Shown here one piece after another: positions 1 through 64,000 of a DNA stretch of 64,000 nt; position 1 is the first letter of the stretch; the number at the start of each line of letters is the position of its first letter. The DNA is taken from positions 1 through 64,000 of the forward strand of contig JAQMWT010000529.1 of the NCBI GenBank assembly GCA_029834535.1, written 5' to 3'. The stretch is from Chrysophaeum taylorii. Its lineage: Eukaryota > Sar > Pelagophyceae > Pelagomonadales > Pelagomonadaceae. A program made the translations under genes and the position numbers. The notes beneath the pieces were generated by a model, which saw only the letters and a program-made list of their open reading frames with translations, was not told the DNA's origin and searched no databases.

Positions 1-372
1 CTCGCCCCCCCCGCCCACTCCCGCCCCGCCCCCACCCCTTGGCCTCCCCCCCCAAAAGGAGCTGAGATTGGAAAGTCAAAACGCTTCCGTGCTGCAGTTG
101 ACTTACGTCAGCTCAACGATCAATTGGGCAATGGGACAGCTGGCCAAACATTCGACAAGATGAAAGCTTAGTCTTTCTCGCGACGGTGAGACGATGGCGG
201 ACATGCATGATATTAGATGGGATACCAAACCTTCGTCTGGATCCGGCAGCTCGTGGACGCTGTCACGATGGTTAGCCCACTTGGCGCTCATAGTTTCTTG
301 CGATTCCTCTAGGTGTGAATACGGCCGGAGGCTCTCTTTCTGCAAAAAGATGCGAGCGACCTTTCGAAATGG

Positions 373-3273
373 ATGTATCAAGACTTGGTTGCGTTTGTTG
401 ACGATATTATGATGGGATCCGACGATCTTCATCGACATTTACAAGTTTTGATCGAAGTGACGTGTCATTTGGCACAGAGAGGGTGCAGCGGTCGAACCGC
501 GAAGTTCCACCTTCTCAAGGATGATATAGAATTTCTGGGACACATTTCTACCCCAGAAGGCTTGAAGCCGAATCCGAAGACGCTGGAAGCACTGCAGAAG
601 ATGCCGACTCCAGGTACTTTACCGAATACTTCCCCGAAGACCCAGATACGCTCTTTCATCGGCATGAGTAATTACTGCCGGCGATATGTGAAGGGCCACT
701 CGAAGATTGTGGAACCGTTGAGACGACTATGCCTCGAAGGTGTAAAGTTCGAGTGGACGCCCGAGTGTCAGAAAGCTTGGGATACGATTATTGAAGCTTT
801 CGTTGATTCCCGTGGAGTCTACCATCCCGATTATGATCTGCCTTTTCAGATCCGATCCGATGCTTCCAAGGATGGACTTGGAGCATATCTCTTCCAGAAG
901 ATTGTCGAAGTCAAGGACGATGCCGGAAGAGTGACTCGAGAAGAACGAGTGATTGAATATTGGAGCCGAGCTGTGCCGAAGGAGATGCGCAATTATGAGC
1001 CCCGTCGGTTAGAGCTGCTGGCAGTTATACTTTCTCTAGAGCACTTTCGAGCCGACATCGAAGGGCGCCGTACTGTTTTGGAGACCGATCACCGAAATTT
1101 GACGTTTTTACGTAAGGCGACGTACTCGTCTGGGCAGCTTGCTCGTTGGGTGATGCGCCTCGCCAATTTTGACCCTGAACTTGGTTACAAGCCGGGAAAG
1201 TCATCGGGAATGAGTATCCCTGACTGTTTCTCCCGCAGCCCGATAGATCATGTCATCGAGACTGACGAGTTTGGAGAACCTTTGAACCACGCGTATTTAG
1301 TGTTCCAAGAGCTCCCCCGACCTGTTGATGACCGAGGAGTTCCCGTCTCCGGCTGCCACTTCATAATGTCGTTTATTACGACCGAACTGCCGGAAGACGA
1401 AGACGAAGACCCTGAAAAGGATCCGATGAAGTTGGCTACGTCTCACGCTACGAGACAACGTCGGAAGAACCGTGCGCGCGATGAGCCACAGATCTTCAAG
1501 GACGCAGCCGCTTACAAAGATTATATCGATAAGATACCCGATAATATGACGCTCGCTGAGATCGCACGTGAGCAAGAATCTGATGCTACTTGCGAGGATA
1601 TTCGCTACCGAATGGCCCAAGGTCAGACGCCGCGACGTTTCCGAGCGAACGAACGATTCGAAGTCGTTAAAGATGTTCTTTACCGCATTTCTGCTGATTT
1701 GCACCCGATGATTGTTGCACCTGCTACGTTGCGCAAGCGAATTATTCGACTCTACCATGACACTCCGGTTAACGGTGGTCATATGGGACGTCACAGTACC
1801 GTCCAGGCTATCCAAGAACGATTTTGGAGGCCTCACATGTCGAACGAAGTTGGAGTCTTCATTTCTGAATGTTTAGTTTGCCAGAAAGCTCGTACGACTG
1901 AGCCGAAACGAGCTGGGCTCTTGCAGCAGCCCGTCTACGACGGTGATTGTGCTGTTCTTTGCATGGATTTATTTGGACCCTGGCCCAGCGCTGGTCCCGA
2001 GACGTATCTTCTAGTATTTTTTGATCCGTTCTCGCATTTCTTGATTCTGGATGTTTTGAACGATAAGACTGCTGAGTCCGTTCTCGAGTCTTTTGTCATT
2101 AACATTCTCCTCAAGGGCTACTTGCCCCAGATGATTCGTACCGACAACGGTAAAGAGTTCGTGAACAAGTTGATGCGCGAGTTTTGCCATCTCTTTAACA
2201 CACGATACCAAACTACGATTCCTTATCATGCCCAGTCGAACCCGGCTGAGCGTGTCAACCGATTTATCAAGGCCTTCCTCCGTGCTTGCCTTCAAGGCCG
2301 GAACATCACGGATTGGCCTGACTTTGCTCATTATATTGCGTTTTGCTACAACCGCAAGTTTATTCCAGGCACGCAGATCTCTCCCTTTATGCTGCGCCTG
2401 AACCGTCAGCCGATGCTACCGACTGACTACACTCTCATGGATTTTGATACACGATTCTTGCCGAAGACTCGCTCTGATGCAGTCGCCGAGACTCGCGAGC
2501 GATTGAAATATTATACAAAGATCGTCCGCGAGGCTCGTGATAAAGCTTTGAAGAAACAGCGATTGGCTTACAATGCTGATCATGTTGATGTTGAATACAA
2601 GGAAGGATCGCACGTTTTGCTCTACATTCCTTTCCTTCAGAACAAACTTCGACCGGAATGGCGAGGTCCGTTTATTATCAAGGAACGCCTTTCCCCGGTC
2701 ATCTATAGAATTGAGTCTCTCGACTCTCCGCCCGAAACACGACGTGTTCATGTGAGTCGTGTTTATGTTAGTCAGATCACGCCTGTGATGGTACCTCCGA
2801 TCGTTGATCAAACCATCCGAAAACCCGAAGAAACCTTCCGTGATGATTATCAGCACGGCAAGTTTGTTGTTTTCCGGATTCCTGACCGGAAGCGCTCTGA
2901 TTGGCGCAAGAAGATTTATGTTGCCGAAGTTTACGAGCCTTACGATTATCAGAATGATCGTGTTGCTCTACATTTCTATTCCGATTTGGGTCCGAACGAT
3001 GATGTCGCCTATTTCAAGCCGACCTCTCACCTTTCGCACCGCAAGCTCAAGCCCGAGTTCAAGGACGTTGAAGGTCGAAGTTTCACCGACAAGTCCCGAA
3101 TTTCCTCCAACACAACTCCTTGTGTCACGGATTTCGCTCCACACGAGATTGACGTGTTGATACCCAAGTTTACTTTACGCAGTGGTCGAGTTCCTGAACC
3201 GATCATCACCCGCGTTTACCAGAAGATTCGTTCACGAGATGCTCGTAAGGCGAAGCCGCGCTCCTCGCGATAG
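373..3273 (+). CDS. pol: Ty3/gypsy pol fragment (RT end, RNase H, integrase)
   Basis: A 966-codon open stretch. It begins inside reverse transcriptase with the catalytic box FVDDI (near 400), continues through the RT thumb and an RNase H segment with SDASKDGLGAYL (near 860), the HHCC zinc finger of integrase (CLVCQ, 1760-1890) and the integrase core with the DLFGPWP, TDNGKEF and glutamate blocks (1960-2250). The C-terminal portion has the beta-barrel-like text common after Ty3 integrases; no clear chromodomain was seen. Fossil of a retroelement, incomplete at its 5' side. The long open frame suggests a fairly young insertion. Confidence 0.85.
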   Translation: MYQDLVAFVDDIMMGSDDLHRHLQVLIEVTCHLAQRGCSGRTAKFHLLKDDIEFLGHISTPEGLKPNPKTLEALQKMPTPGTLPNTSPKTQIRSFIGMSNYCRRYVKGHSKIVEPLRRLCLEGVKFEWTPECQKAWDTIIEAFVDSRGVYHPDYDLPFQIRSDASKDGLGAYLFQKIVEVKDDAGRVTREERVIEYWSRAVPKEMRNYEPRRLELLAVILSLEHFRADIEGRRTVLETDHRNLTFLRKATYSSGQLARWVMRLANFDPELGYKPGKSSGMSIPDCFSRSPIDHVIETDEFGEPLNHAYLVFQELPRPVDDRGVPVSGCHFIMSFITTELPEDEDEDPEKDPMKLATSHATRQRRKNRARDEPQIFKDAAAYKDYIDKIPDNMTLAEIAREQESDATCEDIRYRMAQGQTPRRFRANERFEVVKDVLYRISADLHPMIVAPATLRKRIIRLYHDTPVNGGHMGRHSTVQAIQERFWRPHMSNEVGVFISECLVCQKARTTEPKRAGLLQQPVYDGDCAVLCMDLFGPWPSAGPETYLLVFFDPFSHFLILDVLNDKTAESVLESFVINILLKGYLPQMIRTDNGKEFVNKLMREFCHLFNTRYQTTIPYHAQSNPAERVNRFIKAFLRACLQGRNITDWPDFAHYIAFCYNRKFIPGTQISPFMLRLNRQPMLPTDYTLMDFDTRFLPKTRSDAVAETRERLKYYTKIVREARDKALKKQRLAYNADHVDVEYKEGSHVLLYIPFLQNKLRPEWRGPFIIKERLSPVIYRIESLDSPPETRRVHVSRVYVSQITPVMVPPIVDQTIRKPEETFRDDYQHGKFVVFRIPDRKRSDWRKKIYVAEVYEPYDYQNDRVALHFYSDLGPNDDVAYFKPTSHLSHRKLKPEFKDVEGRSFTDKSRISSNTTPCVTDFAPHEIDVLIPKFTLRSGRVPEPIITRVYQKIRSRDARKAKPRSSR

Positions 3274-4010
3274 CACCTCGCTGGGGCAGCTCGAATTCTT
3301 ACCAGGGGAGTCCTGTGGCGGCAACTCCCGCCTCCTAAGGCTTACCCCTCTTCTAGGGCCCCCCTTATCAGGGGCGCCCTACTCCGTTCTGATGATGTCA
3401 GTGTTCTCTATGACATCATCTCCCTTTTCCGTGACATACGTCACCCTGATTTCCGATTTTCGATATATCCTTGATCATAAAGCAACAGCCGATCCTCAAG
3501 TTGAGAGGACCAGGCGCGGGAGTTGTTTGTGGTCGCGTGGCGGGAGAACGGCCATCCTCGTCCAGTGATCCCACCAAGGGCACGGACGCGATCGGCGAGC
3601 CAGGATTTGAAGGCACGCCAGGAAGCCCCTAAAATTCTCCTTACGCCACAATTCCTAAGTTCACTTTGCGTAGTAGACGCGGCCCCGAGTCTGTCGTCGA
3701 GCGCGTCTACACGACGATACGTTCCCGAGATGCTCATTCAGCCAAGACTCGTGATTCTCGTCGAGCTCGCTGAGGGCAGCTCGTATTCTCACCAGGGGAG
3801 TCCTGTGGCGGCAACTCCTGACCGCTAAGGCTTACCCCCCCTTCTCAAGGCCTGATATCCGTTCAACGGGACGCCATTTCTTACTGTCCTAGTGACGTCA
3901 TACCTCCCCCTCGAGAGAGGCGTATTGCTATCGTAAATCGACTCACCATCCTCAAGTTGAGAGGCTTGGTGAGCGTGAGCAAGGTGTGTGGCGAGCACAA
4001 CCGACCCCGA
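3165..4010 (+). repeat. Tandem duplication at the 3' end of the Ty3/gypsy element
   Basis: The end of pol plus its untranslated tail occurs twice in a row with a period near 485 bp. About 3165-3420 matches 3650-3880 (both contain ACCAGGGGAGTCCTGTGGCG and GCTAAGGCTTACCCC or close variants), and CATCCTCAAGTTGAGAGG recurs near 3490 and 3950. The copies have diverged, so the duplication predates the latest mobilisation of this lineage or is an old structural feature of the element. Confidence 0.75.
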
Positions 4011-4154
4011 TTCCGTGTTGGCCTCGTTCAGTGAGGTCTAGGGCAGGTTGGAGAGTACCCCCTTTGTCACCTGAGGGCCGGGAGTGTTTTTCTGTGCCGC
4101 CATAGCACCGTCGTACACGTGCGTGCACGGCACTAGAATAGATCCTTTACTACT

Positions 4155-4302
4155 AATTGGCAGATATTTGTTTGTCTGTTTATTTTTTAGTTAGTTAGTT
4201 AGTTAGTCTTTGAAGGTCGACTGCTAAGAGGGGGGGTGTGTGTGGTGCATAAAGGATGTGTGTGGTTTGGTTGTCTTTAAAGGTCGACTGCTAAGAGGGG
4301 GG
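4155..4302 (+). repeat. Module M: (AGTT)n plus duplicated GTCGACTGCTAAGAGGGG polypurine module
   Basis: A run of AGTT repeats (4190-4208) is followed by two copies of a unit containing CTTTRAAGGTCGACTGCTAAG and a G-run (4207 and 4274). The second copy ends in the polypurine tract directly before the TG of the LTR. The same module, with the same AGTT run, recurs far away at 57.7-57.9 and 58.3 kb, and a shorter piece at 36.97 kb. Confidence 0.7.
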
Positions 4303-4850
4303 TGTTGTGGCAGTAACGCCCATCCCCCCACTTGCCTGCCTGCCACCTGACTTACCCTGATTGTTGCCCTGGTACTGACCTTGCAATTATGGGGGGGGTG
4401 TCACCTTGACACCCTCACCTGCGCTTCCACTGAACCCAATGTACCAGACATTTGTATTGCTTTCTTGCTGTCTTCTTGCTATTACCCTCATTTCGATTGT
4501 CCGATTTTCTGTCCTTACTACTATAGGCCGTTTGGCGAATAGTAATTCTGGGGCCGCAGTACCCTACGTGTCCGTTGGCTTTGATATAGTCGGTTTGCGG
4601 GAGTCGATACCCTTACGTGCGCGTTCGTTGCCGAAGTATATAGTTGTTTTGCGGGCGTCAGTTCTTCAGGTGCGTGTCCGTTGGCGAAGTTAGTCGGTTT
4701 GCGGGAGTCAGCACTTTAGGTGCGTGTCCGTTGGCTAAGTATATAGTCGGTTTGCGGGAGTCGATACCCTTTCGTGCGTGTTCCTTGGCGAAGTATATAG
4801 TTGTTTTGTGGGAGTCAGTGCATGAGTGTCATGTGTGTATGAAGTGAACG
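4303..4850 (+). repeat. Probable 3' LTR of the Ty3/gypsy element
   Basis: Starts with TGTTGTGGCAG immediately after the polypurine tract, as expected for a gypsy 3' LTR. The other LTR lies outside the window, so length and right border are inferred only. It holds the tandem array at 4564-4833. Confidence 0.5.
4564..4833 (+). repeat. About five tandem copies of a ~52-bp unit
   Basis: Units begin near 4584, 4636, 4689, 4740 and 4794 and share TAGTYGKTTTGCGGGAGTC followed by CGTGTCCGTTGGC-like text. The repeat lies in the probable LTR; such arrays inside LTRs often hold promoter or enhancer copies, but no function can be read here. Confidence 0.7.
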
Positions 4851-5060
4851 TGGCATGTGACCTAGTGTCAGGACAGGCGACGTGGCGCGTGCGTGGTGTG
4901 TCAGTGGCGTGTCACTGGGACAGGCTGGTGCCTCCCCATCCAGCGAAGCGATCAGGTGCGAAGAGAGGGCTGCAGGAGGCACGTGAAAGGAGCGAAGCGC
5001 AGCGGAAGGGCGCGAAAAAGAAAGAACAAGAGAAGAGCGAGGTAGGACCTCCCCAGGAAT

Positions 5061-6302
5061 CTAGGAGAGGTCAGGGGTGACATGACCGGTGAGGAAGGCA
5101 GTATCGCGGTCGAAGAGGTCGGCGTCCTCGTTGGAAACGAAGACTTTGGCGTAATTGAGCTTGGTCTTGACGTACTTGTAGGCACAGTCGTACGTATCAA
5201 CTACGCAAATGAGGGCATTGGGGGCGATTCGCAGATGGCGCAAGTTAGGCGACAGAAGACGGCGACGGACGATCTTCAGTGCCGGTTGGTTATCACACCA
5301 TACCGTGGTGCGAGGCGGCCGGACCCCTTCGAGGATCTGGATGAGGCGGCGCACGCCAAGAAGGCGACGGACAGTGTGAGACAGGGCTAAGATGGCAATC
5401 TCAGGCGTGCTGTGGCATGTCGCAGAGACGCGCCGACTGGCCCCGGAGACGCAGGCCCCCTGGAGGAGAACGGCACCACCGAAGCGCGAGAGGGCAGAGC
5501 CGTGCGCACCGCGAGCGAGCTCACAGCCAAGACTCTCGTCCGTATAAGCAGAGAGGTGAAAGGCGCCTCGGTAGGCAGCAGAAAACAGGATGCCAAGGTC
5601 CCGGTGAGCCGCAAGCCAGCGCAGGGCACGGTCGAGGGCCCGAGCGTGGCGCTCGGACCACACGTTTACGGCGGTGGCCAGGACGTGAACCGTGCGCGCG
5701 AAGGTGGGCAACGTCGCCCGCGTGAACATGAGCAGACCAAGGGCCTCGCGTGGGTTGATGGCGAGCGCGGCACGGACGTCGCCGCTGTCGGCCGTCTTGT
5801 CGGGTACGTGGGGGTCGACGTTGAAGTCCAGGTGCATCGGTGTGGCAGGCCCGACCGTGAGCGAGCCGTAGCCGAGGTGACCGAGGACCTTGTCGATGTA
5901 CGGGCGCTGGTGGGCGAAGACAGAGCCATCGGCACGGTAGTCGAGGGTGATGCCGCAGATGTCGTGAGCGACGTCGTCCCACGTCATGACAAAACGGTCG
6001 CTGAGCGCAGCGCGTACTTCAGCCACGGCGTCCGGTTGGCCCGCGAGCGGAATGTTGTCGACAACGCTGATGAGTACCGTCGGCGGCCCAGTATCTTCAT
6101 AGCGGTAGAAGAAGCAGGGGTGGTACGGCGATTCGAGGAAGCCAAGAAGGCCGAGGTACTCGACGAACGTCTCATACCACTTGCGGCCCGCATGGGGCTG
6201 GCCGTAGACAGGGAGCGTGAGCCACAGCGACCGAGCCGGGTCGTATCGTTGGTCCGGAGGAAGGTCTGCCATGTAGTCGCCGATGTGGCGAGGCGGGCGC
6301 AT
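5061..6302 (-). CDS. pol: Copia RT end and RNase H
   Basis: A 413-codon stretch. It includes copia RT text such as LPVYGQPHAGRKWYE (the copia LYGLKQAPR-type block), a region around LISVVDN where the family has its YVDD box, and then the RNase H part (ILALSHTVRRLLGVRRLIQIL, CDNQPALKIV, LRHLRI) that in copia elements forms the C-terminus. Fossil. Confidence 0.75.
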   Translation of the reverse strand: MRPPRHIGDYMADLPPDQRYDPARSLWLTLPVYGQPHAGRKWYETFVEYLGLLGFLESPYHPCFFYRYEDTGPPTVLISVVDNIPLAGQPDAVAEVRAALSDRFVMTWDDVAHDICGITLDYRADGSVFAHQRPYIDKVLGHLGYGSLTVGPATPMHLDFNVDPHVPDKTADSGDVRAALAINPREALGLLMFTRATLPTFARTVHVLATAVNVWSERHARALDRALRWLAAHRDLGILFSAAYRGAFHLSAYTDESLGCELARGAHGSALSRFGGAVLLQGACVSGASRRVSATCHSTPEIAILALSHTVRRLLGVRRLIQILEGVRPPRTTVWCDNQPALKIVRRRLLSPNLRHLRIAPNALICVVDTYDCAYKYVKTKLNYAKVFVSNEDADLFDRDTAFLTGHVTPDLS

Positions 6303-8476
6303 TAGCGGCGCTCATGAGGCAGGGGTGGGTGAGATTGGAGGTAGGCGCACCGAGCGTCCCCAGCGCAGGCGACATAGCCGTAGCGGTTGCAGACGGCCAC
6401 GAAGACGAGCACGGCATTGTTGTCAGCGCATGGCGACGCGTACGAGGGTGAAACCGCAGTGACGGTACAAGGCGCATCGTCGTGGTCCTCCGGGACGGCG
6501 AGCGCATGCGCAGTCTCGGTCCGTTTGGCTTGAGCCCCGTCGTAGCAGAAGCGAACCTTCTGCGTGCCATCGCGCTTGACGGCGAGGGCGGTAATGCAGC
6601 CGACGACCACGGCGTCATCAGAGACGTCACTGGCGGCTACAACGCGGATGGCCTCGAATTGGAAGAAGGCGCCGTGTTCCTTGAGGACGGCCGCCGTCCA
6701 GCCAGGCGCGTCCGGGCGGTCACGGGCCTCCCGAAGAGACCGGGGAGCCGTCGGGTCGGGGGTTCCGTAGTCGAAGACGAAGGTCGAGGGCGGCGTCTCG
6801 TGCCAAAGGGCAGGGTCCTGATCGTCGTCGAACAAGCCCGGGCCCGGTAGCGGGGCGTGGTCGGGGGCGGGTGCGCCCGCCGACGTCGCGGTCGCGTACG
6901 CCTGCGCAATCTTGCAGGCTTGGGTCAAGGTAGGGGGTGGGGGCGGTGGCGGCGTCGGGGCGCCGGCGTCCGCGAGCGGGGCTGTGGCCGCTGCACGCAA
7001 GCTGTCGAGAGTGGTGCGGAGCAAGTCGGTCGTAACAGGCGTGCCCGGTGCGGCGAGGAAGCGGACGGTCGCGGTCGTGCGCACGAGGCGAAGGTCGTCC
7101 TGGACGCAGCCCGATCGCGGCGCTGGAACAACGTAGACGGCCCCGGGACCGGCCTCGGGCCGACATCCTAGGTATATCCCGATCAATGCGCGTGCGGTGT
7201 TCTTCGCGGCGTCGACGCGGTAGGCAACGAGCGAGCCGTAGGGCGCCATGCCGCTAATGTCCTCGTGCTCGCCGATGTAGCCGCCGACGACGTTCACCTG
7301 ACGGACGGCGTCGAGGTAGGAATAGCCCCAGAATTTGGGATGGAGCACGTTCCGGACCAAGACGTCGTTGGCGCGCGCCACGTCCAGAATTCGGATGTGG
7401 GCGTTCTCGGCGGCGTTGACGTGGCGTTCGGGGACGACGTACTCGACGGCGAGGCCGGAGGCGGCTGCCGTAGAACGGAAGTGCGGGTTGTCGAGCTCGC
7501 CCCACAAGTCCGCGCGGAGGGTAGTTGGGTGCAGCCCAGCCGCGCGCGCGGACGCGAGAAGCACGGGGAGCTCCCCCGCCGCGTCGCTTTTCTTGGCAAT
7601 GAGCGAGCTCGCCAGGCGAGCCGGGCGCCGAAAGGCGAAGTCGAGGCCATATCGCGCCCCTCCGAGTGTCGGCGGGTGGAAGGGGCCTTGCAAGTCGACC
7701 TCAACGACGGCCCCGTCGGGTGCCGTGGTCGCGCTCGTCGTCGTGGAATGCGTGGGTGCCTTGCGTAAGCGGCCGAGGGTGCAGCAGATGGGGTGCCGGC
7801 TTTCCCCGACAGCGGGAAGGCCGAGCCGCTTCAGGGCGGCGTCCCGGCGATCATCGCGGGCGTGGCCGAGCATCTGATGGGCGCTGACGTCGTCGAGGCG
7901 GAGGCCCGGCATGAGGACCGGGTCGACCGGCCGTGCGCTCGGGTGCTGCAGCATTGCCGCCCCAACGGCATGGCTCGACGCCACAGCAGCCATAGCGCCG
8001 GCCAAGACCGCGGTCGCGACGAGGGAGGAGACGAAAGCCGAGCCATAGACAGCGCGCGGCGCGAGCCGGCGACCGGCAGCGGCGGCGGCTACGGCGGCGG
8101 CGGCGGGGGCCGCGGCGGGGGCCGCGGCGGTGACGGCCGCAGTGCCGGCCGTCGCCGGTCCGGTCCCCGTGCGCCGGGTGATGAGCACGTAGTCCTTTCC
8201 TCGCTTGATAAGGGGGATGATCTTGCCGTCGCTCGTCTCGAGGCGAGGGCGCGACCCGCTGATGAAGCGCCCCCCGCTCTTGTCGAACTGGTCGACCGAG
8301 AAGAGCCGCGGGAGCGAGGGCGTAATGGCTGCAGCGATGGTGACGTCGATATGTCCGTCCGTAGTCTGGAGCGTGACGTTCTCGATGACGTGTCCACTGA
8401 CAGCGTGGCTGTGGCGTCCACCGTCGAAGAAGCCGCCCGGGAGCCAGGACAGCCACGTCTTCGTGTAGGAGACCAC
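6302..8476 (-). CDS. pol: Copia protease/integrase/RT start
   Basis: A 724-codon stretch. The front resembles the copia pre-integrase region, with a cysteine pair and the block VEVDLQGPFHPPTLGGARY marking the start of the integrase core. The block RILDVARANDVLVRNVLHPKFWGYS (positions about 7420-7320) matches the AR-x-ML...FWGYA motif of copia integrases. An alanine/proline-rich linker follows, and then the RT start (APGWTAAVLKEHGAFFQFE). Fossil; the usual integrase catalytic pattern is only partly legible. Confidence 0.7.
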   Translation of the reverse strand: MVSYTKTWLSWLPGGFFDGGRHSHAVSGHVIENVTLQTTDGHIDVTIAAAITPSLPRLFSVDQFDKSGGRFISGSRPRLETSDGKIIPLIKRGKDYVLITRRTGTGPATAGTAAVTAAAPAAAPAAAAVAAAAAGRRLAPRAVYGSAFVSSLVATAVLAGAMAAVASSHAVGAAMLQHPSARPVDPVLMPGLRLDDVSAHQMLGHARDDRRDAALKRLGLPAVGESRHPICCTLGRLRKAPTHSTTTSATTAPDGAVVEVDLQGPFHPPTLGGARYGLDFAFRRPARLASSLIAKKSDAAGELPVLLASARAAGLHPTTLRADLWGELDNPHFRSTAAASGLAVEYVVPERHVNAAENAHIRILDVARANDVLVRNVLHPKFWGYSYLDAVRQVNVVGGYIGEHEDISGMAPYGSLVAYRVDAAKNTARALIGIYLGCRPEAGPGAVYVVPAPRSGCVQDDLRLVRTTATVRFLAAPGTPVTTDLLRTTLDSLRAAATAPLADAGAPTPPPPPPPTLTQACKIAQAYATATSAGAPAPDHAPLPGPGLFDDDQDPALWHETPPSTFVFDYGTPDPTAPRSLREARDRPDAPGWTAAVLKEHGAFFQFEAIRVVAASDVSDDAVVVGCITALAVKRDGTQKVRFCYDGAQAKRTETAHALAVPEDHDDAPCTVTAVSPSYASPCADNNAVLVFVAVCNRYGYVACAGDARCAYLQSHPPLPHERR

Positions 8477-8584
8477 CGTGCTGTACTCGGGCCGCGTGTG
8501 GTTGTCGCAGGCGGAGTCGACGAGCCACTCCTCGTAGTCGTCTGGTGGCGCCGCGCGGGCACGGGCTGCCCGCGCCGTGGTGCT

Positions 8585-9300
8585 TCAAAGGGTCGGGAAT
8601 GAGACAGTGCGGAGGACGCATGCAAGGCCGGGGACGAGGAGGAGAGCGGGCAGCGCAACACGGCCGTCGAGGCAGAGACCGAGCAAAGCCCCGGCGGCCA
8701 CGAAGAGCAACGTCAACGTCAGGTGAAGGGCGCTGAGAGAGACCAACCGTGGCTCGATGCCGCGCGCCATAAAGGCGCGCGCGCCGATGGTGTAACCGGT
8801 CCGACAGGCGTCGGTGGTGCGGCGGGCGGCCGCGGCAGCGGTCGGCGCAGGCTCAGGTGCCTGCGGGGCCGGCGGGGGCGCCGGATGGGGCGGCGCGGCC
8901 GGGCGGGCGGGTGGCAAGTCCCGGGAGCGGAAAGTCCTCAACTTGCGGAGGGCGCGGATCGAGAGGACGTCTCCGGGATACCAGCCGGGAGTCTTGAGCG
9001 CGCAGTTGTCGGTGGTGTGGGTGAGGAGGCGGCAGATTCCGCACGGCATACGGCTCGTGATGTCGGCTGGGCATATGCGGGCGGTGTGAAAGAGCCCGTG
9101 GCACTTGCTGCAGAACGGGACTGGGGTCCAGTCCGGACGGAAGTCGTAGTTGAGCGTGGTGCGGCCGGGCGGGGCAGCAGGTTGCGCGGCGGTCTGGCGG
9201 GCGCGTGCGCGAGAGCCGCCGCGGCTGATATCGGCGTTGCGGCAGTACGTGGTGAAGACCTTAATGAAGGTGTCGTACGAGGTGCCTGTCCGGGCGGACT
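8585..9300 (-). CDS. gag: Copia gag-like protein
   Basis: Upstream of pol on the same strand. It has a CCHC-like cluster (FCSKCHGLFHTARICP, then CGICRLLTHTTDNC) reminiscent of nucleocapsid knuckles, a proline/alanine-rich middle and a hydrophobic tail (about 8700-8600) that is unusual for gag. The open frame continues to 9673, but the part beyond about 9300 is antisense to a copia RNase H fossil and is probably not gag. Fossil. Confidence 0.55.
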
Positions 9301-9645
9301 CAATCGCGAGAAGACGGTGGGCCTCTTGCTCGCTCTTTACGCCGCTACTGCTGAGCTCTCTTGGCTTCTCAAACTTTTTGATGACTTTGATCTCCCTCGT
9401 CACACGGTCCCAATGTATGTCGATAATAGCACCACCGTCACCCAAGTCCGTCTCCAATGTCTCACACGGCGCACCCGCCATCTTGACATTTGCTTTTACA
9501 GCACCGCCGAATATCATCGCAACCACATCATTAATCTCCAACACATTACTTGTCTTGACACCCTTAGCGATATTTTCACCCGCCGTACGGAAGCTCCTTC
9601 CTTCCTCCGGCTTCGTGCTCGTTACCTCACTTCCTGATCTTCGCC
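9300..9645 (+). mobile_element. RNase H tail of a second Ty1/copia element, opposite strand
   Basis: Plus-strand translation gives the copia RNase H C-terminus: AATAELSWLLKLFDDF, then YVDNSTTVTQVR, then RTRHLDI and a DIFTR ending, in the usual spacing of the copia DNQ/HIDI/ADILTK blocks. It stops near 9640. It is a short, 5'-truncated fossil that meets the minus-strand copia element head-on at about 9300. Confidence 0.75.
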
Positions 9646-9872
9646 CTGATCTCTGTTGTCTCTTTTCCAGCACCTGTGTGAGGACCTCACTTACCCCTTT
9701 TCCCTTTTCTTTCTATTCCAGCACCTGTGCGAGGAAGTTATGACACTTACCCCTGCACGACGTATCCAGTATCCCTACGTCATTCTCTTATCGCTAGTCT
9801 AACGCCTCATTCCATTCGTAACAGGAAGGTTGCGGATTCCTGTCGCCCACACGCGCGGGTACTGTGAGAAGA
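9646..9872. other. Short stretch between the copia tail and U2
   Basis: Contains a diverged direct repeat of TTCCAGCACCTGTGYGAGGA (9668 and 9717). It may be the remnant 3' LTR of the plus-strand copia piece. No gene seen. Confidence 0.4.
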
Positions 9873-10066
9873 AGCACCCTTCCTCGGCGGCCTTTTGGCT
9901 AAGATCAAGCGTAGTATCTGTTCTTATCAGCTTAACAAACGTTGATATCTATGGCACAGTGCCATAGGTATGGTTAACCGAAGTTGTGCGCCTCGCATTC
10001 ACCGCGGCGCGTGCGCCCGGCAGGTGTGCTCGGTCTTGCGCTACCGCCGAGCGATGCCGGCCTAAC
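9873..10066 (+). ncRNA. U2: U2 spliceosomal snRNA
   Basis: The 5' third matches the near-universal U2 sequence: CGGCCTTTTGGCTAAGATCA (stem I and following), then GTAGTATCTGTTCTTATCAG. The branch-point-recognition hexamer GTAGTA is at 9911-9916. Next come a stem IIa (ATCAGC...GTTGAT) and a perfect IIb hairpin (CTATGGCAC/AGTGCCATAG). Near the 3' end is a hairpin (CCGGCA...TGCCGG) with an apical TTGCGCTACC loop like the U2B'' site TTGCAGTACC of other U2s. U2 pairs with the intron branch point in the spliceosome. A canonical Sm site (ATTTTTGG) is not visible, so it may be a divergent functional gene or a variant/pseudogene. Exact ends are estimates. Confidence 0.85.
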
Positions 10067-10265
10067 CACTCTCTATCCTCCTCCAATACCCACCACCAAA
10101 AAGTCGTCGTGAGGGTTTCAGCGTGCTGAAGAGCGAGGTGCACCACCACATATAGGGCATATATAGAACGGCGGGTGGAACACAGGCAGGACTGTGGATG
10201 GAGGCCGCCGCGCTCGGGCGGTCCGCGAACGTCGGGATGCTGCGAAAAAAAGGTGCGAGCGGACA

Positions 10266-10417
10266 GACAGTGTCGCAGCGGACGCTCGCGGCGCGTGCAG
10301 ACAGACAGTGTCGCAGCGGACGCTCGCGGCGCGCGCAGACAGACAGTGTCGCAGCGGACGCTCGCGGAGCGCGCAGAAAGACAGTGTCGCAGCGGACGCT
10401 CGCGGCGCGCGCTGCGG
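10266..10417. repeat. Four tandem copies of a 38-bp unit
   Basis: Units start at 10266, 10304, 10342 and 10380, each beginning GACAGTGTCGCAGCGGACGC and ending in a CGCGYGCAGA-like tail. The copies are almost identical, implying recent expansion. The period is not a multiple of three, so it is not a coding repeat. Confidence 0.9.
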
Positions 10418-10469
10418 ACGCTCGCGACTAGGCGGCGACATGACGGTGAACCCGTAGCTAACTAACTAA

Positions 10470-10820
10470 CTTCAGACCTCTCCCGAGCATGGGAGCCAGG
10501 CCGAACCGACAGGAGCCAGTCCGGAATCACGGGCCTGTAGACGAGGGGCGCCGAAAGGTGGGTCGGCGGAGAGTGATCATCAAGCTTGTCGCCATGCGAC
10601 GAGGAGACCGCGATGTGACTGACAACCAACTCGTCGATAACCTTCCGTCTGCGCCCCCCGGCCATACCCCGTCCCACTGCGAACGTTCCGGCTGCCAACC
10701 GGCCCGCCCGAGAGGCGAATAGGTGCCAACCTACGCCGGGAGGGCGGATGCCCTCGCAAGGCTCAGGATTCATGAGGCACCGTCCTCCATCGCAACCGTG
10801 CGGTCGGCGATCAGGGTAAG
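10470..10820 (-). repeat. R1 dispersed repeat, copy a (subfamily A)
   Basis: Starts after an AACT run with CTTCAGACCTCTCCCGAGCA and ends in the GGCACCGTCCTCCATCGCA region. On the minus strand it carries an open frame of about 100 codons that includes GWHLFASRAGRLAAGTF and KVIDELVVSHIAVSSSHGDK. The same frame is kept in copies at 46.7 and 57.4 kb and partly at 39.0 kb. No known transposon hallmark was seen. Confidence 0.8.
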
Positions 10821-10865
10821 GGGTGTGACCCCGTAGCCAAAAGGGTAAACGTTGAACAGTTGACG

Positions 10866-13031
10866 ATGGGAGAGTCAGGTGCAACGACGACGGAAAGGTT
10901 AATCTCGGAGCTGGAGCGGAGGTGCGAGTGCCCCGCTTGCTTCGAGATCATGGAAAAGCCCGTCCACCTCCGGTGCTCGCACACTATGTGCGAAAGGTGC
11001 ATCAGGAATTTCGTCAAGCTCGATGGACGGCGAATCTTCTTCGAATGCCACGAGTGCAGGCGGCAGAACGAGGTCGAGTGGAAGGAAGGTGCGCAGGAAC
11101 AGCTGATCGAGGCGGCCATGGTCCGACACGAGACCCGAGAACTTCGGCAAGTGCTGCGAAAATCGGGGACGAATGTCGCAAAGTCTCTGGGCAAAAAGAA
11201 GCTCGAGGAAGCGGCGGCTCGGGCAGAAGCCGAGTACGTTTTTGAGCACGACCGCGACGCGTGGCGCGAATTGTTCAAGTTCGAGCGGGCGTGCGTTCTC
11301 GAGAGCCTCCTCGAAAAGATCCGGGAACTCGCGGCGAGTAGACCCGCGGGCGAGGAGGAGCTCGCGTCTCGCAAATATCGCCACGCGTGTCTGCGGAACG
11401 CGGGGCGCAACGTCAAGCTCGACACCGTGATTGCGGTCGCGGAAGCGTGCTGCGGCGAGGTCGAGTCGGCGTCGGAGATCGTCAAGGGAGATTCGAAGAC
11501 GTTCTTTGTTCACTTCAAGGAAGAGGGCGCGGGTCCCAAGGCCGAAAAATCGCTCGATCGACCGCGCTTTCGACGATCGCCACTCGAGAAAGTCATGATC
11601 GAGCCCTGCAGGGCGGACGTCAACAAGGCCGTAGCTACGCTGCGCGTGATTAACCTGCCTCCCCTCGACCGGTACGACCTCGACGAAATGATCCGAGCCG
11701 CGTTCGATCCTGTTCGAGTTTGCGTGACCCCCCACGCCGTCGCCTACGTCGAGTTTGCTTCGGTCCAGAAGGCCAGACACGTGCTGGACACCAAGCAGGA
11801 CCTCGAGATGGATCACCACCACTTATTCTTGAGCTTCGCGTCCCCGCGGAAGACGCCAGAAGCCTTTGGTCCCGACAGCATTACCCGCTCGGAGGTCGCG
11901 GACTTCGAGGAACGGGGTCGCGTATTTGCCGACGCGGTCCGCGCCTACGCGGAGGACATTCTCCGCGAACACTACCAAAAGCTCGATGAGCCGTTACACG
12001 AGCGTTTGAATCTCGATGACTACAGAAAGGAAAACCCAGATATCGCGCGCGAGATTTTTGTGGAAGCTGAAAGAAAAGTCAACCTCGACGTCGCTGCCGC
12101 CGCAGCCCGTCGCGCCGCCAACCAGCAAGTCACCCCCGGCCGATCGCTTTCCCGCGACGGCTCGGTCTCCGAAGATGCGTCCTTTCGCGACTCGTCCTCC
12201 CGCGAACCCGAGCGTTTGGCGCACAGAGGTCGCGACCCTGCGGAAAATCACTACGGAGGTAGACGCCGCGTAGTAGCTTCTTCGAACAAGAAGGAGAGCC
12301 GTCGCGATATCGAACGCCGGCGACGCAATGATGATGACTCGGCATCACCATCACGCCATCGCTCGTCCAAGCGGCAACAACGCCGCGATGATGATGATGA
12401 TGATGAATCTTCACCGTTTCGCCATCGCCCGTCCAAGCAGCACCGCCGCGATGATGACTTGGCATCACCACCGCGCTCTCGCTCGTCCGCGCGCAAGCGC
12501 CGCGATGATGATAAGTCTTCTACAAAGCTGCGGCATCACTCATCCAAGCACCAGCAGCATCATCGCCGCGATGATGACTTGGTATCACGCAATCGCTCTT
12601 CCACGCTCCACAAGCGCCGCTATGATGATGATGATGAGTCTTCACAACCTCGCCATTACTCATCCAAGCAGCAGCAGCATCAGCGCCGCGATAATGACTT
12701 GGCATCACACAATCGCCCATCCACGCTCCACAAGCGCCGCTATGATGATGATGATGAGTCTTCACAGCCGCCTCGCCATCACTCATCCAGGCAGCAGCAG
12801 CATCAGCGCCGCAATAATGACTTGGCATCACACAATCGCTCATCCACCCACAAGCGCCGCGATGATGAGTCTTCACAGCCGCCTCGCCATCACTCGTCCA
12901 GGCAGCAGCAGCATCAGCGCCGCGATGATGACTTGGTATCCGGATCTCGCAGTCGCTCACCCGCGCACAAGCGCCGCGATGATGACTCGGCATCGCCATC
13001 ACACTATAAGCTGCAGCGCCGCGAAAAATAA
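10866..13031 (+). CDS. RING-finger and RRM protein with Ser/Arg/His-rich repetitive tail
   Basis: A 721-residue protein if begun at the first ATG (10866); the open frame reaches six bases further up only with a TTG. Residues 22-64 form a C3HC4 RING finger (CPAC, C-S-H, CERC, CHEC), the signature of many ubiquitin E3 ligases. A charged helical region follows. Residues about 257-327 look like a divergent RRM (LRVINLP as RNP2, VAYVEFAS in the RNP1 position). From about residue 420 on the chain is low-complexity, with repeated RHRSSK, RRDDD and HHSS elements encoded by ~120-bp DNA repeats. RING plus RRM recalls CNOT4-type proteins that link ubiquitination to mRNA metabolism, and the RS-like tail suits a nuclear speckle protein; both are inference. 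The next gene lies 180 bp downstream on the same strand. Confidence 0.8.
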   Translation: MGESGATTTERLISELERRCECPACFEIMEKPVHLRCSHTMCERCIRNFVKLDGRRIFFECHECRRQNEVEWKEGAQEQLIEAAMVRHETRELRQVLRKSGTNVAKSLGKKKLEEAAARAEAEYVFEHDRDAWRELFKFERACVLESLLEKIRELAASRPAGEEELASRKYRHACLRNAGRNVKLDTVIAVAEACCGEVESASEIVKGDSKTFFVHFKEEGAGPKAEKSLDRPRFRRSPLEKVMIEPCRADVNKAVATLRVINLPPLDRYDLDEMIRAAFDPVRVCVTPHAVAYVEFASVQKARHVLDTKQDLEMDHHHLFLSFASPRKTPEAFGPDSITRSEVADFEERGRVFADAVRAYAEDILREHYQKLDEPLHERLNLDDYRKENPDIAREIFVEAERKVNLDVAAAAARRAANQQVTPGRSLSRDGSVSEDASFRDSSSREPERLAHRGRDPAENHYGGRRRVVASSNKKESRRDIERRRRNDDDSASPSRHRSSKRQQRRDDDDDDESSPFRHRPSKQHRRDDDLASPPRSRSSARKRRDDDKSSTKLRHHSSKHQQHHRRDDDLVSRNRSSTLHKRRYDDDDESSQPRHYSSKQQQHQRRDNDLASHNRPSTLHKRRYDDDDESSQPPRHHSSRQQQHQRRNNDLASHNRSSTHKRRDDESSQPPRHHSSRQQQHQRRDDDLVSGSRSRSPAHKRRDDDSASPSHYKLQRREK
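12563..12990 (+). repeat. Coding tandem repeats of ~120 bp in the RING/RRM gene
   Basis: Units beginning CGCCGCGATGATGACTTGG or a close variant recur near 12563, 12685, 12807 and 12919, with internal GATGAT runs. They preserve the frame and yield repeats rich in His, Gln, Arg, Asp and Ser. The array is probably length-variable between strains (inference). Confidence 0.75.
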
Positions 13032-13211
13032 CGCTGCTCTGGAGGCCGCCTCACTATCATCAAAGCCAAGTGGTTTTAGCGCTGCGACGACTCGGCATCG
13101 CCCAATATTTTATGGGTCTTCACAAAAGCAAATCCATCGTCACACCTGGTGGTGCCACGCGTGTACGTACTATCACTCCCCACCCCACCCACCCCGTTGT
13201 TGTATGTCAAA

Positions 13212-14420
13212 ATGCGAGGTGTATTGTTCATAATCATGATGATGATGCGCAGCAGCCGCGGCGGCGATACGAGCCTGTGCTCGCCGTGGGTCGCGGGCGT
13301 CGTAGAGGAGCGGTCGATGTTCTTGCCGGCAATCCCGCAAGCATCATCATCATCGTCATCATCATCATTCGACCCCGATGCCGAGACGCTCCGGAGTCGG
13401 TTGCGCGAGGTCGGGAGCAGGTGCCACAAGCCGTTTTACGCCGAGGGCGGGAACAACGCGTGGGGATCACACGTAAACAGCCTCGTGTTTCCCCTCGCGT
13501 ACGCGCTGTCGCGGAACCGCACGGCGTTGTCGCCGTCGCTTGGCGCGTACGCGAACGGGTCGTGCGCGACGTTCGCGTGTCTCTTCCGGCCGTTAGCGAG
13601 CGACGAGTGCGAAAAGAACCGGCGGCTCAGGGCGTGTCCCCCCAAGAAAAAGCTCTTTAGTTGCCCGCGGCGGCGGCGACTCCTGGCGAGCGGGTGCGAG
13701 GCGGAGGTGGAGTGCGCGGTACCGTCTTTGCGCGCCGCCGCGATGAAGAAGGGCGAGTTCTCGCACGCGGTCCGTGGCGCCGCGGCGCTGCCCGCGGCCT
13801 TCCAGCACCGCGGGCACTTTTGGTTCGTCTCGCAGCTGCTGCACTGGCTCCTGAGGCCGAACGAGCTGACGCGAGGCCTCGTGCGACGCCGCGCGGCCGA
13901 GATCGGCCTCGGCGCGGCGGTTCGCCGGCCGTTGATCGGCGTCCACGTGCGCCGCGGTGACTCGTGCCGGCCGACCCAGGAGAAGAAAAAGGCGCGAAGG
14001 TGTACGGGGTTCGACGACTACTGGCACCACGTCGTCGCTCTCAAGCACCGATACGCGGCGAAATCAGTCTTCTTGGCCACCGACGACGCCGAGGTCGCGA
14101 GCGCCGCGCGCAACGCGTCGACTCTCGAGTTTCCCGTGATCGTGAGTAGCTCCCACCCGGTCTCGTGGGATGCGGTGCTGGGGAAACAAGAATTCCTAGA
14201 CCGCACGAGGGTGCTTCGAGAGATCGTGACAGACATCGCCCTCTTAGCACGGTCGGACGCGTTCGTCGGCAAGTTTACGTCCAACGTAGATCGGATCGCG
14301 TACGCCCTCCTCGCCGCGCGGTCGAACTGCCTCAAGCCCTTCGTATCCCTCGACTCCCTGTGGTGCCACGACTGGTCGAATCCCGTCGGCCGGTCGATCT
14401 ACGGGACCTTTTTGTGTTAA
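13212..14420 (+). CDS. GT23-like alpha-fucosyltransferase (FUT8/NodZ superfamily)
   Basis: A 402-residue protein from the ATG at 13212; the longer open frame starts with GTG and is not preferred. The N-terminus has a short hydrophobic run (VLFIIMMMM) suitable as signal anchor of a Golgi type II enzyme, then a poly-Ser stem encoded by a CAT-type microsatellite. The catalytic half shows the three blocks of the GT23/GT65/GT68 fold: IGVHVRRGD (residues 242-250), VFLATDD (286-292) and FVGKFTSNVDRIAYAL (351-366), the last matching the FUT8 SQVCRVAYE-type block. Expected role: transfer of fucose from GDP-fucose to a glycan in the Golgi; the exact acceptor cannot be told. It ends 14 bp from the convergent minus-strand gene. 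Confidence 0.8.
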   Translation: MRGVLFIIMMMMRSSRGGDTSLCSPWVAGVVEERSMFLPAIPQASSSSSSSSFDPDAETLRSRLREVGSRCHKPFYAEGGNNAWGSHVNSLVFPLAYALSRNRTALSPSLGAYANGSCATFACLFRPLASDECEKNRRLRACPPKKKLFSCPRRRRLLASGCEAEVECAVPSLRAAAMKKGEFSHAVRGAAALPAAFQHRGHFWFVSQLLHWLLRPNELTRGLVRRRAAEIGLGAAVRRPLIGVHVRRGDSCRPTQEKKKARRCTGFDDYWHHVVALKHRYAAKSVFLATDDAEVASAARNASTLEFPVIVSSSHPVSWDAVLGKQEFLDRTRVLREIVTDIALLARSDAFVGKFTSNVDRIAYALLAARSNCLKPFVSLDSLWCHDWSNPVGRSIYGTFLC

Positions 14421-14434
14421 CAAATAGATTATTA

Positions 14435-14800
14435 TCACTTGAGCATCGCTCGCAGCGCCGCGCGCTCTTCGTCGTTCCGCTTGTCGCGCTTCGCGAGCTC
14501 CTCCTTGCTGAGGCCGTAGCGCGGGTCGATCATCTTGGTGTATTGTTCCTTGCAATTTTCGGGCCGCGTCGGGGTGCAGAGGTTGGCCTTGACGCGGTAC
14601 TTCTCGGCGTTCTTCGCGGCCTCCTCGAGGGACACGCCGCTGGCCCGAGCCGCCGCCGACGGCAAGGTTGTAACCACGCCCACCAGCGCGGCACGCCGCG
14701 AGACAGTGCTGCTGCTGCTAGGAGGCCGCAACGCCGCTGCCGTCAAGAAAAGAAGATGTATTATTACCTGGCAGCGCATCCTTTTCCTCTGACGTGTCAT
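14435..14800 (-). CDS. Small plastid-lumen-type protein with signal + twin-arginine presequence
   Basis: A 121-residue protein from the ATG at 14800 (an alternative ATG lies at 14779). The first 22 residues form a signal peptide (QVIIHLLFLTAAA). Next is a short Ser-rich stretch, then RR (35-36) followed by a hydrophobic segment (AALVGVVTTLPSAAARA). This tripartite layout is what secondary-plastid algae use to send proteins through the ER and plastid membranes and then by the Tat route into the thylakoid lumen. The mature part (about 68 residues) is charged, has a Cys pair (residues 75 and 83) and a DPRYGLSKEELAKRD block. I do not recognise the family; a photosystem-associated lumenal subunit is one possibility. 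It is convergent with the fucosyltransferase and co-directional with the RING-CH/Tubby gene. Confidence 0.7.
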   Translation of the reverse strand: MTRQRKRMRCQVIIHLLFLTAAALRPPSSSSTVSRRAALVGVVTTLPSAAARASGVSLEEAAKNAEKYRVKANLCTPTRPENCKEQYTKMIDPRYGLSKEELAKRDKRNDEERAALRAMLK

Positions 14801-14986
14801 CACGTGTGCTAAAAAGAAGAAGAAGACACGAAAAGGAAGCAGAACAGTACAGTATAATAATAATAGTGGAAAAAGTGTCGTCGTGCTTTTGCGACGAGAA
14901 CAAGGTTGTTGATTTTGCGACGAGAATTGGATTTTTCACGGATTGGACCCCCACCACCCCCGTCCACAACGAGCGTTGTCGTCGTC

Positions 14987-16165
14987 TCAGATGGTAGCGA
15001 TCTTGGTGGCAAAGGAGGAGACGGCGATGGCGAAGGCGTCGACGATGGAGAAGGGAGCCTTGACATCGAGGTGGAAAGAGTCGGAGGACCAGCGGCCGAA
15101 GAGGAGGAGGCAGCGGGCCTCCTCGTCTCCCGGGACGAGGTCAGCGTTGGCGTCGACGATCTGGAAATTGCGGACCGAGGCGAGACGAGCGCGGCCAAAA
15201 AAGTCGAGGCAAAAGCCGTGCAGGCGGGGGGAGTACTCGGGGGCCCGGGAGCGGAGTTTTGTCGCGCCGTCGTCGAGCTCGATGTGCATCGCGCGCGGCC
15301 TATTCGCGAAGCGGTTTGCCTCGTAGTCGATCGTACATCGTCGTTTGACGGGATCGGCGACCGTCCACCTCGTTCCGAGACAGTTCCGGGAAATGATTGC
15401 AGCGGGCTTTTCGTTGGGGTCGTCGGGGCGAGGGCCGAAGAGGATTTCAAACTTGGTAGCGAGGCGCGAGCTCCCGAGGACCTTTGGGGCGCGCGCGACC
15501 AGAAGCGGAAGATCTTGATACTCTTCGCCCTCGACGAAAAGAGAGAGTAGAAGCGGGGCTTCGGAGGGTGCTTGGCGCGGGGAAATCGCCCGCGGAGACA
15601 CGCGGGGATGCTTGTCGTGCACCTTGACGACGCACCGAATGACGCCGTCGGCGCCGCAGAGCGGTCGCGCGGCGAACGCGTGAGGACATTGCGCCAGAGC
15701 CGCGCGAGCGCGCGCGGCCAGTTCCAACGCCTTGGCAACCTTCTCTTCGAGGGGGGCGCGGCACAAGGGACACGTCACCCCCGCGGGGTCGTCGTGGCGC
15801 GCGGCCCGGCGGGCGCACGCCCCGACCCACGACCGCAGGCAAGCTTCGTGAACGCGCGCGGGAGCCTCCACCCGCGCCTGGCACCGGCACGGGAGCGACG
15901 CTGCCGCGGGGACCTTGAAAGGTAGGAGGTCGTCCTCGTCCTCCTCATCCTCGAAGGGCTCGAGGCAAATCACGCATGCCTCGCCAGCCTCTTTTTTGTT
16001 CCGACGCAATGGCGACCGTGCCTCTTCCGAAACGCGGAGCGCGTCCGCGAGGACGTCCGAGTACCGCAGGGTCTTGGGCGTGCAGGGGGTCTGCTGCGGC
16101 ACGAGCCGTCTCAGCTTGGGGCTCTGCGACATCTCCGGGAGCATGAACCCGATGCGATCCGCCAT
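14987..16165 (-). CDS. RING-CH (MARCH-type) and Tubby-domain fusion protein
   Basis: A 392-residue protein from ATG 16165. Residues 64-135 hold a C4HC3 RING-CH: C64-x2-C67, C93-x-C95, H106-x2-C109, C132-x2-C135, the spacing of MARCH-type E3 ubiquitin ligases. Residues about 235-392 match the C-terminal half of the Tubby beta-barrel: ISRNCLGTRW, then KLRSRAPEY, LDFFGRARLASVRNFQIV, LLLFGR, and the end block APFSIVDAFAIAVSSFATKI, which corresponds to the terminal AFAI-LSSF-KLA block of Tubby/TULP proteins. Tubby domains bind phosphoinositides; plant TLPs pair a Tubby domain with an F-box, so a RING in that place would give a direct E3. No transmembrane segments are evident, unlike most MARCH proteins. 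Role as a lipid-tethered ligase is inference. Confidence 0.85.
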   Translation of the reverse strand: MADRIGFMLPEMSQSPKLRRLVPQQTPCTPKTLRYSDVLADALRVSEEARSPLRRNKKEAGEACVICLEPFEDEEDEDDLLPFKVPAAASLPCRCQARVEAPARVHEACLRSWVGACARRAARHDDPAGVTCPLCRAPLEEKVAKALELAARARAALAQCPHAFAARPLCGADGVIRCVVKVHDKHPRVSPRAISPRQAPSEAPLLLSLFVEGEEYQDLPLLVARAPKVLGSSRLATKFEILFGPRPDDPNEKPAAIISRNCLGTRWTVADPVKRRCTIDYEANRFANRPRAMHIELDDGATKLRSRAPEYSPRLHGFCLDFFGRARLASVRNFQIVDANADLVPGDEEARCLLLFGRWSSDSFHLDVKAPFSIVDAFAIAVSSFATKIATI

Positions 16166-17359
16166 ATTATGATGCGAGAACTCAATACTTGTGTTTGAGA
16201 ATAAATACGTAGCGCAGCCCCGAAACGGAGGGGAATGAGCAGAATTTTTTTCCCACCTCTATCGTGGATAACCCTCTGGGTCGGGGATTCCTTTTTTCTG
16301 ATATTTACCCTTCTTGCTGGCCCTTTTGTTCACAAACAATAATAATTCGAACTTTTTAACGGGCATCTCACCAGATCAACGGCTGAGAGGACGACGTGTC
16401 GAGATCTTGGATGATGTCGAATGGTCGGGGACGCCTGGCGCGCCGCGGCAGATGCGTTGTCACCGGCGGCGCAGAGATCAACCTCGGAGTCGGTGAGGAG
16501 ACGCGCAGCGCGGTTTGATCAAACCTACCTCGTGAAGAGAGAGACGCGTAGGCGGGGTTGATGAGGGCCTGCCTTTGTCACCGTCCATTTCCGTGAGCTC
16601 ATCGGCGGTTGCCCGCAAGTCGGTCGGTCCGCATGCTGTCGACGTTTTCCAGCAAGACCTTGATGTGGTCGGTCGGTAACCCATTCTCCATTCCGCGCTT
16701 GTAGTACGCTCGACATACTTCCGCAACCTGATCAGATAAGGTCATCGCGCCGGCGACAGCGACCCAGTTAGTTAGTTCTAACGAACTAGTTCAGTCAGTA
16801 GAGGCGGGGGGCATCTATCTATATGAGGCGTTGGCCAATAGTTAACCGAGCGCCGTGGTGCCCGGGAATTATTGTTTAATCCCGAGGCGCTTTCCAGTCA
16901 CCATCAGACGAGGGCTTTTTTTTTTCGAGAATTGGGGGATCTTCCGTCGTCATGCTTCACGGTCGGTCTTGAGCGAGGAAGAATCCCGAGTCTCTTCGGT
17001 TTGAAGCTCGTGGGGTGTTGGTAGTGTTGTGTTACAGCAAGGAAGTGCCCCGCGGCACCCTCGAGATGTCGAGGGCGAGGTCGAAGCCGGGTAAGGCGCT
17101 CAGTCCTTTCCTGTCACAAGGCTGCGCCTTTGTTTGTTTTTTCTCTCGGCAACTGGAAGGTTGTGATTGGTAAAAGAGCAACCGCCACGTGGCTTTATAA
17201 AAAATACGTAAGTGTACATACAGGGGTAGAAAATAGAACTTGGATGATGGAAAGATGGGGTAAGGAAAGTGGTTGTAGGGTTACCACCATTGGCCTCCTC
17301 CTCGTCGTCGTCGTCGTCGTCGTATGGGTTTTATTGATGGTGGCGTCTTCTCCTCCACC
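16166..17359. other. Intergenic stretch between the RING-CH/Tubby gene and NOP10
   Basis: AT-richer near 16170-16350, then mixed. One short open frame (16599-16745, minus) is listed separately. The remaining sequence shows no convincing coding pattern. Confidence 0.5.
16599..16745 (-). CDS. Possible 48-residue open frame or exon
   Basis: ATG at 16745, reading MTLSDQVAEVCRAYYKRG and on to a stop at 16599. Composition is protein-like (mixed hydrophobic/charged, few low-complexity runs). It could be a small gene, a first exon or a gene remnant. No family recognised. Confidence 0.3.
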   Translation of the reverse strand: MTLSDQVAEVCRAYYKRGMENGLPTDHIKVLLENVDSMRTDRLAGNRR

Positions 17360-17665
17360 TCACATTTTCTCGGCGGGGCGCTGCGTGAGGAGGAGTCCAA
17401 ATCGCTTTTTGCAGGTGAGTCTCTGCGAGCTGAACTTGTCGTCGGGCGAGAAGCGCGCTGCGCGGAGGACGAATATATACAAGAGTATATACAAGAGTCA
17501 CGCACGCACCCGGGTGGGCGGAGACGGTGTGGTGGTCGTCGTGCTTCTGCGGCGGCGGCGGCGGCGGCGGCGGGAGCGTGAAAGATGACACCGCCGCAAG
17601 AAAGATCTTACCTTGAGCGTGTAGACGCGCTTGCCGTCCGCCGAAGTGTAGAAGAGGAGATACAT
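17360..17665 (-). CDS. NOP10: NOP10, H/ACA snoRNP subunit (three exons)
   Basis: Three exons on the minus strand: 17665-17612, 17546-17510 and 17457-17360, giving 62 residues. Exon 1 encodes DGKRVYTLK, exon 2 ends SAHP, and exon 3 reads RFSPDDKF followed by KKRFGLL. These are the blocks that define NOP10 (DGKRxYTLKK, [24 protein letters not shown]), at the family's usual length of about 60 residues. Introns are 65 bp (17547-17611) and 52 bp (17458-17509), both GT-AG, the second splitting a GCG codon. NOP10 is a core protein of H/ACA ribonucleoprotein, which makes pseudouridine in rRNA and snRNA in the nucleolus. It is divergently transcribed from the SpoVS-domain gene 185 bp away. Confidence 0.92.
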
Positions 17666-17850
17666 CAGTTCTTGTTCTTCTTAACCCTCGTTTTTTTGTG
17701 TGTCTTGTTCTTTTTCGCCAGAACGAAGGATGAATTAGTCCGTTGAAAAGTGGTTTCAAGCAACGGATACAAGGGAACGATCCTTCAGTAGTGCTTTTCT
17801 AGAAAGGCCACGTCAGGCGTGAAAAATCCAGCAGGTGAACCGTTATTCAT
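17666..17850. promoter_or_regulatory. Probable shared promoter region of NOP10 and the SpoVS-domain gene
   Basis: The 185 bp between two divergent start codons must hold both 5' untranslated regions and promoters. A T-rich run lies near 17690. No specific element is recognised. Confidence 0.4.
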
Positions 17851-18606
17851 ATGAGTCGGCGGCAGCGCGGTGAAGAGCTCCAGCAGCGGCTCGAGGATCT
17901 CGTCCGCGAGACCCAGGACCTGAAGCGAGCGCTCGCGCGGCAGCCGAAGCGGGGCCGGGAATCGCGGCCCCGGAGCTCGTCAAAGAGGCCGAAGCGCGAA
18001 GAAGCCCCCGGGCGCGTGAAGTGGGTGTCTGCAGAAGACGACGCCAAGAGCGTAGGTCGACTCATCGTGGGCGCCGCGATGGCCTCGGCCGTCGTGGGGT
18101 TCCCCGTCTCCTTGCACGCCAAGTACGAGGCCAACGTCAACACGGCCCTCAAAGGCGTGGCGATAGCTACGAAGAGATGCGCCGAGGAACAAGGTACGTA
18201 CGTTGCCTGTGCCCCGAGCTTTCGCGAGAACCGGAACGAACTCACCGTCACGGTGGTCAAGCTTGCCGGCGCCCCCGCGGTCCTCGACGGCGGAAACGTC
18301 TTGACCGTTGCGCGCGCGACCGACTACCGCGTTCTCGCGGGAGCGGTCGCGAAACGGGCTCGCGACGACGCTGCTTCTGTTCTCCGGGCCATCGGGGCTG
18401 CCGCTGTCTTCGCGGCCGCGCGCGCCCTCGCAACCTGCCGCGAATACCTCGAACAAGACGGCGACGACACCGACGTCGTCGCCGTGCCGCGCTTCTCCAA
18501 AGTTCGCGTCGACGGCCGCGACGGCGAGACTACCGTCCTTGAACTCTGCGTCTTTCCTTCCACCCCCGCGACCCCCCAAGAAGACCCCCACCTCAACGCC
18601 GACTAA
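17851..18606 (+). CDS. Protein with two SpoVS-like (Alba-fold) domains
   Basis: 251 residues from ATG 17851. An N-terminal coiled coil (residues 8-30) and a basic stretch with PKRGRES and SSSKRPKR (possible nuclear signal) precede two related domains at about 56-137 and 149-236. Each follows the SpoVS pattern: a V-x-VS/VAR strand, a helix with GxLxxGA-like text (SVGRLIVGAAMASA; VLAGAVAKRARDDA), an ALKGVAIATKR / ARALATCREYL helix and a late VACAPSF / VVAVPRF strand. SpoVS is a small Alba-like nucleic-acid-binding fold known from sporulating bacteria and also reported in some algae. The tandem arrangement with a nuclear-type tail suggests an RNA- or DNA-binding nuclear protein (inference). Confidence 0.7.
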   Translation: MSRRQRGEELQQRLEDLVRETQDLKRALARQPKRGRESRPRSSSKRPKREEAPGRVKWVSAEDDAKSVGRLIVGAAMASAVVGFPVSLHAKYEANVNTALKGVAIATKRCAEEQGTYVACAPSFRENRNELTVTVVKLAGAPAVLDGGNVLTVARATDYRVLAGAVAKRARDDAASVLRAIGAAAVFAAARALATCREYLEQDGDDTDVVAVPRFSKVRVDGRDGETTVLELCVFPSTPATPQEDPHLNAD

Positions 18607-19263
18607 GTTTCCTTTCTCCTCTGCCTTGCCCCCCTTCTACTCTTTAAATTTATCTCGCGAGGACCGACCTCACATCAATCAGGAGCGATCGAACAGAACA
18701 TTCTTGCGCCAACTGTGCAACAACCGCTCTCTCTCGTCGTGCGCGCTGCGATGATGTTTCGTTTCTGGAAACGCAGGAAAAAAAGAGGGAGTCAGTCGCG
18801 CAAGACCTCATCACCCCCCCCTGGTGCTTTTAATCCCGGTTCCTTCGCGGATGTCACTCAGTCCTCCTCTCTGAAGCGGCGAGGCTGCGCAGTGCGGCGG
18901 GGCTGCGCAGTGCGGCGGAGACGTCGAGCGAGGGTGTTCCATGGCTCACGACAAAAAAAGCTTATTATCGAGGTGGTGGTGGTGGTGGTGGTGGTGGCAT
19001 CGCTTTTTCGGGGCGACGACGACGACGCGACCTGAAAAACCTACGTCGCCTATCCTTTTTGTGCTCACCCACCCCCTTCTCCTTTGCCCTCGACTCGCTA
19101 ATCGGCCGCTCTGGTGCCCCCCCCCCCCTTTGAGTTTACTAAACCCTACTACGTCTCTCAACGCTTATTAGTAATAATTATAATAATCAGGCGGGGATAC
19201 TGGAAATCTCGGACACAAAATCACTGATGAGTCAGCGGAGCGAATCCCAATACAAGACAGGCG
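18607..19263. other. Intergenic stretch
   Basis: No convincing gene. Contains a short direct repeat CTGCGCAGTGCGGCGG (near 18887 and 18904) and a GGT microsatellite (about 18971-18999). Confidence 0.6.
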
Positions 19264-20430
19264 ATGGCGGCGCGCCGGCTGCCAGGAGGCCCCATCGCGC
19301 CCTACCTCTGCCCAAACCAGTCACCGGGCTTGGGATCGACCTCGGCTAGGGCGCTGTCAACTTTGGGCGGAGGTAGCGCTCATCGCCTGGCAGTCAGTCA
19401 GTCACAGGCCGTTCGCCGTCCAGCGGCCCCGAAAATGGCCGCGGAGGAGGCGGATGACGACTTGGCGAGCCTGTGGGAGTGCGCAAACGACCCGTGCGAG
19501 CCTGGCTCAGCTCCGAAGGTCGACCTCGGACGTCAACGACGTCGTGGATCGCATCTGGCGAGGCGCCTCGCCCCAAGGGGTCGTTGGCTCACCATCGACG
19601 ACGACTTACTTCTACGAACCGCACTTCACGGTGGCCCACTTCATTGGCGTCTCTGTTGACGAGATGGCGCACGTCTGAGAAGAGCATGACTGGCTCTCCG
19701 AGTTCTTCATGTCTAAGCGCGACCAGCGCGGGCTTTTTGGACCTGCAGCGCACCGTCCCGACTCGATGCCAAAGTTCAGGGCAAGGAGTACGCGACCGCG
19801 TCCGAAGCCAAGCGGGCGCGCGAGACACTTCTTCTCGAGAACCGGCCGAGGAGGGTGAAATAAATGGCTCCTCATCCACCCCTCCGTGCTACGCCCGGAG
19901 TTCAGCCCCGGCGGCGACCGGATTCCGAGAGCAACCACCCGTGATCCTGTCGGACAGGTTCGCCGCGGCTGGGTCTACCTCAACGACGAGGAGCGGGCCG
20001 CCGTCAATGCTGCCGTCGTGGACACTGCCTACGGTCGCCTCGCGCCGCCCGATGGCTGGCCGATCCACTCGGAAACGACGGTGGAGGAGCCGCGCCCACA
20101 ACGGCCGCTGCCGCCGCCGCTGCCCGTCGTCGACGTCACATGGCAGCCGCTGTAGCACGGCGAGCCCAGGTGACTCCCCAGTACAGCGCGCTCGCAGACG
20201 TGGCCGCGAGAGCCAGAAGGGTTCGTCGCCATTCCGGCCCGCGGGCAGGGCTCGGCAGGACGACGATTCGTGGATGACGACGGTCGTTGTCCAGCATTTA
20301 TGTACAGAGGGCCAGCCAGAGTGGCAAGTTGAGGTGTGGCGCGATAGCCACATACTAAAGATTAACCGTATGCGGCTTTTAGCGTTACAGATAGGGGTTC
20401 TCCCCGCTGAGTGGTAAGAGCTCAACCTTT
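19264..20430 (+). pseudogene. Decayed protein-coding remnants, unrecognised
   Basis: Protein-like segments appear in different plus frames without a single long frame: around 19600 (FYEPHFTVAHFIGVSVDEM), around 19690 (DWLSEFFMSKRDQRG), around 19790 (ASEAKRARETLLLENRP) and 19940-20150 (RGWVYLNDEERAAVNAAVV). Order and strand are consistent, so this may be one broken gene or a gene with unrecognised introns. The family was not identified. Confidence 0.4.
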
Positions 20431-21100
20431 CAAACCCGCAACGCAAGAAGTCAACCGTAATATAGCCACACCCTCTGTGATGCGCGCGACGCTGCGGCGA
20501 AGAATAAAAAGCGGATGGCTGCGGCTCCGAGAATGACGGAAGTCTCTTTTTCGGTGTGCCACTCGCACCATGTCAGCTAATAATAATAATAAGGACGATG
20601 AGATTTTTTTTTTTTTGCGTAAAAAAATAATGAATGACGTCATCATGTCGCCCTCCTTATCGCCGCCGGGTTCCGCCCCGCGCAACGTCGTCGAACCCGT
20701 CCGCTCCAATATTTTGCGCTTCTCCTCGCCGCCAAACTAACTACGTCGAGTTTGACGTCGAGTTTGACGTGCCCGACAACGACTCGTGTGTGGATTCTGA
20801 TGATTCCAGCGAATCCCAGAGAAGAAGCTCTCGACGACTTTAAGCGTGTTGGCAGGCATGTTTCTCGAGGCCCGCGAAATCAGGGGATGGGAGAGGAGCG
20901 CAAGCAAGAACTGTTGGGCCTGCCTAAGCCGCCTTCCCAGCAACACTCCCATTCTGCTCTCTGTTCAACAATTAGACCGTAGCTTATCACAAGTAGGCCG
21001 CCAGTCGCCGGGGATATGTCCATAGCCACGTTTCTTTCTTATCCTACCATCTTTACCTACTCCTCCTCCAAGGGGGGCGGTGGCAGAAGCGCCGGGCAGT
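20431..21100. other. Mostly non-coding stretch with a small open frame
   Basis: An ATG at 20570 opens a 56-codon plus frame (to 20740) containing SPSLSPPGSAPRNVVEP; nearby AATAAT and T runs are present. A direct repeat GTCGAGTTTGACGT occurs twice at about 20743-20770. Support for a real gene is weak. Confidence 0.3.
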
Positions 21101-21103
21101 CAG

Positions 21104-24100
21104 TCAGCCAGTCAGCCAGTCAGTCTGGTGGCCATAAAGAAAGACAGGTGCAATTATAGTAGGCATGGCGACGGCGCGCTTGTCGGTCCTGCCGCCGCAA
21201 GTCCAGAGGGGTACATCAGCACTGTCTCTCTCACAAAGCTCTTCGGGGCGCGTCACGGAAAAAAAAAAGTGGCAAAGTTTTTTTTTGGATGAGAGGCTAG
21301 TATCAGCAGCAGTTTTGGGCTGCTTGGCACAGCGAATGAATGAATCATGGAAAATAGGAGACGTTGGATCCTTATTCCAGGTCGAATCGTCTTGATTCGA
21401 TGGTGCCGCTGGCGGTGATGTCGGCGCGAAGGAGACGTTGGCGCCGAAGTCGCGCTTCATGATGTTGACCAGTTCGGTACCGAGGAGTGAGTCGACGCCG
21501 AGATGGAGGACCGGGACGTCGGTGTCGATTTCGTCGGGACTCAAAGAAAAGACGGCGGTTCGCTTCGCTTCGCTTCGCTTCGCTTCGCTTCGCTTCGCTT
21601 CGCTTCTTGCGCGTTGGATAATTTCGCGCGCCGACGCGCCCAGGACTGGTCGCGTTGGCGCGCGCCGGGAGGACGAGGCGTTCCCACTCGAGGCGCTGGC
21701 CTTTTCCGGGGTCGAGTTTTTGGTCGGCGAGCGGACCGTCCGGAAAGGACGTAGGGTTGGCCCGCTCCGGAGAGCAAGGAAGCGGCGGCTTGTTGGACGG
21801 TAATGAAGTCGATGACAGAGCTGAGGATCATGGCGACGGCGGGATCCCGCTCGACCATGCCGGCTTCGAGGACGGCGCCCAGGCCGACCGCGAGGTTCTG
21901 GTCGCGACGGGCGCGGCAGAGCTCGACCACCATCTGATTGGGGCCAGCCACGTAGTTGGCTTGTGGCCGAGGAGGTCTTGGGTGGAGGCAGCGACGATGA
22001 AGTGAGGTTGTGACAAGAGCAGCGACGCGTCGTGGAGGTTGAGGGCGGCGACCGCTTTGGTGGTCACCTCGGGACCACGAGACCTCGGACGCTCGAGTCG
22101 AAGATGTTGGCATATCCTCGAGGACGCACGCGAGGTGGATGATGCCGTGGAGAGAGTGCTTGAATTCGTCCAACAAAGTCTTGACCTGCGCGAAATCCGT
22201 CGCACGACATTACAGTTGGAAGAATCCGCGGCGATCGCGCCGAGTTGCGTTGATTTCGCGTCAAACTCGACGCCGATCCGCGACCCGTTTGAACCACTCG
22301 CTCTGCGCCTCTGCGCACGAGCGCTTCGGCCACGCAGAGTCCTATACCGCCGAGCCCGCCGACGATCACGTACGTCCCGCTGCTTCCCGGTCGGGCAGCA
22401 GCGGGACGACGGCAGTTGGAGCCGCCGCCGCGCTGTTTGGAAAACGACCTTCGTACCGCTCGTCGCTCGACGCCTATACGCGACGACGGTCTTGGTGATT
22501 TGGTCGCCGGCGCTCACGGCTTTGAGGACGGCCCGGGCGTCGGCGGGCCTCGAGTGCTGCGCCAACAGATCGAGCTGACAGCTCGAGTAGGCGACGTTTT
22601 GCAGCAGTCCGGCCATCGGCAAGGCATTGTTGTCGAGCATGTCTGTCGACGAAGCGACCCTCTGCGCCGAGGAGTTTGGCCGAGACGTTCGCGCGACGGG
22701 CGAGAGAAGAGAGCTCGAGATCGACGCCCGACAATTTCCCTCGCCTCGAGGCCGGCTCGGATGGTCGCCAGGTCCTCGGACGGCATTCTCGAGTTTCCAA
22801 TCGCGTCCACAGACGTCCGGGTACAGGGTACCGTAGCGCTGCGCGAGCCAGCCGCGTTTGTTCTAAAAGCCGGAAGTCGCGAAGACGCATCCGCCGCCGG
22901 ACCGAGCGGCGAGATGCAGCGCCGCCTGGCCGACGGCCGAGGCGGCCGAGTGGACGACGACGACGTTGCCGCTTTTGAGCTTCCCCCGGAACGCGAGCGC
23001 ATCGAACGCCGTGGCGTACGTAGCCACGCAGGCCCACGAGCACGCTCGAACGGCCGAGGCCGGGCCGAGGAGTGGAACGGGTACGGCCAGGATCGAGGTT
23101 GACTTTGGTCGCGACGCATCCCGAGGCTAACGCGACGACGGGATGGCCCCGGGAGAGGAGAGGAGAGGAGAGGAGAGAAGAACTCCCGAGCGATGATGAT
23201 TCCTCGAACTCCTCGCCCGAAAAGTTAGAGTTGTTATTTTTTTTCCGGCAACCGGCTCGCGCGCCCGAAGCAGCGACCTCGAGCTTTTCGAGGAGACCCG
23301 AAAACGAGACCACGACGTCCTTGAAGTTGAGGGCGGCGGCGGCGATCTCGATCATCTCGTCCGCGAGTTCGGCGCACTTCGCCGCGGCCCGGAGTTCGAT
23401 GCCCTCGGTCTCGGGAACCGATTCGTCGGGGTCGGCAAAGACGATCGGCGTCGTCGAGGTTGTTCTTCGTCTGGGCTCGAGCATCATCATCGACGAGGTC
23501 GCGGGGAGCTCGTCCTTCTCCGAGGCGGGTGATTCTGGGCACCGAGACTGCACCCCGAGCATCGATCGCGATCTCCGGGTCGTTGCCGTGCTTTCCACCG
23601 AGATGGTCGGCGACGAGCCGCGAGGCCGCTCGGGCAATTGGCGTCGACGAGCATAGTCACGACCCGGAGCGTCGGGCGTTCCGCCGCCGCTAGAGAGAGC
23701 GGGAGTCTCGTACTTCGGTCGCGTTGCGGCCAAATCCGTCTACTGGCACCGGTCTTTGAACTTGGCGGCGACCCACTCGCCAGCCCGCCGAACCGGAGTC
23801 CGATCTCTAACACCCGGACGACCACGGCGAGGTCGGCCGGAGTGACTGCTTATGTCGCGGCGGTAGTTGAAGGCCGCGGCAATTTGGTTCGAGTCGAACT
23901 CGGCAGCGTCGAGGAGGTGGGACTCGACGTAAAAGAGCGAGTGAACAGCAGACTGGCGAGCAAGTCGCTCGGGGGAGGTTTTGAGATGGGCGCGATTTCG
24001 AGATCCTTGAAGGTAAGGTGACGAGCGGCATCGTCAGGTCCTCGGCGTAGGTCACAACGATGTCGAATTTGGCGCTCGCGGGAGACGGCCTGTTGGTGAC

Positions 24101-27100
24101 GACGGTGCGGACGACGAGATCAGAGACGCCGTCGTGGCTGCCTCCCTCCTAGAAACTCGATGGCCCCGACGCCGACCGGGACGACGAGCTGGGTGCTCCA
24201 GATGTCTAGCACGACGAGCGCCGAGCGGAAGGTGGCGTCCACATACGCACGGATGCCATCGGAACCCGCCGCCAGCCAGCTTGACAGTTGGAGGCGTCGA
24301 CGTACGCGTACGCTTCGTCGTCGCCGACGTAGCACGCCGTGCACCGCGCGGCCCGTAGTCAAAGCCCATGGCCTTGCAGCGAGCGTAGATTTGGTCCTTG
24401 TCCGCGTAGCGCCACGAAGAAGTTTCGTCGTTTCGTCGCGCGTTCAAAACATGAACTGCCGAGGGTCGATTCTACTAAGGAAATAGGCGCTTCCGACGGG
24501 ATGTGGTCTCGGCCAAGAGTCGCCGTCGAAGAACGCAGCGCGTCGTCGACGTCGAGACGACTGCCGCGTTTGCCATCGGCCGACCCGGCCTCGATTCGCA
24601 CGTCGACGTACTCGTCCGCAGAAGAAGGCACCGGAATCGCGGACTCGATCGCGACGTCTTCCAATACAATCTCTGGCTCGCGCCGAGCGTTTCGAGGACG
24701 AGTTCGAGCACGGCGGGTACGATGGCGTTTCCCGAAACGACGTGCTCGGCGGCGCTCGGCACGTACGACGTCAACTCCCAAGATTTTTTTTGGTGTCCCT
24801 GCGGAAGGCGACGTCCGCGGCTGTCTCGAAAGGCGGCGGTTTTCGCGTCGGCGGGAGCCTTCACCTCCGAAGCGCCGTTCAATCGCGCCCCCAAATCGAA
24901 GGACGTCGCGTTCAGGGCGCCGACGAGCAGCAACGCCTCGGTCTCGGTTTGGTTCGGGCGTGTTTTCGAATCGAGACCGAAGACCGGCGGCGGATCTTTC
25001 TTGAACAAGCCCGCGGACATTTGAGACACGTTCGCTCCCAGCGTCGGCCGCGCCGCGATTTCGACCGCGCAGTCGCAGTCGTCCGTCTCCGCCGCCGAGA
25101 GAAGTGCTGCTTTTGAGGCCGCCCGCGAAGTCGACGGGCTCCCGGACGTTAGCGTCACGGTCGCTTCGGCCTCGTCGCCGGTCACCGTCGAGAACCACCT
25201 TATTGCCGGGATTCTTCGTCGTGCTTTCTCCGTCGTCGAAAACGTCGAGGGCCCGTCGAAACTCGTCGAGGAGTTCCTCTTTCGCGTCCTGGACGTAGGG
25301 CGAGTGGTAGGCGCGGGCGGATCGGAGGACTGCGGCGCGTAGATTTGTTTGCACAGCTCCTCGAGTCGAGCGCACTGCTTCTTGTCGCCGGACATCGTCA
25401 CGGACTGCGGCGAGTTGAGCGCGTGCGTGCAAAACGTCCGCAAACGCCTTAGACCTTTTCGAGACTCGCGGCCAATCATGCCGCCTTACGCGGATCGTGG
25501 CGGACCGTCGTCCCGAAAAGAGCATCGTCCCGAAGCGAACGCGGCGGCGATCTTTCCCAACGAGTGGCCGACGACGCACCGACGCCCAACGACTCGAGGA
25601 GCGCAGTGGTAGAAGCAGATGATCGAGACCGAGTCGGCGGGCTCGTTTAAATCTCTAAGGCGCGCGACGCCCCTCGGAAGAATCCCGTCTTCTCCAAGAA
25701 CGAGGCGCGCGACGCCCTCGGAAGAATCCCGTCTTCTCCAAGAACGAGGCGCCGTCGGGGTGCATCTCGGCGTAGTAGCGATCGCACTCGTCGACCGTCG
25801 CTCGGAAGATCTCAAACGTCGCGCACAACTCGCGCCCCATGTCGGCGTGCTGTTGGCCCTGGCCGGCGAACACGACCAGCGCGGACGCTTGCTTCGCGAG
25901 CCGATAAGTACCGCCGCTGCCGAGGCTCTTGCCGACGGGCTTGCCGGAGACGACTTACCCCGGACGCGGCTCGCCCGAGCTCCACTTGAGCGCCTCCTCT
26001 CCGAATTCGCCCGACGAGGAGGCCACGATGCAGCAACGCTGTTGGAGGTGCGAGCAGTGTTTGACGAGCCAAGCCACCACGCCGGCAGCCGAGGCCTCCG
26101 GAATCTCCGCGTCGGCCCACTTGGCGACGAGTTCGCTCAACCCCGCGGCCGAGGCCGCCGACAACGGCACGCACGCTGGTCTACCTTGTTCTTGTTCTTG
26201 TTGTTGTTGTTGTTGTTGTTGTGCTCGTGAGGAATAGCCCCCCCCCCCAAAGCACCACGAGGAGCTGCCTCCGCCGGGTGCGACGGCTCGCCGAGGGTCG
26301 CGGTACTCTTGGACGATGCAGTGCGAGTTGGAGCCGCCGAAGCCAAAGGCGTTGATCCCGATCGTGATCAATTTCTTGCCGTCGCGTCGTGGTCAACGGT
26401 CGACTTTTCAAAGTCGGGACCTCGACTTTGGACCATGTCCGGGTTGGCTTGGGTCCAGTTGGCTTGCGGAAGCAAGGTCTTACGGTCGATCATGAGGCAG
26501 GCCTCGACCAAGGAGACGCAGGCGGCCGCCGGCTCAATGTGGCCGAAGGTCGCTTTCGAGGACGCAATGGGGACTTTCTTTTTGCCGCCGCCGCCGCCGC
26601 CGCCTCCGAACGCCTTGGCGATGCCGTTGCCTTCTTCGGTGTCGCCAACCGGCCTCACGGTCCCGTGGGCCTCGACGAAGTCCACGTCCTTTCGCGGATC
26701 CAGGCCGGCGCCACGCGTCGCGGATGAGCTCGGCCTGCGCGCTGCGACTCGGCTTGGTCAAGCCGCCCGAGGTGTAGCCGCAGTGCGAATTCCGCACGCC
26801 GCGAATCACGCCGTGGACTGGGTTCCCGGCTTGGAGCGCCGAGCTCAATTTCCGAAGCACGACGACGCCGTAGCCCTCGGAGCGCGCGTAGCCGTTGGCG
26901 TGCGCGTCGAAGGCCTTGCAGACGCCGTCGGGCGCCAAAACACCCATCTCGTCGTAGCCAACCGACGTCTCCGGGATCAAGAGCGGATTCGTGGCGCCCG
27001 CGATCGCGACATCGCAGCGGCCGCTCTCGATGGCCGCGACGCCGGACTCGAGGACCGTCAGCGTCGAGGCGCACGCCGTGTCGACCGCCATCGAGGGTCC

Positions 27101-27190
27101 CGCGCAGCCGAGGAAGAGGGACACCCTATTGGCGATGACGCACTGCGCCAACCCGGGGAGCGACATGGGCTTGAGGGTGGTGCAACAACA
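21104..27190 (-). pseudogene. Broken fully reducing type I polyketide synthase
   Basis: Domain signatures appear on the minus strand in the classic order but scattered over all three frames. Ketosynthase (27185-26270): DTACAST with the active-site Cys, VEAHGT, FGHIEPAA, NAFGFGGSNSH. Acyltransferase (25880-25250): FAGQGQQHADMG, VGHSLGKIAA with the active-site Ser, YHSPYVQ. Dehydratase (about 24950-24100): EHVVSGNAIVP, the HxxxGxxxxP motif. Enoylreductase (about 23700-22800): VVVVHSAASAVGQAALHLA. Ketoreductase (about 22400-21850): VIVGGLGGIGL and QANYVAGPNQM. Acyl carrier protein (21544-21440): LGVDSLLGTEL with the phosphopantetheine Ser. The ketosynthase start appears missing. Many breaks are present, so it is treated as a fossil; unrecognised introns or assembly error could account for part. 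Such synthases build fatty-acid-like polyketide chains; the product is unknown. Confidence 0.8.
21559..21606. repeat. TTCGC microsatellite
   Basis: About nine perfect copies of a 5-bp unit between the ketoreductase and carrier-protein remnants of the polyketide synthase fossil. Confidence 0.9.
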
Positions 27191-27513
27191 ACTAGGTTAG
27201 TATCCGAGAAGCCCAGAAAACGAGAAAAGCTCCCTCCCTCAATATAGCGTCGCCACACACTTCCTCATTACTTTCGTGACAAAAACACATAATTCTTTAA
27301 TAAAGTTTTGTTTAGCTTTGGCTGAGGTGGTTTTGTATTTAGAGTTTCGCAAGTATCTCGTCCCTATCGTTCCTTCGAGAACTTGCCTGACAGAAAACGA
27401 GAAGAACTCGTAATCAATTACGACGCCTCAAGAATTCGTCATTGTGCCACATACATAAATTCTCTATACTTTACGATGAGATGTCTGCTCATGGCTGAGA
27501 GAGTTCAAGCATT
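27191..27513. other. AT-rich stretch, no gene
   Basis: Clearly more AT-rich than the flanks, with no coding pattern; possibly a promoter or spacer upstream of the polyketide synthase remnant. Confidence 0.5.
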
Positions 27514-28600
27514 TCAAACATAGGAGTTAATCTTTTTTCGAGAAATAAATCGACCAGGGTCTACAGCAGCAAGCAATGTCTTCTCTCTCAGATCAGTCGC
27601 GTTGGGTTCCGGAGTTGGTGCCGCCGTTAGGAGGAGCAGATGGCGGTCCGGCGGTTGCCGACCTGGACTTGCACAACCGACTGGATCGACTAACGGCAGG
27701 TGGATCTCTGTGCCTGCAGGCGTTGGAACGACGTGGTGTTCGAGGTCGACCACGACGCGGGCGAGTCGGAGATTCAAGGTGGGGGCGAGCGGTCCACGTC
27801 CGCGTCATCGAGCAGCTACGGCCAGCACTCACGCGGAGAGCGTCAACCGTTGCGCTGCTCGCCCGCGGGTCGAAGACGGTCGGTACGGTCGGATCCGGTG
27901 CCGCGTAGATGCTCGTTCGACTGGAATCTCCAAGGGCGGGACTTCCAGGGGCGGGCGGGAAGCGGAGCTTGAGTTCGACGTCGACTCTCCCGTCTCCGAC
28001 GAGCGGGTCATCCGCGTCGCCCGCCACTCGACGTGAAGTACGAGCTGCGTTCGGTCGTCGGCCAATCCATCGACGGGTCGGCGACCAACTCCAGGTCACA
28101 TCCGACTCCTGGTCGTCGTCGTCGGCAAGGTAGATGGAGGCAAGGGTACTTGGTGATGTAGCCGACGGCTTCGACGAGCTCGCCCGAGGCCTCCATACGT
28201 AGAGTTGTATTGGTATTGTAGCGTCGTAGGCGCGAGCCGTCGTTGCGAAAATGCCTCGCTCAACATCCCGTGGTTGAAAGCGTCCTGGTGGTTGAAGGCT
28301 CCGGCCGTCTTCTGGGCAGCGACATCGCACTCGAACTTTGTTCGGCCCGATAAGTGGGCATCTATAAGGCAGCGGCTTCAGGGCAAAAGCGGCAGAATTG
28401 AGACTTACTTATTCGCCCCCGTGCATTTGTCCATAAAGTGCACCAGGGTCCAAATGAAGGGATGCGGCAACGCAGGAGAAAGGGCGTTTGCTTGGTCGCT
28501 GAACGTCGCTGGAGCCAGCCGCTGCCTTCTCGAGCACCATCTCCAACCTCGTATGTTAAAGCCCCTTATAATAGGGGAGTTCGGGATGCGATAACTCTTG
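27514..28600 (-). pseudogene. Decayed minus-strand coding remnants, unrecognised
   Basis: Protein-like pieces in several minus frames: FNHQDAFNHGMLSEAF (near 28270), EASGELVEAVGYITKYPCL (28195-28140), LELVADPSMDW (near 28080), VVVDLEHHVVPTPAGTEIH (near 27720) and HFMDKCTGANK (near 28430). A strong GTAAGT donor-like site follows the last. The pieces could be the 5' part of the polyketide synthase locus or a separate gene; no domain was recognised. Confidence 0.4.
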
Positions 28601-29417
28601 TCAAATCCACGCAGAACGATGGCGCGACCGTCTCGAGCTCGTAACTTGGCTCCAAAGTCGAGTTCAAGCAGCGCTCAAGCGCCACAAGACGCGCCTAGCC
28701 CAGAACGTCGTGACTGACGCGTTAACTCAAAACTTCGAGTGCCCATGGTTTTCTAACTCTCTCAGCAATGTAGAGACTTGACGTTATAGACCAAGCTGGA
28801 TTGAAGAGTTTGGTATGTATTTGAATATGGTGATAAATTCTCAAAAAATCTCGGCTCCCCGAGAGTTATTGTTAATGTTTAGGTGGTGATTCCAGGCGTC
28901 ATACTCGAAGCTACCCCCTTCAAGTATGACGTCGAAATTCCTTCAAGTCAACATCGCCAGGGACCCGCGGAAATTACATTATTATGACGTCGAATGTTCT
29001 CTTACAGTCCTTGCACGACGTTCTCTCGCAATCAATCGGAAGATCAGATTCAGAAGTTACTCGCGAATATGTGAATCGAATAGTTCAAATAGTAAATAGG
29101 CACATTATTATACAGCGTTGTACTTTTACTCTAAGTTTAGTACAGTAAAGAGCCTCTGAGGTATATGATGTTAAAAGTAAAAAAAGGGCAAGAGTAAAGT
29201 CTAGTGGCCAGAGTAGTCGAGCGTGAAGTAAAGTAAAGTAAAGTATGATGATAGGCGTGCAACGGCCGATCAGAGCCTCGAACATAAAGGAGAGCGGAGT
29301 GAGTGAGGGGGCTAGAGAAGACGACGGGGACGGAGGAGGCCGTTTGTAAGGGGGGGGGGCAGAGCGCGAGCCTAGCCGTCCGCGCGCTGCCAGGAACCCG
29401 GCGGCCAGGAGACTGAC
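28601..29417. other. AT-rich non-coding stretch
   Basis: No coding pattern. Holds a short AAAGT-type microsatellite (about 29229-29247) and a G-run near 29350. Confidence 0.6.
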
Positions 29418-30560
29418 TCAGGGGCCGATGGCGCTCCTGCAAGCGTCCTGGCAATCACGGAATGCGCGCCTGCCCGTGATGCCGTCGCCGGAGGTGGCCT
29501 GCACCGCCCTCGACACACTGTATGCCGGAGAGGATGAGACGGGCCCGCCGCTATGCACCGTGATAGAGAGACTACGGAAGAGGCGCTGCGTCTGAGCCGC
29601 CGAGGCAGCCGAGAACGACGGTAGGCAAGTGTCGACGCCAATCGCACGGGCGACACGATGGAGAAGGCCATGTAAGTTGTCACCACCCTCTGCTAAATTG
29701 CCGACTTCAAAGCCCAGCACGGGCCCAAACTCCGCTGGGCGATCTCGGAACGGGCGTGGCTGCGGGATCGACCCCGCAGAAATTCCTGTCAGCGTACGCA
29801 GCGTGCGCAACGTAGTCTCGCTGGATGGCACGCTTGTCGAATGGGCTCAGGGTGCCGGCGATCAAAATGTTAGTGGCCGGGGGGTAGTACCGCGTCGGGG
29901 CAGAATACGATCGTTTCGACAAATTCGAGAGGATCGTTTGGAGTGGACGGCGATGTTTGTTGCATCGGGGTGTCCTCAAGGCAGGGCTGATTGAGGCGGT
30001 GCTCATTCGTCAACGCTTTCGCTGTTGGCTGATATTATAAAGTGCAGCGGATGTGCCGCGAGAAACAACGAGGTTTGGTGGTCCACCTCGGGACTTGCGC
30101 GTATACCTTCCATACCGTGCGTATTCCAATTTCGGCGGCGGCGGCGGACCGCGTTTGGTTCGTCGCGCTCTTGCGGACATTATTACTCCACGCGCGGATA
30201 CTGCTCGTTTTGTTGTTTTCGGGTTGATCGGACCGTGGAAGGTGTCAGCCGTGGTTACTTACCTACTATACGCTGGCTTGGGCCTCGACGGCCATCTCTG
30301 CGTGGTTGAGGTACAAGCGAGATATTGAACGCGCTTGTCTGTGAATTGGAATACCGGTCATCACACCGGACGCTGCTCGCGGGCGCGACGGCTTAATCGA
30401 TGATGGTAAGAGGGTCGTAACCACCACGAGATTGCGTGACGGAGGCGCCGTTATCACAAATCTTCGCGCTTGGGTGTGTGGCCACCACGAACGCCGCAGA
30501 CTCTCTGGCCACTTGAGCTTTGGACGTTGAGCCCTTCCCGCGCCTTGCCGACTTGGCACA
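29418..30560 (+). mobile_element. Decayed LINE fragment (reverse transcriptase region), copy L-A
   Basis: Plus-strand frames contain SGCPQG (near 29965), matching the GCPQGGVLSP block of non-LTR reverse transcriptases, and downstream LSVNWNTGHHT (near 30335-30365), matching the GLSVNPxKT block. This second part is clearly homologous to 48.8 kb on the opposite strand (shared CTTGTCTGTGAATTGGAAT), showing both are copies of one family. Upstream text (29640-29940) is protein-like, for example VEWAQGAGDQN. The reading frame is broken repeatedly. No 3' tail is seen; the Mutator-like element follows at 30634. Confidence 0.55.
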
Positions 30561-30633
30561 AGCCGCTGCGCGTCTTCTTGCTTGGTTGGTTGTGAATGAT
30601 GCCCTTCGAACTATTTATTGGACCGGTTCGCTC

Positions 30634-30690
30634 TTGGGATAATGGTTTCCGTACCCAGGGATAATAAAATTTTGGGTACCCTTATGGCAC
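30634..30690 (+). repeat. Left inverted repeat of the Mutator-like element
   Basis: Pairs with 31945-32002; see the element entry. The outermost shared bases are TTGGG and ATAATGG. Confidence 0.75.
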
Positions 30691-31944
30691 TATAAGAAGT
30701 CCAATGTTGGGATCAAGTGTTTAACGGTGCTACGTGGCTTCAACCCTGCCCTGACTCGCTTGAAACCGCTCTAGAAAGAGGGGCGTGCACCGTGATGGCG
30801 GTGCGGGTGCTTGAAGGTTTTTGGTGTGGTGTGTGGGCACGCGCACAGAGGTGGTGTGGGGCGGGGTGATGTGGGGTGGCAGCCGAGCCTGGAATGGCAG
30901 CCCGCTTAGTTGCGGCCGCGGCCGCGATGTCGAGCAGGCTTCGCGCTCAACGCCTCTCCGCCGTGCGCTTTGGCACCGCGACCACGGCCGCGCTTGCGGA
31001 AGGGCAGGATAATCGTGTTTTTTTCCGGGAATTGAGCGTGGTTGAGGCGGATTGCGAGAGCGAGAACGTGCTTGCACTTGTAATAGTGCCAGAATTTGGG
31101 GCAGCTGTACGCGTAGAATGTGGGCGATTGACGTCCGAGTCCAGCCTTCTTATTGAGGACGTGGGCCGCCCCGACGATCCCCGACGATGCTCAGAGCCTC
31201 GTCCAGGGACTTCCCGTCCAGGGTGCGAGACAAGCCACCGTTTTCTGCGACGACGACAAAGTCACGGAGAAATCGGAGGGTCTGCTCGCTCTTGGTCGCC
31301 TCGACAGAAATGCCCTTTACTGCTTCGTGTCCGGACGACGAGAGTAAGACGAAGGAGTCGGACTTGACTTTCTTGAGGAAGTCGCCATCTCTAGCTTGCC
31401 AGCGTGAATGTACTCGCCTCCTTCCAATCCCTGCCGTTGATCTATCTGCGGGTGCTGAGCAAATAGCCATCGTTTTGGCTCCTCCGAGTCTCGAGGTACC
31501 GGACGATGCTTCTCCAGGCTGGAACTACGAGAACGACCTCGCGGGCAGTGCCATCCTCCTTACATGAGGTTGTTGCAGGATTCGTTGTTGCCGTTGTTGT
31601 CGCGCGGCGTACCGGGAGCACCCGTTCGAGCCCGGATCCAGCCGGCCTTTTTCTCATACTTCGCCAGACCGTACTCCGGGCACCAGACTTCGATGAATGC
31701 GGGGCACTTCTCGGTCCACTCGTCGGTGAAGCGACGCAGGAGTACCTTGTCGAGACCGGCGCCGATCGTGACGACGCTAATTTGCTCCATCTCGAGCACA
31801 CAGGACGTTCCGTCGCACTCGTTCCCAGTGAGCATCGCATCTTCAAAGCAGCGACAAATATCTCGTTGAGTGGTCGCTCCGCCGTGGTGAATGCAGATTT
31901 TTTTAGTCGTGTGCATCAGGAGTGACGTCACGACTTCAAGACTT

Positions 31945-32002
31945 CTCATGGTGCCATAGAGGTACCCAAAATTTATTTTCGCTGTGTACCATTATCCCCC
32001 AA
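31945..32002 (-). repeat. Right inverted repeat of the Mutator-like element
   Basis: Reverse complement of the left repeat with small length differences near its outer end. Confidence 0.75.
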
Positions 32003-32244
32003 CGGGATTTTCCTCTATTTATTTATTAGTTAATTATTCGTCCGTCCCGACTGGCGGTCGGACGGACTCCTTTTTGGCAGGCAGGCAGGCAGGCAGGCAG
32101 GCTCCATATGCAAGTTTGAAAAGTTCCTCATGCCGCCCAAATTCTAATGCCACCACCACCACCAGGCATCGTCGCCGTTCTGATCTGGTGCCCCGTCGGA
32201 AAAATTAAGATGGCACATTCCTGAAAGAAAAATCAGGGTGGGGG

Positions 32245-34446
32245 ATGCGGTCCGTTGTAAACAGGGTCATGTCCATAAGAATGGCACCGGCGCCGCCGCC
32301 CATGCCCCAGAACGTGCCGATGCCCGGGGTGAAGGTCCTGCGGATCGGGACGGCCTGGGAGGATTTCGTGGGTATCGGGGACGAGATCGCCGTGATCGAG
32401 ACCAAGGGGGAGTGGGTGTACGGCGAGACGAACGACCTTCGGCGCGGCTGGGTCCCCGTAGGGTGTGCCTCGGAGCAGATCGACTTTGTGTTTTCGAAGA
32501 AAAAGAAGTCCCCCGTCGAGGGTCTCCTCGCGAGGGAACGCGAATACTGCCGTCAGCTCGAAATCGTGATCGCGACCGTCGTAGATCCGCTGCTGAAAAG
32601 TTGCGACACGCCGCAAAAGCGGTCGCTCGCGCAGGAGGCGTCGGTCGCAAAGACTTTGGGGGCCTTCCCCGCGATGCTCCAGCTCTCCCGCGAGCTTCAG
32701 AACAATCTCCGCGGGGACGTCGACGCTGCCCTAGAAGATCTCGCGAGGGCGATCCCGCGTCGATACCAAGCTTACGCGAACGCTCACGCGTCAGCGATTT
32801 CGCTGCTCGGACGCCACTGGGATGTTGACGAGGCTCTTCTCTATCTCCCAATCCAGCGGTGCTCCGAGTACGCCGCATTTGCCGAAACGATAGGTTCCCC
32901 CGCTCTCCTCGCCCTCCGGAACGCCGTCGCGCCCGTCCAAGCGGCCGCGACCGTGTCCCGGAACGCGCAGCTCTTCGCGCGGCTCCGCCTCGGCGGGTTT
33001 AAGGCGCATTCGACCCTCGCCTTGACCTTGGATGTCATGAAGGTTTTGAAGGGCAAGCCGCGCACGCGACGCACGCTGGTGCTCCTCGACGACTCTCTCT
33101 TGGTGACGAAGGGTCGGGACGCGCTCAAGGTGCGCGCGACTCTAGATCTAAAAGACGTCGAGGCCGTTCTCGAGGACGAGGAGACATTCACCTTGGTCGC
33201 GGGAGACCGTCTCGAATTTTCGCCTCTCGAGTCGCCGACCGAATGGATTTCCAGCCTCCGGGCCCAGCTCCGCGCGCCCCAGCGCTCCCGGGGTAAGGGC
33301 CGCCGCGGCTCCGCCGGCTTATGGAGCCGCCTTCAAGACAACAAAACACCCCAAAAAAAAGCCGCGAAAATGCCCAAACAACAACCACCACCACCTTTGA
33401 TGGTCGAAAAGCAAAAACCAAAGCCACCCCCCACCCCGCCCGCCGACCACCTCCTCTCGCGCCGCGTACCGCCTCCGCCGTCGGCGGTGCCTCGGGCAGC
33501 CTCCTCCTCATCCCCTGTACCTCCGGCTGTGCCACCGCCGCCGCCTATGCCTCCGGCGGTGCCACCACCTCGTGTGCCCCAGCTTGCCACAACACCGCCC
33601 AAGGGACCCGCACCGCTCCCTCGTGTCCCGCGGGTTTCCGCACCACCATCCCGGCAGGTTTCCGCGCCGCCGCCTGCGCCCCAGGGATCGCCACCACCGT
33701 CTGCGCCCCAAGCTGCTGCTGCACCTGGACCACCACCTCGCATGCCCCAGGCTGCGACGCCACCACCGCCTAAGGCTGCGCCGCCACCACCACCGCCTGC
33801 GCCCCATCCTGCACCACCGCCACTCCCTACGACGACCCATGCTGCGCCACCGCCTGCGCCCCAGGCTGCGCCACCGCCTGCGCCCCAGGCTGCACCACCG
33901 CCTACGCCCCAGGTTGCACCACCGCCTACGCCCCAGGCTGCACCACCGCCTACGCCCCATCCTGCACCACCGCCACTCCCTACGACGACCCATGCTGCGC
34001 CACCGCCTGCGCCCCAGGCTGCACCGCCGCCTACGCCCCAGGCTGCACCACCGCCTACGCCCCAGGCTGCACCACCGCCTGAGCCTACCACACTACCACC
34101 GACTGCGCCCCAGGCTGCACCACCGCCTGAGCCTACCACACTACCACCGACTGCGCCCCAGGCTGCACCACCGCCCGCTGTACCGCCGCCTGCGCCCCAT
34201 GCCGCATCCCGCGCTACTCCTCCACCCACGCCCGACACCTCCTTGATGGCAGCACTTCGAGGCGGCGCGCGCCTCAGGCGCGTCTCTGTCCGACTCTCAG
34301 CCAAAGAACCCCCAAAAAAAGCCCAGGAGGGCGGCGCCCTCGCCATGATTGCCGCCGCGATGGACCAGCGTCGCTTCAAAATCCAGGATAATGACGACGA
34401 CGACACCGATGACGACTGGTCCTCCTCGAGCGACGAAGACGATTAG
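32245..34446 (+). CDS. SH3-RhoGEF-PH-polyproline-WCA fusion protein
   Basis: 733 residues from ATG 32245 (ATGs at 32269 and 32281 are alternatives). Residues 31-75 look like an SH3 barrel (GDEIAVIETKGEWVYGE, then RRGWVPVG). Residues 88-235 fit a DH (RhoGEF) domain: LLAREREYCRQLEIVI as the first conserved region, a central SRELQNNL helix, and LLYLPIQRCSEYAAF as the LLKPVQRxxRYPLLL-type third region. Residues 262-342 fit a PH domain ending PTEWISSLRAQL. A proline-rich tract of about 280 residues follows, with repeats of APQAAPPP and APPLPTTTHAA. The C-terminus is a WCA module: WH2 (SLMAALRGGARLRRV, 666-680), central helix (GGALAMIAAAMDQRRFKIQ, 696-714) and acidic tail with a lone Trp (W725). 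DH-PH domains load Rho GTPases with GTP; WCA modules bind actin and activate Arp2/3. The combination implies one protein coupling both at a membrane. Confidence 0.85.
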   Translation: MRSVVNRVMSIRMAPAPPPMPQNVPMPGVKVLRIGTAWEDFVGIGDEIAVIETKGEWVYGETNDLRRGWVPVGCASEQIDFVFSKKKKSPVEGLLAREREYCRQLEIVIATVVDPLLKSCDTPQKRSLAQEASVAKTLGAFPAMLQLSRELQNNLRGDVDAALEDLARAIPRRYQAYANAHASAISLLGRHWDVDEALLYLPIQRCSEYAAFAETIGSPALLALRNAVAPVQAAATVSRNAQLFARLRLGGFKAHSTLALTLDVMKVLKGKPRTRRTLVLLDDSLLVTKGRDALKVRATLDLKDVEAVLEDEETFTLVAGDRLEFSPLESPTEWISSLRAQLRAPQRSRGKGRRGSAGLWSRLQDNKTPQKKAAKMPKQQPPPPLMVEKQKPKPPPTPPADHLLSRRVPPPPSAVPRAASSSSPVPPAVPPPPPMPPAVPPPRVPQLATTPPKGPAPLPRVPRVSAPPSRQVSAPPPAPQGSPPPSAPQAAAAPGPPPRMPQAATPPPPKAAPPPPPPAPHPAPPPLPTTTHAAPPPAPQAAPPPAPQAAPPPTPQVAPPPTPQAAPPPTPHPAPPPLPTTTHAAPPPAPQAAPPPTPQAAPPPTPQAAPPPEPTTLPPTAPQAAPPPEPTTLPPTAPQAAPPPAVPPPAPHAASRATPPPTPDTSLMAALRGGARLRRVSVRLSAKEPPKKAQEGGALAMIAAAMDQRRFKIQDNDDDDTDDDWSSSSDEDD
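33390..34200 (+). repeat. Proline-rich coding repeats of the WCA protein
   Basis: DNA repeats of 24-27 bp (CCTACGCCCCAGGCTGCACC and variants) and a longer unit containing CTCCCTACGACGACCCATGC (near 33820 and 33975) encode the polyproline region, the likely profilin- and SH3-binding part. The near-identity of units suggests recent unequal exchange. Confidence 0.8.
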
Positions 34447-34561
34447 TCGAGACCTGTAAAACAATACGATTGCTCCGACTTCTGTCAACACCCCCCCCTT
34501 CTTTATGCGCACGAAACGACGTCACGAGGGTGTGTATCCTAATTGCCACGCCCTAGAATCG

Positions 34562-35194
34562 ATGGAGCAACTGAGTGCGCAGCTCGAAAAGTCAATAGCG
34601 ATGGCCGAGGCCGAGCGCGCCCTGTACGAGGCCGCCGCCCTTGACGAGTCCAAGTGGAGCGCGGCCCACAAGGCGTCCGCGCAGGCCGAGGAGTTCCGGC
34701 GGCGCGCGGCGCGGGAGTTGGGCGGCCTCGAGGGCCCTGCGCCTAGTGAGGGGGCGTCGCGGCGCCGCCTGCGTTCTTTGTACGTCGACGCGCTCGACGC
34801 CGCGCTGACGGCGGCGCGGCGCGCCTCGACGTGCTTGATGATCGATGACGTGGCCCTAGCGCCGCCGGAGGAGCCGCGTCGGCCCGCGTTGACAAACGTT
34901 CCGGTGCGCTCCCTCGCGGGACCGGCGGACGCCTGCGGCCGAGCCGTTGGGGAAGCCGTGTGCGCCCTGTGCGATGCCGTCCTCGCACGCCAGCTCGAGG
35001 TCCGCGACGAAGCGACGAGACGAGACGTCGACGCCATCCTTAGGCGCGGATTCCTCGACGTTGCCCGGGCCGTTGCCGCCGACCGCGACGCCCGCGCCGA
35101 GCGGTGTCTCCGGGCCCTCGCGGCCGAGTACGAGACCAAGATCGCGGCCCTCAATGCCGAGCTCCGGACCCTCCAGAATGATGCGATACCTTAA
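34562..35194 (+). CDS. Small alpha-helical protein, unrecognised
   Basis: 210 residues from the ATG at 34562; an upstream ATG at 34505 would add 19 residues. The later start is preferred because MEQLSAQLEKSIAMAEAERA opens directly into helix and leaves more room after the previous stop (34446). The protein is rich in Ala, Arg and Glu, with predicted coiled coil at both ends (residues about 1-55 and 170-208) and a middle part with CLMIDDVALAPPEEP. No catalytic motif is visible. It follows the RhoGEF-WCA gene on the same strand with a very short spacer. A structural or adaptor role is possible but unsupported. Confidence 0.6.
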   Translation: MEQLSAQLEKSIAMAEAERALYEAAALDESKWSAAHKASAQAEEFRRRAARELGGLEGPAPSEGASRRRLRSLYVDALDAALTAARRASTCLMIDDVALAPPEEPRRPALTNVPVRSLAGPADACGRAVGEAVCALCDAVLARQLEVRDEATRRDVDAILRRGFLDVARAVAADRDARAERCLRALAAEYETKIAALNAELRTLQNDAIP

Positions 35195-36830
35195 GCTGCT
35201 CGTTACAGGACAGAATATAGGCCTAGGGGTTCTTGGCGAACTCGTGCGGGTGGTTAATTCTCGCTTTCGGGGGCGTGTCGCTGTGGTGGACAGAGACCCT
35301 GGTGTGTCCGCATCTAAGGCAACGTGCGACAGCTATTTGGTGTCCGTCAAAAGCCGACGAGCGGTGTCAGCCAACACCGCGTGCTTGGGAGGTGGTTTTC
35401 GTTTGGCGCGAATTAAATCCGTCGATGATTACCTGCGGCTCGGTTGACGGCCGCGATTCCCGCGGCCGCCTTGCCGACGCATTCGTGGATGATGGGCGCG
35501 ATCCTCATCGATTCGAAGAGACTTCTTGTAGTAGACACCTTCCTCGAAGAGCTTTACGAGCACCTCAAAAATAGCAACCATTTCGCTAATGATAATGTCA
35601 CAGTGCTTGCGAACATCACCCTTGAGCGGGGCATGCGTGGAAATAAAACAGCTCTCCACTCCCGGAATAGGGCCTTTTATTCATCTCCCTCGACGCGCGC
35701 TTTCCGTCCCTGCACTCTCTGGAGAATATGTTTTCTTTTCTATTCAAACCCACCTTGCCGCCGCCCCTGGAACAGACACGCCTACGATCATCTCGTCGAT
35801 ACACGCCGTAATCTGCGTTCTCTGTGGCCAGAAGAAGAAATTTTCCGCGCGGGCAGGAGCGAAGCTACATCTTTGACTGCGGACGATTTGAGGTCGCATC
35901 CTCGCCTCACCATTCTTCTTCTGAAGACTAGGCGTACCAAGTCGCCGCCTCGGAGGATCGTCAAAACTTCCACGACAGCGAGGACAACGCGTCCGACACC
36001 ACACTCAACGAGACCTTATGGGAGGACTATCAAAACTCTGTGTTTTTTGCTTATCCGGGCGACCAATGTAATAGTTCCTACTCCGATGTGATAGTGTGCG
36101 ATGTCGTCAATATTTCGCCGCGGTATACGACCTCGTCCTTATATAACTACGGGCAAAGCAACGGATCGCCGAGGACCCTGATAGAAAAAAGGACACCCGA
36201 GGACGACGCCGAGGATGAAGGTGATATCCTAAAAAGTCCGGCGAAAGACGGAGTAATTCTTCTTCTGTCTAGGACACTACTCCCAGATCGATGCTGCCCG
36301 TCGAGCCCACGCGTCTCCGCCTTGAATCATGGCGTTTTGAATAAGGGGATCGTCGCGGCTCGCTATATTCGTGGTTGCTACTGCCGGCTGTGTGCGTTTA
36401 CGCCTCATACTCTCCCAGTAGCTCTTACCTTGATACGCGCTCGCCGGCGGAGGTGTTCTTGGATCACAATGATCCTTGTCGCCGATGGCACGTGGGTTAC
36501 ATGCGTTCTTCTCACGACAAAAAATATGTATCTCCGCCTCATTCGGCGCGCGCAAGATATGGGTACATATTCTTGCATCGTGCTACTGGGACTGCACTCT
36601 TTCATCTCCATTTATTTGCTCTGCTTCTGCTGCCTTTTCCACCGTCCTGCGTACACATTTCGCTGCGATCTCCATTCTAGCTGCCATTCCCAGGCAGAGT
36701 GCGTGCTTCCATCTCGCCGTCGAGGCTGTTGCGCCAGCCTGTCGTGATGCGGCCGCGTCCATCCAAGCGACGGACGGACACCACCAACCCGTCACAAGGA
36801 AGCAGCCTCGCTGTTGACGGACATTTTCAG
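35195..36830. pseudogene. Decayed region with protein-like remnants on both strands
   Basis: No single convincing frame. Minus-strand pieces look protein-like: DVRKHCDIIISEMVAIFEVL and FEEGVYYKKSLRIDEDRA (35640-35500), MAARMEIAAKCVRRTVEKAA (36690-36630), and RAPNEAEIHIFCREKNACNP (36550-36490). They may be remnants of one broken gene or several. Family unknown. Confidence 0.35.
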
Positions 36831-37586
36831 AGGACACTCCTTTTCGAACGAATCGAAAAGTTATTATTAAAAAAATTGAAAATTTTTTCGACGATGCGTA
36901 AGAACAATGTGATCCTTGCAAGCAATCATTTAAACTGCGTGCACGTGCGGTGTGGCAATTAATAAGGGTTTTGAAGGTCGACTGCTAAGAGGGCGTTTCG
37001 AGTAGACTCATGAGATCAGAGTGGCGGGGGTCTGGGCGTCGGGCGGGAAGGAGAGCTGAGGAGGGGAAAGGGGTTCGTGCAGCTGCCGTGTTCTCGCCAG
37101 TCTGCCAGGCACTAACGAGCGTATATGTGCGGTCTCTCGATATTTATACGTGAGGTCCACGCCCGTGCCGTGTGCGCCGCGCTTTTCCCAAGCGGCACTT
37201 AGACCCGGAAGTGCCGCCCACACTCGTGAAGTGTGTTGCGCGGGGTTTCCGGGCGAAGGGACAAACGCAGACGCAAGATTCCATATCGGTACTGAGGCCT
37301 GGAAATGCCATACACACTCGCGAATAAATTAGCTTCCAAAAATCAGCACTGACGATGAGAATAGACTCGACTATTACTCCCAGTATGGAGTGGTTGTAGC
37401 TCGCGGCGTGGTATACATGAGAAGCGAATAATCCTGGACGTTGATGACGACATGTACGATGGTGGAAGAATATTAGCAGCCAGAGATAGAAAGTGTGAGT
37501 GATAGATGCTTTCATGAGGCGTTGTTCTCAAGAAGTCGATGAAGAATAGGACACAGTGCATTTGAAGGTGGGTGCTGCAAGACGGC

Positions 37587-38688
37587 CTAGGCGGGGTGGA
37601 CGTCCGAGCACGCAACCCCGTTGGTTAACATCGCGTCGACCTCGGCGTCGGTAGGTAGCTGTAGGAGCTTGTGGGTCGAGGGCGACGAATGGTCACGAGA
37701 CGGCGAGACGTCGTGGAAGAAACCGGAGAGGTCGTCGCCGAACATTGTGAAATCGAGGTCGAAGTGGAGACGGGGCGCCTCGGCGCCAAGGAGCGCGTTT
37801 TCGTGGGTGCGCGGCTTCTTGTGGCCGACGGTATTGATCATCAAGGAAAAGTCCGGAGTAATCACGTCGAAAAGTCGAGCTTGACGCCCTTGAAGATGAT
37901 ACCGTTATGTTTGGAAACGACGGTAAAGTCACCAGCGGTGAAGTTGCCATCAAACCGCTCCCCACCGGCGAGGGCGGTGACATAGCCGTCATCCTTGGAG
38001 GCGCGGCATGGTAGCATCACCTCGAAGACCACCTCGTCCACAAATTTCAAAGCGAAGCCGTTAAACCAGTGCGTCGAGTGCGACGAGGGGCGACCAAAGC
38101 CTTTCCCGAAGAGTTCCTACGAAGGCCCCGCGAGAAGCGACGTCCACGAGTCCTCGGGGAGCCACATGTCGAGCGTGCCGATTGGGGTCGTCACGCGGGG
38201 ATCACCCTTAACGGTGATGTCGTCATCGATGGTGACGGTGCCGACGATGTCATCATCGAGGCGACGCCGTCGATCCAAAGAGTAACCTTCGTAGGCGATG
38301 CGGAACGTATCCACGCCTGAGCGAACGAGCGCCTAAGAAAAATTCGTCCGTGCACCAAATTCGCCGAGAAAGGGCGTGTAGATCATTTCCGGTATGCGGA
38401 GTTTCACCGAAGACTGCTCTTTCACCGCGGCATACGGCGCGGCGAAAGAAGGCGCGGCAGCCGAAACCATGCCAATCGAATCCGACGCGCCAAAAGGACT
38501 TTCGTAAGCATCGCGAACTTAGACGGGACGTCTTCTAAATTGCGGCGTACGAATTTCTTCTCAGCTTTCATCTCCAAAGTTTTGAACTCCACCCACCCCA
38601 GTTTCGGCATCTCAAGAACTCTGAAACCCGTCATCACGAACCATTCAGGGATCGACGGAAATGGTGTCTCAACTTGCTTGCCCACCTA

Positions 38689-38720
<32 letters not shown>

Positions 38721-38826
38721 TGAGGCAACGAGACCGGACATGACTTACAAACGTGTGCGACTTAAGGTCGGCTGCCACCCTGCCATACGCGCCAGCGATC
38801 GCCGCCAAGAGCACAAACATCTGCAT
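37587..38826 (-). pseudogene. Secreted GDPH/VWD-like family, copy A (broken)
   Basis: Exon 1 (38826-38749) encodes MQMFVLLAAIAGAY, a signal peptide of the same length (26 codons) as in copy B. The intron (38748-38686) is GT-AG but 63 bp, enlarged by a CGT-type repeat relative to the 41-bp introns of B and C. Downstream, EWFVMTGFRVLEMPK aligns with the FVTTG block of B. After that the frame is lost in places: the GDPH region reads KGDPRVTTPIGTLDMWLPED (near 38180) and the C-terminal part (37990-37590) survives in other frames, with HENALLG-like text. Compared with B it also lacks the YxYG-rich stretch. Probably a pseudogene of the host family. Confidence 0.8.
38686..38748 (-). other. Intron of copy A, expanded by a trinucleotide repeat
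   Basis: Donor GTAAGT at 38748 and acceptor TAG at 38686; a run of about ten CGT/GAC triplets (38690-38720) fills the extra 22 bp compared with the orthologous introns in copies B and C. Confidence 0.75.
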
Positions 38827-38985
38827 GTCTTCGGCTTCAAGCTTGCTTCGTGTGGTTGTCGCTCCGCCACCAACGCGAAATAACTCTTCTTTTGCCACGC
38901 AGTAAGTCACTCAATACTGTTTATGCCAAATTCATTGCCACGCAGGGAACGACGTCATGGCAAACGGTAATAATTAATTATTGGA

Positions 38986-39274
38986 GGAGCGCCGAAAGGT
39001 GGGTGATCTTCTTGTCGCCTTGCGACGCGGAGACCGCGATGTGACTGACAACCAACTCGTCGATAATTTTCCGTCTGCCCCCCCCCCCCCGGCCAACCGC
39101 GAACGTTCCGGCGACCAACCGGCCCGCCCGGGAGGCGAACAGGTGCCGACCTACGCCGGGAGGGAGGATGCCCTCGCAAGGCCCTGGATTCATGAGGCAC
39201 CGTCTTCCATTCCCCCCATGCGGCCCACCTTTCGGCGCTCCTGCCTGGCTCCCATGCTCGGGAGAGGTTTGAAG
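38986..39274 (-). repeat. R1 dispersed repeat, copy b (fold-back form)
   Basis: Subfamily A sequence with the conserved frame GTFAVGRG...KIIDELVVSHIAVSAS on the minus strand. Both ends carry the same 18 bp in opposite orientation (38986-39003 and 39224-39241), and the right end finishes with GCTCCCATGCTCGGGAGAGG and an AGTT run. It interrupts duplication copy A: homology to copy B resumes at 39290 (TTTGATTATTGACCGC). Confidence 0.8.
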
Positions 39275-39469
39275 TTAGTTAGTTAGTCTTTGATTATTGA
39301 CCGCCTCGCGGTGGTAAAGTCGAGAGTTCAAATGGGGCTCTACACACTGAGGTCACGCGCCGGGCCCGAAAAATTAATCTCCAAAAAATATTTGGCCCGG
39401 AACGATAGTGTTCGTTGGGGACTTAGGTCAGGGTCGGCGGATAAGGGACGTGGGAGTCTCGCGCCGTGG

Positions 39470-39727
39470 CAAAAATCCCATAGGATCGGCCGGCTTCTTT
39501 GTCCGTCGTCAAGTTGACCTAATAAAATTTTATGCTGGAGCGACGTCGCCGATTTGCAGTATCTACATGGGAGTGAGGCATTTCGGCCCCTCGCGGAGGG
39601 CGGGAGCCTGGGTGGCTCTATTCTGCGCGATGCCATCGGCTCCAAAAACAACATCCGGCGCATCGGGAATGTCTGTAGGCCCAACGAGGGTTGTGCGGGC
39701 GTTTAGACTACTGTGCCTTTCCATCGC
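39470..39727. repeat. Dispersed repeat shared with 50753-51016 (family X 3' flank)
   Basis: Blocks GTCCGTCGTCAAGTTGACCT, ATTTTATGCTGGAGCGA, GATGCCATCGGCTCCAAAAA, CATCCGGCGCATCGGGAATG and GTTTAGACTACTGTGCCTTT occur in the same order in both places. In each case the repeat lies downstream of a minus-strand remnant of family X. Confidence 0.85.
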
Positions 39728-40100
39728 GTCCTCCTACCCTTCCCCTTCCTCCTCGTATTCGTTCGCTTCGGACACCACGCGCCGGGAAGCCGGCTTGGAG
39801 TCAGACGCTGAAACCGTCGTCGTAGGAAACGAAGATCCAACCCAGCCCGAGTTTCTAGCGACCGTCCTTGGAGTTTTCGTCGAATACTGTATCGATGGCG
39901 TCGGTTGCAACCCGGACAACACCCAGAGAATCTCGACGCGCGACACAAACAACGCCACGTCGATCGTCGGTAGCTTGCGTTGACGTGGACTCGAAACAAC
40001 GGAAAGCACGCCGGGTGGGACGCAATTCCAAAATTATGCCTTCGACCGTGTGCCGGACGCCCCCCTCGCGCATAAGGCCACTCACCACGTAAAGCACCGA
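39727..40100 (-). pseudogene. Family X C-terminal remnant (copy X1)
   Basis: A minus frame reads LPTIDVALFVSRVEILWVLS (about 39990-39930), and a neighbouring frame has DAIDTVFDENSKDGR (near 39885), together echoing LPSIVDSLVGRRVEVLWELE and IEAVSDANSKDGR of copy X3 at 42.9 kb. Acidic text (SEANEYEEEGEG) follows, like NEYDEDVDE in X3. The domain looks like a small Tudor/SH3-like barrel; function unknown. Confidence 0.55.
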
Positions 40101-41001
40101 GTCGTGCGTGCAGGACCGAGCTCCGATGCCGTTGACCAAGCGATGAGCAAGACGTTGCCGTACGGGTCGTCGAGAACCCGCTGGGGGTGTCGCCGGGGAG
40201 AATGCCACGCCCGGACAGCGGTACGCAGGCCGGCGACGGCAGCCAGAAGAAGTTGCCACAACGAATTCCGGTGTGAAGTCGCTGTTCGAGAATGCCAGAT
40301 ATATCGCGAAGGCCACGAAGCCACCCGCGCGGTGGAGAGCTTGTCGGCGCACAGGAAGGACACCACCTTGCAGACGTCACGCGCTGGGAGAGCACGAAGG
40401 TCCGCCTCAAGGCGCTCGACGCGAAGAGCCTCGCGCTGTCTCGTCGCGACCCGCTACGCCTTTCCGTACGGGGCTCCGGCCGACGCGTCAACGCGCGCGG
40501 ACATTGGACTGGCGCGGGCAATGGGCCATCGTCAGGCCTCCCGGCGTCCGCCGCCTGCAAAACAGCTCCAAGCGGCACAAAAAGAAAAGAAAAGAAAAGA
40601 AAAGCGCGGGCCAGCAAGGACGTTGGTTCGGATGCCGCAAGGGTCGCGAAGCGCGAGCCCTCCGGCCTGTGCTCCGAGTGATCAAGAAACGCATCTCGGC
40701 GGCGTTGACGACGTGCTTCAAGACACGGACATCCGGCCCGGCGATCGAGTCGAGGCGATAGGCAACCTTTCGGCGGGGCGGGCGTCTGAGTCTACGCTGA
40801 GACGGTTACCGTCCAGAGGCTCCACTATGACGCGGCAACGCGCTCGGTCACTCTCGCGGTCAAGGGCGTCTCCAACGGCACGGTCAAGATGGGCTTGAGC
40901 GGCGTCCGCGCAGCGTCGGCCAAGGAGAACGCGTCGCCTGTCGCGTTCGATCGACCGCTTCGCACCGGCGGCCGCCTGCGCTGCAGCCAGCACAATCGCA
41001 T
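40100..41001. other. Decayed stretch between X1 and X3
   Basis: Several overlapping frames on both strands but none persuasive; a minus-strand ORF here (39703-40617) mixes compositions. Contains an AAAAG microsatellite (40580-40605). Confidence 0.4.
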
Positions 41002-43300
41002 TTGCAGTCGCCTGAGTTGCGGAGAGGCAGCTGGTGGCGGAACGGCTCAAGGTCCTGCAGCTCGAGGCAGCAAGCAAGTGTGTCCCAGCAACACCGTGCC
41101 GCCGCGACCGAGCGTGCCGTTATGGTGGCAAGCGCAGAGGCCTTCGATTCCGAGGTCGAGAAGGCCGAGGCCATGGAGGCTGCGGCAGCCGTCGCTAACC
41201 GAGCTGATGCCGAGGCCCGGGAGGCGGCCCGTCGAGAGCAACAACTCAAGGTCCAGCGTCAGCGGAGCGAGGAGGCTGCGGCGGCGAAGCGGAAGCTCGC
41301 CCTGCAGGCGGTGGCTGAAGAGAAGCAGGCGGCGGCCGACGCCCGCGCCGAAGTGAAGCGAGCAGTGACCGAGGCGGCGGCAGCGGCGACGGTAAAGGAC
41401 CAAGGCGCAGCTGGTAAAAACATGCGATCCGGCGAGATGCGCCAGCTCCAGCGCAGCTACGCCGACATCAACAGGGATGCGAAGCAGCTGGCCCTGGAGC
41501 TCGACGACAAGGCCGAGGCCGGGCTTAGAGCGCGGGACGAGGAGATCGATCGTCTACGGGCGCGCGTCGCCGAGCGCGAGAAGCGAGACGCCACTATTCG
41601 AGTTCCATGCCGTCCGGCAGGCGTCGGTGCTGGCGAGGGCCAGGCCTGGCCTCCGTGGGTGGTGCGACACCTCTGTATGCGTCTGTTGGCGTTTCGCGTC
41701 GCGCCATCCGAGGTCTCTGAAGTCATCGCATCGATCGTCGTCGCGGTCATCGGGGAAGAGCGCGCCGCCGAGACGGAGCTCCCGTCCTTGCGTTTCGTGT
41801 TTCGCAACCTGCGAATCGAGATGGACTTCTCCATGAGCTCCTCTTTTCCCTTGACCTCAGCGAGAGCGAGGTGCGCGCGTTCCAATCGGACGCGTCGCCG
41901 CTCGACGGCAAGGAGCTCGTCGGCACGTAATTCCGAATCGACGGCAACCGGACCATGGGAGCCACCGAGCTCGCCGACCAGACCGCACACGGCGAATCCC
42001 AGGCTATTGCAGCCGCCCGCTTTAGCGACACATCCAGAGCACCCTCGATCAGTTCCGCGTACGCGAAGCTTTATGGTCCGGCGGACGGAATTCTCAGCGA
42101 TTGGTGACGTTCGCAGTCTTGCAGGTGCTGTCGGGACGACCGACAACGCAGCGGCGGCCTTGGCAAGCGTCCGAGCGCGGGTCGATGCGCATGCCGTCAA
42201 GCGTCAGCGCCGAGCCACCGCCGCTGCCGAAGGAACAGACAGAGGTGGTAGTGGTGGAAGGAAATCCGCCCCCGGTCGTCTCGACAAGCACGACGACGAC
42301 AAGACTGTGACGGCCGTGATTGAAGCAGCGCGAATGGGATGGCCGGACTACAAGGCGAAAGCCGCCGCTCGTCGCCGAGCAGCGGTCGATCGGCGCCGTG
42401 CGCGAAATGCCGGAACTATCGCGGCGGCGCTCGATCGAGCCGCAAACGACACGACGAGGGCCATGGATGCCATCGAGAAGGCGCCCCTTGTCAGCAACCA
42501 GGAGCTGGAGGGACAAACCACGCTCTCAGAGTTGTAAAGAAAGCTCGACGCCGAGCTCGCCAAGCTCTGTAGCAACAGTGGTCGATGCAAGACGCTTGTC
42601 AGCAACATTGCTCGCATGCTGCCTTTTTTGCCACGCATCGAGAACAGATATACTGCAAGATCCAAAATGGAGAGGCGGGAGTTCAGCGGATGAGCATGTT
42701 GTTCCGCAGCGACGGCCGCCGCCGGTGCTTAGTACGGCAACACAGGAGCGCAGGGCCCTGGACGCTCGGCGCCTTGTGAGCGACGCTGAGCTCAAGGAAA
42801 AAGCCGGGGCTGCTCTGGCCACAAAGCGAGCAAAGCGCAAGCGAGTGGCGAAACGAGACCAGCTGCCGTCGATTGTCGACTCTCTCGTTGGCCGGCGAGT
42901 CGAGGTGTTGTGGGAGCTCGAGGGAAAACCTGGGGTCTATTGGATGCCAGGCGAGATTGAGGCCGTCTCGGATGCGAATTCAAAGGATGGCCGTAGAAAG
43001 AAAACTTGGGACAAAATGGATATTCATCGGCGACGGCTTCTCCGGTTGGCTCAAAGCAATTCGTCTACGGATTCAAAGGATGGCCGTAGAAAGAAAACTT
43101 GGGACAAAATGGATATTCATCGGCGACGGCTTCTCCGGTTGGCTCAAAGCAATTCGTCAGACGGGTACCAAACCTGGCTCCTAGCGCTTCGAGTTCGGCA
43201 CCAACGAATACGACGAGGATGTGGATGAAACGGCAGGAGTCACCTTTTTCGAAGAGGATATGGAAGTTTCCACCGACGAGCTCGCAAATTGACGGGCCGA
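41002..43300 (+). pseudogene. Family X, most complete copy (X3): coiled coil, helical domain, Tudor-like end
   Basis: A 511-codon plus frame (41002-42537; first ATG-led part uncertain) begins with a long coiled coil (EAMEAAAAVANRADAEAREA, then INRDAKQLALELDDKAE) and a conserved-looking helical block (PWVVRHLCMRLLAFRVAPS and LPSLRFVFRNLRIEM, 41640-41830). A lower-quality stretch follows, then KTVTAVIEAARMGWPDYKAK. A second frame (42850-43230) carries the Tudor-like LVGRRVEVLWELEGKPGVYW block and a duplicated basic repeat. The frame changes more than once, so it is probably broken, or spliced in a way I cannot see. Related pieces occur at 39.7-40.1 and 51.0-54.3 kb on the minus strand. Family unknown; it could be a multicopy host gene or part of a mobile element. 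Confidence 0.45.
42978..43163 (+). repeat. Exact 93-bp (31-codon) tandem duplication in X3
   Basis: The unit starting ATTCAAAGGATGGCCGTAGA at 42978 is repeated at 43071 with essentially no differences. It encodes KDGRRKKTWDKMDIHRRRLL twice. The identity implies a very recent event in an otherwise decayed locus. Confidence 0.9.
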
Positions 43301-43731
43301 CTGTCGCCGACGGCCAAACCAGCCGCCCAAATGGCCGGCTTCGCACCGTGTGCTGGTCAGGATTTCTCCGGAGGAACCACATTGTCGGGTGGGTTCGCTT
43401 TCGTGCGTTTTTACCTGGAATTCTACGGACACTCGAGCAGCCTGTTCCTGCTCACGCTCATCAGCGGGGCTCTAGGAAATAAAGCAGCATAGAATCACGA
43501 GTGCGGGAGCTACGAGGGTGGCTTCAGGAGCAAACTGGCCAGTTGGAACAACCCCCTTTCGACGTCTATCGACTTTCCCCGGGCATTCAGGGCTGCGCGC
43601 GAAACCATCTGGTTCCTTACCCCGACCGAGGACACCCCTTTTTTGCGAATCGAAAAGTTATTGTCGACGACGCGTAGGAACACTGATCCCTGCAAGCAAT
43701 GAACCGCGCGCACGACGACTAACACATTGCC

Positions 43732-43897
43732 TTCTTTTCTCCTCCCACTCACCCCAGCTCTCCTTTCCGCTCGACGCTCTGACCCCGCCGCTTCACTGGG
43801 TAATAACGGCAGAGCGGGCGAGGCAGATCAGAGTGGCGGGGGTCTGACTGAGCGTCGGGCGGGAAGGAGAGCTGGGGTGAGTGGGAGGAGAAAAGAA
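43732..43897. repeat. Long hairpin-forming inverted repeat
   Basis: Left arm 43732-43791, right arm 43833-43897, loop about 41 bp. The arms match over nearly their whole length (TTCTTTTCTCCTCCCACTCA against its complement, and CCAGCTCTCCTT). Duplication copy A contains only the right arm (37018-37070), so the palindrome arose in copy B. Confidence 0.85.
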
Positions 43898-44338
43898 TTC
43901 AAGGGGTTCGTGCACCTGCCGCGTTGTCGCCAGTCTACCAGGGATTAACGAGCGCTTACGGGCGGTGTCTTAATACTCATACGTAAGGTCCACGCCCGTG
44001 CCGCCGTGTGCGCTACGCTTTTTCCAAGCGACAAAAGCGCAGACGGAAGAATCCAAATCAGCACTGACGATATCATTAATAATAATACACTCGACTTTGA
44101 CTCGCAATAAGGAGTGGGCGCAGTGAGCTTGCGAGGTGCATGAGAAGCGATGCTTGGGCGCGTTGGTGATGATGATGATGATGTGTACAAGGGCGGTGGA
44201 AGAATAACGGCGGCCAGATATAGAGAGTGTGAGCGATAATTGTTTTCACATTGTGTTCTCGAGAAGAAGAAGTCGAAGAAGCAGAATACAACAGTGCATT
44301 TTAAAACGTAGGTGCTTCGCAATGTGCGAGGCCGCCGC

Positions 44339-45393
44339 CTAGGCGAGGCGGACATCCGAGCACGCAACCCCGTTGGTTAACATCGCGTCGACCTCGGCGT
44401 CGGTCGGTGGCTGTAGGAGCTTGTGGGTCGAGGGGGACGAATGGTCAGGAGACGACGAGACGTCGTAGAAGAAGCCGGAAAGGTCGTCGCCGAACATGGT
44501 GAACTCGAGGTCGAAGTGGAGACGGGGCGCCTCGGCGCCAAGGAGCGCGTTTTCGTGGGTGCGCGGCTTCTTGTGGCCGACGGTGTTGATCGTCAAGGAA
44601 AAGTCTGGAGTCGTCACGCCGAAGATGTCGAGCTTGACACCCTTGAAGATGATGCCGTTATGTTTGGAAACGACGGTAAAGTCACCGGCGGTGTAGTTGC
44701 CATCGAACCGCTCCCCGCCGGCGAGGGCGGTGACGTAGCCGTCATCCTTGGAGGCGCGGCACGGGAGCATCACCTCGAAGACCACCTCGTCCATAAATTT
44801 CAAGGCGAAGCCGTTAAACCAGTGCGTCGAGCGCGTCGAGGGGCGACCGAAGCCTTTCCCAAAGAGCTCGTACGACGGCCCAGCGAGAAGCGACGTCCAC
44901 GAGTCCACGGGGAGCCACATGTCGAGCGTGCCGAACGGGGTCGTCACGTGGGGATCACCCTTGGCGGTGATGTCGTCGACGGTGATGGTGACGGTGCCGA
45001 CGATGTCATCTTGGAGCCGGCGCCGACCATCCGGGTAGTATCCTTCGAGCTCGTACGTGAACTCGTCGTAAACGCCCGACGTTAGTTTTCGCCAACCTCC
45101 GTAGTAACCGAGGCCGTAGCCGTAGCCGTAGGGTGCGTAGGTGAAACTCCAGGCGCCGTAGGATGCGCTCTGGACCATCAGCTGCCCATGCGTTGGCATC
45201 GCCATCATCTTCACACCCGTCGTCACGAAGCCAGCGGAAGGGATCATCATCTTGTGGGACGACACCCCAAGCGTCTGCGAACGCGCGGTGAGCGACGGAA
45301 ATAGATATCTCTTACTTTCAAATTCCAGGTTTCCTTGAATTCATAGATGCCAAACGCACTGGGGATCGCCGCCAAGAGCACAAACATCTGCAT
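44339..45393 (-). CDS. Secreted GDPH/VWD-like protein, copy B (two exons)
   Basis: Exon 1 is 45393-45316 (26 codons, MQMFVLLAAIPSAFGIYEF, a signal peptide). A 41-bp GT-AG intron (45315-45275) follows, and exon 2 is 45274-44339. Total 337 residues. After the signal come a beta-rich segment (FVTTGVKMMAMPTHG...GAWSFTY), a Tyr/Gly-rich stretch (YGYGYGLGYYGG) and, from residue 132, GDPHVTTPFGTLDMWLP, the opening motif of von Willebrand type D-like domains. The rest has repeated short strands (FEVMLPC, YVTALAGGERFDG, FTVVSKHNGIIFKGVKL, FSLTINTVGHKKP). A protein outside the cell or on its surface is expected; adhesion or matrix assembly is inference. Very close to copy C from the GDPH motif onward, while the N-terminal parts differ strongly. 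Confidence 0.85.
45275..45315 (-). other. 41-bp intron of copy B
   Basis: GTAAGAGATATC at the donor and CGCAG at the acceptor. Position and length are identical in copy C, and splicing restores the signal peptide seen in all three copies. Confidence 0.85.
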
Positions 45394-46074
45394 GTCTTCT
45401 CGAGTGTGCTTTGTGGTTGATGTTCCGTATGCTTTTGGTTACGCCACCGACGTCGGATGCTTTCTTTCTTCCTTTCTTTGCTGCCACGCAGTACGTACCT
45501 GGATACCGATTATGCCAATTTCATTGCCACACACAGTACTTGACGGGGAGGAACTACTACGTCAAGGCAAACGGTAATAGTCAGGGCCTTGACTATTGAC
45601 CGCGTCGCGGTGGTCAAGTCGCGTTCGAAAAAATGGGACTCTGTGAGTGAATGAAATGAACTAAGACTAAGGCCAAGGTGGTGGTGAAAGTCTCGCGGTA
45701 CGTACTGGGCGCGTGCCCCCTCGGATAGCACGATGTTGCCGGTCGGGGGGACTCGCGCGAAGAAGCTGTCGGCTGAAAACACGCCGATAGGTGGGTGACT
45801 CGCGCGAGGCACTGGCGATGCGCGTGCGAGGTAGCCGTAGTTGAGTTCATTCTCGAATTTGTGCTGGAGCTTGCTTGCCCACGGTTCCAAAGCCGCAGGA
45901 AATAGTCGACGACGTTGCTCGTCGCTAGACTTGTCTGTCGACGACGTCGTTAGACACTTGACACATCCCAACAAGACAGCAACTGTCAAGCTTCAGTCAG
46001 TCAAGGCTAGAAAAGTCAATATTGACCTGACTCTCGAATGATCAACCGAATAAAATGAAATTAAAATCCCACCA

Positions 46075-46350
46075 CCACCAACTTCAGATTCTCTGCCACA
46101 CAGTATGTAGCTGGAAAGAATCTCCTACGCCAACTTCCTCTACCTGCGCCAATTTCTTTGCCACACAGCCGGCACGTGGCTGGAAAGAATCCCGCCACCT
46201 GCGCCAATTTCTTTGCCACATAGTGCGTAGCTGGAAATAATAATGCCACCACTAGGTACGCCAAAATTTCGAAGCCACATAGTACAACGTAGCTGGAAAT
46301 AATAATGCCACCACCTACAACAATTTATTTGCCACATAGTACGTAGCTGG
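46075..46350. repeat. Array of ~50-bp repeats upstream of copy B
   Basis: About five imperfect units containing TTTGCCACATAGTACGTAGC and TGGAAATAATGCCACCACC. The same array lies upstream of copy C at 57120-57296, so it belongs to the duplicated unit. Confidence 0.8.
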
Positions 46351-46420
46351 AAACAGCGCAACGACAGTGCTGCGGAGTTTTCACAAACTTACACGGAATG
46401 TGCAGCATCGCCCAAATCTC

Positions 46421-46697
46421 TTGGCCAAATCAAGCACTCGTTTTTGGGAACCCCAGTCGACTCTAAAAAAAACCTCCGCCTTCCAGGCATCCCTCACGTC
46501 TCTACACATTTTTGAGACAGATAGAAACTTAGAGAGAAGCGGGGTGAGGACAACAAAAAGAGCACAACGCATGGTGCAGAACGTAGGGGAGGGTAGGAGC
46601 AATCCGAGAGGGGGGAAGTGAGGCTTGGTGTTGAAGTAGAGAGGTGTTGCGACTTCGTTCAGAATATTTTAACGACGACTACGGCGTTCTCATTTAA

Positions 46698-46728
<31 letters not shown>
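46421..46728. other. No gene; ends in an AACT microsatellite
   Basis: No convincing coding sequence. About eight AACT units (46700-46730) border R1 copy c. Confidence 0.6.
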
Positions 46729-46730
<2 letters not shown>

Positions 46731-46996
46731 TCAGACCTCTCCCGAGCAAGGGAGCCAGGCCGGACCGACAGGAGCCAGTCCGGAATCACGGGCCTGTAGA
46801 CGAGGAGCGCCGAAAGGTCGGTCGGCGGAGAGTGACCATCAAGCTTGTCGCCATGCGACGAGGAGACCGCGATGTGACTGAGAACCAACTCGTCGATAAC
46901 CTTCCGTCTTCGCCCCCCGGCCATACCCCGTCCCACTGCGAACGTTCCGGCTGCCAACCGGCCCGCCCGGGAGGCGAATAGGTGCCAACCTACGCC
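46729..46996 (-). repeat. R1 dispersed repeat, copy c
   Basis: Subfamily A. The minus-strand frame (GWHLFASRAGRLAAGTF...SHIAVSSSHGDKLDGHSPP) is intact up to a truncation at 46996, where an AT-rich stretch begins. Confidence 0.8.
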
Positions 46997-47029
46997 CATT
47001 TAATAAATTATATTATATATTATATTACT

Positions 47030-50000
47030 CATTTAATAAAAACACTCTTATTATTATTATGGTTCGCGACTCCCAGGTTCGCGACTCCCAGGTTCTCGCT
47101 CGCTCGCTCAAAGAGCCAGAATGGATTGAGCTCAGAGGGAAAGACGATGCTAGGAGACGGTCGCAGCACGATGTCAGACCTCCCAACACAGGCCGCTATA
47201 GCTTGGTCCGGGCGAGCCGGCCAAATGTCGCAAGAAAGCAAGGTAGCCACGTGTCATCGGCATCAATGACACAAGCAACAAAGACGTCAATAAGCTCCGC
47301 CGGCAAACGGCCGCGTACTACGAAGCGATAAGCAGCGTCGATGCCAGGGGGAGCATGCGAATGTCGCGTACGTAAATCAAGAGTAAGCGAAGTTTGAGGA
47401 GCAGAGGGAAGTCAACCAGTGCCGAAATGGCGGCTCGCGAGCACAAGAGAATGAAGCAGCAGAGTAGCTACTTTACTCGCCATCGTCACAGAGTGGGATG
47501 TACCCACGTAGTAAAAAGATGGTACTGTTCGAAGCGACTCGGAAGAAAGAAGGCGGCAACAACAGCGACACGCGTGATCAGGGACAGCGAACCCACAGGC
47601 CGAGAGCGCCGTCGGGTAGCAAGTTGCGCCATGTGGAACTCTATCTGCATGGCACGCGTTGCGAAGGACTTTCACCTGCCGGCAAAGATCGACATCCGCA
47701 GCAGGCTCGTGCGCGCGAAGGCGCGCAACGCCAAGCTTGGTCAGCAAAGTCGAGCAAATCCCGGGCTTTAAAAAGACAGTGCGTCTGGAAGCTGACGAAC
47801 CAGCTCATACCATGACAGAAATGCGTGCAAGAAGGATCATTCGCACCACACCGGCCGCGCGCCACAAGACCATCATCATCAGCAAGATGCTGGAGAGACT
47901 CGACAAAGGTGAACCGTGGGCACGGGACTTGCAGCGTTCGGCGTGGCCACGCACCCACTCCTCGAGGTCAAATGAACCGAAATGTGCCGTTAGGCGTGGA
48001 GTGGAGTGCGCAATCTCATCCCAAATATCGCTGGATGTGACTGCCACGCGCTGCGAGATGCTAGAACGTGCGAGCACAGCGTATTTAATATCAAGGGCAG
48101 CTTTCACGGATAACCGACGAAGTAAATCACCAAGGTACAGCTTGTGCGGCATGGATGCCCATGACCTCAGCATGATACGAAAATAGAATTCCAGGACCGG
48201 GAGCGACCCGCAAAGCGAAAGTGTAGAGGGGCGACAAGATCGAAAACGGCCACGGCAGCTCCGTCCTCACCTTCGGACACAAATCCGTGGCTGGCAACGT
48301 AGAGATGATCGGTGAGCGGTCTAGGACGACAGCCATCACGCGCAGGACGAGGCGTAGGAAACCGGGCGGCGACAGTCGCAGGGTAGGTGTCCGAACCAAG
48401 ATCGGAGCGAGAGCGAAGGACGCGCGGGATGGAGGGATAGATGTGTTGCGGCGGGTGTGAAAACACGTAATTTCGTATTCCAGTGGGACTTAAAACGGGA
48501 AAGAGAAAGGTTCTCGATGAGCTCGCCAGCGGGGCGGCGGCGTTTCACGGGAAGGCGACGCATACCGATGCGAGGAGACCACCACCGTAATGGACGTGGC
48601 TTTCGGGACAAACCATGCGCGGCAGGATCCCAGTCAACCGACAAATCATAGGGAAGAACACGAAACGGTCGCACAGCCTTCGGGGTCAAAGGGTACCGGT
48701 CGCCACCAGCGGAAAAAATTTGATGCGGGTGTGTCTGCCCCGGCCCGTGACGCCGTGGATACGACGCTCATTCCAAGCCCCGTCGATTTTACCGTCAGGA
48801 GTGGTATGTCCGGGATTCCAATTCACAGACAAGCGCCCTATCACCATCCGTGTCTTGCATCTCAACAATGCGCAGGTGGGCATCAACCATGCACAAGACA
48901 ACGTCGCCGCGGGTGTGGGCGGATCAGCCCGAAACTCGGGCCCAACAAGACCGGCAGCGTCCATTCCACACGGTTTAAGGTCTTCAAGCGCGCGCGACGA
49001 ACCAAGCACAGTCCACCGCTGCAGGAGGAATACATGCGTCATGGAAAGTATATATTTCCGCCGCGAGAAGTAAGGTGGATCATCAGACATCGTTGTCGCT
49101 GCAAGTTGATAATATCGTAGGCGGGCCAACCAACCAACTCCGAGCGCAAGATCGACGACGGTTCGATCAGACGCAGCAGCGGAGCCAGGGAGCGGACCAC
49201 CTCGAGGAAGTTGCACATCATTTGTGCAGGCCCATATGATGATGATGATGATGGTGCCTTCGACCAACCGAAACAACATTTTGGCGTGTATATGCAGCAT
49301 GGCGGGATTCGAAGACGGGGGGCGCCAAGACGCATTTGAGCTCGACGAATGGGCGCCTCATTCAGCCGTGTCGCGATGTCACCCACCCCGATGCAAAAAA
49401 CGCGCACAACAAAGACTCCACTTGACGTTGAAGTGAATCGACAAAAAAGCGCTGTTCGAAACGTTCAAATTGAAAGCGATAGGCAAGCAAGCTTGCTCCA
49501 GAGCGCTTGGTCGAGAAGGTGGTTTGTGCAATCCAGAGATGCCAGAAACGGCGGCGGAGGAGTTTAGCGACAAAGTCGTCGGCAATGTGGCGAATAGAAT
49601 CTGCAACGTCAAGATACTCGCTAGCGGGGGACCACTGGATCTCCAAGTACCGCACACCGTGGTCAAAAGGATAAAAGGAAAGTTCACACCACATTTTGGG
49701 TGATACGGCCCCCCCCGGATCATCAACGCCGAGCTGTAAGCGTGCATGGCGAAATACACACGGCGGCATCGTAAACCCAAGTGCCGCGAGATCGAGTTGA
49801 ACCACTCGATGCCCAGCGCTTTGGTTTTCGTGATGTCGAATTGGAGTTCGAAGAAGAACTCTGAAAACGAGGCTGCAAAAAACGTTGAGACCCGTAGATC
49901 TAAGCCGCGGCGCGCAATCGAATACCACAAAGCGTAATCAACAAAGCATAAGCCGGCCGTGCTGCGAGTGGGGTCATGGGTGGCAGGAGTGGGAACATAA

Positions 50001-50100
50001 GTTGAACCAAACTCGGGAGGGCGCCGCAATCCCGACCCCGTGACTTCGAGATGGCCCTCGGTCGTTTGCATATCCGACAGTATAGAATAAAATTGTCAAC
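47030..50100 (-). mobile_element. Decayed LINE, copy L-B
   Basis: Minus-strand text shows, from high to low coordinate: a protein-like stretch (50070-49360) with VRYLEIQWSPASEYLDVADS; RSLAPLLRLIEPSSIL (near 49190), resembling the end of the GGVLSPLLW block; LSVNWNPGHTTPDGKIDG (near 48830-48780), homologous to copy L-A; and SEGEDGAAVAVFDLVAPLHF with HAEVMGIHAAQAV (48310-48140), resembling a LINE RNase H (DGS...AE-AI-AL). The 3' end is probably near 47030, where the minus strand finishes with two copies of AACCTGGGAGTCGCG and an ATA-type tail. Heavily broken. Confidence 0.5.
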
Positions 50101-50584
50101 CAGCAGATACTGTGGGATTCGGACGCACCTTGGGCAGTGCCGCGGGCAAAAGTGAAGGAGACCTTATCGTCGTCATGTCATCCCCGAATACGGATGTTGA
50201 CGTGACCACCTGCGCCCGATTGCCTACATCCTGTTGTAGGTAGTAGTCGATTAAGGATGACAGGTAATCCAAAGCGACGTAAGCCAACCTCCTTGCGCAA
50301 CCAAACAGGAACACTATTTATTATCCTTCGAAATGTCTTGGGCAACAACTGCAAGCAAGGGTGTCCGCATAGGCCACAATTCAGATGAAGACACGGCGAC
50401 TGCGAGTGGCGTCTGGACGTCACTACGAGCGGCGTTGAGGAGATGCAAAAGATCATCGTGTTGCTCTCTGGATGAAGGCTTTTTTTAACCATGTCAACCG
50501 TAGAGAGGCCTGGTGTTTTGTTGGAAAAAAAGCCGGCGAATGCTGCGGAAGGAAGAGCAGGCAGGGCGTCGTTCAACCGTAGGT
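50101..50584. other. No recognisable gene
   Basis: Weak frames only; the boundary of the LINE remnant on this side is not defined. Confidence 0.4.
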
Positions 50585-50752
50585 AGGGTCGGATAAGAAA
50601 CTTGGGGGTCACGCGCCGGGGCCGAAAATCCGAATAAGGAATAATTGGCCCGGATTTTGAATGACACCCCAAATGCAAATGACCCCCTATCATCAGCCTT
50701 GGAACGACTGATCTCCGCAGCTGCCAAATTGAGAAAGTTTGTTTACGTCATG

Positions 50753-51016
50753 GTGATCAAAACTCCCCAAGGATCGGCCGGCTTTTTTGTCCGTCGTCAA
50801 GTTGACCTAAAATGGTGACGATTTTATGCTGGAGCGAAATCGGTAGCTGCCGATTATCTACATCGGAGTGAGGTATTATTTGAGGCAGAAGCCCTGGCGG
50901 CCCTATTCAGCACGATGCCATCGGCTCCAAAAACAACAACATCCGGCGCATCGGGAATGATGTTTGTAGGCCGAGCGAGCGTCGTGCGGACGTTTAGACT
51001 ACTGTGCCTTTCTTTC
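50753..51016. repeat. Dispersed repeat shared with 39470-39727 (family X 3' flank)
   Basis: Same ordered blocks as at 39.5 kb, including GATGCCATCGGCTCCAAAAA and GTTTAGACTACTGTGCCTTT, in the same relation to a minus-strand family X remnant. Confidence 0.85.
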
Positions 51017-54000
51017 GCGCGCCACGATAGCGTCGGGCATCCAGTAGCAACACCAGAGAACCTCGACGCGCGAACCGAACAACGCCGCGTCGATCGTCGC
51101 TAGCTTCGACCTGTTGTCCGCGTCCGCTTCCTAGGGTGGCGACGAGAGGCACTCCTCAAGCCTTGAGCTCGTCAACGCTCAAGTGCAGCCTTTGGCGTCG
51201 AGTTCGACTCGCTGGGTCGTCGCGGTCCCGAATACTGGCCGTCGACACGTCCGGGAACGCTGCCTCGGCGACCAAGTCGCAGGAGTTGGTCTTGATGTGT
51301 TCGGGCGCTCGAGGTGCGCGGTGAGGAATTCGACGTTAGCGGGTCCTTGCTCGAGGATTAGAACTTGAGTTTGAGGCCGCCCAAGCCCGTACAACGTACT
51401 TCTAGATTTTCGCCTCGAGGACCAGCGACCATGTCGGCGCTGGCGTTTGGCCGCAAAATAGCGCGGTCAAAGATGTGGTTGACACGGGACGGCGCAGCTT
51501 TCGACGCTCGTGTTGAAGAAGGCGACGTCGTAATACTTTAAGATGCTAAACTCGAGAGTTCCGGCACGTCATCGAAGGCCCTCTGGAGATGTCTGGTTGA
51601 CCGCCGCCCGTCGCCAACGGAGCGCATAGACGGCCCCTCCCTACAACGTGCTGGCCCAGCACGGTCTTAGTCTCATTGCATCATTGGTGTCAGTCGGAGA
51701 CTAGAGCCGCGCCCGAACGGCCGCGACGTCGTGGATCGTGGACTGGCCGTCGACGGACAGCTTAGCCAACTCAGCCCGGATCTCGAAGAACGGGGGGCAT
51801 GTGGCGATCTCGAAGGCCTCATACTCGTGGATTCTAAATCCTGGCAGACTCTGAAGGTGGCTGGCTGAAGCTCGAGAACCGTCGCGACGTCGTAGCGCTC
51901 CTGGTGGACTCGACCAGTCGTAGCGCTCCTGGTGGACTCGACGAACGAGGCGGACCACGCGACTCAGGTCGCCGAACCGATTTTTCGATCGCCTTGGCCT
52001 CGCTCTGTTCGGAGATCTCCAACGCGCCAAACGTCCAGTTCAGCGCCTCGTTTGATGCCAACGTACGTGGCTGGGAGCGATATCTTTGCCATAGAGCGGC
52101 GACGCGTCCGTCGACGACGCCGCGGTAGGGGCGACGACGGTCTTTTGAAGGACGCCCATCTCTGAGCGCAGGTCGCGAATGAAGCGTTCGGCCGAGAGCT
52201 CCGCGTCTCTCGCCCGCTATGACCAGATCCTGCTCGAACTACTCCTTGTTGGCCTGGGCGCGGCCCTCGGCAGCCGCGATCTCCGTGTGCTTCGCCTCCT
52301 GGTTGAAGACGGCGTTATAGTAATTGAGTTGTCGCACAATGTCCCGAGGGTCCGATTTCTTCGGTCGGTTCATCGTCCTTGTCGCAGCCTGTCCTGCCGC
52401 ATCCTTCGACTGGGCCTTGGTCGCGTTGAGCTCGCCGATGGATTGCTGCACCGTGGTCGTACTACTTCTCCCTCCCTCGCGCCAACTTGGCGCTCGTTCC
52501 GGACTCGGAGGAGCGACGACGCTCCTCCCAACGTGGGACCTCATACGTCTGCGAGGCCTCAAGACCCCCGCCTCGGCCATGGCCAATTCTGTCTCGGCAT
52601 CCATCGAGAGCCTAGGCCTGGTTCCTTATGCCTGCGGTAGCGCGCCCTTCCCGCCTTGGCTGTGCTGGATCTGGTTGTCCCTTAGGGCGATCGATCGATC
52701 ACCGAAGCTGCCGTGATGACGAGGACGGTTGTGAGAACTCTCTTTGAGCACACGAACTAATCGGCCGAAGGGGCTGTCGGCTCGTCCCTCGGATCGCCGG
52801 ATGCGCGCCACGATGCCCTCGACGGTGACGGTGATTGTCTTTCAAGCGAGAAGTATCCCGGTGTCGGCGACGCAGTGCGTGCTCTCGACAGTCCCATCCC
52901 CTCCTCGCCGAGCAGCCCTGGGTAACCTCGTCGCAAGGACGAATCGTCGTTTTCAAGTGTCGCGCGAGAGCGTCCGAGATCCGACAGATGATTGCTCGAA
53001 TCGGTGCTTTTTCTCGATTCTTCGGTGCCCACACTCCGTCGAGCAGACGTAAAACGGGACCGGCGAGTCGCCCGATATGCACAAGATCAGGGGCGCCCCG
53101 CGTTTATCCGAAAGCATATACACGGAGCATGCGCACTCGCCACAAATCGTCGCGCCGTTCGCGCCTACCGACAAGCTTCTTCGGCCGTTGGGCTTTCGGC
53201 GCCGCCGAGTGTGCCCAGTCAGATGGGTTCGTGTGGCTTCTGGATGGGTGCGAAGCCGCCGCCTCCGAGCACGTTTCGACGGCCTCCATGCTGTGCACCA
53301 AAGGATTTTTGAGCCGACTGTGCTTTGGCAGGAGTAATAAGTAGAGAGTTCTTCTTCAATATTCCAAGTACGGCGACGTGGCTGCTGCGCGACCTCCGCG
53401 CTCTCTCCGCGCGCGCGGCCGTCATGGTCAATGGTGCGAATTGTCTGGGGCGGAGGAAGCATCACGCGGCAAGAGGAAGTCGATCGTGTGCGGCTCATCA
53501 AGAGCGTCAAATCCACGGGCGCTACGTTGAAGGTCGACGAGTGCGGCCGAGCTCTCGCCGCTGCTAAAACGAAGAAAGACGCTCACTCGCGCAAGGCGGG
53601 TGCACTAAGAGCATTGCCTGGCTCGAGCCGTGCTGGCGACCATTGACTTGAACGCGGACAGCGCGTTGGTTGCGACGGCACAACAGCCGGCGACCGGCGT
53701 CGGCGCGATCGTAGCAGCAGCGCGTGGCGACGGACGCACCGTCGCATGGTCTGCTGGAGCTCACCGGGTCGAGAAGTTCAAAGGTCCGCGGCTCCTACAA
53801 CACCACCCGGGACTAGGCCGCCCGAAAGATGGAGGAAGAAGTCAAGGCGGCGGGCGGGGCACCGCGACGGCTCCGGTGGTCGAGCGGCCGTCGCTCAACC
53901 CATCAAGCGCCGTCGCAGGTCCCCGAACAACAAATTTGGAGTGTGCATCACCGACGTCGAGTACGAGACATTTTACTTGCTCGAGGAGGCCGCAGCCAAA

Positions 54001-54300
54001 AAGAAGAGCAAGGTAAGGCGAAGGAGCAGAAGCCGAGTCCGCCCCCGCCGACGAGAGCCAGGCCGAGAGCGCGATTGCCGGTTTCTTCGGCGATCTTGGC
54101 GATGACTCCGAAGTCGATACTTGATTCCTGCAAGCGCGGCGCTGCGGGCGAGTCACCACCCTCGAGACACGCCCCAAAGGCCATCCGGGCTCGATGGTGG
54201 GGCTTCTCGTGTCCCTAACCTTCCTCGAATATCGCCGACCCCGTCTCCATCGTCTGCTTGGCCGCCTCGTCCCGAAAAAGGCCACTTTTTCTCGTGGAAA
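51016..54300 (-). pseudogene. Family X remnant (copy X2), heavily decayed
   Basis: At 51020-51110 the minus strand reads LATIDAALFGSRVEVLWCC, the counterpart of the Tudor-like start in X1 and X3, just upstream of the shared 3' flank. Further upstream are helical pieces: PRDIVRQLNYYNAVFNQEAK with HTEIAAAEGRAQANKE (52340-52240), LNWTFGALEISEQSEAKAIE (52045-51985), a Cys-containing piece (TICGECACSVYMLSDKRG, near 53120) and others to about 54.2 kb. A 28-bp direct repeat (CGTAGCGCTCCTGGTGGACT) occurs at about 51890 and 51917. Frames change often. Part of this may be a different gene. Confidence 0.4.
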
Positions 54301-55200
54301 GGGGCTCATAAATAAAAACTCTTCGCCTCAAAAAGACCCGAGTTTGGCGCGACACCTTGTAGCGGCAGCGACTCCTACGGTTTTTTCTCGGGCTTGTTCC
54401 CACGCGTGGGTGCAGATATCGAGGCTGTGTCGCCGGCTCGGCTGCGCTCGGGGTCGAGCTCTTGGGTGTTTTTCTCAGGGTCGCGCGTGATCGCCAAAAA
54501 AAAAAACGATTATAACATAGCGCTGGCTGATACACCTTTGAAACTTGGCTCGGGTGTATTAAGTGAAGGGAAGGGCTTTGTCGCCACACAGAGCGGCAGA
54601 ACTGCTAGCCTCGCGTTCTTCGCGAGCACAGGCGTAAGAGAATCGCGCCAGAGGGAGCGCGGCTGCAGGGAGATCACTGTGTCTTAGCGATACGCGCAAC
54701 TCGGGAACGTGGAACTTGACGAGGTGTTGTACACGTCCTGTCCTCAAGGCTCAGGACGATGACGATAGCGAACCGCCCCCGGTGAACATGGACGAGGCTG
54801 ACGAGCCAGCCCTCGACTCGAGGAGGAGGAGTTCGCGATTATCTCATATGAGACGAATCCTGCTGCTGGCTGGATGCCGCCACATTCTTTGCGACCCATT
54901 CATTAGCGTTGCAAACACCAGTTTTCCTGCCAAACTGTTTCTGGTCTGGGGGGAACACCCCCAAGCGCACTAGAAAAGGCCTAGGGGTGGGGTCACCGAC
55001 CCCGCAGCACTCAACTTTCGTGCTGGGGGCCGTTTCCGCGCCCCATCCCCCGTGGAAACGGGGCTGTCCCCCAGCCGAAAGCTGCTGACGGATCACTTCA
55101 ACTCGACACAGAAGGAATGGTTAAGCTTAGCTTCAAGCTCTCAAGTCGCACGATTTAGGAGTTGTAGGTACGGCCCCCTGCGAGGTAGATGAGAGTCGAA
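54301..55200. other. Mostly non-coding; G/C-rich dyads near 54940-55090
   Basis: No convincing gene. Between 54940 and 55090 are short inverted pairs (GGTGGGGTCACCGACCCC; GTTTCC...GGAAAC; GGGGG...CCCCC), resembling the G-rich dyad repeat at 63.6 kb. Confidence 0.45.
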
Positions 55201-55361
55201 TCTACTGGACTACGCTAACGATATGTACAGAGGTGGAAGAATAATTTCAGCGGGCGGCGGCCAGAGATAGAAAGTCTGTGTTGTCTGTCACAAGATGTTC
55301 TCGAGCAAAAAGTCGAAGAAAAATCCAGAGCGCATTGAATTGTGGGTGCCGCGCGAAGTTC

Positions 55362-56614
55362 CTAGGCGGGGTGGACGTCCGAGCACGCAACCCCGTTGGT
55401 TAACATCGCGTCGACCTCGGCGTCGGTAGGTGGCTGTAGGAGCTTGTGGGTCGAGGGGGACGAGTTGTCACGAGACGACGAGACGTCGTAGAAGAAACCG
55501 GAAAGGTCGTCGCCGAACATTGTGAACTCGAGGTCGAAGTGGAGACGGGGCGCCTCGGCGCCAAGGAGCGCGTTTTCGTGGGTGCGCGGCTTCTTGTGGC
55601 CGACGGTGTTGATCGTCAAGGAAAAGTCTGGAGTCGTCACGTCGAAGGCGTCGAGCTTGACGCCCTTGAAGATGATGCCGTTATGTTTGGAAACGACGGT
55701 AAAGTCACCGGCGGTGTAGTTGCCATCGAACCGCTCCCCGCCGGCGAGGGCGGTGACGTAGCCGTCATCCTTGGAGGCGCGGCACGGGAGCATCACCTCG
55801 AAGACCACCTCGCCCATAAATTTCAAGGCGAAGCCGTTAAACCAGTGCGTCGAGCGCGTCGAGGGGCGACCGAAGCCTTTCCCAAAGAGCTCGTACGAGG
55901 GCCCAGCGAGAAGCGACGTCCACGAGTCAACGGGAAGCCACATGTCGAGCGTGCCGAACGGGGTCGTCACGTGGGGATCACCCTTGGCGGTAATGTCGTC
56001 GACGATGATGGTGACGGTTCCGACGATGTCATCTTGGAGGCGGCGCGCACCATACGGAATATCTGACGGATAGTACCCTACGATCGCGTACTTGAACTTG
56101 TCGAAAAAGCCCGGCACTAGCGTTCGTTCAGAGTACGGTTGGGGGGTTGGCGTTGATAAAGGGAATAAGGTTGGTGCAGGGGCTGGCCTTGGAACAGGAC
56201 TTGACGTTGATGCACGGGCTGGCTTTAATGCAGGGGCTGGCATTGATGGAGGGCGTACGGCTTGTGCAGGGGCTGGCGTTGACGCGCGCGAGTAGCGGAA
56301 ACTCCAGACGCCGGTTGGCGCACTTTCGACCGTCACTGTCCCGTGGCTTGCCTTTTCCAGAATTATCACATCCGTCGTCACGAAATTTTTATCAGGCACC
56401 CACATCTTGTGTCTGTAGCCCCATTTCGAGGCCAAGAGCGTTTTCTGCGAAGACGTACTGAGCGACGGATACAGTCATCTCTCACAGGCATGTGCCATTC
56501 CATGTTGGGGTTCGTTTCTTCATAGAAGTCATCATCGATGTCAAACGCGTTGACCTTCGTTTCTTCGTTGCTAAACGCGCTGGGGATCGCCGCCAAGAGC
56601 ACAAACAGCTGCAT
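55362..56614 (-). CDS. Secreted GDPH/VWD-like protein, copy C (two exons)
   Basis: Exon 1 is 56614-56486 (43 codons) and starts MQLFVLLAAIPSAF, a signal peptide, followed by an acidic stretch (FDIDDDFYEETNPN) absent from copy B. A 41-bp GT-AG intron (56485-56445) follows; exon 2 is 56444-55362. Total 403 residues. It carries a Pro/Ala/Ser-rich linker (about residues 97-150, encoded by repeats of GGGGCTGGC) where copy B has the Tyr/Gly-rich stretch, then GDPHVTTPFGTLDMWLP at residue 198. From there on it is nearly identical to copy B. Conserved GDPH half with fast-changing front half points to a shared scaffold with variable stalks (inference). Confidence 0.85.
56445..56485 (-). other. 41-bp intron of copy C
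   Basis: Donor GTGAGAGATG, acceptor TTCGCAG; same site and length as in copy B, with CCGTCGCTCA common to both introns. Confidence 0.85.
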
Positions 56615-57119
56615 GTCTTTCGCTTCGCGGGCGTTTTGTGGAGGATTCACGGCCACGTACACTAGATATCTTTTTTTTTTTCGCCCTCTTTACTCTTTCG
56701 CACGAGTACGTAGCTGGCTAGGCCAACTCAATTGCCCACACCCAGTGCGTACTTGACGAGGCAAACGGTAACATAGTCCTCCGGGCTTTGATTATTGACG
56801 GGTACGCAGTGGTCAAGTCCAGGTCTACGGGTAAATGAAACGTCGGCCAAACCGGGAGCACGTCGATAGGTGATTCACGCGAGGCACTGGCGATGCGTCT
56901 AAGGTAGCCGTACTTGGTTTAATTCTCGAATTTCTGGTAGAGCCCGCTTGCCCATGATGCCAAAGCCGCAGGAGATAGTCGACTTCGTCGATAGGCTTGG
57001 CTGTCGAGTCGACGACGTCGTTAGACTCGACTACCGTCAACAAGACACAACGGTCGAGCTACAGTCAAGTCAAGCTCTAGGCAAGTCAAGTTCGACCTGA
57101 TCAACCAAGATGAAATAAT

Positions 57120-57296
57120 AATCCCGCCACCCACGTCAGTTTCTTTGCCACGCAGTACGTAGCTGGAAAGAATTCCACCACCTCCGAAAATTTCATCCAC
57201 CTACGCCAATTTCTTAGCCACATAGTACGTAGCTGGAAATAATGCCACCACCTACGCCAATTTCTTAGCCACATAGTACGTAGCTGGAAATACCGG
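57120..57296. repeat. Array of ~50-bp repeats upstream of copy C
   Basis: Three to four units, two of them (57200-57240 and 57250-57290) identical over TACGCCAATTTCTTAGCCAC and following bases. Counterpart of 46075-46350. Confidence 0.85.
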
Positions 57297-57363
57297 CATT
57301 GCAGTGCTGAAGATTCACAAACTTACGCGGAATGTGCTTGTCCTAACTACTTATCGACAGATG

Positions 57364-57402
57364 TTTGTCTGTTTGTTTGTTTGTTTGTTTGTTTGTTTGT
57401 TT
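57364..57402. repeat. TTTG microsatellite
   Basis: Nine to ten GTTT/TTTG units directly before R1 copy d. Confidence 0.9.
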
Positions 57403-57718
57403 GGACGGTGCCTCATGAATCCTGAGCCTTGCGAGGGCATCCGCCCTCCCGGCGTAGGTTGGCACCTATTCGCCTCCCGGGCTTGCCGGTTGGCAGCCGG
57501 AACGTTCGCAGTGGGACGGGGTATGGCCGGGGGGCGAAGACGGAAGGTTATCGACGAGTTGGTTGTCAGTCACATCGCGGTCTCCTCGTCGCATGGCGAC
57601 AAGCTTGATGGTCACTCTCCGCCGACCGACCTTTCGGCGCTCCTCGTCTACAGGCCCGTGATTCCGGACTGGCACCTGTCGGTCCGGCCTGGCTCCCATG
57701 CTCGGGAGAGGTCTGAAG
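57403..57718 (+). repeat. R1 dispersed repeat, copy d
   Basis: Full-length subfamily A copy in plus orientation: GGACGGTGCCTCATGAATCC at the start, GGGAGAGGTCTGAAG then AGTT repeats at the end. It holds an intact frame from an ATG at 57415 (NPEPCEGIRPPGVGWHLFAS...) to about 57726. Confidence 0.85.
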
Positions 57719-57926
57719 TTAGTTAGTTAGTTAGTTGTCTGTCTTTAAATGTCGACTACTAAGAGGGGGGGGGTGTGTGTGGGGAGCATGAAGGATGTGG
57801 GTGGGTTTGTGGGGTTTGTTTGTCTGTCTTTAAATGTCGACTGCTAAGAGGGGGGTGTGTGTGGGGAGCATGAAGGATGTGGGTGGGTTTGTTTGTCTGT
57901 CTTTAACTAACTAACTAACAAACTAA
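57719..57926. repeat. Module M, two and a half copies between R1d and R1e
   Basis: Units with TCTTTAAATGTCGACTRCTA, a G-run, GTGTGTGTGGGGAGCATGAA and GGATGTGGGTGGGTTTGT start near 57738 and 57826. They are related to the polypurine module of the Ty3/gypsy element at 4.2 kb. Confidence 0.8.
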
Positions 57927-58298
57927 CTTCAGACCTCTCCCGAGCATGGGAGCCAGGCCGGACCGGCAGGAGCCGGTACGGTATCACAGAGGAAAATCAC
58001 GCAGTTGGGGCAGAGGCGAGGGACGAGGACGGACTTGTTGATGGTGGACCGCCACTGCGCGCGGTCTTGTGCGAGGTCGTGCGAAAGCGTCGCAGGCCGC
58101 GGACGTGTTGGTCCACGAATAATCGACCTGTCCGTCGCGTTCTGCCCAACCGAGCGAACCCCATCCCAGCGCGGACTTTCCGGGTGCTAACCGGCCAGCC
58201 CGGGAGGCGAGCAGGCACCGTCTCACTCCGGGACGGCCGGGGCCGCCGCAGGGAGCAAGCGCGTTAGGCGCCGTTCTCCATCGCAACCGCCGGTTAGC
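57927..58298 (-). repeat. R1 dispersed repeat, copy e (subfamily B)
   Basis: Shares both termini with subfamily A (CTTCAGACCTCTCCCGAGCA; CCGGGAGGCGAGCAGG; TCTCCATCGCAACCG) but has a different middle with CACGCAGTTGGGGCAGAGGC. The minus strand encodes GKSALGWGSLGWAE and CVIFF-type text. A third module M unit follows at 58303-58385. Confidence 0.8.
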
Positions 58299-58503
58299 GA
58301 TCGTCTTTAAATGTCGACTGCTAAGAGGGGGGCGTGTGTGGGGAGCATGAAGGATGTGGGTGGGTTTGTGGGGTATGAGGGATGTGCCTGACGGGCGGAG
58401 ATAAGTACGCGGGACCTAGTCGGGGTCATCGCCGAGGCGTGGGGCAGGCGAAGAGAGGACGGGCCCCGCCCCTGTCTGTCCCTCGATATAGGGTAAGGAT
58501 CAT

Positions 58504-59080
58504 GTAGGCCCCCAAGCCACGCATTGATCCTCCAAGCCGTCTACGGCGACCTCGCAGACTGTTTCCACGACCCGCGGCGGCTCTTTCAGCGCGCCATTCT
58601 CACGCCCCGTCGAAACGATGTTGTCGATGCTGACAACGCGCGCATGACCGCGACCTTTTTTTCCCGGAGACGAGGCGTCGGAGTTCTTTTCGGCCGACTA
58701 GGTTGGGTCGGAAGACGACGCCTCGCTCTCAAGAGTCGAGTTTTGAACTCCCTGACAACCAACGGCATGCTGACTTTGATCGCGAGCTTAAAGTCTTCGC
58801 AACCTCGACCCGTCGCACGGCCACTGCAACGGTACCAGATACATGATCGATCGTGTCGTTGTCACCGAGGCTCCTCCAACCTGTATCCCTTAAGGCCCGC
58901 CGACGCCAAACGATCACCAAGAGCCAGGGTCAGACGCCCCGCGAGGTCGGCGTCCTCTTGGCGAAGCCCGTCTTCTGCCACGTCCAGCTCGACGTGGCTC
59001 TCTTTCGATCGGCAACCCCGAGGATATCCTCTTCTTGGTCGACGACTCCACCCTACTCCACACGTGCTCCGCAATACCGA
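58504..59080 (+). mobile_element. Helitron helicase fossil (Pif1-like C-terminal part)
   Basis: Plus-strand text matches Helitron Rep/helicase ends: YGDLADCFHDPRRLFQRAIL followed by TPRRNDVVDADNARM (58540-58640; the RAIL-P-N-DVD-iN block), and TITKSQGQTPREVGVLLAKP then VFCHVQLDVALFR (58905-59010; the NKSQGQT...PVFSHGQLYVALSR block). The parts lie in different frames, so the gene is broken. Helitrons move as rolling-circle DNA transposons. Ends (5' TC, 3' CTRR with hairpin) were not identified. Confidence 0.7.
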
Positions 59081-59104
59081 TAAGCCTCCCCCCGGCGTCT
59101 TCGC

Positions 59105-59450
59105 GCGCACTGTAGGTGGACTTACTGGGACCAGGTGAACTTACTGGGGTTTGAGATTGGGACTAGGTGAATATAGTGACCAGGTGAACTTACTGAGACC
59201 AAGTGCGAACTTACTGGGGTTTTTAGAGTAAACTCAAAGGTTGGCGGCGTGTGCGGATAAAAGCGGCTTAGATTGGCGGAGGCGAGAGCGACGAGCTCGA
59301 AGGAGTGGTGTGAGCACGAGTGGGTTTACGCCGAACTTACTGGGGTTAGAGATTTGGACTAGGAGAACTTACTGACCAGGTGAACTTACTGGGACCAGGT
59401 GAACTTACTGGGGTTAGAGATTGGGACTAGGTGAACTTACTGGCCTGCAC
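59105..59450. repeat. Short interspersed tandem repeats around GGTGAACTTACTGGG
   Basis: The core GAACTTACTGRG appears about eight times, partly in longer units with GATTGGGACTAGGTGAAC. A separate direct repeat (GTAGAATTATTAAATGGTTG) sits at 59453 and 59490. Confidence 0.8.
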
Positions 59451-60330
59451 TTGTAGAATTATTAAATGGTTGGAGACACGAATGTGCTTGTAGAATTATT
59501 AAATGGTTGGAGACACGGCGGCAAGGGAGAATCAGACAATGTCGAATGTTTCGTTGACGGTGTGAGAAGTTGGACGGAGCGCCAGCCGCTAGAGTGCTTG
59601 GTGCAGCTCAACGTGTCCCGAAGACCCGCGAGCGTACGACTCGCTGAACTCCACTCTCTGTGTGCACTAACAAAAATCGCGAAGTGATTAGGTTCTCGAT
59701 CGAGCAAGCGTGCTGGCAGCAGAGGCCGACTCTTGAGTTCATTCGTCGCCGACCAGCAGTAGGCGTCTCATACAAAACGATCTGCTTCGTTCGGCTGCCT
59801 GAAAAGTGTGCGAGTGGTCAATTGACACCAGGAAGCCTCGCCACCTCCGAATGTCCGGAAACGCGACCAAGCGGATGGTAAAAAGGAGTCGAGAAGAACA
59901 TTTACATTAAGCGAAACAAGTCAGGTTTGCACAACGAAGCTTGATCGTTGTAAACCTTCTATACATATATCACCAAATTTTACCATTACTACCAGGGGTG
60001 ATCAAGCGATGGCTCCCTGAGGATATGTTGTCGTGATCACGAGTGGTGTTTAAAATTGGGTGTGGGTCGGTCGGGAGTCACCTCACAGCTTGCTCGCACG
60101 AAAAGCTGTTTGATCTGATTGCGACTCGAGCCATCATGCTTATGAAATTATACGCTTTTGTGCGTCGTTGCGATTTCGTCTCCGAGTCGCTCACTCGTCT
60201 CCGCTGTTTCAACCTCTAGCGAGCGTTGGTTCGTGCGACGAACCCTCGAGAACGCAGAGTAACTGGTGGTACTTGGTGACAAGAAATAATAATTTCGCCA
60301 TTCTGGCTCTCCTGGGAGTAACAACTAATT
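59451..60330. other. No recognisable gene
   Basis: Short frames only, for example a plus frame at 59466-59687 (ECLVQLNVSRRPASVRLAEL) without known motifs. Confidence 0.4.
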
Positions 60331-60339
60331 GTGTTTCTC

Positions 60340-60405
60340 TTCCTTCGTGCGATCATCATATATTCTGGCTCTCTGAGCCTGGGAGTTGCTAACCACAATA
60401 ATAAC
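60340..60405 (+). mobile_element. Small LINE 3'-end fragment
   Basis: ATTCTGGCTCT, CCTGGGAGT and an AATAATAAC tail match, in order, the presumed 3' end of LINE copy L-B (complement of 47035-47125). A shorter partial copy precedes it near 60290. Confidence 0.45.
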
Positions 60406-60409
60406 AAGG

Positions 60410-60660
60410 GATCGGTCAAGTTTGGTCAACAAGTTTGGTGAATTTCTTTCATGTTTGCTCGATTTTGACGTATGATTAAGGAAAAACTCACAAGTGTGGT
60501 CACTTTCCATAGAAGTTTGGTCAGTTAAGTTTGGTCACTCCGAAGTTGCATTAAGTTTGATCAATCAACCCTTCAAGTTTGATTAATTTCCTTGTAAGTT
60601 TGGTCAACAAGTTTGATCACTACTCCTCAAACTTCCACAGTATTGACCAAACTTCGGCTT
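60410..60660. repeat. AT-rich array of AAGTTTGGTCA motifs, left cluster
   Basis: At least eight copies of AAGTTTGRTCA in either orientation within 250 bp. Similar clusters lie at 61545-61625 and 62757-62880, the latter mostly inverted. Confidence 0.75.
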
Positions 60661-60825
60661 TTAAAATCAAACTTAAGAAGGCTTTTCAAGGGGGCCCGTG
60701 AGCGCTTTTGGTGCGAAAATGCTTTAAATACGAGAGCTAGGTGCTGCAGCCACGCAGAATCTACCGTCGCGTTACACGCGCGGCATGGGCACCCCCCCCA
60801 TGACCGCCTTAGAAGGAGGTCCATC

Positions 60826-61511
60826 CTAAGACAGCGCGGCGATACGCAAGGAGAGCGGGTAGCGACGCGCGGCCTCAGAGCAGATTCCCACGGCTTGGCG
60901 TATTAAAGCTGGGCCCATTCTCGTACCTTCCATCGTTCGTAGAAGCCACCCAAACCGCGACTCTCCACGGTGGTGTTGCCGTGGTCGTGCGTCATTCTTC
61001 AGCAACAAGCGGACATCGGACACCAGACTTACATGGTCTGCGTGAGACGGATCACCCCATTCTGCATCCCAAAATCCGAGAGGGAGCGTCTTTGATAATC
61101 GACTCGGGGTCGAGAACGCGAAACTCGACGACCTCGAGAAACTGCGCGAGCAACGCCCCTCGAGCACCCAAAGATTGTAGTCCCACACTTGTGCGGGACC
61201 GTACAGGACCACGTTCAGGAGTTCCTCACCGTCGCGTATCCGATCCGGAGTTAGCTGTCCAGCTTGATCATGGGACGGCAACGCGAGCACGTGCCGTTAC
61301 GCCAGCATAAACAACTCGCACGACCGTAAGAGAACACCTCCTTATCCTCCTCCTCCTCGCGCATCTCGACAACCCCGCCCTGCCGCAAGATCTCCCCGGG
61401 AGCTGCTGCTGCACCGTCGAGCACTGTACGAGAAAGTCGGCAAATACAAGCTGCGGCGCGAAGGGATGTCAGGACGTCGACAGCCTCGTTCCGGAAGATC
61501 GCCAACACCAC
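60826..61511 (-). pseudogene. Decayed gene remnant, unrecognised
   Basis: Two overlapping minus frames look protein-like: LAIFRNEAVDVLTSLRAAAC with MREEEEDKEVFSYGRASCLC (61505-61290), and LLNVVLYGPAQVWDYNLWVL with LPLGFWDAEWGDPSHADHVS (61210-61030). It lies between two AAGTTTGGTCA clusters and could be the cargo or transposase of a DNA element, or a host gene remnant. Confidence 0.4.
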
Positions 61512-61544
61512 CCCTGTAATTCTAACCCAGTTATCATTACGAGT

Positions 61545-61625
61545 CTAAAATACGACAAGTTTGATGTGATTGTTCGAAATTTGATCACACCAAATTGAAT
61601 GCCTCCAAGTTTGACCATACACACG
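61545..61625. repeat. AAGTTTGGTCA-like motifs, middle cluster
   Basis: Three to four diverged copies (CAAGTTTGATG, AATTTGATCA, CAAGTTTGACCA). Confidence 0.6.
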
Positions 61626-61870
61626 CATCAACATGCGAACACTCGCAGAACAACATATACAAACAAGGCCTGCGCAAGACAACGCTGATACCACGCTGTT
61701 TCGTCGCCCAAGATTATTCGGATCGCGCCTTATTAGTTCGATGTTCATGACAGACTACAGCGAACGATCCCGGTTCGTCATCTCGTGCCTTTAGCGGATG
61801 ACATTGCTGCAGATGTCTATCAAACGTATATGCCGAGAAGAGCCGCCTGACTGACTAACTAACTAACTTA

Positions 61871-62146
61871 CTTCAGACCTCTCCCGAGCATGGGAGCCAG
61901 GCCGGACCGGCAGGAGCCGGTGCGGAATCACGGAAGAAAATCACGCAGTTGGGGCAGAGGCGAGGGACGAGGACGGACTTGTTGATGGTGGACCGCCACT
62001 GCGCGGTCTTGTGCGAGGTCGTGCAAAAGCGTCGCAGGCCGCGGACGTGTTGGTCCACGAACAATCGACCTGTCCGCCGCGCTCTGCCCAACCGAGCGAA
62101 CCCCATCCCAGCGCGGACTTTCCGGGTGCTAACCGGCCAGCGAGCC
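61871..62146 (-). repeat. R1 dispersed repeat, copy f (subfamily B)
   Basis: Nearly identical to copy e until the GGTGCTAACCGGCCAGC region, where it is truncated. Preceded by AACT repeats, as are copies a, c and e. Confidence 0.8.
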
Positions 62147-62730
62147 GCCAGACTTGCCCTCCATAAAGCCCTTGATGAGGACCGACACGGCCTCGCAGAA
62201 GTGCTTCGCGCGATAGCTGGATCTTTGTCGGCAAGAAGGTTCGGAGCAGGTGTGCCTTTTAGCACACGTGACGGTATTGTCTACTTGCACATCACAACGA
62301 CCAGCACGCACATAAAAGCTGCATCTTGCATATAGCACTTGAACGACAGCGCTGTCGCGCGGTAGACCATGTTGTACATGCCGTCAACTTGCCGCCCGTG
62401 TCGAACATCATCTGCTGCAAGTCGGCCTCGAGAACACACATGCTGAGCTTGGCATCTAGGTTAGATCGAGTAAAGTGGAGCCTCGCATTTGCGCGCTCTG
62501 AGCTGCGACAGCGTACTCGGCGATCTCTCATAGTCGTTTACCTTCGTCTGGGCACGCGACTTCTTGTTTTCTTTCTCGGCGTCGTGGTCAACCGACGTCG
62601 GCGTGTTACCACCACGCTCCCGCTCGACCTGAGCGACGAAACCCGCATCGACACCGTGTTCGTTTCGAAGTCGAAGGACGCTCCGGAGTCTCAGTGCGAC
62701 GTACAGAACCGCTGAAAGCTTGATCACGGC
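62130..62730 (-). pseudogene. Decayed gene remnant, unrecognised
   Basis: Minus-strand pieces: FCEAVSVLIKGFMEGKSGG (62200-62145), NLDAKLSMCVLEADLQQMMF (62460-62400) and QTKVNDYERSPSTLSQLRAR (62560-62490). They are partly in different frames. No domain recognised. Confidence 0.4.
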
Positions 62731-62756
62731 GGGCCTTGTTTTGTCAGCGAACAGTA

Positions 62757-62880
62757 TGTTTGCTCTCTAAGAGTACAAGTTTAGTCAGCCAAGATACGGA
62801 TTGACTAAACTTAAGTGACCAAACTTGTTGAGGGTTTATGGTGACCAAACATACATGGTGGTTGGAAACTTGACTTTTCC
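62757..62880. repeat. AAGTTTGGTCA motifs, right cluster (mainly inverted)
   Basis: Contains TGACTAAACTTAAGTGACCA, CCAAACTTGTTGA and GACCAAACATA. The block CAACAAGTTTGGTSA is shared, inverted, with 60430-60445. A TAA microsatellite follows at 62883-62902. Confidence 0.7.
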
Positions 62881-62902
62881 CTAATAATAATAATAATAAT
62901 TT

Positions 62903-63590
62903 TGCCAAGACAATCGTCGCCTCGCTCGGAAGATCTTCGAGGACGCGATCAACCCCAACCACTACGATTGCTTACGATCGGCGGACCGAGGGCTTGATTG
63001 TCCGGCGGACCGGAAAAATTCAGCGTTGCACATTTTCACCGAGTAAGCCCTTGCTCACTTCACTAATTCACTTCGCTTGGATTTGTCAATTTCGTATTGA
63101 CCTCACAATCAATTCACCGAGGTCTGAAGTCTGACGGCTCGACCCCCGTCTATGCGTATGAGCGAAGTGGTGGAGCCGCGGCACCTAGAGGCGGAGGATG
63201 ATGTAGATGAGGAAGAGGTGCCGGCGGAACAGAAGGAGGAGCGAGAGAACGAGCCGGTTGAGGCGTCGATGCTGACGGGCAACTTCAAAAAATGGACTGG
63301 CAACTAGGTCGTCCAAGGACAGCGTGCGACGAAAATCATCCTGACCGCATTATTAAAGCGGCCATCCGCCATCTCATAGTCCATCTCATAGTCCATCCGC
63401 AAAAAACGCAAAGCCGAAAATAATCAGGCATAACGCTAACCCTCAGAACGCTTCGAGCAACGGAAAGGAAGGAAAAGGGTACCCACCCTAACCCAAGAAC
63501 GAAAAAATGCGCAGAAATCTTCAAGAACCGAAAAGACAGAATTTCCACGGCGTCGCGACTTCGTTTTTCGTCGGCTCCCGAGACGCGGCG
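62903..63590. other. No recognisable gene
   Basis: Includes a short direct repeat (AGTCCATCYCATAGTCCATC, near 63380) and weak frames only. Confidence 0.4.
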
Positions 63591-63594
63591 GGCG

Positions 63595-63690
63595 TCGAGG
63601 CGGTGGGGGGTCCGGGGGTGTCCCCCGGCGGGGGGTTTGGGGGGCAGAGCCCCCCAATTCCCGGGGGGTTCGGGGGGCTCAGATAAACTT
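63595..63690. repeat. G-rich dyad-symmetric repeat
   Basis: Alternating G-runs and C-runs (GGGGGTGTCCCCC; GGGGGGCAGAGCCCCCC; CCCGGGG) form several adjacent short hairpins. Similar to, but denser than, 54940-55090. Confidence 0.75.
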
Positions 63691-63930
63691 GAGATGGATA
63701 CCAGCAGCAGCACATGCTTGCTCGATATGAGTTATGGCCTTAACATCATCCTCTGGCTTCCCGTATATCATAGCCCGCGTGTGTTTCAGTAGCGGGGAGG
63801 CAACGCATGTGTGTATCTTGTCAAAGGAGCGACTCAAAGTGACGAGAGACGTCAAGTGAGGCACCTGGCAGACGACCCGGCCTCTTGCGCCCTGCAAGGG
63901 ATATGCATCCGGAGCACCACGAGCTGGGCC
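63679..63930 (-). CDS. Partial C-terminal frame at the right edge
   Basis: The minus frame reads VVCQVPHLTSLVTLSRSFDK, then ASPLLKHTRAMIYGKPEDDV and IEQACAAAGIHLKFI before the stop. Composition is protein-like. A stop lies upstream in frame, so it is either a terminal exon of a gene extending past the window or a remnant. Family not recognised. Confidence 0.4.
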   Translation of the reverse strand, partial: GPARGAPDAYPLQGARGRVVCQVPHLTSLVTLSRSFDKIHTCVASPLLKHTRAMIYGKPEDDVKAITHIEQACAAAGIHLKFI

Positions 63931-64000
63931 GTCAACAGCTCACCAAGAAACAAAAGACCGACGAAGAAAAGGAGGACGTGATGACGCCAAGACGTCGCGA

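Follow-up and report, generated by a model that had tools for sequence, protein, structure and literature searches.

A predicted WASP-type nucleation-promoting factor with a divergent SH3-DH-PH head in Chrysophaeum taylorii

What distinguishes one subfamily of the WASP family from another is the head. In the textbook scheme, the Rho GTPase signal to the WH2-central-acidic (WCA) module comes from a separate exchange factor. The order SH3-DH-PH is found at the N-terminus of Asef, collybistin and PIX, the last of which is a guanine nucleotide exchange factor (GEF), and intersectin has an SH3E-DH unit. To our knowledge, none of these exchange factors (Asef, collybistin, PIX, intersectin) carries a WCA tail. 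In one study, intersectin is described as engaging N-WASP in trans (PMC2892021), and the main text of a survey of the WASP family has zero occurrences of the terms "RhoGEF" and "PH domain" (PMC3298513).

Here we describe an open reading frame from C. taylorii whose predicted product joins an SH3-DH-PH head to a polyproline tract and a WCA tail. If a single chain has both the fold of an exchange factor and a WCA tail, either switch and output are coupled in cis or the DH fold has been reused as a sensor. On balance, comparison of the sequence with profiles and folds points to a probable WASP-type nucleation-promoting factor, in which the divergent head may dock to the membrane, and perhaps to a Rho GTPase, more than act as an efficient exchange factor.

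Organization of the reading frame

Analysis of the window (the whole stretch of DNA analysed, 64,000 nucleotides) revealed a frame with no internal stop over 733 codons and with an in-frame stop 5' of its ATG. The initial annotation had placed SH3-like, DH, PH-like, polyproline and WCA segments in this order on one chain, and that order was borne out on a single intact predicted frame (Table 1). In the genome searched, that of the pelagophyte alga C. taylorii (70.8 Mb and 697 contigs, with 84 matches to the light-harvesting family), matches to the N-terminal 368 residues fell at one place, as expected of a single copy.

Table 1. Predicted features of the 733-codon frame, in window positions
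Feature	Position	Strand	Residues	Remarks
Whole ORF	32245..34446	+	733 aa	ATG to TAG; one own-genome match; other frames closed by stops
SH3-like domain, divergent	32320..32469	+	26-75	Pfam SH3_2 E 3.4e-4, 20.7 bits (cut-off 21.8)
DH (RhoGEF) domain	32506..32991	+	88-249	profiles, hhalign, fold matches; G93, E208, Q232
PH-like domain	33007..33279	+	255-345	Pfam PH E 0.29, RHG20_PH E 0.063
Polyproline tract	33370..34218	+	376-658	Pro 125/283 residues; 24-base tandem units
WH2 motif	34237..34290	+	665-682	aligned with L013/L014 tails and N-WASP
Central (C) helix	34330..34386	+	696-714	aligned to N-WASP and own WAVE-like tails
Acidic tail with W725	34387..34443	+	715-733	

That no standard family has the order SH3-DH-PH-polyproline-WCA, as had been supposed, agreed with the homologue and literature searches, in which none was found. 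Residues 20-370 gave no match at E <= 10 among 5.8 billion proteins (7997 candidates scored) and the WCA region gave none at E <= 1 (154 candidates scored), in searches that need shared short words, so that distant relatives may escape them and the ORF's own protein was likewise unlisted. Two stretches in viral contigs fitted a pattern and neither was confirmed, and no GEF-WCA protein was found among the papers listed from the open-licence literature, as judged by titles and abstract openings. As these searches yielded no relative that shares the order, it has no support from conservation. The protein is best described as a predicted WASP-type factor with a new head, known from one genome.

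Elsewhere in the window, a 251-residue frame (17851-18603, +) contains a SpoVS domain (E 1.4e-19), whose family is named after a bacterial sporulation protein, and a U2 spliceosomal RNA gene lies at 9878-10066 (+; 86.8 bits). Two regions (373-3270, +; 5064-6302, -) are retrotransposon-like, with matches to RNase H and integrase that pass the cut-off and matches to reverse transcriptase that do not. At another locus of the genome, L020, the C. taylorii protein P0001 (CTAYLR_006802) aligned at 91.6% over 391 residues; by eye, this deposited model lacks in-frame segments that are present in the genome and in the relatives P0002 and P0004, and gene models of the C. taylorii genome may over-call introns.

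The SH3-DH-PH head

RhoGEF homology of the segment first described as DH-like was confirmed by profile, hhalign and fold match, with a Pfam score below threshold. The Pfam RhoGEF model matched the DH region alone at E 2e-5 and 25.3 bits (cut-off 27.6), and a DH profile from the same genome scored 31.0 bits compared to 5.5 or less in 2000 shuffles (1279 gave a score); on these profile scores the predicted DH match is beyond chance. The value from hhalign was 95.9%, with an alignment that extends into the first half of the PH-like region. Ten matches at nine loci, all above cut-off, were returned by a Pfam RhoGEF search of the genome, and the 733-residue ORF was absent from them. Searching the PDB by phmmer with the DH region alone returned two matches, the better to a putative hydrolase (E 0.38) and the other to PIX (E 1.3); single-sequence evidence is thus weak, and the case for the DH domain rests on profiles and folds.

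A single-sequence AlphaFold model was rejected as unusable (pLDDT 33.7); its best two fold matches were DH/PH structures (E 0.06-0.09, probability 0.12-0.20), followed by unrelated folds. A second model (pLDDT 50.7), usable over the DH domain only, matched DH folds that included Asef, collybistin and the intersectin SH3E-DH unit, a match that was partly steered because four of the five rows of its input were RhoGEFs. Its SH3 and PH parts had pLDDT values below 50 nearly throughout. The structure prediction and profile search that the initial annotation had proposed were informative in part: the DH fold was recovered in the partly steered model, while SH3 and PH stayed at low confidence, and the RhoGEF and SH3_2 models came below their cut-offs, PH gave the value in Table 1 and WH2 gave nothing. 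An abnormally truncated DH domain was considered and rejected, as the distance from E98 to the PxQR motif is 104 residues, compared to about 105 in locus L007, at the short end yet within range.

The proline-ligand groove of an SH3 domain is made by the ALYDY tyrosines, a Trp, a Pro and a terminal Tyr. In the SH3-like domain W57 and P71 are kept and the ALYDY and terminal groove positions carry no Tyr, the sole Tyr being Y59, which suggests that the usual aromatic groove is incomplete. Because the groove tyrosines are missing, binding of this domain to the polyproline tract is doubtful, and the earlier proposal that it folds back on the tract to autoinhibit the protein is not supported. An alternative form of control would be packing of the SH3 domain on the DH domain, by analogy to Asef or intersectin; SH3-DH inhibition in intersectin is described as working without the PxxP groove (PMC2892021).

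The SH3 and PH assignments are weaker than that of the DH domain. An SH3 profile, for which 14 of 16 SH3 stretches retrieved from the same genome were used, scored 12.9 bits, a narrow margin over the best shuffle (12.1 bits; 5000 shuffles, 4258 scored), and the best two of five phmmer matches in the PDB were unconventional myosin IB chains (E 0.04-0.05). For the PH-like region, strands followed by a C-terminal helix were present in two low-confidence models, which, like the hhalign alignment, fits a PH domain; a PDB search with this region returned CIDE-A alone (E 0.64), and no PH domain was matched.

We take Tiam1 residues E1047, K1195 and N1232 to be the GTPase-contacting DH positions (the CR1 Glu, the CR3 Lys/Arg and the helix-6 Asn, respectively). 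Aligned through locus L001 as a bridge, with the chain offset set by hand, these residues correspond to G93, E208 and Q232. All 11 aligned RhoGEFs have the CR1 Glu, and 10 of the 11 have Lys or Arg at the CR3 position, with Asp in one; the helix-6 position is Asn in six and Asp in five. E92 directly precedes G93, and E98, together with the P and R of PxQR, is invariant in a nine-row alignment. Solved PIX has Asn at the CR1 Glu position (phmmer alignment), so loss of this Glu alone is compatible with activity. Of the proposal that the head is a GEF, the DH homology stood, and an active exchange factor was not supported.

The WCA tail and the actin machinery of the genome

The WH2 motif, central helix and Trp-bearing acidic end noticed at the outset were confirmed by tail profile and reciprocal searches, with Pfam silent on WH2. 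The last 74 residues align over all three elements with the tails of two WAVE-like WH2 proteins in the genome, L013 and L014 (34 and 38% identity), and a profile of these two tails scored 35.3 bits compared to 14.9 for the best of 5000 shuffles (4997 scored, with composition correction off). A six-frame search of the genome with the L013 tail retrieved itself, its paralogue and then, at E 2.4e-4, the tail of the 733-residue ORF. From 16 candidates scored, this search gave 13 rows at E <= 10, and the 10 rows weaker than the ORF tail began at E 0.002. Reciprocally, the ORF tail retrieved itself and then the gene of L013 (E 4.4e-4) among six rows, the next being at E 0.005; by eye, WH2-C-A was absent around the match in the four weaker rows (L075 to L078). 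All three PDB sequences matched by the tail were N-WASP or N-WASP chimeras (E 0.035-0.11). The Pfam WH2 model made no call on the tail, and a genome-wide search with it at E <= 10 found four places, the ORF tail not among them. Judged by these alignments, the predicted C-terminus is a WH2-central-acidic module, and a proline-rich region lies ahead of it, as in the WASP family.

The machinery on which such a tail would act appears to be encoded in the genome. Two places in the genome matched ARPC2, a subunit of Arp2/3, with best E values of 3.2e-48 and 6.2e-19, and this subunit alone suggests that the organism has Arp2/3. From 59 Ras-family matches, 30 loci were retrieved, and by eye these include a Rho-type GTPase (L059), whose effector loop is PTVFDN, together with two divergent Rho-type GTPases (L066, L069). 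Matches to CRIB, from proteins read by eye, were a PAK-like kinase and, below cut-off, a CRIB-RhoGAP; neither of these two CRIB genes found in the genome was a CRIB-bearing WASP, which agrees with the loss of WASP in algae and stramenopiles given in the published survey (PMC3298513).

Several other loci of the genome combine related parts. The WAVE-like WH2 proteins (L013:253-1722 and L014:1240-2862, -) share a contig, separated by about 4.5 kb, and each has a Pfam match to CCDC53, a WASH complex subunit (E 3.5e-14 and 1.2e-10). A 1502-residue frame (L018:1139-5644, G000:C471) has a strong RhoGEF match (E 5e-42), sub-threshold leucine-rich-repeat and PH-type matches and a polyproline acidic tail; by eye its product is CARMIL-like and has DH-PH built in, which makes it a counterpart of CARMIL-GAP in Dictyostelium. 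A frame of 1897 residues (L021:948-6638, G000:C47) combines a sub-threshold PDZ match with an array of WH2 repeats, 13 by simple pattern, and its product may nucleate or sequester actin through these multiple WH2 units. L019:715-3588 encodes a RhoGEF-PH-FYVE protein whose long polyproline tail contains repeated KWPPP motifs.

Proposed mechanism, rival readings and comparison with known systems

On the reading we favour, a WASP-type factor with a docking head, the protein would be brought to a membrane site by its PH domain and possibly its SH3 domain. The DH domain would bind a Rho-type GTPase, as a docking or sensing surface more than as an efficient exchange factor, since the residues that usually contact the GTPase are replaced. 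The polyproline tract would feed profilin-actin and SH3 partners, and the WCA tail would hand actin monomers to Arp2/3, starting branches at that site. The head would fill here the role that WH1-GBD fills for WASP and the WAVE complex for WAVE.

The DH domain could instead be active, making the protein a Rho exchange factor and Arp2/3 activator in one chain, with GTPase loading and branch nucleation coupled in cis. The DH homology (profiles, hhalign and folds), the Arp2/3 subunit and Rho GTPases of the genome and the retained E98 and PxQR are consistent with such an enzyme, and E92, PxQR and the Asn of PIX, a GEF, at the CR1 position leave room for real exchange activity. However, the changes of E to G, K/R to E and N to Q occur together at the GTPase contacts, and the DH domain falls below the Pfam cut-off that the other 10 genome matches listed pass. 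Together the three substitutions make full DH exchange activity less likely, the replacement of the usual GTPase-contacting residues being what argues against it, and we regard an active enzyme as unlikely though still a substantial possibility. The "short circuit" from GTPase to branched actin first imagined for this protein needs such an active DH; it was a hypothesis rather than a reading of the sequence, and it loses ground with the catalytic positions substituted. Also doubtful, and put forward tentatively, is a pseudo-GEF, in which the DH domain has been converted to a GTPase-sensing head that binds a Rho GTPase through its former docking face and releases or positions the WCA in cis, in a genome where the search found no CRIB-bearing WASP. 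If true, the pseudo-GEF reading would add a subfamily to the WASP family and put the DH fold to a new use.

These readings presuppose one chain. It is improbable that DH-PH and polyproline-WCA are expressed apart, as two genes or messages, from a start at M376, M386 or M435 or through an unseen intron. The two halves do have these three Met codons between them, and by codon score frame 0 ranks last of six across the repetitive polyproline part, which therefore gives no coding support. In contrast, the frame is unbroken, whereas the five alternative frames hold 16, 3, 4, 5 and 5 stops over the N-terminal part and 1, 3, 4, 1 and 12 over the polyproline part; across the short tail a single reverse frame is open as well. 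On either side of the polyproline part, the same frame shows a coding-like bias by codon position: GC at the three positions is 0.67/0.46/0.79 in the N-terminal part and 0.68/0.51/0.71 in the tail, low at the second and high at the third, as in nine stretches of the genome that are supported by homology. In both parts frame 0 scores highest of six frames. In addition, the polyproline repeat periods (24, 48, 105 and 153) are all multiples of three. A decaying gene, in which drift removed the DH and SH3 positions and the frame merely happens to stay open through the polyproline minisatellite, would fit the divergent domains, the substituted catalytic residues and the lack of relatives among those searched, but 733 codons without a stop, and WCA motifs that are whole at the extreme C-terminus, where decay would easily remove them, make it very improbable.

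Comparison of the protein with described systems places its tail with the WASP family and its head elsewhere. Like N-WASP and WASP, it has a polyproline tract followed by a C-terminal WH2-C-A; unlike them, its head is SH3-DH-PH, where Pfam gave no WH1 or CRIB, and two stretches of the N-WASP chain align with its single WH2. Pfam at E <= 10 on the whole protein called RhoGEF only and no WH1-GBD, WHD, WAHD or IMD head, and residues 26-345 are occupied by SH3-DH-PH; the silence of Pfam carries little weight because the WAVE heads of L013 and L014 are also uncalled. L013 and L014, whose N-termini we take by eye to be WAVE-like, share polyproline followed by WH2-C-A with a Trp-bearing acidic end, and differ in that their other Pfam match is CCDC53, with DH, PH and SH3 not called. 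The SH3-DH-PH exchange factors have the N-terminal order of the 733-residue protein in common, and its catalytic positions differ from those of Tiam1 and the 11 relatives. Entamoeba WAML (IMD-WAID-polyproline-VCA) likewise joins a VCA tail to a non-standard membrane-acting head lacking a Rho-GTPase binding domain, although that head is an IMD rather than SH3-DH-PH (PMC3298513). Finally, Dictyostelium CARMIL-GAP also combines a Rho-GTPase regulator and an actin regulator in one chain, pairing a GAP with capping-protein regulation where the C. taylorii protein pairs a predicted DH-PH with WCA (PMC9270954).
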